From contig JAPONY010000088.1 of assembly GCA_026713705.1 (NCBI GenBank), forward strand, positions 1-39,290: 39,290 nt of DNA, in the 5' to 3' direction. Of this stretch, positions 1-39,290 are shown piece after piece. A program made the position numbers and the translations under genes. This DNA is from Gammaproteobacteria bacterium. GTDB taxonomy: Bacteria; Pseudomonadota; Gammaproteobacteria; Poriferisulfidales; Poriferisulfidaceae. A model generated the notes under the pieces. The model was not told the origin of the DNA, did no database searches, and saw only the letters and a program-made list of their open reading frames with translations. Position 1 is the first letter of the stretch; every line of letters begins with the position of its first letter.

Positions 1-220
1 CCCCGATCTCCGAGCTAACACGATTCTGGCGATTTTGGGGGACCGGAAGGCGTCCGCAGAGAGGTTTTCATACGCGGCTCCGCGCCCGGGCATGGATTTT
101 CTGGCCGCCGGCGCAAGCTCGAGCTGATTTTCGAGGCTTTTCCACAGGGACGCGCAAGGCTCCGCCGACCGCCCGGCCGGGCCGTCTGGATTTCGGGGGG
201 TCCATGCGGTGGGGGGGTCG

Positions 221-1759
221 CTACGGTGGGGCGTGCGCCAGCGTCCGGGTCATTCGCCCCAGTGCCCGATGCACCCGGGACACCCGCGACGGCTGGAACA
301 GCAGCCGTTGCACCCGCGCATGCCGGGTCACCCGGGCGACCAGATGCACCCAGTGGCGGCGCACCTGCTTCATTCGCACCCACAGCCAGTCGCGGCCGAA
401 GGCGCAATGCCGCAGTACCGCGTTGAGGTTCGCCGACAGCACCGCCAGCTGCCACCAGGCCGCATTCGGCCCGAACTTCCCCGACGGCATCAGGCCGCCG
501 GCCAGGTCCTGCTTGAGCACCGCGTGGACCTCTTCGCCATGCCCGCAGCGCTCATGCGCATAACGCACCAGATCGGCCGTCTCCATCGCCGGCCCCGCGC
601 CCTCGTGCGGCGCGATCGGGTAAGGATGGTTGGTCAGATAGACCCGGTGGCGATACGCCGGCGCCCCGTCCGTCGCCGGGCTCTCGTCTTCCCCCAGGCC
701 CAGCTCGCCCGACAACGCGCATCGGGTCGCGACATGACGAAGCAGTTGTCCCGCCTGCGCCGGCCTGGCGCCCCAAGTCGAGACATGGTCCAGGTCCGCA
801 CACTCCAGTTCCGAACCCGGCACCGGACCCCACCACTGCGCCGGCGTCCTCGACAACGACTTCCGCATCCCGTCGTCCAGGTCCGCCGAGCAGACGAAGC
901 CGATCACGCCGAAGCGGCGCAACGCCTCCGGGCGGGATGCCGGCTCGTTGCAGAACCGGATCAGCTTCTGCTGGAAGCCCGCGCCGTCGGCGCGGAGCCC
1001 GACCCGCTTGATTTCCGGCGGCAACTCCGCCAGCCCCTGCTCCAGCAACTCCAGATTGCGCACCTTCGCCGGCACGTTGCCGTCCCGGAACTCCGAGCCC
1101 AGCACCATGCCCAGTTCCGGGCAGAACACCGTCAGCGGCTGGTAGCCCCGCTCCCCGGGGGCTTTGCCGGTCGCGCTGCGGTACGTGTAAAGTGCGTCCC
1201 GCTTGCCGGAGGCCAACACCGTGGCGTCCATGTCCAGGGTCAGTTCGTCCAGCCCCAGAACCTGGACCAGGCGATGCGCCAGGCGCCGCGTCACCGCCGC
1301 GACCGCCTGCAGCTCCGCCGCCGGCTTCGGCACCACCGCTTCCCCTTTCTTCCTCGGCTGCCCCGCCGCCTCGTCCTGGAAGCGCAACAGCCAGTCGTGC
1401 ACCGAGTTCGCCGACGGGAAGGTGCGCCCGCGCCCGCCCCGGAAGCGCCGCGCCAGCATGTCCGCCGGCAGGCCCAGCATCTCCTCTTCGTAGTCCCGCA
1501 CCAGCCGGCACAGGCTGGCATCCTCCTCCAGCGCATCCACGTCCGAGACGTGCTCGTAGCCGACCACGTTCAGCAAGGCCACGGCCAGTATCATCTGGCC
1601 GTCGGTCCAGCCCTGGCGGCCGGCCACCGACACCGGAAGCTCATGAAGTACGCCCGTGCGGCGCAGCAACTCCAGCCACAGCACGACCCCGCCGTGGGCG
1701 CTGGTCTGGTTCAGGTCCGGGTCGCCGGTGATGGCAAACCGGCAGGATGATTTAGTCAT
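221..1759 (-). CDS. IS1380-family DDE transposase
   Basis: The 512-residue protein matches IS1380-family (DDE group 1) transposases in overall pattern. It has an N-terminal segment around GWTDGQMILAVALLNVVGYE, a first acidic site in LDMDATVLAS, a second around LRADGAGFQ, and a C-terminal stretch with CGHGEEVHAVLKQD followed by a hydrophobic helix ending SANLNAVLRH. It catalyses cut-and-paste movement of the enclosing element. The reading frame is intact from an ATG at 1759 to a TAG at 221. It is slightly longer than many relatives (about 430-480 residues). A GGGAG Shine-Dalgarno lies about 9 bases upstream, and its sequence overlaps one arm of a long-range inverted repeat (see the leader entry). 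Confidence 0.88.
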   Translation of the reverse strand: MTKSSCRFAITGDPDLNQTSAHGGVVLWLELLRRTGVLHELPVSVAGRQGWTDGQMILAVALLNVVGYEHVSDVDALEEDASLCRLVRDYEEEMLGLPADMLARRFRGGRGRTFPSANSVHDWLLRFQDEAAGQPRKKGEAVVPKPAAELQAVAAVTRRLAHRLVQVLGLDELTLDMDATVLASGKRDALYTYRSATGKAPGERGYQPLTVFCPELGMVLGSEFRDGNVPAKVRNLELLEQGLAELPPEIKRVGLRADGAGFQQKLIRFCNEPASRPEALRRFGVIGFVCSADLDDGMRKSLSRTPAQWWGPVPGSELECADLDHVSTWGARPAQAGQLLRHVATRCALSGELGLGEDESPATDGAPAYRHRVYLTNHPYPIAPHEGAGPAMETADLVRYAHERCGHGEEVHAVLKQDLAGGLMPSGKFGPNAAWWQLAVLSANLNAVLRHCAFGRDWLWVRMKQVRRHWVHLVARVTRHARVQRLLFQPSRVSRVHRALGRMTRTLAHAPP

Positions 1760-1770
1760 ATAATGGGACT

Positions 1771-1860
1771 CCCGGTTGGTTGGTGTTGATTCACCCAGTG
1801 GGTGAATGGTTTCTACCCTTATTTTAACTGCTGCACGCAGTTACGACACGGCCAACCGGG
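1771..1860 (-). promoter_or_regulatory. Structured leader of the transposase with possible SD sequestration
   Basis: Three nested perfect inverted repeats lie between the right IS end and the transposase start. The outer stem pairs 1771-1779 with 1852-1860 (9 bp). Inside it sit a hairpin at 1789-1807 (8-bp arms, 3-base loop) and one at 1825-1843 (7-bp arms, 5-base loop), giving a three-way-junction shape. Read on the minus strand, the 3' arm of the outer stem ends inside the transposase Shine-Dalgarno. A TAAAAT that could serve as a -10 lies inside the second hairpin region, so native transcripts might lack the 5' arm. The structure is seen directly; the role in blocking read-through expression is inference. 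Confidence 0.5.
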
Positions 1861-1923
1861 GCCTTCCCGCCTTATTTCTACCTGTTAGATCGGAGATCGG
1901 GGGGGTAATATAAGATTTGGAAC

Positions 1924-1952
1924 CGTTAATGTAGATTAACGTCGAATACAAT
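1924..1952 (+). promoter_or_regulatory. Perfect dyad (operator-like) and -10 upstream of the DprA-like gene
   Basis: CGTTAAT and ATTAACG at 1924-1930 and 1935-1941 form a perfect 7-bp inverted repeat separated by GTAG. A TACAAT hexamer follows at 1947-1952, and the dyad covers the place where its -35 would lie. This is the geometry of a repressor site. No regulator gene for it is visible in the window. No good -35 hexamer is seen, so the promoter call is weaker than the dyad. Confidence 0.45.
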
Positions 1953-2032
1953 TGACTTAGAACTTCAACAGATGAAAGAAACAAGATGAATAACCTTGAA
2001 CATGGCTGACAAGTTGAGAGTTGAGAGAAATT

Positions 2033-2938
2033 ATGAATAGCATGCCGATTTTTTCTGCAACACGTGATGATAGTCCCTTTGTTGGTACGCTGGACACTGC
2101 TTTAGAGTTGGGCGCATACGAAGAGTTATGGACACAACCGAAAGCATCCTTCAAAACTCTTGCAACCAAATTCTTTGAATCTGATGATGCCAAGCCATCT
2201 GATTTCGTGTCAGAGGAATCGGCGCGTGAAACCGGGTTGAGGGTCATTCAAAAGTTGCATGAGCGCCTTAGCAGTTGGTTTGGCTTGCGCTTGCAAGGCG
2301 ACCTCGACTATCCAGAGGGTCTAAGAGATGCGACGCATCCTGTCGAGCTCTTATACTTCCAAGGATATTGGGACTTATTAAGTGCGCCATCCGTTTCGGT
2401 TGTCGGCACCAGAAAGCCTTCCAGTGACGGTAGGAAACGAACTCGACAATTGGTCAAAGCATTGGTTGACGACAAATTCAACATTGTGAGTGGGCTGGCT
2501 GAAGGCATTGATACCGAGGCACATAGGGCAGCGATTGAAAATGGTGGTTACACTATTGCCGTAATCGGAACCCCCCTTGGAAACGTCTATCCCAAATCGA
2601 ATGAAACGCTTCAGCGGATAATTGCAGAACATTTTTTGTTGATTAGCCAAGTGCCCGTTGAACGGTACGATATGCAAAATCCTCGCTCCAACCGTTTTTT
2701 CTTTCCTGAGCGCAACAAGACAATGTCAGCACTGACAAAAGCAACCATCATTGTCGAGGCTGGAGAGACATCGGGAACGTTAGTTCAAGCGAGGGAAGCA
2801 CTTCGCCAGAATCGAAAGGTCTTCATCCTGAATAGTTGTTTCGAGAACCCCGCTCTTACTTGGCCTGAGAAATTTGCAGCTAAGGGAGCCATTAGGGTAC
2901 GAGGGTATGACGACATCAGACAAGAGTTGGTCGACTAA
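2033..2938 (+). CDS. DprA/Smf-like SLOG Rossmann-fold protein
   Basis: This 301-residue protein carries the DprA/LOG (SLOG) nucleotide-binding fold: VVGTRKPSSDG, then VSGLAEGIDTEAHRAAI, TIAVIGTPLGNVYP, FFFPERNKTMSAL and VEAGETSGTLVQAREAL, in the order found in DprA. DprA loads RecA onto incoming single-stranded DNA, but this copy is not in a dprA-topA context, has SGLAEGID where DprA usually has SGLARGID, and is followed at once by a phosphoribosyltransferase. A conflict or nucleotide-signalling role, as proposed for other SLOG proteins, is therefore plausible but unproven. I chose ATG 2033 because GAGAGA lies 5-10 bases upstream; a TTG at 2021 is the alternative. Base composition is clearly more AT-rich than in the core genes, which suggests horizontal transfer. 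Confidence 0.8.
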   Translation: MNSMPIFSATRDDSPFVGTLDTALELGAYEELWTQPKASFKTLATKFFESDDAKPSDFVSEESARETGLRVIQKLHERLSSWFGLRLQGDLDYPEGLRDATHPVELLYFQGYWDLLSAPSVSVVGTRKPSSDGRKRTRQLVKALVDDKFNIVSGLAEGIDTEAHRAAIENGGYTIAVIGTPLGNVYPKSNETLQRIIAEHFLLISQVPVERYDMQNPRSNRFFFPERNKTMSALTKATIIVEAGETSGTLVQAREALRQNRKVFILNSCFENPALTWPEKFAAKGAIRVRGYDDIRQELVD

Positions 2939-3592
2939 ACTCCGCGAGATCGGAGAATATGAAAGGAGTGATCACTCTCACCTTCGTGCAGATGACCATT
3001 GCGTATACTTTGGCGAATACACTCCGACAGGTGATTCTGGCAAGCCGGCTTGGTCTCTGAGCAAAGCAAACGACATTCTGGTCAACCTCAAAAAACCTGT
3101 GTCTAGACGCGGCACAGTCCAATGGCGCCATAAGCTTAATGCGATTAGGCTACTTGGTCAGCTAATCCGGGAGAACCTACGCGAAGGTGATCTCCAAAAA
3201 TTAACATTTGTTCCCGCACCACCTTCAACCTCTGAGGGTGGTCCAGGCCACGACCCACGAATGTTGCAAGTAGCACAAGCCATTGATGACGATATAGATG
3301 TCCGCCCAATTCTAGAGACAATCACCACGCGGGAACCGGCAAGTCAGAGCGACACTGCTCGCTCTGTTAGCAGGCTCAAAGCAAACATACGCATAAATGA
3401 AGAGGAAGCAGCACGACTGCCTGCTCCCAAGCAAATCATCGTTCTTGACGATATGGTCACCACCGGGTGACCTATGTTGCTTGCAAAGAGCTTTTGATGG
3501 AATACTTCGGGGATATTGAAGTTTATGGACTGTTTATTGTTCGGCGTGTTCCGTTGAAACCATTTGAAGAGTATGAGCATCCTGATCTCTAG
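2907..3592 (+). pseudogene. ComF-like phosphoribosyltransferase, frameshifted in the PRPP loop
   Basis: The gene starts at ATG 2907 inside the end of the DprA-like gene (32-bp overlap, different frame), so the two are probably co-translated. It has FVPAPPSTSEGG and HDPRM, features of ComF-type enzymes, then the PRPP-binding motif IIVLDDMVTTG. Directly after GGG at 3465-3467 the frame meets TGA at 3468-3470 (187 residues). Read one base back, from 3467, an open frame of 41 codons continues (VTYVACKELLMEYFGDI... to EHPDL) and stops at TAG 3590-3592, which is the expected C-terminal strand and helix. One missing G in the run at 3465 would explain this. It is either a recent inactivation or a sequencing error. 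The substrate is unknown. Confidence 0.75.
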
Positions 3593-3769
3593 CTGCTCGG
3601 AAAACTGCTAAAACGCCTTTCATTGGTCCCCGCAACATGTCCCGAATCCTTAGGACACAGGGAATGGCGTGAGAGAGTTGACGGGACTGTCCCTTATATT
3701 CATTCCGTTTAGCGCTTGCAAACCCTTCTGTATAAGTCCCGATGCACCTGAGAGCGAGTCTTTGGCATG
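3593..3769. other. Intergenic junction between the foreign pair and the core operon
   Basis: No convincing gene lies here. A short GGGA-CTG-TCCC hairpin at 3684-3694 is followed by TTATATT and might be a weak terminator, but the stem is only four base pairs. Composition rises back to the genome-like GC content through this stretch. Confidence 0.4.
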
Positions 3770-3923
3770 TATAATGCGCGTCCGCAGGCTCGCCTGCGAA
3801 ATTCGCGTCCGGACCGACACGAGCGGTGGGTGCCCCCAGGGTTACCGCAAGGGGTTCGGGCAAGTTGACAACCCGCAAGGCTTCGGAACCTGACAACCCG
3901 GAGCCGCTATCAGGAGGGCCGCA
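3770..3923 (+). promoter_or_regulatory. rpsB promoter and structured leader
   Basis: A consensus TATAAT is at 3770-3775, without a clear -35. About 8 bases later a perfect hairpin CGCAGG-CTCG-CCTGCG spans 3783-3798. The remaining leader of roughly 125 bases contains further complementary GGGTT/AACCC-type blocks up to the AGGAGGG ribosome site before ATG 3924. In gammaproteobacteria the rpsB leader is known to be a structured target through which S2 represses rpsB-tsf. That function fits this position, but I have not matched the fold to the known consensus. Confidence 0.5.
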
Positions 3924-5036
3924 ATGCCGTGTGCCACCTTGCGTGAAATGCTGGAAGCCGGTGTCCATTTCGGACATCAGACCCGGTACTGGAATCCCAG
4001 CATGGCGCCGTATATCTTCGGCGAGCGCAACAAGATCCATATCATCAACCTCGAAATCACCCAGCGTATGCTGGACGAGGCCGCAGAACAGGTGCGCCAG
4101 TGGGCGGCCGAAGGCAAGACGATCCTGATCGTCGGCACCAAGCGTGCGGCACAGGACATCGTCAAGGCCAAGGCCGAGGAGTGCGGGATGCCGTACGTCT
4201 CGCAGCGCTGGCTGGGCGGGACGCTGACCAACTTCCACACCGTGCGCAACTCCCTCAAGCGCCTGCAGGACCTCAAGCGCATGGAGGGGGAGAACCTGAT
4301 GGCGCGCATCAGCAAGAAGGAAGCGCTGCGCCTGACCCGCGAAAAGCTCAAGCTGGAGCGCAGCTTGGGCGGCATCGAGGAGATGGAGCGGATTCCGGAC
4401 GCCCTGTTCGTGATCGACGTCCGGTACGAGAACATCGCGGTACGCGAGGCCCGGCGCTTGGATATTCCGGTGGTCGCGATCGTCGACAGCAACAGCTCGG
4501 TCGAAGGCATCGACCGCATCATTCCGGGCAACGACGACGCGATCCGTTCGATTCAGCTCTACATGGACGTGATCAGCGACGCGATCGAGGCCGGGCGCAA
4601 GCAGGCCGAGGAAGAAGGGGTTGCGGTGGAAGCGCCGGCTCCCCGGGAGACTTCGGTCAAGCGCAAGGGCCGACGGGCCAAGCTGCGCGTCGAATCGAAG
4701 GCCGAGCCGAAGGCGGTGGATGCCACCGGCGAAACGGAACCCGAGGCCGAAGCGGCCCCGGCCGAAGATTCGGCTGAACCCGTCGAAGCGGCAGCCCCGG
4801 CCGAAGCGGCAGAGGACTCGGCTGAACCGGTCGAAGCGGAAGCCCAGGCTGAAGCGGCTGAAGATTCGGCTAAACCCGCCGAAGCGGAAGCCCCGGCTAA
4901 AGCGGCAGAGGATTTGGCTGAACCCGTCGAAGCGGAAGCTCAAGCCGAACCGGCCGAGGCAGAGCCTCAGGCCGAAGCGGCAGGGGAACCGGCTGACGAG
5001 GCGGAGCCCGAGCCGGTTGCGGAAGACGCCAAGTAA
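3924..5036 (+). CDS. rpsB: 30S ribosomal protein S2 with long acidic C-terminal repeat tail
   Basis: S2 joins late in 30S assembly and helps bind S1. The core is unmistakable: [15 protein letters not shown] near residues 11-25, [33 protein letters not shown] and PVVAIVDSN. It fills residues 1 to about 230. The family is usually 230-270 residues long; here there are 370. Residues 231-370 form a tail rich in Ala, Glu and Pro. It starts with a basic patch (KRKGRRAK) and then has four 16-residue repeats (residues 280-343) built on [16 protein letters not shown]. An AGGAGGG site lies 6 bases before the ATG. The gene is followed by tsf after 23 bases, the classical rpsB-tsf operon. Confidence 0.97.
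4761..4952 (+). repeat. Four in-frame 48-bp tandem repeats in rpsB
   Basis: Each unit encodes 16 residues of the pattern AED(S/L)A(E/K)P(V/A)EA(A/E)A(P/Q)A(E/K)(A/P). The copies have diverged slightly. They lie wholly inside the S2 tail and keep the frame, so copy number could change without breaking the gene. Confidence 0.8.
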
Positions 5037-5059
5037 GGCACCGGAGCAAGGAGTCATTC

Positions 5060-5935
5060 ATGGAGATTACGGCACAGCTCGTCAAGGAATTGCGCACCCG
5101 GACCGGGGTGGGCATGATGGAATGCAAGCGCGCGCTTGGCGAATGTGGCGGCGACATCGACGCGGCCATTCAACACCTGCGCACGTCCGGACAGATGAAG
5201 GCGGACAAGAAGTCCGCGCGCACGGCGGCCGAGGGGTCGCTGGCACTCGCGAAGTCGGAGGACGGCGCCCGGGCATTGCTTTTGGAACTCAATAGCGAAA
5301 CGGATTTCGTCGCCAAGGACGACAGCTTCCTGGCGTTTGCCCAGGCTTGCGCCGATGCGGCGCTGACGTCGGGCACCGAAGAGGTCGATGCCCTGATGGG
5401 TCAGTCTGCCGACGACGGCACGTTCGACGAAGTGCGCCGGGAACTGGTGGCGCGATTGGGCGAGAACATTCAGGTTCGCCGCGTGCAGCAGCTGGACGCC
5501 GACGGCGGCTCGATCGGGTGCTACCTGCACGGGCGGCGGATCGGCGTGTTGGTGGCGTTCGAGGGTGAGCCCGAACTCGGCCGCGACCTAGCGATGCATA
5601 TCGCCGCGTCCCGCCCGGTGTGCGTGGGCGAAGACGACGTTCCGGAAGACATCCTGGAGAAAGAGCGTGCGGTGCTGACCGCGCAGGCGCAGGACTCCGG
5701 CAAGCCGCCGGAAATCATCGAGAAGATGATCGGCGGGCGGTTGCGCAAGTACCTGTCCGAGATCACGCTGCTGGGTCAGCCTTTCGTCCGCGACCCGGAC
5801 ACCACGGTGGGCAAACTGCTCAAGTCGAAGGGCGCCTCGGTACGGGCGTTCGTGCGTCTTGAGGTCGGCGAAGGGATCGAGAAGAAACAAGAAAACTTCG
5901 CCGAGGAAGTTCGCGCCCAAGCCCAGACGCACTGA
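5060..5935 (+). CDS. tsf: Elongation factor Ts
   Basis: EF-Ts releases GDP from EF-Tu. The 291-residue protein opens with the UBA-like domain [19 protein letters not shown] (residues 7-25). The dimerisation core carries the [10 protein letters not shown] motif near residue 80, which contacts the EF-Tu Mg-binding region. The C-terminal part has [17 protein letters not shown]. Length and domain order are normal. The ATG at 5060 has AAGGAG 7 bases upstream. It sits 23 bases behind rpsB and 10 bases before pyrH, so the three are probably one transcript. Confidence 0.97.
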
Positions 5936-5945
5936 CTCCGCCGCC

Positions 5946-6674
5946 ATGTCCGCCGCATACCGCCGCATCCTTCTGAAGCTGAGCGGCGAGGCGTTGATGG
6001 GCCCCAACCGGAATGGAATCGACCCCGACACGGTGCGCCGTCTGGCCGCCGACCTGGCCGAGGCGCAGGCTCGGGGCGTACAGATCGCGGTGGTGGTGGG
6101 GGGCGGCAACATCGTCCGGGGCGAGGGTCTCGAGGCGGCCGGGATCGACCGGGTCACCGGCGACCAGATGGGCATGCTGGCGACCCTGATCAATGCGCTG
6201 GCCCTTCAGGAATCGGTAGAGCAGCACCAGGTCCCGTGCCGGGTGATGTCCGCCATCCCGGTGCCGCAGGTCTGCGAAAGCTACATTCGGCGCCGCGCCG
6301 TGCGCCATCTCGAGAAAGGCCGCCTGGTGGTGTTCGCCACCGGAACCGGCAACCCGTTCTTCACGACCGACTCCGCCGCCAGCCTGCGCGCCGTGGAGAT
6401 CGGCGCGGACATTCTGCTCAAGGCGACCAAGGTGGATGGGGTGTATTCCGGCGACCCCCTCATCGATCAGGATGCGCAGCGCTTCGAGCATATCGACTAC
6501 GACGAAGCCCTGCACCGCAAGCTCGCGGTCATGGATTCGACCGCCCTGGTCTTGTGCCGGGACAACCGGGTCCCGATCCGGGTGTTCAACATGTTTGATA
6601 GCGGGGCCCTGCTGCGGTTGATCGCCGGCGAGCCGGTCGGGACCCTGGTCCATGCGGAGGCGGCCCATGCGTGA
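5946..6674 (+). CDS. pyrH: UMP kinase (uridylate kinase)
   Basis: PyrH phosphorylates UMP to UDP with ATP and is regulated by GTP and UTP in proteobacteria. The 242-residue protein has the amino-acid-kinase fold: [10 protein letters not shown] at the N-terminus, [11 protein letters not shown] for the glycine-rich loop, [31 protein letters not shown] and [16 protein letters not shown] placed the start at ATG 5946 because the family begins directly before [12 protein letters not shown]; upstream in-frame codons would overlap tsf. The stop overlaps the frr start by 8 bases, implying coupled translation. Confidence 0.96.
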
Positions 6675-7224
6675 GGAAATCCTGGCCGACGCCCGCGAAC
6701 GCATGCAGAAGAGCCTCGGCGTGCTGGGCGAGGCGCTGACGCGCATCCGCACCGGCCGCGCCCATCCCAGCCTGCTGGACCCGGTCAAGGTGGAGTACTA
6801 CGGGGCTGAGGTGCCGATCGATCAGGTGGGCAGCGTGACGGTCGAGGAAGGACGCACCTTGGTGGTTCAGGTGTGGGAGAAGAACATGGTGGAGGCGGTG
6901 GAGAAGGCGCTGCTCAACTCCGATCTCGGCATTACGCCGTCCACGGCGGGACAGGTGATTCGTTTGCCGATGCCGCCGCTCACCGAGGAGCGCCGCCGGG
7001 TGCAGGTGCGGCATGTGAAGGAGACACTGGAGGAGGCGCGCGTCTCAATCCGAAATGTCCGGCGCGATGCCAACCACATGCTCAAGGACCTGCTCAAGGA
7101 GAAGGAGATCAGCGAGGACGATGAGCGCCGCGACCAGGATGCGGTGCAGAAGCTGACCGACGACTCTGTCCATCAAGCGGAGCAGATGGCGGCAGAGAAG
7201 GAAAAGGCCCTACTGGAGATCTGA
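6667..7224 (+). CDS. frr: Ribosome recycling factor
   Basis: RRF splits post-termination ribosomes together with EF-G. The 185-residue protein is a typical three-helix bundle plus beta domain: [69 protein letters not shown] and a charged C-terminal helix ending EKALLEI. The start ATG 6667 overlaps the end of pyrH; an in-frame ATG at 6652 would add five residues (MRRRP) and is less likely. It lies 15 bases before uppS. Confidence 0.96.
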
Positions 7225-7239
7225 GGGCTTCCGAGAGAG

Positions 7240-7935
7240 GTGCGCGAATTCACTCCGCCGCAGTCTGGCCTCCCGGTCCACGTCGCGCTGATCCTGGACG
7301 GCAACCGCCGCTGGGCGCGCCAGCGCAAGAAATCCCATGAAGCCGGCTACCGCGCCGGCATTGCGGCCACCCGGGCCCTGGTCGAGCATGCCGTGCGGCG
7401 GGGGATCTCAATTCTTACCCTGTTCGCGTTCAGCAGCGAGAACCGCAAGCGGCCCAAACCGCAGGTGGAGCTGCTGATGGGTCTGCTGGTCGAGACGCTG
7501 GATGCCCAGGCCCGCGAACTCATGGAGCAGGGAATCGAATTACGCTTTATCGGCGAGTTGGACCGACTGTCGTCGAAGATCCGGTCGCGCATCCGGCGGA
7601 TCGAGGCGCAGGCCCCGGCCGAGCCGAACCTGACCCTGTGCGTGGCGCTGCACTACGGCGGTCGCCAGGATTTGCTGTCCGCATTCCAGCGCTGCCAGGA
7701 GGCAGACGCCGACGCCATCGGCGAGGCGCTGGGTACCGCGGGGCTGCCGGACCCGGACCTGCTGATCCGCACCGGCGGCGAGTTCCGGCTGAGTAATTTC
7801 CTGCTGTGGCAGCTGGCGTACACGGAGCTGTATTTCACCGACTGCCTGTGGCCGGACTTCGGCGAAGCGGAATTCGACCGGGCGCTGGAGTGGTTCGCTG
7901 CGCGCGAGCGGCGTTACGGAGGCAGCGTCGGATGA
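7240..7935 (+). CDS. uppS: Isoprenyl transferase (undecaprenyl diphosphate synthase)
   Basis: UppS makes the C55 cis-prenyl diphosphate used as lipid carrier for peptidoglycan and O-antigen. The 231-residue protein keeps the catalytic Asp20 in ILDGNRRWA, LFAFSSEN, YGGRQDLL, IRTGGEFRLSNFLLWQLAY and the final LWPDF. Some usually conserved active-site neighbours differ: the loop reads DGNRRWA rather than DGNGRWA, the His of GHKAG is Tyr (AGYRAG), and the Trp after SSEN is Arg. It is the only such gene in the window and sits in the standard place before cdsA, so it is probably the housekeeping enzyme. The start is GTG 7240. Confidence 0.92.
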   Translation: MREFTPPQSGLPVHVALILDGNRRWARQRKKSHEAGYRAGIAATRALVEHAVRRGISILTLFAFSSENRKRPKPQVELLMGLLVETLDAQARELMEQGIELRFIGELDRLSSKIRSRIRRIEAQAPAEPNLTLCVALHYGGRQDLLSAFQRCQEADADAIGEALGTAGLPDPDLLIRTGGEFRLSNFLLWQLAYTELYFTDCLWPDFGEAEFDRALEWFAARERRYGGSVG

Positions 7936-8738
7936 GCGAGCTTGCGAAGCGCGTCGGCACGGCCGCAATCCTGCTGGGGGTGGTGGGAGGCGCGCTGGTT
8001 CTGAACGAGACCGGTGTCGGCCCCGGCCCCTGGATGCTTTTCGTTGCCGTGGCGTGCGCGGCGGCGGTCTGGGAATGGGCCGGGCTGCTCGGGTTGGGGA
8101 GTCCATGGCGGGTCGTCTATCTGGCGGTCGGCGTGGGGCTGACATGGATCCTGCTGTCGCCGACCCTCGTGGCGGCGCTCTGGCTGGCGCTTGGACTGTG
8201 GATCGTCGCACTGCTGCGCATCGCGGGCGTGCCGTTCCCGCGCGCGGCTGAACCGCCGTTTTTTGGTATGCTGGGTTTGGTGGCAATTCCGGTAGCGGGT
8301 CTGATCTTGGTGGCTTTTTTAGGACCATTTGCGTGGGCATTTCTTGCAGTGGTGATCGTGGCGGATACGGCGGCCTACGCCGTCGGCCGACGCTACGGGA
8401 AGACGGCGTTGGCGCCGGAGATTTCCCCGGGCAAGACCCACGCCGGACTCATCGGTGCCTTGTTGGTCGTGGCGGCGGTTAGCCTCCCGATCGCGTGGAG
8501 CCTGAACCTTCCCCCGTCCACCTGGTTCTATTTTGTCTGCCTGGCGCTTCTGACGGCCTGCTTCAGCGTGGTCGGGGACCTGACGGTCAGCCTGCTCAAG
8601 CGCCGCGCGAACGTCAAGGACAGCGGCCGGCTCCTGCCCGGGCACGGCGGCGTCCTGGACCGGGCCGACGGCTTGCTGGCCGCGGTGCCGGTGTATGCCC
8701 TGGGCATCCAGGTACTGCAGGGGGTGGTGGCGATATGA
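7932..8738 (+). CDS. cdsA: Phosphatidate cytidylyltransferase
   Basis: CdsA makes CDP-diacylglycerol from phosphatidate and CTP at the inner membrane and so feeds all phospholipid synthesis. The 268-residue protein is a chain of hydrophobic segments. It ends in the family signature: SLLKRRANVKDSGRLLPGHG followed by GVLDRADGLLAAVP. The start ATG 7932 overlaps the uppS stop (ATGA), and its own stop overlaps the dxr start in the same way, so the three genes are translationally coupled. Confidence 0.95.
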   Translation: MSELAKRVGTAAILLGVVGGALVLNETGVGPGPWMLFVAVACAAAVWEWAGLLGLGSPWRVVYLAVGVGLTWILLSPTLVAALWLALGLWIVALLRIAGVPFPRAAEPPFFGMLGLVAIPVAGLILVAFLGPFAWAFLAVVIVADTAAYAVGRRYGKTALAPEISPGKTHAGLIGALLVVAAVSLPIAWSLNLPPSTWFYFVCLALLTACFSVVGDLTVSLLKRRANVKDSGRLLPGHGGVLDRADGLLAAVPVYALGIQVLQGVVAI

Positions 8739-9901
8739 GCGGGATGCGGTTGACGGTACTGGGCTCGTCGGGCACGATCGGGATCAATACACTGGACCTC
8801 GCTGAGCGCCACCCGGATCACGTCGAGGTGTTCGCGCTGGCTGCGAACTCGGACCATTCAACCCTCCTCGAACAATGCCGCCGGCATCGGCCGCGCTATG
8901 CCGCCTTGGCCAATGCGGAGGCGGCGCAAAGCCTGCGGGATGCGCTGCGTGCGGAGCAAATTGACACCGAGGTCCTCCAGGGAGAAGACGAACTGCGCGA
9001 CCTGGCGGGCGATACGCGCGCCGACTGCGTGATGGCCGGGATCGTCGGGCTGGCGGGGCTGGTGCCGACGCTGGCCGCGGTGCGGTCCGGGCGGAGGGTA
9101 CTGCTCGCCAACAAGGAGTCGCTGGTGGCGGGCGGGCGGCTGTTCATGGACGAAGTGCGCCAACACGGCTGCGAACTGGTCCCGGTCGACAGCGAGCACA
9201 ACGCGCTGTTCCAGTGCCTGGCGCAGACCGACCCCGAGGCCATCGAACGCGCGACCCTGACCGCCTCGGGCGGGCCGTTCCGCGAGACCCCGCTGGAACA
9301 GCTCGACGCGATCACCCCGGACCAGGCGTGCGCGCATCCGAACTGGAAGATGGGGCGGAAGATTTCCGTGGACTCCGCGACCATGATGAACAAGGGGCTG
9401 GAACTGATGGAAGCGCGTTGGCTGTTCGGCCTGGAGGCCGACCGGGTCGACGCCGTGATCCATCCGGAGTCGATCGTCCATGCCTTACTGACCCTGCGCG
9501 ACGGTTCCACGCTGGCTCACCTGGGGCCAGCCGACATGCGCGTCGCCATCAGCTATGCCCTGTTCGGGCCGCAGCGCCTGCCTTCCGGGGTCGAATCCCT
9601 GAACCTGGCGGAGTGCGCGCCGCTGAACTGGTATCCGCCGCCACCCGGGCGCTATCCCTGCCTGGAACTGGCGCGCCAGGCGATGCAGGCGGGCGGACCG
9701 GCGCCGATCGTGCTGAACGCGGCCAACGAAGTCGCGGTCGACGGATTCCTGCAGGAGCACATCCGTTTCCCGCAGATCGCAGAGGTGGTGGAACGGGTTC
9801 TGGGAGAGACCTCCGCCGCCGAGCCGAGCGGAATCGACGACATCATCGGAGTGGACGACGAGGCACGCGCCCGCTCCCGGCAGGTCATGGAGGCGCTGTG
9901 A
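8735..9901 (+). CDS. dxr: 1-deoxy-D-xylulose 5-phosphate reductoisomerase
   Basis: Dxr converts DXP to MEP with NADPH, the first committed step of the non-mevalonate isoprenoid pathway that supplies UppS. The 388-residue protein has the NADPH loop LGSSGTIGINTLDL at the N-terminus, LANKESLVAGG, the metal-binding PVDSEHNALFQCL, TASGGPFRETP and HPNWKMGRKISVDSATMMNK. All expected motifs are present. The start ATG 8735 overlaps cdsA by 4 bases and the end overlaps the rseP GTG by 4 bases. Confidence 0.96.
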   Translation: MSGMRLTVLGSSGTIGINTLDLAERHPDHVEVFALAANSDHSTLLEQCRRHRPRYAALANAEAAQSLRDALRAEQIDTEVLQGEDELRDLAGDTRADCVMAGIVGLAGLVPTLAAVRSGRRVLLANKESLVAGGRLFMDEVRQHGCELVPVDSEHNALFQCLAQTDPEAIERATLTASGGPFRETPLEQLDAITPDQACAHPNWKMGRKISVDSATMMNKGLELMEARWLFGLEADRVDAVIHPESIVHALLTLRDGSTLAHLGPADMRVAISYALFGPQRLPSGVESLNLAECAPLNWYPPPPGRYPCLELARQAMQAGGPAPIVLNAANEVAVDGFLQEHIRFPQIAEVVERVLGETSAAEPSGIDDIIGVDDEARARSRQVMEAL

Positions 9902-11256
9902 GTTTCCTGATCAGCCTGGCGGCCTTCCTGATCGCTATTGCCGTGCTCGTGACGTTCCACGAGTTTGGGCACTACTGGGTGGCCCGCCGCTGCGGCGTGA
10001 AGGTGCTCCGGTTCTCGGTCGGCTTCGGCCGGCCGCTGTGGTGCCATGTTTCGCCGCGCACCGGGACCGAGTGGGTGATTTCCGTCCTGCCGTTCGGCGG
10101 GTACGTGAAGATGCTGGACAAGCGCGAGGCCGGCGATGTCCCGGAGGATCTCCGGGAAGTCGAGTTCACCGGAAAGCCGCTGTACCAGCGGGCGGCGATC
10201 ATCGCCGCCGGGCCGCTGTTCAACCTGCTGCTGGCTTTCCTGCTTTACTCCCTGGTGTTCATGGCGGGCGAGACCGGGCGGCGTCCGCTGGTCGGCCATG
10301 TGGTGGAGGGGTCGCCGGCCGCGGTCGCGGGCCTTCTCCCCGGCGACGAAGTGCTGTCCGTCGGCGGCCGGCCGATCCAGACCTGGCAGGCCTTCATCGT
10401 GCCGCTGCTGGACTCCGGGCTCGGCGACGGCGTCATCGCCATGGAAGTCCGCCGCGAGGACGGCAGCGTGGCACACCCGGTGATCGACGTGGGTCCGGGA
10501 CTGTTGAAGAACGAGAACGTGTTCGGCACGCTCGGGATGAGCCCGCTGCGCTCGACATCCACCTCCGCGATCGGTACCGTTCTGGGCGGCACACCGGCCG
10601 AGGCGGCCGGATTGCGCGGCGGCGACCGCATCGTGCGTCTCGACGAGACCCCGGTGGCGACCTGGGAGGGGATGTCGGAGTATATCCGCGCACGGCCGGG
10701 CCAGACCGTAGCGGTCGAGATCGAACGGGACGGGCAGCGCCTGCACCAGGAGATCCGCATCGAGGCGATGGACGATTCCGGCACGCCGGTCGGCCGGATC
10801 GGCGTGACCGCATACCGCGACCCGGTCCTGGCGGAGCGCCTGAGTGTTGTCGTGCGCCATCCGGTCGGGGAGAGCCTGGTGCTGGGCGCGGAGCGGACCT
10901 GGGACTTCAGCGTCCTGACCGTCCGCCTGATCGGGCAGCTGCTCATCGGGGGCGCATCGGTCAAGAACATCAGCGGGCCGGTCGGCATCGCCGAATTCGC
11001 CGGGACGTCGGCCATGATCGGGATGGCGGCATTCCTGTCCATGCTGGCCCTGTTGAGCGTCAGCCTGGGGGTTCTCAACCTCCTTCCGATCCCGATCCTG
11101 GACGGGGGGCATTTGCTGTATTGCCTGGCCGAAGCGCTGACCGGCCGGCCGGTGTCGCCGCAGGTCGAAGCCGTCGGCCAGCGTCTTGGCGTGGCCATGC
11201 TGGCGGCATTGATGGGGCTTGCCCTTTACAATGACCTAGCCCGATTGCTGGGATAA
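9898..11256 (+). CDS. rseP: RIP metalloprotease RseP (site-2 protease)
   Basis: RseP cleaves anti-sigma factor RseA and remnant signal peptides inside the inner membrane. The 452-residue protein has the zinc motif HEFGH near residue 21 in the first TM helix, GFGRPLW, PFGGYVKMLD, two PDZ domains (about residues 125-285), and the C-terminal NLLPIPILDGGHLLY with the third zinc ligand Asp. The GTG start at 9898 overlaps the dxr stop. It sits next to bamA, as in most gammaproteobacteria, linking envelope stress control with outer-membrane assembly. Confidence 0.95.
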   Translation: MSFLISLAAFLIAIAVLVTFHEFGHYWVARRCGVKVLRFSVGFGRPLWCHVSPRTGTEWVISVLPFGGYVKMLDKREAGDVPEDLREVEFTGKPLYQRAAIIAAGPLFNLLLAFLLYSLVFMAGETGRRPLVGHVVEGSPAAVAGLLPGDEVLSVGGRPIQTWQAFIVPLLDSGLGDGVIAMEVRREDGSVAHPVIDVGPGLLKNENVFGTLGMSPLRSTSTSAIGTVLGGTPAEAAGLRGGDRIVRLDETPVATWEGMSEYIRARPGQTVAVEIERDGQRLHQEIRIEAMDDSGTPVGRIGVTAYRDPVLAERLSVVVRHPVGESLVLGAERTWDFSVLTVRLIGQLLIGGASVKNISGPVGIAEFAGTSAMIGMAAFLSMLALLSVSLGVLNLLPIPILDGGHLLYCLAEALTGRPVSPQVEAVGQRLGVAMLAALMGLALYNDLARLLG

Positions 11257-11260
11257 CCTG

Positions 11261-13609
11261 ATGTTTCAGTTGAAATCTGCCCCGATTCCGCTCTTTTTCG
11301 CCCTGATGCTGGCGGTGCCGCAGGCGTTTGCGTTCGTGGTGGAAGACATCGAACTGCAGGGTTTGCAGCGCTTGGAGGCGGCCACCGTGTTTACTTATCT
11401 GCCGGTTGAGGTGGGCGAGGATTTCGACGTGTCCCGGACGAGCGAGGTGGTGCGGGCGCTGTTCAAGTCCGAGCTGTTCAGCGACGTGCAGGTGTCGCGC
11501 CGCGGCAACGTGCTGGTGGTCACGGTGGTGGAACGCCCGGCCATCACCGAAATGGCCTTCGACGGTCTTGAGGTTCTCAAGGTAGAAACCCTGGAGGAAG
11601 TGCTGGAGGATGCCGGCATCGCGGCCGGACGGATCTTCAACCAGCCGCTGCTGGACCGTCTCCACAACGAGGTCCTGCAGCAGTACCACGCCATCGGTTT
11701 CTACAACGCGGAGGTTGTGATCGAGGTCGTCGACATGGGCGCGAACCGGGTAGCAATCCATATCAACGTGGTGGAGGGCGAGCCGGCAACCATCCGGCAG
11801 GTGCACGTGGTCGGCAACGTCTCCTACACCGAAGAGCGGCTGCTGGAACTGTTCGAGTCTTCCGAGCCGGCCTGGTACGACATCATGGGCAACACGGGCA
11901 AGTATTCCAAGTTGCAGCTGTCGGGCGACCTGGAGCGGCTGCGTTCGTTCTACCTGAACCGCGGGTTCCTGAAGTTCCGGGTGGATTCGGCGCAGATTTC
12001 GCTGAGTCCGGACCGCGAGGGCATCTACGTCACGGTTCATATCAACGAGGGCCAGCGCTTCGTGGTGCGCGAGGTGTCGCTGTCCGGCATCTTCATCGTG
12101 CCGCAGGGAGAGCTGACTTCGCTGCTGACCATCCAGGCGGGCCAGTACTTCTCCAGCTCCCGGGCGCAGACCTCGAGCAGCCGCCTGAAGGCCCGGCTGG
12201 GCGAGGAAGGCTATTCCTTCGCCAAGGTCAACCCGGTCACCGATCTCGACGAGGAGACCGGCGAGGTGGCGATCAACTTCTTCATCGATCCGGGCCAGCG
12301 AGTGTATGTGCGGCGGATCGACATCATGGGCAACTACACCACCCAGGACGAGGTGCTGCGCCGGGAGATGCGGCAGATGGAAGGCGCCTGGATGTCGTCG
12401 CAGAAGCTGGAGAAGTCGCGTCGGCGCCTGCAGCGCCTGGCGTACATCGACACCGTGGAAATCACGCAGACCCGGGTCCCGGGCACCAACGACCAGGTCG
12501 ACCTGACGGTCACCGTCACGGAGCGTCTGGCCGGCAACTTCACCGCCGGCGCCGGATTCAGCAGCGGCAGCGGCCTGTCGCTGGCGGCCGGCGTGGAGCA
12601 GGAGAACTTCTTCGGCACCGGCAATCGGGTCGGAATCCACTTCGACAACAGCGAGATCTCCACCCGCTATTCCTTCGATTTCTACAATCCGTACTACACC
12701 ATCAACGGCGTCAGCCGCAGCTTCGGCTTCAGCACGCGCAAGGTGGACACGGGAGACGGCGGCGACCAGCGCACCCAGTACGAATCACACGACTTCCTGG
12801 GCTACCTGAGCTACGGCATCCCGATTTCCGAGGACAGCACGTTCACGTTCGCCACCCGCTTCCAGAGGATCAACTTCGACGCAGGAACCGGCTCGTCTTT
12901 TCTGGTGCGGAAATTCCTCGCGGACCACGACGGCGATTGCCTGTACGCGGAGGAGATCGAGATCTCGTTCGCCAGAAGCAACCCTCGCTACTGTGATGTC
13001 ACGTACTACAACCTGTCGCTGATCGGCTCCTTCGCCTACGACACCCGCGACCGCAGCCTGTTCACCCGCGAAGGCTCGCTGCGCCGGGTCTCGGCGCAGG
13101 CGACGCTGCCGGGCAGCGGGCAGGAATACTACACCCTGTCCTACATCCAGGAGGAATACCTGAAGGTGACCGAGGACCTGACCTTCGCGATCAAGGGAGA
13201 GGCCGCCTACGGGGACGGCTACGGAGACACCGACGACCTGCCGTTCGCGCAGAAGTTCGTGATCGGCGGCCCGAAGAGCGTCCGCGGCTACGAATTGAAC
13301 ACGCTCTCGCCCCGCGACGAGTTCGACGAGCCGTTCGGCGGGAACTTAAAGCTGGGTTATTCGCTCGAACTGTCGTTCCCGATCCCGTTCATCGACGAGG
13401 CCAACCTGCGTGGAGCCGTATTCGTGGATTCAGGCTACGTATTCCCCGATGCGGAGGATTTTGACGTTCAGGAGATGCGGGGATCGGTCGGAATCGGCCT
13501 GTCCTGGCTGTCGCCGCTCGGCGGCATCTCGATGAGCCTGTCGACGCATCTCAACGATCACGAGACGGACAAGACGGAGTCGTTCCAGTTCAATCTGGGG
13601 TCGCTCTAG
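11261..13609 (+). CDS. bamA: Outer membrane protein assembly factor BamA
   Basis: BamA is the central barrel of the BAM complex that inserts outer-membrane proteins. The 782-residue precursor has a signal peptide (cleavage likely after AFA at residues 22-24), five POTRA domains to about residue 410, and a 16-strand barrel. The lid-loop motif appears as IGGPKSVRGYELN. The family usually ends in an aromatic residue (E. coli FQFNIGKTW); this protein ends FQFNLGSL, lacking the terminal aromatic. The ATG is only 4 bases after the rseP stop. Skp follows after 38 bases with its own AGGAG site. Confidence 0.96.
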   Translation: MFQLKSAPIPLFFALMLAVPQAFAFVVEDIELQGLQRLEAATVFTYLPVEVGEDFDVSRTSEVVRALFKSELFSDVQVSRRGNVLVVTVVERPAITEMAFDGLEVLKVETLEEVLEDAGIAAGRIFNQPLLDRLHNEVLQQYHAIGFYNAEVVIEVVDMGANRVAIHINVVEGEPATIRQVHVVGNVSYTEERLLELFESSEPAWYDIMGNTGKYSKLQLSGDLERLRSFYLNRGFLKFRVDSAQISLSPDREGIYVTVHINEGQRFVVREVSLSGIFIVPQGELTSLLTIQAGQYFSSSRAQTSSSRLKARLGEEGYSFAKVNPVTDLDEETGEVAINFFIDPGQRVYVRRIDIMGNYTTQDEVLRREMRQMEGAWMSSQKLEKSRRRLQRLAYIDTVEITQTRVPGTNDQVDLTVTVTERLAGNFTAGAGFSSGSGLSLAAGVEQENFFGTGNRVGIHFDNSEISTRYSFDFYNPYYTINGVSRSFGFSTRKVDTGDGGDQRTQYESHDFLGYLSYGIPISEDSTFTFATRFQRINFDAGTGSSFLVRKFLADHDGDCLYAEEIEISFARSNPRYCDVTYYNLSLIGSFAYDTRDRSLFTREGSLRRVSAQATLPGSGQEYYTLSYIQEEYLKVTEDLTFAIKGEAAYGDGYGDTDDLPFAQKFVIGGPKSVRGYELNTLSPRDEFDEPFGGNLKLGYSLELSFPIPFIDEANLRGAVFVDSGYVFPDAEDFDVQEMRGSVGIGLSWLSPLGGISMSLSTHLNDHETDKTESFQFNLGSL

Positions 13610-13647
13610 GCCAACCGTGTAAAATTAAAAGAATAGGAGCACGATTT

Positions 13648-14163
13648 ATGAAAAAACCATCCATTTTCTGGGCACATGTGATTGGCGTGACGCTGATTGC
13701 CATGAGCGGCACGGTCGCCGCGCAGAACGCGAAAGTCGGATTCGTGGACGTCGGACGCCTTCTGGAGGATTCTCCCCAGGCGGTAGCGGCCCGGCAGAAA
13801 TTGCAGAACGAATTCGCACCCCGGAATGAGGAGCTGGAGAAGCTCCATAAAGAAGTGAGCGAACTGGCCCAGAAGTTGGCGAACGAAAGCGACGTGATGT
13901 CGGAAGAGAAGCGGCTCGAGCAGGAGCGGGAAGTGCAACGCCGGCGCCGCGATTTTGAGCGCAAGCGCGACGAAGTGCGCGAGGATTTGGCGATCCGCCG
14001 CAACGAGGAACTCGGGAAGCTGCAGGACGAAGTCAATGCGGTGGTGGCCGAGATCGCGAGCGAAGAGGGATTCGACTTGATTCTTACCCAGGCCGTGAGC
14101 CTATACGCCAGCAAGCGCATCGATATCACGGACCGGGTGCTCAAGAAGATGAATAATCCCTAA
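13648..14163 (+). CDS. skp: Periplasmic chaperone Skp/OmpH
   Basis: Skp holds unfolded outer-membrane proteins in the periplasm on their way to BamA. The 171-residue precursor begins with a signal peptide cleaved near VAAQN. The mature protein starts with a beta strand KVGFVDVGRLL, has two long charged coiled-coil arms (roughly residues 45-135) and closes with FDLILTQAVSLYAS, as in the family. AGGAG lies 9 bases before the ATG. It occupies the usual place between bamA and lpxD. Confidence 0.93.
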   Translation: MKKPSIFWAHVIGVTLIAMSGTVAAQNAKVGFVDVGRLLEDSPQAVAARQKLQNEFAPRNEELEKLHKEVSELAQKLANESDVMSEEKRLEQEREVQRRRRDFERKRDEVREDLAIRRNEELGKLQDEVNAVVAEIASEEGFDLILTQAVSLYASKRIDITDRVLKKMNNP

Positions 14164-14168
14164 TCGAT

Positions 14169-15188
14169 GTGGTGTCTCTGACCCTGGGTCAGATCGCGGA
14201 AATCGCGAACGCCCGGACCCCCGATCCTCTACCGGCCCCGGATATCTGCATTGACCACGTGGCCTCTCTGAGCGCCGCCGGACCCGGCTCCATTTCCTTC
14301 TACAGCCACGCCCGCCATCGGGCTGAGCTGCAACAGACCCGGGCAAGCGCGGTGCTGCTGCGCGAGTCGGACCGGGAGCACTGCCCGGTGCCGTCGCTGT
14401 CCTGCGAAGACCCTTATCTCGGCATGGCACGGGTGTTGCAGGCCCTGTACCCTCCCTCTGAAGTGACGCATGCGATCCATCCTGGCGCCGTCGTCGATGA
14501 CAGCGCGCAGCTGGAGGCGCCGGTGCGGGTGGATTTTGGCTGCGTGGTGGGGGCGAACGCCCGCATCGGCGCCGGCAGCGTGCTGGGTCCGCACTGCGTG
14601 ATCGGCGAAGGCGTGACTTTGGGCGAGGGCTGCGTCCTGCATGCCCGGATCACCTTGCGCGAGGGGGTCCGAGTCGGCGACCGGGTCGAGTTCTGGCCTG
14701 GCGTGGTGGTCGGGTCCGACGGTTTCGGCTATGCCCAGGAGGACCGGCGGTGGGTCAAGCTGACGCACCGTGGCGGCGTGCGGATCGGGGACGACTGCGA
14801 GATCGGTTCCAACAGCACCATCGACCGCGGCATGCTGGACGACACTGTGATCGGCTGCGGGGTCAAGATCGACAATCTGGTGCAGATCGCGCACAACGTG
14901 CAGATCGGCGATCATTCCGCGATTGCCGGCAATGCGGGTATTGCGGGCAGTGCACGGATCGGCCGCTACTGCCAGATCGGAGGGGCCGCCGGCGTGCAGG
15001 GCCACGTGGAGTTGGCCGATGGGGTTATCATTACCGGTATGTCCAAGGCAAACCAGACATTGACCCGCGCCGGGGCGTACAGTTCCGGCACATCCATCCA
15101 GGAAAATGCGGACTGGCTGCGCAACGTGGCGCGCTTCAAGCAATTGGACCAGATCATCCGGGCCTTGAAGGCAGGGGACAAGTCGTGA
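14169..15188 (+). CDS. lpxD: UDP-3-O-acylglucosamine N-acyltransferase
   Basis: LpxD adds the N-linked 3-hydroxyacyl chain in lipid A synthesis, the third step. The 339-residue protein has the N-terminal uridine-binding domain (VASLSAAGPGSISFY), then a left-handed beta helix of hexapeptide repeats with GSDGFGYA, the catalytic His in LVQIAHNVQIG, and a C-terminal helix. The start is GTG 14169; a second GTG at 14172 is equally possible. The stop overlaps the fabZ start. If the GnnAB pair is active, the substrate may carry a 3-amino group. Confidence 0.95.
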   Translation: MVSLTLGQIAEIANARTPDPLPAPDICIDHVASLSAAGPGSISFYSHARHRAELQQTRASAVLLRESDREHCPVPSLSCEDPYLGMARVLQALYPPSEVTHAIHPGAVVDDSAQLEAPVRVDFGCVVGANARIGAGSVLGPHCVIGEGVTLGEGCVLHARITLREGVRVGDRVEFWPGVVVGSDGFGYAQEDRRWVKLTHRGGVRIGDDCEIGSNSTIDRGMLDDTVIGCGVKIDNLVQIAHNVQIGDHSAIAGNAGIAGSARIGRYCQIGGAAGVQGHVELADGVIITGMSKANQTLTRAGAYSSGTSIQENADWLRNVARFKQLDQIIRALKAGDKS

Positions 15189-15643
15189 GCGAGGGTTTTG
15201 ACATCCAGGAAATCCAGCGACTGCTGCCGCACCGCTATCCGTTTCTGCTGGTGGACCGGATCCTGGAACTGGAGACCGGGACATCGATCCAGGTCGTCAA
15301 GAACATCACGGTGGACGAGCCGTGCTTCCAGGGGCACTTTCCCGGAATCCCGATCTTTCCGGGCGTTCTGATTCTGGAGGTGATGGCCCAGGCTTCGGGC
15401 CTGCTGGTGTTCAAATCGCCGGAGTCCTATCCGAAGGGTGACAACCTGTACATGCTGGTCGGGATTGACAAGGCCCGCTTCAAGAAGACGGTGGTGCCCG
15501 GCGACCAGTTGACGGTGGACGTCAAGCTGACGTGGATGCGCCGGAACTGCGCATCGTTCGATGCCGCGGCCCGGGTCGATGGTGAGCTGGTTGCCAGCGC
15601 CGGGATCATGTGCATGTTCAAAGAACTGCCGCCAGAGGCGTAA
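15185..15643 (+). CDS. fabZ: 3-hydroxyacyl-ACP dehydratase FabZ
   Basis: FabZ removes water from 3-hydroxyacyl-ACP in fatty-acid elongation and competes with LpxA and LpxD for the same acyl pool, which explains its place between them. The 152-residue hot-dog-fold protein has LLPHRYPFLLVDRI, the catalytic His in CFQGHFPG and the catalytic Glu in LILEVMAQASG. The GTG start at 15185 overlaps the lpxD stop (GTGA). Confidence 0.96.
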   Translation: MSEGFDIQEIQRLLPHRYPFLLVDRILELETGTSIQVVKNITVDEPCFQGHFPGIPIFPGVLILEVMAQASGLLVFKSPESYPKGDNLYMLVGIDKARFKKTVVPGDQLTVDVKLTWMRRNCASFDAAARVDGELVASAGIMCMFKELPPEA

Positions 15644-15657
15644 CCGGACTTCGAGCT

Positions 15658-16440
15658 TTGAGCATTCATCCGACGGCCGTGGTGGACGCCGGGGCGGAGA
15701 TCGACCCCACGGCGGACATCGGACCGTACGCGGTCATCGGCCCGCACGTGCGCATCGGCGCCGACACCTGGGTCGGCCCGCACGCCGTGGTCACTGGGCG
15801 CACCACCGTGGGCCGGGAGAACCGGATCTTCCAGTTTGCCTCCGTCGGCGAGGTTCCGCAGGACAAGAAATACGCAGGCGAGGAAAGCGAGCTGGTGATC
15901 GGCGACGGCAACACCATCCGCGAATTCGTGACCCTGAACTGCGGCACGGCCCAGGGCCACAACCGCACCCAGGTCGGGAACCACAACTGGATCATGGCGT
16001 ACGTGCACATCGCGCACGACTGCGTGATCGGGGACGACACGACGTTCGCCAACGGCGCGACGCTGGCGGGCCATGTCGAGGTCCAGGACCATGCGATCCT
16101 GGGCGGGTTCACCCTGGTGCACCAGTTCTGCCGCGTCGGGCGCTATGCGTTCAGCGGAATGGGAACCGCCCTGAACAAGGACTTGCCGCCTTTCGTGCTG
16201 GCGTCGGGCAACCTGGCCCGCCCGTACGGGCTTAACCGGGAGGGGTTGCGCCGGGCCGGTTTCTCCGAGGAGACGATGGAAGCGCTGGCGCGGGCCTACA
16301 AGCTGATGATCCGCGTGTCCGGCGGGCAGCCGGAGGAAGAGGTCAATCAATTGGCCGGACGGTACCCGGAAGTGGAGCAGATGCGGGCGTTCATCGCCGA
16401 GAGCCGGCGCGGCATCATCCGCGAGAAGCATTCCGACTGA
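15658..16440 (+). CDS. lpxA: UDP-N-acetylglucosamine acyltransferase, predicted C10 and 3-amino-sugar type
   Basis: LpxA performs the first acylation of lipid A. The 260-residue left-handed beta helix has QFASVGEVPQDKKYAGE, the catalytic His120 (E. coli His125) in VHIAHDCVIG and the C-terminal helical domain. Aligned by eye with E. coli, position 173 (Gly, long-chain ruler) is Met168 here; Met at this site in Pseudomonas gives C10 selectivity. The usual HRGT or NRGT segment is LNCGT. With gnnAB nearby, the acceptor may be the 3-amino sugar nucleotide, giving an amide. The only suitable start is TTG 15658, 14 bases after fabZ. The next gene is not lpxB in the same direction, as is usual. Confidence 0.94.
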   Translation: MSIHPTAVVDAGAEIDPTADIGPYAVIGPHVRIGADTWVGPHAVVTGRTTVGRENRIFQFASVGEVPQDKKYAGEESELVIGDGNTIREFVTLNCGTAQGHNRTQVGNHNWIMAYVHIAHDCVIGDDTTFANGATLAGHVEVQDHAILGGFTLVHQFCRVGRYAFSGMGTALNKDLPPFVLASGNLARPYGLNREGLRRAGFSEETMEALARAYKLMIRVSGGQPEEEVNQLAGRYPEVEQMRAFIAESRRGIIREKHSD

Positions 16441-16494
16441 ATCAATTCGCCGAACGACTTTTTGGCGTGGAATGCCTCGCCGCCGACTATGCTC

Positions 16495-16523
16495 TTGACA
16501 GCATATGCCCTATGAGTTATATT
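16495..16523 (+). promoter_or_regulatory. Near-consensus sigma70 promoter of the accessory islet
   Basis: TTGACA at 16495-16500 and TATATT at 16518-16523 are separated by exactly 17 bases, the best promoter match in the window. It starts 54 bases after lpxA and would drive the putative higB remnant and the small genes behind it. Confidence 0.65.
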
Positions 16524-16529
16524 ACACGC

Positions 16530-16679
16530 ATGGAGTGGACAGTTGCGCTTGATTCGCTTGCCGGGCAGGAACCTGAGGTCTTGGCGGCCGGGCAAAGTGA
16601 GAGTGCGTCCGCTCTTGGTATCATGGGGGTGTTCTCATGGCTTTTGGGCGCGAAATCGGGATGGAGTTCGAACGAGTGA
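16530..16679 (+). pseudogene. Possible remnant of a HigB/RelE-type toxin gene
   Basis: An ATG directly behind the promoter opens a 49-codon frame starting MEWTVALDSLAGQEPEVLAA. The beginning resembles, from memory, the N-terminus of Gp49/HigB-like toxins (MEWTV followed by a strand and an EFEAL-type helix). The rest does not, and the frame runs into the next gene. A HigA-type antitoxin lies 376 bases further on without a partner. The identification is weak; it may be a non-coding leader. Confidence 0.25.
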
Positions 16680-16963
16680 AAGTGAGTCCCGAGATGGTTG
16701 GGATTGCCAGCGGGGGAGTGGCTATCCTCGCGTTCATGCTGGCGCTGTTCGTGCTTATTTGGAACCTTGGCCAAAACATAGGCGATCTGCGCACGGACAT
16801 GAGCGATCTGCGCACAGAGCTAAAGGGTGAAATTGCCACGCTTCGAACGGAAGTGTTTGGCGAGATCGCAAATCTCAACGAGCGCATGGCGCACATCGAA
16901 GGTCTGCTTGAAGGATACATTGAGCGGTCCCGGACCGGGGATGGCGTTGCGGCAACCGAATGA
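16637..16963 (+). CDS. Small membrane-anchored coiled-coil protein
   Basis: No family is recognised with certainty. The 108-residue protein has one strongly hydrophobic segment (about residues 18-40, GIASGGVAILAFMLALFVLI), then a polar coiled coil with an 11-residue period (LRTELKGEIAT, LRTEVFGEIAN, LNERMAHIEG). It probably sits in the inner membrane with the coil in the cytoplasm or periplasm. An ATG at 16661 (MEFERVKVS) is an alternative start. Similar short TM-coil proteins occur next to toxin-antitoxin genes, but a function is not known to me. A protein of the same design lies at 17441. Confidence 0.6.
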   Translation: MAFGREIGMEFERVKVSPEMVGIASGGVAILAFMLALFVLIWNLGQNIGDLRTDMSDLRTELKGEIATLRTEVFGEIANLNERMAHIEGLLEGYIERSRTGDGVAATE

Positions 16964-17055
16964 TCCGGCCGGATAGGTCTTTCGTCTTTGCAGCCGAGTG
17001 ATTCTACTGAGCGAGAAGATCGATCTGGAGTTCCGGGCAATAACTGGGAGTTTTT

Positions 17056-17406
17056 GTGGACAGTAAAACACCGAAGACTTTGGAGGAGGTGCTGAATCAG
17101 CTTTCTCCTGAGCATCGTAAGCAAATTAACGAACGAACCGACGAACTGATTGCCGAAATCATGTCGCTGCAGGACTTGCGGAAAGTCCGGGAGCAGACTC
17201 AGGAGCACGTCGCCGAGGTGCTCGGAATCACCCAGGAGAATGTCTCGCGCATTGAGAAGCGCCGGGACCTGTTGGTCTCGACGCTCAGACGGCAAGTCGA
17301 AGCCCTGGGCGGACAGCTGAGCCTGATCGCGAAGTTTCCCGACCGCCCCCCGGTCAAACTGGCTGGCATTGCAGGCTTGGGCGATGGCGGGGCCTGCGGT
17401 CAATGA
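17056..17406 (+). CDS. XRE-family HigA-like antitoxin/regulator (orphan)
   Basis: The 116-residue protein has a helical N-terminus (TLEEVLNQLSPEHRKQINERTDELI), a helix-turn-helix at about residues 48-70 (EHVAEVLGITQENVSRIEKR) and the tail STLRRQVEALGGQLSLIAKF followed by PDRPPVKL. That tail is typical of HigA-type antitoxins that sit behind a Gp49/HigB toxin. Such proteins neutralise the toxin and repress their own operon. No intact toxin gene precedes it. The start is GTG 17056, with GGGAG about 8 bases upstream. Confidence 0.75.
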   Translation: MDSKTPKTLEEVLNQLSPEHRKQINERTDELIAEIMSLQDLRKVREQTQEHVAEVLGITQENVSRIEKRRDLLVSTLRRQVEALGGQLSLIAKFPDRPPVKLAGIAGLGDGGACGQ

Positions 17407-17440
17407 CGAAACCTGTTCGACAGGTACGGGGTGATCTGGA

Positions 17441-17806
17441 ATGGACAGAAACGTCACATTCGGAGAGATGCTTACGCTGGGCGTCCTTGTGTCGACGTTT
17501 TTGGCTGGTGGGTATGTCTTGCGCTCAGACATCGCTCGGGTAGAGGTTGAGCTAAGCGCGAAGATTTTTCAGGTGGAGGCTGAACTGAGCGAGAAGATCT
17601 CTCAAGTTCAGGTTGAACTGGGCGAGAAAGTCTCTCAGTTGCAGGAGCGCGTGGCGGTTGTCGAAACTATGGTGCGTCACCCCGCGAGGAGAGCAGAGTC
17701 GGAGGCACCCGGACCTGCTGGCGAGGAATTCACGTATGGTGAGTCGTGCTCTACGGGGGGCGATTGCGGATTTGGTCCGCCCCGTTCGGTTACTGATCAG
17801 GATTGA
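17441..17806 (+). CDS. Small membrane-anchored coiled-coil protein with 11-residue repeats
   Basis: The 121-residue protein has an N-terminal hydrophobic segment (about residues 9-27, EMLTLGVLVSTFLAGGYVL). Three 11-residue repeats follow (VEVELSAKIFQ, VEAELSEKISQ, VQVELGEKVSQ; residues 34-66), giving a right-handed or hendecad coiled coil. The last third is low-complexity and holds two Cys (SCSTGGDCG). Its design matches the protein at 16637. No function is known to me. It starts 34 bases after the HigA-like gene. Confidence 0.55.
   Translation: MDRNVTFGEMLTLGVLVSTFLAGGYVLRSDIARVEVELSAKIFQVEAELSEKISQVQVELGEKVSQLQERVAVVETMVRHPARRAESEAPGPAGEEFTYGESCSTGGDCGFGPPRSVTDQD
17540..17638 (+). repeat. 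Three 33-bp repeats encoding hendecad coiled coil
   Basis: Three consecutive in-frame 33-base units encode V(E/Q)(V/A)EL(S/G)(A/E)K(I/V)(F/S)Q. They are diverged at the DNA level, so the duplication is not very recent. Confidence 0.6.
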
Positions 17807-17957
17807 TTTTTTCCCGACCGTTCTTCAGCCGAGTTGGGCGGTATTGCGGGCTGAGTGACAGCGGGCTTTCGGCGGAGGCGTGAAATTTTGTGCTCTGATG
17901 TCAGTGCTCGCTCAAGGGAAACTTGGCTAGGTGCCGTGCACAAAACCTACCAAGCAC

Positions 17958-17974
17958 TATAATGTGACTACATT
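17958..17974 (+). promoter_or_regulatory. -10 box and operator-like dyad of the Phd/PIN pair
   Basis: A consensus TATAAT at 17958-17963 is overlapped by AATGT-GACT-ACATT (17961-17974), a perfect 5-bp inverted repeat with the TGT...ACA core known from YefM/Phd operators. It lies 19 bases before the antitoxin ATG. This fits autorepression by the antitoxin. No good -35 is seen. Confidence 0.5.
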
Positions 17975-17992
17975 GGTCTTTTTTGGTGTGAC

Positions 17993-18235
17993 ATGCAAGA
18001 AATCCAGTTGCGCGAAGCAAAGGCGAAGTTGTCCGCCATTGTCGAGAACGCATACCATGGGACAACCGCGGTGATTACTCGTCACGGCAAGCCTCGAGCG
18101 GTTATCTTGGGGGTTGACGAATGGGATCGTCTCCGCCGAGTACCTTCTTTCGGAGAGTTGCTGATGTCGGCCCCTTTGGAAGAGAGGGATTTGCCGAAAC
18201 GAGACACAAGCCCCCCGCGTGACATCGAATTCTAG
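17993..18235 (+). CDS. Phd/YefM-type antitoxin
   Basis: The 80-residue protein begins MQEIQLREAKAKLSAIVENA and continues GTTAVITRHGKPRAVILGV and DEWDRLR, the pattern of the Phd/YefM DNA-binding fold. The C-terminal segment (about residues 55-80, acidic then PPRDIEF) would wrap the toxin. It probably represses its own promoter through the dyad at 17961-17974 and neutralises the PIN toxin, whose gene follows after a few bases. Confidence 0.88.
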   Translation: MQEIQLREAKAKLSAIVENAYHGTTAVITRHGKPRAVILGVDEWDRLRRVPSFGELLMSAPLEERDLPKRDTSPPRDIEF

Positions 18236-18243
18236 GAGTGGCT

Positions 18244-18687
18244 GTGTACCTTATGGACACAGATGTGCTTTCGCTTGGTGCGCCCGACCGGCCTGATTCG
18301 TCTACCCTGAGATGGATGCACGTGCACTCCGGGAGCCTCTTCATGTCAGCAGTCAGTGTGGCAGAAATCTCTACCGGAATTACCAAACTTGAACAGACCG
18401 GGGCAAAAGTCAGGGCTGCCAATCTTGGCAAATGGCTAGACCTGGTACTTCACCTCTACGGTGAACGGGTGCTACCGTTCGAGGCTTCCACGGCACGTCT
18501 GGCAGGAAGGTTGATCGGCCGGACACGCGCGGCCGGGTATTCTCCGGGGTTTGCCGATGCCGCGGTCGCAGCCACGGCCGGGAGCTACGGCCTGACGGTG
18601 CTGACCCGAAATCTGCGGGACTTCATCCCCCTTGGGGTGGATGTGCTGGATCCTCTGGACACATTGCCTCCGCCGCTAGAAATGTGA
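18244..18687 (+). CDS. PIN-domain ribonuclease toxin (VapC/FitB-like)
   Basis: PIN toxins cut tRNA or mRNA when the antitoxin is lost. The 147-residue protein has the acidic site Asp5 (LMDTDVLS), Glu41 (SVAEIS), Asp105 (GFADAAVAATA) and the TRNLRDF motif near residue 121, so it looks catalytically intact. I prefer GTG 18244 because AGGAG lies 5 bases upstream; GTG 18238 would add two residues. It is encoded directly behind the Phd-type antitoxin and points toward lpxB. Confidence 0.87.
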   Translation: MYLMDTDVLSLGAPDRPDSSTLRWMHVHSGSLFMSAVSVAEISTGITKLEQTGAKVRAANLGKWLDLVLHLYGERVLPFEASTARLAGRLIGRTRAAGYSPGFADAAVAATAGSYGLTVLTRNLRDFIPLGVDVLDPLDTLPPPLEM

Positions 18688-18694
18688 TGGCTGA

Positions 18695-18729
18695 CGGAGG
18701 CAGGCATCCTAGATGGCTGTTCGCCTCCG
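18695..18729. terminator. Hairpin between convergent toxin and lpxB genes
   Basis: CGGAGGC (18695-18701) and GCCTCCG (18723-18729) pair perfectly around a 21-base loop that itself holds CATC-CTA-GATG. A second copy of TGCCTCCG at 18665-18672 could pair with the same left arm. There is no clear T tract on either strand, so a terminator role is only suggested by the position between convergent genes. Confidence 0.35.
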
Positions 18730-18745
18730 CTGTCGTTGACCGGAA

Positions 18746-19900
18746 TTACCTAGACACTGAAATCATCTGCTCCGTGCAATCGGCCAACCGGCTCATTCCG
18801 GCCGCTGGCCCCAGCCGTTCCTCGACGACTTTCAGTTTTTCCTGAATCTGATCGAGCCGGGCCGGCTCGTCCAGCCACGGCGTGAGAACGTTTGCAATCC
18901 GCTGGGGCGTTGCATCGGCCTGAATCAGTTCGGTCACCAGGTCTTCGCCCGCGACGATATTCGCGAGGCAGTACCGGTCGATGCGCACCAGCAGGCGCGC
19001 CAGCACATAGCTCAAGCCCGCAAGGCGGTAGGTCATGCAGAACGGGACGCGCATCAGGGCCAGTTGCAGGGTGACCGTGCCGGAGGCCGCCACTGCCATG
19101 TCGCACACCTGCATGGCATCGTAGATGGGTTCCTGCAGGCATTTCACCTCGGGCAGGTCAGCCAGCCACAGGGCGTAGTCGTCCGGTTTCAGCCCGGGGG
19201 CCATCACCAGCGCGAATTGCGGCCGGGCGGGATGGTCCTGAAGTTGCCGGACGGCCCCGGTGCAGACCGGCATCAGGTGAGCCAGCTCACTGCGCCGGGA
19301 GCCGGGGAACAGGCCGATCACCGGGCGCTGCGCGTCCAGTCCCCAACGCTCGCGGACGGCATCGGGCGGTTGCGCCGGGCTGGTTTGCCCGCGCAGGGGG
19401 TGGCCGACATAGGTGACGGGCACGTTGTGTTCTTCGTAGAAGTCGCGTTCGAACGGGAAGACCACCGCCATGTGGTCGACGTGGCGGCGGATTTCGCGCA
19501 CCCGCCAGGCGCGCCAGGCCCAGATCTGCGGGCTGATGTAGAACAGCACCGGCACTCCGTGCCGATGCGCGAAGCGGGCGAGCCTGAGGTTGAATTCCGG
19601 ATAGTCGACGAGCACCAACAGCGCCGGACGCCGGGCGAGAACCTGCGCTTTTAAGGTTTTTAGCGCACTACGGATCTCCCGGTAGTGGCGCAGGACCTCC
19701 ACCAGCCCGACCACCGCCAGTCCGGTGGAGTCGACGATTAGTTCGATGCCGGCCGTGCGCGAGGCTTCGCCGCCCATGCCGGAATAGGTCCATGCGGGAT
19801 GCCGGGTACGGAGCTCTTCGACCAGTTCCGCCGCGTATCGGTCCCCGGAGGCCTCTCCGGAAACCAGCATCAGGTGTGCGGCCGTCTCAGGTGTGGGCAC
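18746..19900 (-). CDS. lpxB: Lipid-A-disaccharide synthase
   Basis: LpxB joins UDP-diacyl-GlcN and lipid X at the inner membrane to form the lipid A disaccharide. The protein has LMLVSGEASGDRYAAEL at the N-terminus, SGMGGEASR, LVLVDYPEFNLRLA, FYISPQIWAWRAWRVREI, GHPLRGQ, GLFPGSRRSEL and VAASGTVTLQLAL, all typical. I use GTG 19900, giving 384 residues (E. coli 382) and a 14-bp overlap with gnnB; TTG 19930 and ATG 19870 are alternatives. It lies on the minus strand behind gnnA and gnnB, not directly after lpxA in the forward direction as is usual. Confidence 0.93.
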   Translation of the reverse strand: MPTPETAAHLMLVSGEASGDRYAAELVEELRTRHPAWTYSGMGGEASRTAGIELIVDSTGLAVVGLVEVLRHYREIRSALKTLKAQVLARRPALLVLVDYPEFNLRLARFAHRHGVPVLFYISPQIWAWRAWRVREIRRHVDHMAVVFPFERDFYEEHNVPVTYVGHPLRGQTSPAQPPDAVRERWGLDAQRPVIGLFPGSRRSELAHLMPVCTGAVRQLQDHPARPQFALVMAPGLKPDDYALWLADLPEVKCLQEPIYDAMQVCDMAVAASGTVTLQLALMRVPFCMTYRLAGLSYVLARLLVRIDRYCLANIVAGEDLVTELIQADATPQRIANVLTPWLDEPARLDQIQEKLKVVEERLGPAAGMSRLADCTEQMISVSR

Positions 19901-20984
19901 GGGCGATGCTGGCGCAGATCCGCTCGACAAGGGCGGGCTGGAGCTCGGGAAACATGGGCAGCGACAGGCACTGCTGGCAGACCTGCTCGGTGACCGGGAG
20001 CGAGATCCTGGAGGCCCACTGCATGTAGGCTTCCTGCCGGTGGAGAGGGATCGGGTAGTAGACCCGGCTTTCCACGCCGTCTTCAGCCAGTTGTTTCTGG
20101 AGGGCGTCGCGCCGGGGGCTCAGCAGGGTGTATTGGTGCCAGACGTGGCCTTCCACGCTCTCGGGCGCGCGGATTCCTTCCTGTTGCCGGAGCCTTTCGG
20201 TGTAGCGCTCCGCGAGCAGCCGTCTCTTGTTGTTCCATTCGGTGATGTGCGGAAGCTTGACGCGCAGGATGGCGGCCTGAAGTTCGTCCAGCCGGCTGTT
20301 CAGGCCCAGGGTCTCATGGTGGTAGGGCTGGCGGGACCCATGGTTGCGCAGGGCGCGCAGCCGTTCGGCGAGTTCGGGATCGCTGGTCGCCACGGCACCG
20401 CCGTCGCCGCAGGCGCCCAGGTTCTTGCTGGGAAAGAAGCTGAAGGAGGCGACCCGCCCGAAGGTGCCGGTGGCCTGTCCCGCGGTCTTCGCCCCGAAAC
20501 TCTGCGCGCAGTCCTCGACGATGGGGACTTCCGGCCCGACCGCCTCCTGCACGGCGGCGACATTGGCGGGCCGGCCGAACAGGTGCACCACGACGACCGC
20601 GCGGGTGCGGTCCGTGACGGCAGCCCGGCACGATTCGGGGGCGATCAGGAAGGTGTCGGGGTTGATGTCCACGAACACCGGGCGGGCGCCGGCCAGGGCG
20701 GCGGCTTCGGCCGAGGCGGCGAAGGTGAAGGACGGCACCAGGACCTCGTCGCCGGGGCCGATGCCCAGCGCGCGCAGGGCCAGGCAGAGCGCGTCCGTGC
20801 CGGAGGCACAGCTGATCACATCGCCGAGGCCGAGCATTGCGCTGAGTTCCGCTTCCAGGGCCTGGACCTCCGGACCGAGCACGTAGCGCCCGCTGCGCAG
20901 CACGCGCACGGCCGCGGCCTCGATTTCCTCTTTTAGGGCCGTGTACTGCGCGGTCAGGTCCAGGATGGGAATGGTCACGTTCAT
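19887..20984 (-). CDS. gnnB: DegT/DnrJ-type aminotransferase, probable GnnB
   Basis: The 365-residue PLP enzyme has the family motifs SCASGTDALCLAL, PSFTFAASAEA, VEDCAQSFGA, the PLP lysine in FSFFPSKNLGACGDGGA, LNSRLDELQAAIL and HVWHQYTLL. GnnB transfers an amino group from glutamate to the 3-keto sugar made by GnnA, giving UDP-GlcNAc3N. The assignment rests on coupling to the dehydrogenase (ATGA overlap at 20981-20984) and on lying directly before lpxB, as described for A. ferrooxidans. A WecE/WlbC-type role in O-antigen synthesis is the alternative. I use ATG 20984 rather than the upstream 21008. Confidence 0.8.
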   Translation of the reverse strand: MNVTIPILDLTAQYTALKEEIEAAAVRVLRSGRYVLGPEVQALEAELSAMLGLGDVISCASGTDALCLALRALGIGPGDEVLVPSFTFAASAEAAALAGARPVFVDINPDTFLIAPESCRAAVTDRTRAVVVVHLFGRPANVAAVQEAVGPEVPIVEDCAQSFGAKTAGQATGTFGRVASFSFFPSKNLGACGDGGAVATSDPELAERLRALRNHGSRQPYHHETLGLNSRLDELQAAILRVKLPHITEWNNKRRLLAERYTERLRQQEGIRAPESVEGHVWHQYTLLSPRRDALQKQLAEDGVESRVYYPIPLHRQEAYMQWASRISLPVTEQVCQQCLSLPMFPELQPALVERICASIARAHT

Positions 20985-21928
20985 GGGGCGTTTCCCTCTC
21001 GCATGCATTGGGTGACTTCCAGCGCGGTGCGCAGGGCGCGCAGGCCGTCCTCTCCCCGGATCATGGGTTCGGTGCCCTGCCGGATGCAGTCGACGAAGTG
21101 GTGGATTTCCTCGCGCAGGGAATCGGTCTCCTGGAAGGCTTCGGTCGCGTGTTCGATGCGCTCCGAAGGAGGCCCGTCGCCCTCGCGCAGGAGATAGCGG
21201 TCCAGTTCCCGCTTGTTCAGGTCTAGGGCGTAGCAGGAGTGGTGCTGAAACACGCGCATCCGCCGCTCGCTGCGGCGGCTCAGGCGGCTGGCGGTGACGT
21301 TGGCGACGCAGCCGCCGGGGAATTCGAGCCGGGCGTTTGCGATGTCCAGGGTGTCGCCGATCACGGCGGTGCCGCTGGCGCGGATTTCATGGGGATCCTC
21401 GCCGACCACGGTCAGGGCCAGGTCGATGTCGTGGATCATGAGGTCCAGGGTCACGTCGATCTCGGCGCCGCGCGGGTTCCAGGGCGCCAGGCGGTGGACT
21501 TCGATGAAGCGGGGGGTCTCCAGCCCCTGCATCAGGGCGCAGAAGGCCGAGTTGAACCGCTCCAGCAGGCCGACCTGGATGATGCGTTCCTTCTCGCGGG
21601 CCAGATCGATCAGTTCGGCGGCTTCCTCGACCGAGGAGGTGAAGGGTTTTTCGACCAGCACGTGGCAGTCGGCCTCCAGGCAGGCCCGGGTGATCTCGTA
21701 GTGTTTTGCGGTGGGCACGACGATGCTGACCGCGTCCACCTGGCCCAGGATTTCGCGGTGGCTGGCGAAGCCGGGCACGTCGAGTTCCTCGCAGGCGGCC
21801 GCAAGGCGTTCGGGGTCGGGGTCCACGACGCCGATCAGTTCGCAGTCATGGAGCGCGGCGTATTTCTGCGCATGAAACCGTCCCAGGTAGCCGACCCCGA
21901 TCACGGCAGTACGAAGCGGGAGGCTCAC
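20981..21928 (-). CDS. gnnA: Gfo/Idh/MocA oxidoreductase, probable GnnA
   Basis: The 315-residue protein has the NAD-binding loop VIGVGYLGRFHAQKY, DAVSIVVPTAKHYEI, the catalytic-lysine motif HVLVEKPFTSS, GLLERFNSA and MIHDIDLAL, typical of this family. GnnA oxidises the 3-OH of UDP-GlcNAc with NAD for GnnB. The pairing with a DegT aminotransferase and lpxB supports the call. WlbA-like enzymes are similar, so the substrate is inferred. It is the first gene of the minus-strand gnnA-gnnB-lpxB unit; a TATAAT lies about 40 bases upstream. Confidence 0.8.
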   Translation of the reverse strand: MSLPLRTAVIGVGYLGRFHAQKYAALHDCELIGVVDPDPERLAAACEELDVPGFASHREILGQVDAVSIVVPTAKHYEITRACLEADCHVLVEKPFTSSVEEAAELIDLAREKERIIQVGLLERFNSAFCALMQGLETPRFIEVHRLAPWNPRGAEIDVTLDLMIHDIDLALTVVGEDPHEIRASGTAVIGDTLDIANARLEFPGGCVANVTASRLSRRSERRMRVFQHHSCYALDLNKRELDRYLLREGDGPPSERIEHATEAFQETDSLREEIHHFVDCIRQGTEPMIRGEDGLRALRTALEVTQCMREGNAP

Positions 21929-21966
21929 TGTAAGGAAGTCGGTCTGATGGCGCGGTGCAACCCGAA

Positions 21967-22016
21967 ATTATAGCCCGCGAAGCTTTGCACGGAGCGAACC
22001 CGGCCTTGGGTACAAT
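21967..22016. promoter_or_regulatory. Divergent promoter region between gnnA and rnhB
   Basis: On the minus strand a consensus TATAAT (plus-strand 21967-21972) lies 39 bases before gnnA. On the plus strand TACAAT at 22011-22016 lies 48 bases before rnhB. Neither has a good -35 at 16-18 bases, so both calls rest on the -10 boxes and the divergent gene layout. Confidence 0.4.
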
Positions 22017-22064
22017 GCCGCTTGCGGCCTTGATTTCACTTTTTGACCTTTCCTGACCCTGCTG

Positions 22065-22679
22065 ATGCCTGACACCCCGGAACTGCTGCCGCCCCTGCCG
22101 GATCTCGGCTGCATCGCGGGGGTGGATGAGGCGGGGCGGGGCGCGCTGGCCGGCCCGGTGGCCGCAGCCGCCGTGGTGCTGCCGCGGGATTGCCGCATTC
22201 AGGGGCTGACCGATTCCAAGAAACTGACGCCGGCGCAGCGGGCGCGTCTGGCGGTGCAGATCCGGGCCTGCGCCTGGGCTTATGCGGTGGCGTTCGTGTC
22301 GGCGCGGGAGATCGACCGCATCAATATCCTGCAGGCGAGCCTGCAGGCGATGGCGGAAGCGGTTGCCCGGCTGCCGGACGGGGTCGAGCACGTGCTGGTG
22401 GACGGCCGGCAGTGCCCGGAATTGCCGCATCCGGCGACGGCGGTGATCGGCGGGGACGCCCGGGTGGACAGCATCAGCGCGGCGTCGGTGCTCGCCAAGG
22501 AAGCGCGAGATGCCTGGATGCGCTACTGCGACGTGCAGGAGCCGTGTTACCGCTTTGCCCGGCACAAGGGCTACCCTTCGGCGGAACACCTGCGAGCCCT
22601 GTCTGAGCACGGCCCCGGACAGCAGCACCGGCTGAGTTACGCGCCGGTGCGTGCGGTACTTGCGGAGCAGGCGGCATGA
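22065..22679 (+). CDS. rnhB: Ribonuclease HII
   Basis: RNase HII cuts RNA in RNA-DNA hybrids and starts removal of single ribonucleotides. The 204-residue protein has the catalytic AGVDEAGRGALAGPV (Asp and Glu), TDSKKLTPAQRARL, VDGRQCP, GGDARVDSISAASVLAKEAR and HKGYPSAEHL. Length is normal. Its last bases overlap the dnaE start (ATGA), so the two genes are coupled. Confidence 0.96.
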   Translation: MPDTPELLPPLPDLGCIAGVDEAGRGALAGPVAAAAVVLPRDCRIQGLTDSKKLTPAQRARLAVQIRACAWAYAVAFVSAREIDRINILQASLQAMAEAVARLPDGVEHVLVDGRQCPELPHPATAVIGGDARVDSISAASVLAKEARDAWMRYCDVQEPCYRFARHKGYPSAEHLRALSEHGPGQQHRLSYAPVRAVLAEQAA

Positions 22680-25600
22680 GCTTCGTCCACCTGCACCTGC
22701 ACACCGAGTATTCGCTGGACGACGGGCTGGTGCGCATTGAGCCGCTGATGAAGCAGGTGGCGGGGCTGGACATGCCGGCGGTCGCCCTGACCGACCGAAA
22801 CAACCTGTTCGCGGCGGTCAAGTTCTACCGTGCGGCGCTGCGCTACGGCGTGAAGCCGATCTTGGGCGCGGAGATCGACCTCGAAATGCCGGTGATGCAC
22901 GACCGCTCCGCCCGGGTGGTGCTGCTGTGCCAGGACAATGACGGTTACCGGAATCTCTGCCAGCTGCTGAGCGACCGCTACCGGCGGGGGCAGGACCATA
23001 TCCTGCGCCAGGACCTGGCGAAGCACGGCAAGGGCCTGATCGTGCTGTCTGGCGGCGTGGCCGGGGACTTGGGCCAGGCCATGCTCGCCGAGAACCGCCG
23101 GGCCGCGAAGGCGGCGCTGGAGTACTGGAAGCGTCACTTCCCGGACCGCTTCTACCTGGAGGTCACCAAGACCGACCGGGAGCACGAAATGGACTTCCTG
23201 CAGTTCGCGGCGGAGTGCGCGCACCTGCATAAATTGCCGATGGTCGCGACCAACGACGTGCGGTTCCTGGCCAGCGAGGAGTTCGAGGCGCACGAGGTGC
23301 GCGTGTGCATCCGGAGCCAGAACCGCGTCAACGATCCGGACCGGGCGCGCGAGTACAGCAAGGAGCAGCACTTGCGTTCCGAGAGCATGATGCGGGAGGT
23401 GTTCGAGAGTTATCCGCAGGCGATCGACAACGCCGAACAGATCGCCTTGCGCTGCAACTGCCAGTTGGACCTGGGGCGGACGCTGCTGCCCGCCTATCCG
23501 ACCCCGGAAGGAGAGTCCATGGACGACTACCTGGACCGGCGGGCGAACGAGGGCCTGACCCACCGCTTGGAGCGTCTCGAGGCCAGCGGACAGATGGTGG
23601 GAGGAGAGTCCGACTACCGGCAGCGGCTCGAGCATGAGCTCGGGGTGATCCACGAGACCGGCTTCAGCGGCTACTTCGTGATCGTCGCGGATTTCGTGCA
23701 GTGGGCGCGCGACAACGACATTCCGGTCGGCCCCGGCCGCGGCTCTGGCGCGGGCTCGCTGGTGGCCTATTCCCTCGCCATCACCGGCCTGGATCCGTTG
23801 CGCTACGGACTGTTGTTCGAGCGTTTCCTGAACCCCGAGCGCATCAGCATGCCGGACTTCGACATCGATTTCTGCAACCGGAACCGGGACCGAGTGATCG
23901 AATACGTACGCAAGCGTTATGGAGAGGAAAGCGTGGCGCAGATCATCACCTACGGCACGATGGCGGCCAAGGCGGCGATCCGCGACGTCGGGCGTGCGCT
24001 CGGTGCGCCGTATAACTACTGCGACCGCATCGCGCGCGCGGTGCCGAACGAGCTGGGCATCACCCTTGAGAAAGCCTACCAGGACTCGCCGGAGTTCCGG
24101 GAACTGGTCAGCCACCCGGAGGACACGACCGGCGCGCATCTGTACGAAGTGGCATTGCAGTTGGAGGGCGTGGTGCGCAACGCTTCGCGGCACGCCGCCG
24201 GGGTGGTGATCGCGCCGGGCGCGCTGACCGACTACACGCCGCTGTACTTCGAGGCCCGGCATCCCGAGGTGGCGATCACCCAGTTCGACATGAAGGATGT
24301 CGAGACGATCGGCCTGACCAAGTTCGATTTCCTCGGCCTGCGCACGGTGACGCTGCTGGACCAGTGCCTGGGCACGGTCAATGCGCGCCTCGAGTCGCGC
24401 GGGGAGCCGGCCTTGGACCTGGACACGCTGCCGCTGGACGACAAGGAAACCTATGACTTGCTGCAGCGGGCGCAGACCATGGAGGTGTTCCAGCTGGAGT
24501 CGGACGGAATGCGCGATTTGCTGATGCGGATGGAACCGGACTGCTTCGATGACCTGGTGGCGCTGGTGGCGCTGTACCGCCCGGGCCCGCTCAACTCGAA
24601 GATGGACGTGGAATACATCCAGTGCAAGCGCAACCCGGGCCGGATCAGTTACCTGCACCCGGACATGGAACCGATTCTGGCGCCGACCTTCGGGGTGATC
24701 CTGTACCAGGAGCAGGTGATGCAGCTGGCGCGCGAGCTGGCCGGCTACTCGCTCGGCGATACCGACCTGCTGCGCCGCGCGATGGGCAAGAAGAAGCCGG
24801 AGGAGATGGCGGAGCATGCCGAGCGCTTCCAGCAGGGGGCGGTCCAGCACGGCCTGGCGCCTTACGAGGCGAAGAAGGTCTTCGACCTGATGAAGGAGTT
24901 CGCGGAATACGGATTCAACAAGTCGCACTCGGTCGCGTATGCGCTGCTGGCATACCAGACCGCCTGGTTCAAGACGCACTACCCGGATGCGTTCATGGCG
25001 GCAGCGATGTCCAGCGAGAGCGACGACACCGACAAGCTGGCGCTGCTGTGCAAGGAGGCGCGTACGCTCAAACTGACGCTGAAAGGGCCGGACGTCAACG
25101 AGTCCGACTATTACTTCACGGTGCCGGGGGAAGGCGAGGTCCGCTACGGGCTGGGCGCGATCAAGGGGGTCGGACAGGGCCTGGTGGCGCGCCTGATGGA
25201 GGAGCGCGAGTCGGCGCCGTTCACCGGTCTGGAGGACCTGTGCCACCGTCTGGATGCCCGCGACTACAGCGAACGGGACCTGCGTGCGCTGATCCATGCC
25301 GGCGCATTGGACGGCTTCGGCGCGAGCCGGCGGGCGATGGCGGAGACGGCGGGCCGGATCAAGGTTCAGGCCCAGCGGGTCCAGTTGGACCGCAGCATGG
25401 GGCAGGATTCGCTGTTTGCGCAGGAGACGGCGGCGGAGTTCTGCGCGATGCCGCAGGACGAACAGGAATACGAGGCGGTTGAGCGCTTGACGCACGAGTT
25501 CGAGGCCCTGGGCTTCTTCTTCAGCGGGCATCCGTTCTTGCAATACCAGGCGCAAATGAAGCAAATGGGGACGCAGTCGCTGTCCCAGGTGCGGAAGGAT

Positions 25601-26143
25601 GCCGAGGCCGCGATGGGTTCCAAATACGGCCGGGCATGGAAAGTGTGCACCGCCGGGGTGGTGATGAAGATCGGCTACCCGAGGAACGGCGAGGTGGCGT
25701 TCATCGATCTCGAGGACGACAAGGAGCGGCTGGAGGTCGTCGCGCAGGAGCCGGAGCGGGCGAGGGATTTCGAGGTCGGGGACCTGATGCTGGTGGAGGG
25801 CGAGGTCCGGGTGCAGCCGAAGGCGGAGCGCAACGAGCGTCTGCGGATCCGGGCGAAGCTGCTCTACACGTTGGACCAGATGAGCCGGCAGAGGGCGGAA
25901 CGGGTGGAAATCGTGCTCAACGGTGACAGTGGTCCGGACACGGTGCACGCCATCAAGCAGGTGCTGGCTGATCACCGGGGCGGCTGCGAGGTGAGCGTCC
26001 AGCATACGGGGCAAGGGGGCCGAAGCCGCTGGGTGCTGGACGAAGACTGGAAGGTCTCCGCGGACGAGAACACGCTGCAGGCGTTGAGGGACCTGCCGGG
26101 CGTGGAGTCGGCAAATGTCCTATACTCGCAAATTGATCATTGA
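22676..26143 (+). CDS. dnaE: DNA polymerase III alpha subunit
   Basis: DnaE is the replicative polymerase. The 1155-residue protein (E. coli 1160) has an N-terminal PHP domain (VHLHLHTEYSLDDG), the GPGRGSGAGSLVAY motif, catalytic PDFDIDF near residues 393-399, ASRHAAGVVIAP, LTKFDFLGLRTVTLLD, LYRPGPL and GFNKSHSVAYALLAYQTA. Helix-hairpin-helix, OB-fold and C-terminal tau-binding regions follow. The reading frame is intact. It lies between rnhB and accA, as in E. coli. Confidence 0.98.
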   Translation: MSFVHLHLHTEYSLDDGLVRIEPLMKQVAGLDMPAVALTDRNNLFAAVKFYRAALRYGVKPILGAEIDLEMPVMHDRSARVVLLCQDNDGYRNLCQLLSDRYRRGQDHILRQDLAKHGKGLIVLSGGVAGDLGQAMLAENRRAAKAALEYWKRHFPDRFYLEVTKTDREHEMDFLQFAAECAHLHKLPMVATNDVRFLASEEFEAHEVRVCIRSQNRVNDPDRAREYSKEQHLRSESMMREVFESYPQAIDNAEQIALRCNCQLDLGRTLLPAYPTPEGESMDDYLDRRANEGLTHRLERLEASGQMVGGESDYRQRLEHELGVIHETGFSGYFVIVADFVQWARDNDIPVGPGRGSGAGSLVAYSLAITGLDPLRYGLLFERFLNPERISMPDFDIDFCNRNRDRVIEYVRKRYGEESVAQIITYGTMAAKAAIRDVGRALGAPYNYCDRIARAVPNELGITLEKAYQDSPEFRELVSHPEDTTGAHLYEVALQLEGVVRNASRHAAGVVIAPGALTDYTPLYFEARHPEVAITQFDMKDVETIGLTKFDFLGLRTVTLLDQCLGTVNARLESRGEPALDLDTLPLDDKETYDLLQRAQTMEVFQLESDGMRDLLMRMEPDCFDDLVALVALYRPGPLNSKMDVEYIQCKRNPGRISYLHPDMEPILAPTFGVILYQEQVMQLARELAGYSLGDTDLLRRAMGKKKPEEMAEHAERFQQGAVQHGLAPYEAKKVFDLMKEFAEYGFNKSHSVAYALLAYQTAWFKTHYPDAFMAAAMSSESDDTDKLALLCKEARTLKLTLKGPDVNESDYYFTVPGEGEVRYGLGAIKGVGQGLVARLMEERESAPFTGLEDLCHRLDARDYSERDLRALIHAGALDGFGASRRAMAETAGRIKVQAQRVQLDRSMGQDSLFAQETAAEFCAMPQDEQEYEAVERLTHEFEALGFFFSGHPFLQYQAQMKQMGTQSLSQVRKDAEAAMGSKYGRAWKVCTAGVVMKIGYPRNGEVAFIDLEDDKERLEVVAQEPERARDFEVGDLMLVEGEVRVQPKAERNERLRIRAKLLYTLDQMSRQRAERVEIVLNGDSGPDTVHAIKQVLADHRGGCEVSVQHTGQGGRSRWVLDEDWKVSADENTLQALRDLPGVESANVLYSQIDH

Positions 26144-26155
26144 TGTTCTGACGCC

Positions 26156-27112
26156 ATGAACCCGGATTTTCTAGATTTCGAACAGCCGGTCGCCGAATTG
26201 GAGGCCAAGATCCGCGAGCTCCGCCACATGGGGGCGGAGAGCGACCTGGACCTGGATACCGAGATCGAACGCCTTCAGGGTCGCCGCAAGGTGTTGATCG
26301 AAGACATTTTCTCCAGCCTGTCGGCCTGGCAGGTCACGCAGCTGGCCCGCCATCCGCGGCGGCCCTACACCCGCGACTACCTGCCGCATCTGTTCAGCGA
26401 GTTCCACGAGCTGCACGGCGACCAGGCGTATGCGGACGACCGGGCAATCCTGGCTGGCATGGCGCGCCTGGAGGGCATGCCGGTGATGGTGATCGGGCAC
26501 CAGAAGGGTCGCGACACCAAGGAGAAGCTGGAGCACAACTTCGGCATGCCGCGGCCGGAGGGCTACCGCAAGGCGCGGCGCCTGATGCAGATGGCCGAAC
26601 GGTTCCGGATGCCGGTGATCACGTTCATCGACACGCCGGGCGCTTATCCTGGAATCGGTGCCGAGGAGCGCGGACAGAGCGAAGCCATCGCGCGCAACTT
26701 GGAGGTGATGGCCGAACTGCGGGTCCCGGTGGTGAGCGTCGTGATCGGCGAGGGCGGATCCGGGGGTGCACTGGCGGTCGGGGTCTGCGACCACCTGATG
26801 ATGCTGCAGTACAGCATCTACTCGGTGATTTCACCGGAAGGCTGCTCGTCCATTCTCTGGAAGAGCGCCGACAAAGCGCAGGAGGCCGCCGAAGCGATGG
26901 GGCTGACGTCGAAGCGCCTCAAGGAACTGGAACTGATCGACGAAATCGTGGAGGAGCCGCTGGGCGGCGCACACCGCGACGTGGAGGCGATGTCCGCCGC
27001 CCTGGGGCAGGCGCTGACGAAATGCCTGGCGGAACTCGGGGCGATGGATCCGGTGGTGCTGGTCGAGCGCCGGGAGGAGCGGCTGTTGCAGGTCGGGGTG
27101 TACCAGACGTGA
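26156..27112 (+). CDS. accA: Acetyl-CoA carboxylase carboxyltransferase subunit alpha
   Basis: AccA with AccD transfers the carboxyl group to acetyl-CoA to make malonyl-CoA. The 318-residue protein starts [18 protein letters not shown] and has [58 protein letters not shown] and [14 protein letters not shown]. It begins 12 bases after dnaE. Its stop overlaps the tilS GTG by 4 bases. Confidence 0.97.
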
Positions 27113-28374
27113 CGTCGCCGACGTTTTCCATCCCGCAGGCCCTGGAGGCGCTGCCGGAGACCTGCCCCGGGGTGCGCGCCTGGGTCGTGGCGTACAGCGG
27201 GGGCGTGGACTCCACCGTGTTGCTGCACGGCATGCGTGCGTTCGCGGCGCAGCGCGGCGACGAGCTGCGGGCGGTGCACGTCAACCATGGGCTGCAGCCG
27301 GCGGCCGAGGATTTTGAGCGGCACTGCGCGAAGGTCTGCCGCGAGTGGGACATTCCGCTGGAACGAATGCATCGAGAGGGGGAGCCGGAGCCCGGGCTGG
27401 GCCCGGAGGCGCAGGCGCGCGAGATCCGCTATCGGGCACTGCAGCCGCATGCGCGGGCCGATACGGCGGTTTTGCTGGCGCACAATCGGGACGATCAGGC
27501 GGAGACGCTGCTGCTGCAACTGTTGCGCGGCTCGGGCGTGGCCGGGACTGCCGCCATGCCGCCTTGCCGGGACTGGGGCGAGGGGAAGCTCGTACGGCCG
27601 CTGCTGGACGTACCGCGCGGGGAGATCGAGGATTACGCCCGTGCGCACCGGCTGGAGTTCGTGGAGGACCCGAGCAATCTCGATCTCGAAATCGAGCGAA
27701 ACTTCCTGCGCCACGAGATGCTGCCCTTGCTGGAGGCGCGTTGGCCTTCGGTCTCGCGCACGCTGGCCCGTTCGGCCCGGCATCATGCGCATGCAGCGCG
27801 CCTGCTGCACGAGCGTGCCGAGGAGGACTTGGGCGCTGAGGACACGATCCCGGTGGAATTCCTGGCATCGCTTTCCGATGATCGGCAGGTCAACCTGGTG
27901 CGGTTCTGGATCGCGCGACAGGGGTTTGCGGTTCCGGGCGAGCGGCGGCTTCGGCAGTGGCTTCACACCGTCCATGCCGCAGGCGCCGACCGGGTGCCCG
28001 GGGATGTTTTCGAAGGGTATCGGATGTACCGCTGGCGCGGCCGCCTGCATCTGGTGCCGCAGCTGCCGGCCCTGCCGGAAGAAGCATGCTGGCGTTGGCG
28101 CCGAGGGGAAGCCCTGGCGCTGCCGGAGCTGGAGATGGATTTACGCTGGGAGTCGCTGCAGGAGCAACTGGGCGAGGAGGTCGGGACGGATCTCGAGGTG
28201 CGGCTGCGTACGGGCGGGGAACGCTGCCGGCCCGAAGGCCGGCAGCATCGCCACGCATTGAAGAAGCTGCTACAGGAAGCGGGGGTTCCGCCGTGGCGCC
28301 GTGGTCGAATCCCGCTGGTCTACCAGCACGCGAAGCTCCGGCTGGTATGGGGGCATTTCGCGTGCCGGCCGTAG
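27109..28374 (+). CDS. tilS: tRNA(Ile)-lysidine synthetase
   Basis: TilS attaches lysine to C34 of tRNA-Ile2 so that it reads AUA. The 421-residue protein has the PP-loop [12 protein letters not shown] near residue 30, [42 protein letters not shown] and [12 protein letters not shown], then the C-terminal domain ending [20 protein letters not shown]. The GTG start overlaps the accA stop. The gene converges on the small minus-strand gene at 28391 with only 16 bases between. Confidence 0.94.
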
Positions 28375-28390
28375 CCGCATCGGCTCGGGT

Positions 28391-28573
28391 CTACTTGCTG
28401 GAGATCCCGAATATTTTGTAGACTGGGCAATTGCCGACCAGCCCGGTAATCAGCGGGATCAATCCCAACCAAGCCCACCAAGCCATGCCGTACATTTCCA
28501 GTCCAACGTAGAGAATCACGACCCCGGCAATCACCCGGATGACGCGCTCCACGATGTGTACATTAATTGCCAT
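28391..28573 (-). CDS. DUF2892-type small inner-membrane protein
   Basis: The 60-residue protein begins INVHIVERVIRVIAGVVIL, has two hydrophobic helices (WWAWLGLIPLITGLVG) and ends NCPVYKIFGI. This is the DUF2892/YgaP membrane-domain pattern with its conserved Cys-Pro-x-Tyr. In YgaP the domain anchors a rhodanese; here it stands alone and the role is unknown. A GGAGGAAAC ribosome site before ATG 28573 decides the start. Confidence 0.8.
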   Translation of the reverse strand: MAINVHIVERVIRVIAGVVILYVGLEMYGMAWWAWLGLIPLITGLVGNCPVYKIFGISSK

Positions 28574-28722
28574 GATGTTTCCTCCTCGGGCATTGTTCTG
28601 ATGCCCGCCATGCGAACCTACCGTCAGTATACTCTTGGACGAATTCTTTGCGGAGAGGTTCCTTCTCAAACTCCCTCTGTGGTAACCTGTATTCCCGTCC
28701 TGAGTGCGTCGAGGCGAGGATC

Positions 28723-30336
28723 GTGACGCGGTTTGTCTTTATAACGGGCGGGGTTGTTTCTTCTCTAGGAAAGGGGATTTCCGCCGCTTCGCTGGGCGCG
28801 TTGCTGGAGGCGCGAGGTCTGGCCGTCTCCATGATCAAGCTGGACCCCTACATCAATGTCGATCCCGGCACGATGAGCCCGTTCCAGCATGGCGAAGTAT
28901 TCGTCACCGCCGACGGTGCGGAGACCGACCTGGACCTCGGGCACTACGAGCGTTTCGTGGATTTCCGGGCCAGCAAGGCGAGCAACTGGACCACCGGGCA
29001 GATCTACGAGCGGGTGATCGCCCGCGAGCGTCGCGGCGAATACCTGGGCGCCACCGTGCAGGTCATCCCGCACATCACCGACGAGATCAAGCGTTGCGTG
29101 GGCGTGGGCGCGGCCGACGCGGACATCTGCATCGTCGAGATCGGGGGCACGGTCGGCGACATCGAATCCCTGCCGTTCATCGAGGCGATCCGGCAGATGG
29201 GCGGGGAACTGGGGCCGTCCCATGCGGCCTTCCTCCACCTGACCCTGGTGCCGTACATCAAGGTCTCGGGTGAAATTAAGACGAAACCGACCCAGCACTC
29301 GGTCAAGGAGTTGCGCTCAATCGGCATCCAGCCCGATATTCTGCTGTGCCGGACCGATATGCCGATCCCGGAGGATCAGCGTAAAAAGATCGCCCTGTTC
29401 ACCAACGTGGCGGAGACCTCCGTCATCGAAGTTGTCAACCAGGACGACATCCACTCCATCCCGCTGGCCCTGCACGAGCAAGACCTCGACGACATCGTGG
29501 TCGCGCAGTTCGGTCTGGACGTCCCCGAGGCGGACCTGTCGCAGTGGCGAGCGGTGGTGGCCGCGCGCAAAGCGCAGAAGGAGAGCGTGGTGGTGGCCAT
29601 GGTGGGCAAGTACGTGGACCTGACCGAATCGTACAAATCCCTGAACGAGGCCCTGCAGCATGCCGGCCTGCACAACCAGGTGCGGGTCGAGATCCGCTAT
29701 GTGGATTCCGAGCAGATTGAACAGGAGGGCACGGCTCCGCTGGAGGGCGCCGACGTGGTGCTGGTGCCTGGCGGCTTCGGCGAGCGGGGCATCGAGGGCA
29801 AGATCATGGCGGTGCGTTATGCCCGCGAGAACCGCATTCCGTACCTCGGCATCTGCCTCGGCATGCAGGTCGCGGTGATCGAGTATGCGCGCGACTGCCT
29901 GGGCCTGGAAGGGGCGCACAGCACCGAATTCGACAAGGATACCCCGCATCCGGTGGTTGCTTTGATTACCGAGTGGATGGATCGGGAGGGCGAGATGGAG
30001 ATGCGCAATGCGCATTCCGACCTGGGCGGCACCATGCGCCTGGGAGAACAGCCCTGCCAGTTGGAGGAGGGCAGCCGCCTGCGCCAGATTTACGAGTCCA
30101 ACCTGATCCACGAACGCCACCGCCACCGCTACGAGATCAACAACAACTACCTGGAGCAGTTGACCGGAAACGGCATGCAGGTGGTGGGCCGATCGCACGA
30201 CGACCGGCTGGTCGAAGCCGTGGAGCTGACCGACCATCCCTGGTTCATCGGCTGCCAGTTCCACCCTGAATTCACCTCCACACCGCTCCGGGGCCATCCG
30301 CTGTTCAACAGCCTGATCCGGGCTGCCCGTTCCTGA
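28723..30336 (+). CDS. pyrG: CTP synthase
   Basis: PyrG aminates UTP to CTP with glutamine and ATP. The 537-residue protein has the synthase N-terminus [52 protein letters not shown] and [19 protein letters not shown]. The class I glutaminase domain follows with [11 protein letters not shown], the nucleophile Cys near residue 378 in [12 protein letters not shown], and QFHPEF at the end. I chose GTG 28723 because the family begins directly before the TRFVFITGG segment. kdsA starts 2 bases after the stop. Confidence 0.97.
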
Positions 30337-30337
30337 C

Positions 30338-31165
30338 ATGCACGAATTCTGTGATTTCCAGGCGGGAGTCCGCCAGCCGCTGTTCCTGATCGCCGGGCCG
30401 TGCGTCATCGAAAGCGAGGCCCTGGTGATGCAGGTGGCCGGGCATCTGGCCGAGGCCACCGGGCGGTTCGGCATGCGCTACGTGTTCAAGGCGTCCTTCG
30501 ACAAGGCCAACCGCACCAGCGGCGGCAGTTTCCGCGGCCCGGGCATGGAGGAAGGGCTGCGCATCCTGGAGCAGGTGCGCACGCAGCTTGGGGTCCCGGT
30601 GATCACGGACGTTCACGAAGACACGCCGGTCGACGAGGTGGCGGCGGTGGTGGACGTGCTGCAGACGCCGGCATTCCTGTGCCGACAGACCAACTACATC
30701 ACCCGGGTAGCCGCCGCAGGCCGCCCGGTCAATCTCAAGAAAGGCCAGTTCCTGTCTCCCTGGGAGATGGGGCAGGTGGTGGACAAGGCGCGCGCGGCCG
30801 GCAACGAGCGCCTGCTGGTGTGCGAACGCGGCGCGAGCTTCGGCTACAACAACCTGGTGTCCGACATGCGTGCGCTGGCGGTCCTGCGCGAAACCGGTTG
30901 CCCGGTCGTGTTCGACGCCACGCACTCGGTGCAGTTGCCGGGCGCGGGCGGGAGTGCTTCCAGCGGGCAGCGGGAATTCGTCCCGACGCTGGCCCGGGCG
31001 GCAGTAGGCGTTGGCGTGGCCGGAGTGTTCATGGAGACCCATCCCGACCCCGACCAGGCCCTGAGCGACGGAGCGAACGCCTGGCCCCTGGCCGACATGG
31101 TGCCGTTGCTCGAAACTCTTCTGGAGCTTGACGAGGTCGCCAAGCGAAACCTGCCGGCAGACTGA
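30338..31165 (+). CDS. kdsA: 3-deoxy-8-phosphooctulonate synthase, metal-dependent type
   Basis: KdsA condenses arabinose 5-phosphate with PEP to Kdo8P for the LPS inner core. The 275-residue protein has [65 protein letters not shown] and [10 protein letters not shown]. The N-terminal motif is [10 protein letters not shown] with Cys22, as in metal-dependent enzymes such as Aquifex; E. coli KdsA, which needs no metal, has Asn there. His, Glu and Asp ligands are also present ([20 protein letters not shown]). It is coupled to pyrG. The usual next gene eno is absent; mgtE converges instead. Confidence 0.96.
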
Positions 31166-31175
31166 GCCGGCCTTC

Positions 31176-32558
31176 CTACAGCAGCAGCGCGGTCCCCAGG
31201 GCGAGGAACGCCACGAATCCCACCACGTCGGTCACGGTCGTCAGGATCACGCCGCCGGCCAGTGCCGGGTCGATGTGCAGGCGCTGCAGGGCGGGGGGCA
31301 GCAGCACGCCGGCCAGGGCGGCGAAGGCCATGTTGGCGATCAACGCCAGCGCGATGACCGCGCCGATCATCCAGGTGTCGAACCACAGCCCGGCGACCAG
31401 CGCGACCACGCCGCACCAGATCAGGCTGTTGAGCAGCCCGACGCCGAGTTCCTTGAACAGCAGGGCGCGCATGTTCTGGGCGCTGACCTGGCCGAGGGCC
31501 ATGCCGCGGATGACCAGGACCAGGGTCTGGCTGCCGGCGATGCCGCCCATGCTGGCGACGATGGGCATCAGCACGGCCAGGGCCACCACGCGCTCCAGGG
31601 TGTCCTGGAACAGCCCGATGGCGGCCGCGGCGATGAACGCCGTGACCAGGTTGACGCCGAGCCAGACCGCGCGTCGCCGCGAGGCAGACAGCACCGAGTC
31701 GAACAGGTCTTCGTCCTCGCTCAGCCCGACGTAACTGTGTAGAACCTCCACGCCCTCGTCGCGGATGACGTCCACCACGTCGTCCACCGTGATTCGCCCG
31801 AGCAGCAGGTTGTTCTCGTCGACCACGGCCGCCGACACCAGGTCGCGGTCCTCGAAAATGGCCGCCACCGTGCTGTCCGGCATGTTTGCCGGGATCGGCG
31901 GCAGTTCGGGTTCCATCACCTCGCCGACCAGGGTGTCCGGGTCGTGCAGCAGCAGCGCGGAGATCGGCAGCACGCCGAGGTAGTGCTCGAACCGGTCCAC
32001 CACCATCAGCACGTCGGTGTGGCTCGGGATGCTGTCGTGCCGGCGCAGGTAGCGCAGGACCACTTCCAGTTCGACGTCTGCGCGCACCGTGATCACGCTG
32101 GTGTCCATCAGGCCGCCGGCGGTGTCCTCGTCGTAGGTCAGCACGGCTTCCAGCCGGGACCGGTACTGCTGGTCCATGTCGTTGAGGATCTGCGAGCTGA
32201 CGGCCTCGGGGAGGTCGACCAGCAAGTCCGCCAGGTCGTCGATGTCCAGGCCCTCGGTCGCGCTGACCAGGGCGTCCGAGTCCATTTCGTTGATCAGGGA
32301 GGCGCGGACCTCATCGCCGACCTCGAGCAGCACCTCGCCGTCGTGTTCGTGGTCCAGCATGCCCCAGACGATGAAGCGCTGGGCGCGCGGCAGGGATTCC
32401 AGCAGCTGCGCGACCTCCGCCGGGTGCAGCGCCCGCAGCATCTGGCGGACCGACTGCATGGTGCCGGATTTCATGGCCTGGGCCAGCGCCGTGACCTGTG
32501 CGCTCGGCGTCTGCACGGGCGGCTGCGTGGACGGCTGGGCGGGGGCGGGAGTCGTCAT
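31176..32558 (-). CDS. mgtE: MgtE-type magnesium transporter
   Basis: MgtE is a Mg2+-gated Mg2+ channel of the inner membrane. The 460-residue protein has a Pro/Gln-rich disordered start (residues 1-20), the N domain with LHPAEVAQLLESLP, a tandem CBS pair (TAGGLMDTSVITVRAD; VVDENNLLLGRITVDDVVDV) and five TM helices from about residue 295. These carry the signatures MPIVASMGGIAGSQTL and the C-terminal AGGVILTTVTDVVGF. It is the last gene of the hpf-ptsN-rapZ-PTS unit, 52 bases behind EI. Confidence 0.95.
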   Translation of the reverse strand: MTTPAPAQPSTQPPVQTPSAQVTALAQAMKSGTMQSVRQMLRALHPAEVAQLLESLPRAQRFIVWGMLDHEHDGEVLLEVGDEVRASLINEMDSDALVSATEGLDIDDLADLLVDLPEAVSSQILNDMDQQYRSRLEAVLTYDEDTAGGLMDTSVITVRADVELEVVLRYLRRHDSIPSHTDVLMVVDRFEHYLGVLPISALLLHDPDTLVGEVMEPELPPIPANMPDSTVAAIFEDRDLVSAAVVDENNLLLGRITVDDVVDVIRDEGVEVLHSYVGLSEDEDLFDSVLSASRRRAVWLGVNLVTAFIAAAAIGLFQDTLERVVALAVLMPIVASMGGIAGSQTLVLVIRGMALGQVSAQNMRALLFKELGVGLLNSLIWCGVVALVAGLWFDTWMIGAVIALALIANMAFAALAGVLLPPALQRLHIDPALAGGVILTTVTDVVGFVAFLALGTALLL

Positions 32559-32610
32559 GGGCGGAAGTCAGGGCTTGAGAAGTCCTGGTCCTGCGTGATG
32601 GACCGGCGGA

Positions 32611-34350
32611 TCAGGTCTTCGCCAGCGCTTCGACCATGTCGCGGATCCGTTCCGGCTGCGTGCAGGCCAGGATTTCCTGGCACTGTTTCTGCAGCTCCTT
32701 GGACGAAGCGTGGTTGATGATTTGCTTGATTTCGAGCAGGGAGCCCGGATGCATGCTGAACTCGCGCAGGCCGAGCCCCACGAGCAGCCGGGTCAGGCGC
32801 GGATTACTGGCCATCTCGCCGCACATGCCGACCGGCTTCCCGGCTTCCCGGCCCGCCCGGATCGTGTGGTGAATCAGGAACAGCACGGCAGGGTGCAGCG
32901 GATCGAACAGATAGTGCACCTGGTCGTCCACCCGGTCGATGGCCAGCGTGTACTGGATCAGGTCGTTGGTGCCGATCGACAGGAAGTCCAGGTGGCGCGC
33001 GAAGACGCCGGCGGAGATGGCGGCGGCCGGCACTTCGATCATGCCGCCGATCTTGAGTTCCGGGTCGTACGGGACGCCTTCGTCCTCAAGCTCCTTCATG
33101 CAGTCGCGGATCAGCGCCAGGCTCTGCATCAGTTCGGAGTTATTGGTGAGCATGGGCAGCATGACGTGGACGGGCCCGTGCGCGGAGGCACGCAGGATCG
33201 CGCGCAGCTGCGCCAGGAACACCGGCTTGTTCTGCAGGGAACGCCGGATGGCGCGCAGGCCCAGGGCCGGGTTCGGCGCGATCGCACCCTCGTAGTCCGG
33301 GTCGAATTCCTTGTCCGCGCCCAGGTCCAGGGTGCGAATGGTCAGCGGCTTGCCGTCCAGGGCCAGGACCAGGTCGCGGTAGACCTCGTACTGTTCGTCG
33401 GCACTGGCTCCTTCGGGGCGGTCGAGGTAGAAGAACTCGGTGCGGTACAGCCCGACGCCTTCCGCCTGGACCTCGTGGACGCGGGGAATCTCTTCGATCA
33501 GGTCGATGTTGCATTTCAGCGTGACGGACTCCTTGTCGCGCGTGATCGTCGGCTTGTCGCGCAGCGCCATCAGCTTTTCCTCGCGCTCCTGCTCCACGCG
33601 CTGGTGCTCCCGGTACTGGTCGACCAGCCAGTTCGCGTCTTCGGCGCACAGGATGGTGCCGCCGTGCCCGTCGACCAGCACGAGTTCGCCGTCCTCCAGC
33701 AGCATGCCCGCATCGTGCAGGCCGACCACGGCCGGGATCTGCAGGCTACGTGCCAGGATCGCGGTGTGCGACATGGAACTGCCGAACTGGGTGACGAAGG
33801 CGGCGACGTTCTGGTGCTGGATCAGCACGGTGTCGGCCGGGGTGAGGTCGTCGGCGACCACGATGCGGCCGGTCAGGTCGCGTTCCTGGACTCCGCCCCC
33901 GCCCGAGTCGGTCAGGGTCAGGTTTTCCTGCACCTTGCGGATGACGTGCTGCACGTCGTTCTTGCGCGTGCGCAGGTAGGCGTCCTCCATGCTCTCGAAC
34001 ACGGCGACCAGCTGTTCCATGGTGTCCTGCAGCGCCCACTCGGCGTTGTAGTGCTGGTTGCGGATGATCTCGGTGGGCGTGTCCACCAGCATGGCGTCGT
34101 CCAGCATCAGCAGGTGGGCGTCGAGGAAGCTGGTCACTTCCTGGCGCATGTTTTCGGGCACCATGTCGCGCACTTCGCGCAGCTGCTTGCGGGCTTCCTC
34201 CAGCGCCTCGTTCAGGCGCTCGACCTCGGACTCGATCTCCTCCGGCTCCAGGGTGCGTTTCGCAATGGTGGTGTCACCGCGCTTGAGCACATGAATCCAG
34301 CCCTGGGTGATGCCCCGGGAGACCCCGATGCCGTTGATGATCATGGGCAT
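32611..34350 (-). CDS. ptsI: Phosphoenolpyruvate-protein phosphotransferase (PTS enzyme I)
   Basis: Enzyme I takes phosphate from PEP and passes it to HPr. The 579-residue protein has the phospho-histidine at His195 (SSMSHTAILARS), IEEIPRVHEVQAEGVGLYRT, DLGADKEFDP, ALGLRAIRRSL, MLPMLTN, IGGMIEVPAAA, FLSIGTNDLIQYTLA and VGMCGEMASNP. It lacks the GAF domain that marks PtsP, so it is EI proper. It overlaps the HPr gene (starts at 34350 or 34344; the latter gives an ATGA overlap). No sugar permease is nearby, so it most likely serves a regulatory phosphorelay. Confidence 0.95.
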   Translation of the reverse strand: MPMIINGIGVSRGITQGWIHVLKRGDTTIAKRTLEPEEIESEVERLNEALEEARKQLREVRDMVPENMRQEVTSFLDAHLLMLDDAMLVDTPTEIIRNQHYNAEWALQDTMEQLVAVFESMEDAYLRTRKNDVQHVIRKVQENLTLTDSGGGGVQERDLTGRIVVADDLTPADTVLIQHQNVAAFVTQFGSSMSHTAILARSLQIPAVVGLHDAGMLLEDGELVLVDGHGGTILCAEDANWLVDQYREHQRVEQEREEKLMALRDKPTITRDKESVTLKCNIDLIEEIPRVHEVQAEGVGLYRTEFFYLDRPEGASADEQYEVYRDLVLALDGKPLTIRTLDLGADKEFDPDYEGAIAPNPALGLRAIRRSLQNKPVFLAQLRAILRASAHGPVHVMLPMLTNNSELMQSLALIRDCMKELEDEGVPYDPELKIGGMIEVPAAAISAGVFARHLDFLSIGTNDLIQYTLAIDRVDDQVHYLFDPLHPAVLFLIHHTIRAGREAGKPVGMCGEMASNPRLTRLLVGLGLREFSMHPGSLLEIKQIINHASSKELQKQCQEILACTQPERIRDMVEALAKT

Positions 34351-34622
34351 GGTTCAGCGCCTTCTCCAAATCCGCTTTCGAACAATGCCAGCAGGGCCTG
34401 CATGGCCTCTTCCTCGTCCGGGCCGCTGGTGAACAGCCGCACCGGGGTGCCGTGGGTGGCCGCCAGCATCATGATGCTCATGATGCTCTTGGCGTTGGCC
34501 CGCTTGCCTTCCTTCTCGATTTCCATCTGCGCCTGGTACTGGCTCGCTTCGCTGACCAGCTTGGCGGCGGCCCGCGCGTGCAGCCCGAGCTTGTTGACGA
34601 CGGTGGCGTTTTTCTCGATCAT
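34341..34622 (-). CDS. ptsH: HPr phosphocarrier protein
   Basis: HPr relays phosphate from EI to EIIA proteins. The 93-residue protein has the active His15 in KLGLHARAAAKLV, and Ser46 within ANAKSIMSIMMLAA, the site that HPr kinase phosphorylates in bacteria that have one. No hprK is in the window. A tail of about eight residues extends past the usual end. The start overlaps the EIIA stop by four bases (ATGA). It could equally be called NPr. Confidence 0.93.
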   Translation of the reverse strand: MIEKNATVVNKLGLHARAAAKLVSEASQYQAQMEIEKEGKRANAKSIMSIMMLAATHGTPVRLFTSGPDEEEAMQALLALFESGFGEGAEPCP

Positions 34623-35020
34623 TCGGACTCTCCCGCTTCTATGATGATGCCGATGCGGCCGTTGGTGGCCAGGCTTTCGGCCAATTGACTTCGACTGCGC
34701 TGCTGCAGGTTGAACAGCTTCACGACCATCGGCAGGTTGATGCCGGAGACGAGCGTGGCTTCCGGATACTCGTTCATCAGCTTCTTCGCCAGGTTGTACG
34801 GCGTGGCGCCGTACAGGTCGGACAGGATCAGCAGGCCGTCCTTGCAGTCCAGCGAGGCGCAGATGTCTTGGAGTTCGGACAGCGCCGTGTCCAGGTCGCA
34901 GTCCTCGATGATTCCGTAGCAGGCGAGGTTCTCCGGCGGTCGCGCGAAGATTCGCGAAGCGATGTCCACCAGCTGCTGGCCCAGCTGGTGGTGCGTGATC
35001 GTCAGCATGCCGACACTCAT
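34619..35020 (-). CDS. PTS EIIA component, mannose/fructose family (regulatory type)
   Basis: The 133-residue protein has the EIIA-Man fold: MLTITHHQLGQQLVDIA with the phospho-histidine His10, LLILSDLYGATPYNLAKKL and the ATLVSGINLPMVVKL segment. Single-domain EIIA-Man proteins coded next to HPr, EI and RapZ in proteobacteria without IIBCD partners are thought to be regulatory. ATG 35020 overlaps the rapZ stop (ATGA), and its own stop overlaps the HPr start. Confidence 0.92.
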   Translation of the reverse strand: MSVGMLTITHHQLGQQLVDIASRIFARPPENLACYGIIEDCDLDTALSELQDICASLDCKDGLLILSDLYGATPYNLAKKLMNEYPEATLVSGINLPMVVKLFNLQQRSRSQLAESLATNGRIGIIIEAGESE

Positions 35021-35883
35021 GATTGCACCTCCATGTCCCGGTGAAGCACGGTGACCTGCAGGGCGTCGCTGTCCGAGAGCATTTCGGTCAGGCGCTCCAC
35101 CAGGTAGACCGAGCGGTGCTGCCCGCCGGTGCAGCCGATCGAAATGTTCAGGTAATGCCGGCTGGCCTCGACGAAAGAGGGAATCCACCGGTCCAGGAAC
35201 TTCTTCAGATCTTCAAGCATGGCAGCGGCCTGTGGCTGTTTCGAGAGGTAGTCGCGAACTGCGGGGTCCGTGCCGTTGAGCGCGCGCAGCTCATCCACCC
35301 AGTGCGGGTTCGGCAGACAGCGCGAATCGAACACGAAGTCCGAATCGCTCGGCACCCCGCGCCGGTAAGCGAAAGATTGTAGCAATACCGACAGCGGAGC
35401 GCGATCAAGCCCCAGGCGCTGGTGCAGCAGGGTGCGCAGTTCGTGGACGTTGGTGCGGGACGTGTCCAGGCGCAGGTCGGCCAGGTTGGCGATCGTCGCG
35501 AGGCAGTCCCGTTCCTGTCGAACCGCCTCGCGCAGGGTTGGGGCGCGGTCGGCCAGCGGATGGCGGCGGCGGGTGTCGCTGAAGCGTCGGATCAGGGTGT
35601 CCTCGTCGGAGTCGAGGAAGATCACGGTGACTTCGCAGGGCAGCTCCCGGAGTTGTTCGAGGATGGACGGGAAGCCGGCCAGGTCCTTCGGCAGCGCGCG
35701 GGCGTCCATGCCGATGGCGGCCTGCCTCGGGTAGCGCGAGTCCGGCTGCATCAGCAGTTTGGCATGTTCCAGCAGGAGGGTGGGCGGCATGTTGTCGACG
35801 CAGTGCGCGCCGAAGTCCTCCAGCGTGTCCAGCGCCACCGACTTCCCGGAGCCCGACAGGCCGCTGACGATGACGAGCTGCAT
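35017..35883 (-). CDS. rapZ: RNase adapter protein RapZ
   Basis: RapZ binds nucleotides and, in E. coli, presents the sRNA GlmZ to RNase E to control GlcN6P synthase. The 288-residue protein has the Walker A loop VSGLSGSGKSVALDTLED, CVDNMPPTLL, FLDSDEDTLIRRFSDTRRRH, LLQSFAYRRGVPSDSDFVFD with SRCLPNPHW, and the C-terminal IGCTGGQHRSVYLVERL. It starts 3 bases after ptsN. Whether it controls GlmS here cannot be seen. Confidence 0.96.
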   Translation of the reverse strand: MQLVIVSGLSGSGKSVALDTLEDFGAHCVDNMPPTLLLEHAKLLMQPDSRYPRQAAIGMDARALPKDLAGFPSILEQLRELPCEVTVIFLDSDEDTLIRRFSDTRRRHPLADRAPTLREAVRQERDCLATIANLADLRLDTSRTNVHELRTLLHQRLGLDRAPLSVLLQSFAYRRGVPSDSDFVFDSRCLPNPHWVDELRALNGTDPAVRDYLSKQPQAAAMLEDLKKFLDRWIPSFVEASRHYLNISIGCTGGQHRSVYLVERLTEMLSDSDALQVTVLHRDMEVQS

Positions 35884-35886
35884 GGT

Positions 35887-36339
35887 TCAGGGCTTGGCGA
35901 GGTCCGCCAGCAAGGACTCGGGCTTGCGGTGGGTGCGCAGCGCCTTGAGGTGCTCGGAAGAATCCAGGATCTCCGCCAGCTCCTTGAGGTACTGCAGGTG
36001 GACATCTTCGGCCTCGCTCGGCACCGCCAGGGCCACGAACACGTCGACGGGTTCGCCGTCGATCGCACCGAAATCCACGCCGTCGGCGAGGGTCAGGATG
36101 GCGGCGGAACTCTGTGTGCCGTCGGGCACCCGGCAATGCGGGATGGCGATGCCCTGGCCGAGCCCGGTGCTGCCGAGGCGCTCGCGGGCGATCAGCAGGT
36201 CCAGCAGGGTGTGGGCGCGGGTGGCCTCGAGGCCCGAGGCCAGGGCTTCGCTGAGGATCTCCAGCGCGCGCTTCTTGCTGCTGATTTGCTGCTGGAGCAG
36301 AAGGCTGTCGGGCCGCAGCAAATCCAGAATGCCTCGCAT
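35887..36339 (-). CDS. ptsN: PTS IIA-like nitrogen regulatory protein (EIIA-Ntr)
   Basis: EIIA-Ntr is phosphorylated by HPr/NPr and regulates potassium uptake, nitrogen and stress responses. The 150-residue protein has ARERLGSTGLGQGIAIPHCR with the active His68, and LAVPSEAEDVHLQYLKELAEI. It lies between hpf and rapZ, the standard order, but rpoN, which usually comes first, is not beside hpf here. Confidence 0.95.
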   Translation of the reverse strand: MRGILDLLRPDSLLLQQQISSKKRALEILSEALASGLEATRAHTLLDLLIARERLGSTGLGQGIAIPHCRVPDGTQSSAAILTLADGVDFGAIDGEPVDVFVALAVPSEAEDVHLQYLKELAEILDSSEHLKALRTHRKPESLLADLAKP

Positions 36340-36346
36340 GGCCGCC

Positions 36347-36667
36347 TCAGTTCAGCTGGTGATGGGTAATCTGGTCCTGGTGGTGGTCCTTGCGCTTTTC
36401 CTTGTACTTGAGAATCTGCCGGTCTAGTTTGCCGGTCAGCGTGTCGATGGCCGCGTACATGTCGGAATGCTCGGCCCGGGCGTGCATGTGGTGGCCGCGG
36501 ACATGCAGGGTCGCTTCCGCGCGGTGCGTGTCGTGTTCGACCGCCAGCGTGATCTGGGTATTGATCACGTCGTCGAAATGCCGGGTCAGGCGTTTGAATT
36601 TGGTTTGGATGTAATCGCGGAGTGGAGAGGTGATTTCAAGATGGTGTCCCGTGAGTTTTAGATTCAT
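36347..36667 (-). CDS. hpf: Ribosome hibernation promoting factor (short HPF)
   Basis: HPF binds idle 30S subunits and helps form 100S dimers in stationary phase. The 106-residue protein starts MNLKLTGHHLEITSPLRDYI and has VEHDTHRAEATLHVRG and DMYAAIDTLTGKLDRQI. The tail is rich in Lys and His (KEKRKDHHQDQITHHQLN). It is the short type without the dimerisation domain. GGGAGGAAG lies 7 bases before the ATG. It is the first gene of the minus-strand operon. Confidence 0.94.
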   Translation of the reverse strand: MNLKLTGHHLEITSPLRDYIQTKFKRLTRHFDDVINTQITLAVEHDTHRAEATLHVRGHHMHARAEHSDMYAAIDTLTGKLDRQILKYKEKRKDHHQDQITHHQLN

Positions 36668-36694
36668 AACAACACTTCCTCCCGTTGCTCAATC

Positions 36695-36700
36695 ATTATA
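36695..36700 (-). promoter_or_regulatory. -10 box of the hpf-ptsN-rapZ-PTS operon
   Basis: A consensus TATAAT on the minus strand lies 27 bases before the hpf start. The preceding bases are CTTG, and no -35 is evident, so activation or another sigma factor may be involved. Confidence 0.4.
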
Positions 36701-36750
36701 CAAGGGCAGGGGGGCTTGGAGTAGGGGGACGCTCGCAGGCGGGAAATGGC

Positions 36751-36779
36751 CTGCAATAACGGGCTGAATGGATTATGAT
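36751..36779 (+). promoter_or_regulatory. Possible promoter of the ankyrin gene
   Basis: CTGCAA at 36751-36756 and TATGAT at 36774-36779 are 17 bases apart. A start near 36786 would leave a leader for GTG 36819, but almost none for ATG 36795, which supports the later start. Confidence 0.3.
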
Positions 36780-36818
36780 TTGACTCGGTACTGAATGGAA
36801 TGCCACGGAGCGAAGGGC

Positions 36819-37565
36819 GTGAGCGCGAGGAAATTTGCCGTATTTCCAGGGGTTTTGGCGGGTTTGGCACTGGCTGTCGCGCAGCCGGCGCTGACCCAGT
36901 CTTCCCTGCACGAGGCGGCCCGGGCGGGAAATCTCGCGGAAGTGCAGCAGTTGCTGGATGCCGGGGCCCGGGTGGACCTGAAGGGGCACAACGGCATGAC
37001 GGCATTGCACTTCGCGGTGGTCGACCCGACCCCGATGACTACGATGATGCGGTCAAGTGGCGAGGTGGACGCGGAGGCCGAATCCGACCACACCGCGCAG
37101 CGTTTGGCGGTGATCCAGCTGCTGCTGGACGCCGGGGCGACGGCGTATTCGAAGAACGAGGACGGCCTGACGCCGTTGCACCTGGCGGCGGGCCACCACG
37201 AGGACCCGGAGATTTTGGAGACGCTGCTGATGGCCGGGGTCTTCGCGGACGCGAGGGCCGAGAACGACGCGACCCCCCTGCATTTTGCGGGGGCCTTCAA
37301 CGGGAACCCGGAGGTGGCGCAGGTGCTTCTGGACTTCGGGGCGGAAGTGGATGCGGTGGACATCGGGGGCGTGACCCCCCTGCACCTGGCCGCCCGCTTC
37401 AACCGGCATGCCTTGGTCGCCCAGGTGTTGCTGGATGCCGGCGCGGATGTGAATGCCAAAGACCGGAAAGGCCTGACCCCGCTGGATCACCACGCGGAGA
37501 GGGAAGATTCCGGCTGGTCCCAGACGCTCGAGGACGCCGGCGGGAAGTGCAACCGGAGTTGTTGA
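36819..37565 (+). CDS. Exported ankyrin-repeat protein
   Basis: The 248-residue protein begins with a signal peptide (SARKFAVFPGVLAGLALAVA, cleavage near ALT/QSS). It then has about five ankyrin repeats, for example SLHEAARAGNLAEVQQLLDA, GLTPLHLAAGHH, ATPLHFAGAFNGNPEVAQVL and GVTPLHLAARFNRHALVAQV. A roughly 25-residue insertion (VDPTPMTTMMRSSGEVDAEA and following) breaks the second repeat. The last residues hold two Cys (CNRSC). Ankyrin repeats bind proteins; the partner is unknown, and the product is probably periplasmic. GTG 36819 is preferred because GGAG and AAGG lie just upstream; ATG 36795 would put eight polar residues before the signal peptide. Confidence 0.82.
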   Translation: MSARKFAVFPGVLAGLALAVAQPALTQSSLHEAARAGNLAEVQQLLDAGARVDLKGHNGMTALHFAVVDPTPMTTMMRSSGEVDAEAESDHTAQRLAVIQLLLDAGATAYSKNEDGLTPLHLAAGHHEDPEILETLLMAGVFADARAENDATPLHFAGAFNGNPEVAQVLLDFGAEVDAVDIGGVTPLHLAARFNRHALVAQVLLDAGADVNAKDRKGLTPLDHHAEREDSGWSQTLEDAGGKCNRSC

Positions 37566-37748
37566 GAAACCGGAATCAGTTTTGGGCAATGACTTCCGAC
37601 AGGGCTTCGGTGTTTTCCCAAGACACGGGGGAAAGAAGCCGTTTACGCACTGCTGATGAGAAACACCTGCTATCATCCTTATTGGCAATAGGGAATGGAG
37701 TTCCCTGTCGTTGCTTCCCTGAACAATGAAAGACAAGAGGTTACCCAA
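37566..37748. other. Intergenic region with short inverted repeats
   Basis: No gene is seen. TTTCCC (37613-37618) can pair with GGGAAA (37628-37633), and GGGAA-TGGAG-TTCCC forms a small hairpin at 37691-37705, 44 bases before the next ATG. I found no known riboswitch consensus. Confidence 0.35.
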
Positions 37749-38780
37749 ATGAAATCGAAATGTTTTGCTTTCGTGTCGGCTGTCATGCTGACTACCGTTG
37801 CAAGCTTCGCAGTTGCTGGAGACTATGGAGGACACAAGGAGAGGCACCATAAAGGGCACCATGGCCAGAGTTCATTTATCGAGCGATACGACCAGAACGA
37901 TGATGCCCAGGTGACTGCGGATGAATTCGAGCAGGCGCGCCGGGCTCGCTACGACCTGATCGACGAAAACGGCAATGGCTTGGTCGATGTCGACGAGTAC
38001 GTTCAAGGGTGCGCCAACCGCCTGGACAAGAAAATCAAAAAGGAACGCAAGGGACACATCAAGCGGACCCACCGGCGCTTTGACGCCCTGGACAAGGACG
38101 ACAGCGAACAGATAGAGTGGGAGGAATACGAGGCGTCAGGCGAACGCATTTTCAAGCGGTTCGACGGGGACGAAAACGGCGTCATCAACGCGGACGACCC
38201 GCGCCCCAAGCGCCATTGCAAACATAAGTGCAAGGGCTACAAAGGCAAAGGGAAGGGCGACAGGGCAGAGGCCGGCCACGATCACGAGCACGAAAAGGGC
38301 CACAAGCACGGCAAGCACAAGGGCATGTGGAAAAAGCATGCGAAGCGGGTCATTCACATGCCGACCACCCACAGAAAGAAAGGGATGATGCGGAAGTACG
38401 ACACCGATCAGGACGGTGCGATCACGCATGAGGAATTCAGCGCCCAGCGCCGCGCCGACTTTGACCGGACGGACGAGAACGGGGACGGGAAGCTGAACCC
38501 GGAGGAGTATGCGCTGGAGTTCGGCAACCGTCTGGACGAGGCAATTGAGAAGACCCAGAAGGAAAAACTGGAGCGGGCAAAGGTGCGCTTCGGCATGCTG
38601 GACGAGGACGAGAATGGCGAGACGAGTTTCGAGGAGTACCAGGCTTCAGGGCAGAAGATGTTTTCACGCCACGACACGAATGAAGATGGCGTCGTGTCCG
38701 AAAGTGATCCCAAGCCCAAGCATAAATGCCGCAGGGACAAGCATAAACACGGGAAGGGGCATAAGGGCCACTCCGAGTAA
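37749..38780 (+). CDS. Exported EF-hand protein, duplicated, with His/Cys-rich linkers
   Basis: The 343-residue precursor has a signal peptide cleaved near residue 23 (ASFAVA/G). Eight 12-residue EF-hand loops follow in two sets of four: residues 48-59, 72-83, 115-126, 139-150, and 218-229, 242-253, 285-296, 309-320. Most carry D-x-(D/N)-x-(D/N)-G; loops 1 and 3 lack the central Gly. The two halves (about 44-160 and 214-327) are clearly related, e.g. YEASGERIFKRFDGDENG versus YQASGQKMFSRHDTNEDG. Between and around them lie His/Lys/Cys-rich stretches (residues 29-39, 155-208, 324-342). It probably binds Ca2+ and also transition metals in the periplasm. AAGAGG lies before ATG 37749. Confidence 0.85.
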   Translation: MKSKCFAFVSAVMLTTVASFAVAGDYGGHKERHHKGHHGQSSFIERYDQNDDAQVTADEFEQARRARYDLIDENGNGLVDVDEYVQGCANRLDKKIKKERKGHIKRTHRRFDALDKDDSEQIEWEEYEASGERIFKRFDGDENGVINADDPRPKRHCKHKCKGYKGKGKGDRAEAGHDHEHEKGHKHGKHKGMWKKHAKRVIHMPTTHRKKGMMRKYDTDQDGAITHEEFSAQRRADFDRTDENGDGKLNPEEYALEFGNRLDEAIEKTQKEKLERAKVRFGMLDEDENGETSFEEYQASGQKMFSRHDTNEDGVVSESDPKPKHKCRRDKHKHGKGHKGHSE

Positions 38781-38887
38781 GCCGGGAGAAGAGCACAGCC
38801 ATTGAGGTTGCCGGCAAGTCTCGCGTACTTGCGGGTTTTCCGGGATTTCGAGGGGCTTGTCTTTGTGGTGTGCGTGCCGTTTTCGGA

Positions 38888-38975
38888 TACAATCCGCACC
38901 GACCTACCCCCGTCATTTCGCTGGCGGGCCGCAGGGTCTCGGGAAGCAATTCTTGAGACCCTTTGCTTTATCTTG
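38888..38975 (+). ncRNA. Candidate short transcript: -10 box followed by hairpin and T-rich tail
   Basis: TACAAT at 38888-38893 (a weak TTGTGG lies 19 bases before it) is followed by AGGGTCTC (38933-38940) and GAGACCCT (38955-38962), a perfect 8-bp stem with an inner AAG/CTT pair, then TTGCTTTATCTT. A transcript from about 38900 to 38975 is possible. Alternatively the hairpin is just the terminator of the EF-hand gene, 150 bases upstream. Confidence 0.3.
38933..38962 (+). terminator. Rho-independent terminator-like hairpin
   Basis: The 8-bp perfect stem AGGGTCTC/GAGACCCT with a 14-base loop is followed by a T-rich stretch (38962-38974) that is interrupted by GC and A. It would end transcription from the EF-hand gene or from the small promoter before it. 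Confidence 0.55.
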
Positions 38976-38992
38976 AAGGGCCAGATCAGTGA

Positions 38993-39005
38993 CCCCCCCC
39001 CCCCC
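38993..39005. repeat. C13 homopolymer tract
   Basis: Thirteen C in a row, followed within 8 bases by TTGAT-TTA-ATCAA (39013-39025), a perfect 5-bp dyad. It lies about 170 bases before the partial gene at the window edge and may belong to the end of a mobile element. The length of such a tract is also prone to sequencing error. The rest of 38781-39172 shows no gene. Confidence 0.8.
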
Positions 39006-39172
39006 AATGGCATTGATTTAATCAAAGGCTGGCCCCGGTCAAGGCGCATGCTTGCGCAAGTCTTTGAATGATGGCCAGTTGTTCTGCCCTGGTCTCGGCT
39101 TCGATCCCGGGCTTGACTTTTTTCCCGGCCCGTGCGAGCATAGACCTGTCGAACTGTATCCGGGGGATTCCG

Positions 39173-39290
39173 ATGGACGAGGCCATTCGCAAGCTGAAGT
39201 CGACCACCTTCTTCGGGCGGCGCCTGACGCGTCGCCAGATTGCCGCCATCCAGCAGACGGTGCACGACTGTCCGGGGCTGAGCCGCAACG
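39173..39290 (+). CDS. 5' end of a DUF4338/DruA-like protein (cut by the window edge)
   Basis: From ATG 39173, with GGGGGA 4-9 bases upstream, 39 codons are open to the window end: MDEAIRKLKSTTFFGRRLTR followed by RQIAAIQQTVHDCPGLSRN. The RRLTRRQIAxIQ...PGLSRN pattern resembles, from memory, the N-terminus of DUF4338 proteins, which include Druantia DruA and proteins tied to transposable elements. Only the first part is visible, so the family call is tentative. Confidence 0.5.
   Translation, partial: MDEAIRKLKSTTFFGRRLTRRQIAAIQQTVHDCPGLSRN

What the first reader, a model, noticed from the sequence alone, without database searches (positions are those of the whole stretch)
1924..3592. Foreign DprA/SLOG-phosphoribosyltransferase pair beside an IS
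Two overlapping genes, a DprA-like Rossmann protein and a ComF-like phosphoribosyltransferase, form a compact AT-rich unit between an IS1380 element and the GC-rich rpsB operon. The pair is not in a competence context. SLOG proteins have been proposed as nucleotide-binding or nucleotide-producing parts of conflict systems, and a PRTase partner that handles PRPP or nucleotides would fit a two-gene defence or signalling unit. The pairing and composition are seen; the role is inferred.
Basis: partly seen in the sequence, partly recalled or inferred. Interest (0 to 1): 0.75.

Follow-up and report, generated by a model that had tools for sequence, protein, structure and literature searches.

The report
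ShosTA defence pair with broken toxin
This is a known kind of two-gene bacterial anti-phage toxin-antitoxin system (ShosTA) in a small layered defence island; in this genome the toxin gene is broken by a frame shift, so it is an ordinary and probably inactive member of a described family.

Summary
The pair is real. Gene 1 (2033-2938) is a ShosA antitoxin (PADLOC E=1e-94). Gene 2 (from 2907) is a ShosT phosphoribosyltransferase (PADLOC E=1e-23). They overlap by 32 bp, are AT-rich (47% vs 65% GC) and lie between an IS and rpsB.

Its frame stops right after the PRPP loop (DDMVTTG-stop) and the rest follows in another frame; all 15 relatives read are open at that point, though one (L015) breaks a few codons later. 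(ii) The pair belongs to a HAD-less, ComF-like ShosT branch, shorter than the studied HAD-PRTase ShosT. (iii) The map-rpsB gap is a variable defence site in this genus: vapBC in two genomes; a BsuBI/PstI-type restriction pair plus Mrr in two; here vapBC, the same restriction pair, the IS and shosAT (contig join inferred from a 5-bp target duplication and synteny). (iv) No housekeeping DprA was found in the genus.

Best reading: a horizontally acquired ShosTA whose toxin was recently inactivated, or an assembly error. Known kind, low interest.

The parts
1..1902 (-). Insertion sequence of IS1380 type (transposase 221-1759 -), ends CCCCGATCTCCGA.CTAACA, left end at the contig end
Evidence: Terminal inverted repeats read at 1-20 and 1883-1902; Pfam DDE_Tnp_1_4 E=2e-14; further copies on contigs C67, C96 and ends on C92, C49.
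1903..1907 (.). Target duplication GGGTA; the same five bases flank the IS end on contig C92 (but not on C49)
2033..2938 (+). shosA, DprA-like antitoxin, 301 aa, intact
   Evidence: PADLOC ShosA E=1.1e-94; Pfam DNA_processg_A; below the curated cut-off for DprA; 54-79% identity to eight paired relatives
2907..3470 (+). shosT, 5' part, 187 codons up to the PRPP loop DDMVTTG, then TGA
   Evidence: PADLOC ShosT E=1.1e-23; 64% identity to L012 over 187 aa
3467..3592 (+). shosT, 3' part (VTYVACKELL...), displaced into the -1 frame, stop TAG 3590-3592
   Evidence: 71% identity to the C-terminal part of the L012 ShosT over 31 aa; dN 0.20 vs dS 1.65 in its own frame
3455..3472 (+). Perfect 7-bp hairpin GGTCACC-ACCG-GGTGACC around the break
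3762..3923 (+). Right edge of the insert: DNA shared by the genus starts here, just before the TATAAT box (3770-3775) of rpsB

Best explanation
A horizontally acquired ShosTA toxin-antitoxin anti-phage system of a HAD-less (short ShosT) branch, inserted in the map-rpsB defence site of this genus, whose toxin gene was recently inactivated by a one-base net frame shift. How an intact copy most likely works: ShosA, a DprA-like DNA-binding protein, keeps ShosT harmless; phage replication relieves this; ShosT then uses PRPP to disturb the purine nucleotide pool, DNA is damaged and the infected cell stops growing. Shown here: family, pairing, site, break, fold. Reported for the long ShosT: PRTase and pyrophosphatase activity, purine disturbance, DNA damage, DNA binding by ShosA, phage triggers. 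Inferred: that the short ShosT works in the same way through its PRTase alone, and that this copy is dead, because the frame loses the end of the phosphate loop, the following helix and the last core strand.
For: PADLOC ShosA and ShosT. 15/15 relatives paired and open at the break. Solved ShosA 8zva and ShosT 8zvc among the best structural matches. Literature: PMC9122126, PMC10732053, PMC12593503. Defence site. Break with selection up to recent times. Elements lost after residue 187: helix 188-200 and strand 205-214.
Against: The break may be an assembly error (draft assembly, 98 contigs). No activity was measured. The HAD part that carries the pyrophosphatase in the long ShosT (inferred from Pfam on L014) is absent in this branch, so the mechanism may differ. 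ShosA model confidence is moderate (pLDDT 74.5).
Confidence: 0.85

Rival explanations
1. The stop in shosT is a one-base assembly or sequencing error; the organism has an open shosT and a working ShosTA.
For: The break sits in a G run inside a perfect hairpin. Both parts of the gene show purifying selection on either side of the break. All family-invariant residues before the break are kept.
Against: A second genome, Ensifer L015, has its own frame shift a few codons further on, and many E. coli genomes keep only pieces of the pair, so real decay of this toxin is common.
Confidence: 0.35
2. The pair is a housekeeping or competence DprA with a ComF-like partner.
For: DprA fold and ComF as the nearest PRTase structure.
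Against: Below the curated DprA cut-off (165 vs 191 bits); absent from four genus relatives; foreign composition; relatives on phages and plasmids.
Confidence: 0.02
3. The SLOG protein makes or senses a nucleotide signal and the PRTase is its effector.
For: LOG-type SLOG folds appear in the structural list at E about 1e-5; a weak Pfam LDcluster4 match just at its cut-off.
Against: DprA and ShosA match far better (E 6e-16 to 2e-12); the studied ShosA is reported to bind DNA.
Confidence: 0.05
4. Programmed -1 frameshifting joins the two parts of shosT.
For: The two frames overlap and the second is conserved.
Against: No slippery heptamer before the stop (ATG GTC ACC ACC GGG TGA), and 14 of 15 relatives read the whole protein in one frame.
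Confidence: 0.02

Closest known systems
ShosTA, short branch (PADLOC PDLC03961/PDLC03962), e.g. E. coli M19 WP_001367158 + WP_000175354, Burkholderia phage Mana CPT_Mana_051/052
   Same: Gene order, overlap or tight spacing, protein sizes, 55-56% ShosA identity, the same two PADLOC models
   Different: ShosT frame broken here; site is map-rpsB beside restriction genes
ShosTA, long branch (E. coli APEC O1 ShosA 8zva; ShosT 8zvb-8zvd, 432 aa)
   Same: DprA-like ShosA fold; PRTase part of ShosT aligns at Z 9.2-11.2
   Different: The long ShosT carries an extra N-terminal HAD-like part; ShosA sequence similarity is low (77 bits)
PsyrTA / RqlHI (DprA-like antitoxin with helicase-PRTase toxin)
   Same: DprA-like antitoxin, PRTase toxin (PMC4670107); PsyrA model matches at E=1e-27
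   Different: No helicase here; toxin gene order reversed (rqlH precedes rqlI)
Competence proteins DprA and ComF
   Same: Folds of both proteins
   Different: No competence context, below the DprA cut-off, mobile distribution

Membership tests
ShosTA | DprA-like ShosA matching the ShosA profile | tested here: met
   PDLC03961 E=1.1e-94, 315 bits
ShosTA | Adjacent PRTase ShosT gene | tested here: met
   PDLC03962 E=1.1e-23 on the 5' part; relatives paired 15/15
ShosTA | Complete PRTase reading frame | tested here: not met
   TGA after DDMVTTG, rest in another frame: member by descent, not a complete system as assembled
ShosTA, long branch | HAD-like part before the PRTase | tested here: not met
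   ShosT of this branch is about 200-240 aa and aligns only to residues ~159-365 of the 432-aa ShosT; HAD match only in the long relative
ShosTA | Toxicity of ShosT, rescue by ShosA, phage protection | not testable with these tools
   Needs expression and plaque assays
Transformation DprA | Score over the curated TIGR00732 cut-off | tested here: not met
   165.4 vs 191.15 bits
Transformation DprA | Core gene of the lineage | tested here: not met
   No PF02481 match in four near-complete genus relatives
PsyrTA / RqlHI | RecQ-like helicase fused to the PRTase | tested here: not met
   ShosT is a small single-domain PRTase

The most novel reading that the evidence does not exclude
The HAD-less, ComF-like ShosT branch is a mechanistically separate ShosTA type in which the PRTase alone is the toxin, without the pyrophosphatase step reported for the long ShosT; Rhizobiaceae loci that carry both types tail to tail suggest that they do different jobs.
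Probability: 0.3. Interest if true: 0.45.

Novelty: new member of a known kind. Interest (0 to 1): 0.22.

Why it matters
It puts a named, testable defence system into a small-genome lineage and shows a genus-wide defence site between map and rpsB in which VapBC, restriction-modification, Mrr and ShosTA stack on or replace each other. The HAD-less branch would allow a direct test of which part of ShosT is toxic. The finding itself is ordinary.

Tried and rejected
Housekeeping DprA/ComF, a nucleotide-signalling SLOG unit and programmed frameshifting were weighed and rejected (see rivals). A scan of IMG/VR with ShosA gave no relative, although named phages carry it. Pfam and NCBIfam have no match to the truncated PRTase, and a PDB sequence search with the short ShosT gave nothing or only weak PRTase matches; PADLOC and the fold recognise it. 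The primary paper on the ShosTA mechanism (Pu et al. 2025, Nat Commun 16:3141) is not held and is cited through a review. Whether the P2-phage pair tested in PMC9122126 is of the long or the short branch could not be settled from the main text. Contig C49 was tested as the left neighbour of the IS and rejected: its flank (AGTGT) does not match the target duplication.

Full report
The observation. Two overlapping genes lie on the + strand at 2033-2938 and from 2907 on. The first is a DprA-family protein (Pfam DNA_processg_A E=9.8e-57). The second, as truncated, has no Pfam or NCBIfam match but ends in the classic PRPP loop VLDDMVTTG. The block 1908-3760 has 47.4% GC; every stretch of that length to its right has at least 55.5%. 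An IS (1-1902) lies on the left and rpsB on the right. But the second frame meets TGA at 3468, directly after DDMVTTG. The rest of the protein (VTYVACKELLMEYFGDIEVYGLFIVRRV...) is in the -1 frame and ends at 3590-3592.

What it is. PADLOC names the proteins ShosA (E=1.1e-94) and ShosT (E=1.1e-23); the PsyrA model and the other ShosA model are far weaker. The first protein scores under the curated cut-off for true DprA. A genome scan gave 35 loci. The eight with 54-79% identity all have the PRTase gene directly downstream; none of the 27 weaker ones (at most 44%) shows a match to it. With seven plasmid and phage records, 15 of 15 pairs have the PRTase frame open across the point where the window's frame stops. 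One of the 15, Ensifer L015, has a frame shift of its own a few codons further on.

What is known. A DprA plus PRTase pair from a P2-like phage protects E. coli against T7 and lambda, and DprA homologues act as antitoxins in shosTA, psyrTA and rqlHI (PMC9122126). A review summarises later work: ShosT is a phosphoribosyltransferase and pyrophosphatase that disturbs purine metabolism and leads to DNA duplications and death; ShosA binds DNA; T7 Gp0.7 is a trigger (Pu et al. 2025, cited in PMC12593503). A phage single-stranded-DNA-binding protein is also named as an activator (PMC10732053). In RqlHI the PRTase part is needed for toxicity (PMC4670107). Structures of ShosA and ShosT are in the PDB.

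Which branch. The characterised ShosT has 432 aa. In the intact relatives of this branch ShosT has about 200-240 aa. The model of the L012 ShosT (pLDDT 86.6) aligns best with H. pylori ComF (Z 12.8) and with residues about 159-365 of ShosT (Z 9.2-11.2); other PRTases reach at most 7.9. A long ShosT in Rhizobium L014 has a HAD-like match before its PRTase part. So this is a HAD-less ShosTA branch. In Rhizobiaceae loci L013, L014, L061 and L066 a long and a short pair stand tail to tail.

The break. Against L012, shosA has dN 0.14 with saturated dS; the part of shosT before the break has dN 0.29 and dS 2.1; the part after it, in its own frame, has dN 0.20 and dS 1.65. All 20 family-invariant residues before the break are kept; the two after it are lost from the frame. 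So the gene was under selection until very recently. The break sits in a G run inside a perfect 7-bp hairpin, where a real indel and a sequencing error are both plausible. The shortened protein would lack helix 188-200 and strand 205-214 of the model and is, I infer, inactive. ShosA alone should be harmless.

The site. The window is contig C88 from its first base. Homology with four genus relatives starts at 3762-3766, just before the TATAAT box of rpsB. In the relatives map lies on the other side of the gap. G015 and G019 have only vapBC there (Pfam VapB_antitoxin and PIN for the G019 pair). G017 and G018 have an Eco57I-type methylase, a BsuBI/PstI endonuclease and an Mrr enzyme (PADLOC E 5e-200, 4e-146 and 3e-74 for G017, with G018 96% identical DNA). 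In this genome map is on contig C92, which begins with 141 bases of the same IS. C92 carries vapBC and the same restriction pair, 87% identical DNA to G017 over 4.1 kb. The five bases next to the IS are GGGTA both on C92 and at 1903-1907; the other candidate contig, C49, does not match. From overlap, duplication and synteny I infer the order map, vapBC, restriction pair, IS, shosAT, rpsB. ShosAT thus stands where G017 and G018 have Mrr.

Competence. The genome shows one DprA-family gene, this one. Four genus relatives show none. A fifth, G016, has a ShosA of about 60% identity cut by a contig end.

Context of relatives. Phage Mana (Peduoviridae) and phage Riah carry the pair, and so do conjugative and other plasmids. 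L061 lies beside a CBASS cyclase and a patatin-type effector. L017 and L019 lie beside relaxase genes, L019 also near a resolvase, and L012 beside Fic, AAA/DUF4143 and PIN genes. In E. coli, 37 of 5,426 genomes hold most of the pair, while several hundred hold only pieces, typically the 3' part of shosT beside an IS30 remnant. Decay of this system is therefore common elsewhere too.

Verdict. A real defence pair of a known kind, of a less-studied branch, in a variable defence site, with a broken toxin gene as assembled.

Noticed in passing
window 3762-3775; L053-L056: Defence inserts in four genus relatives and here all end within about 10 bases of the rpsB TATAAT box, so the upstream half of the rpsB promoter differs between genomes.
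   Followed up: partly
L013, L014, L061, L066: A long (HAD-PRTase) and a short ShosTA stand tail to tail on Rhizobiaceae replicons, in L061 next to CBASS.
   Followed up: partly
L015:7391-7540: An independent frame shift in shosT a few codons after the same PRPP loop in Ensifer sp. MPMI2T.
   Followed up: partly
L073:4759-5453: Hundreds of E. coli genomes, many O157, O26 and O111, keep only a 3' shosT remnant beside an IS30 remnant.
   Followed up: partly
window 4758-4959: RpsB ends in a long acidic Ala/Glu/Pro extension coded by a 48-bp tandem repeat, about 4 copies.
   Followed up: no
window 36795-38780: An ankyrin-repeat protein followed by an EF-hand protein in a GC dip at the right end.
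   Followed up: no
window 16600-18700: GC dip to 55% with a 33-bp tandem repeat at 17544-17645, between an lpxA-like and an lpxB-like gene (names from reading the translations).
   Followed up: no
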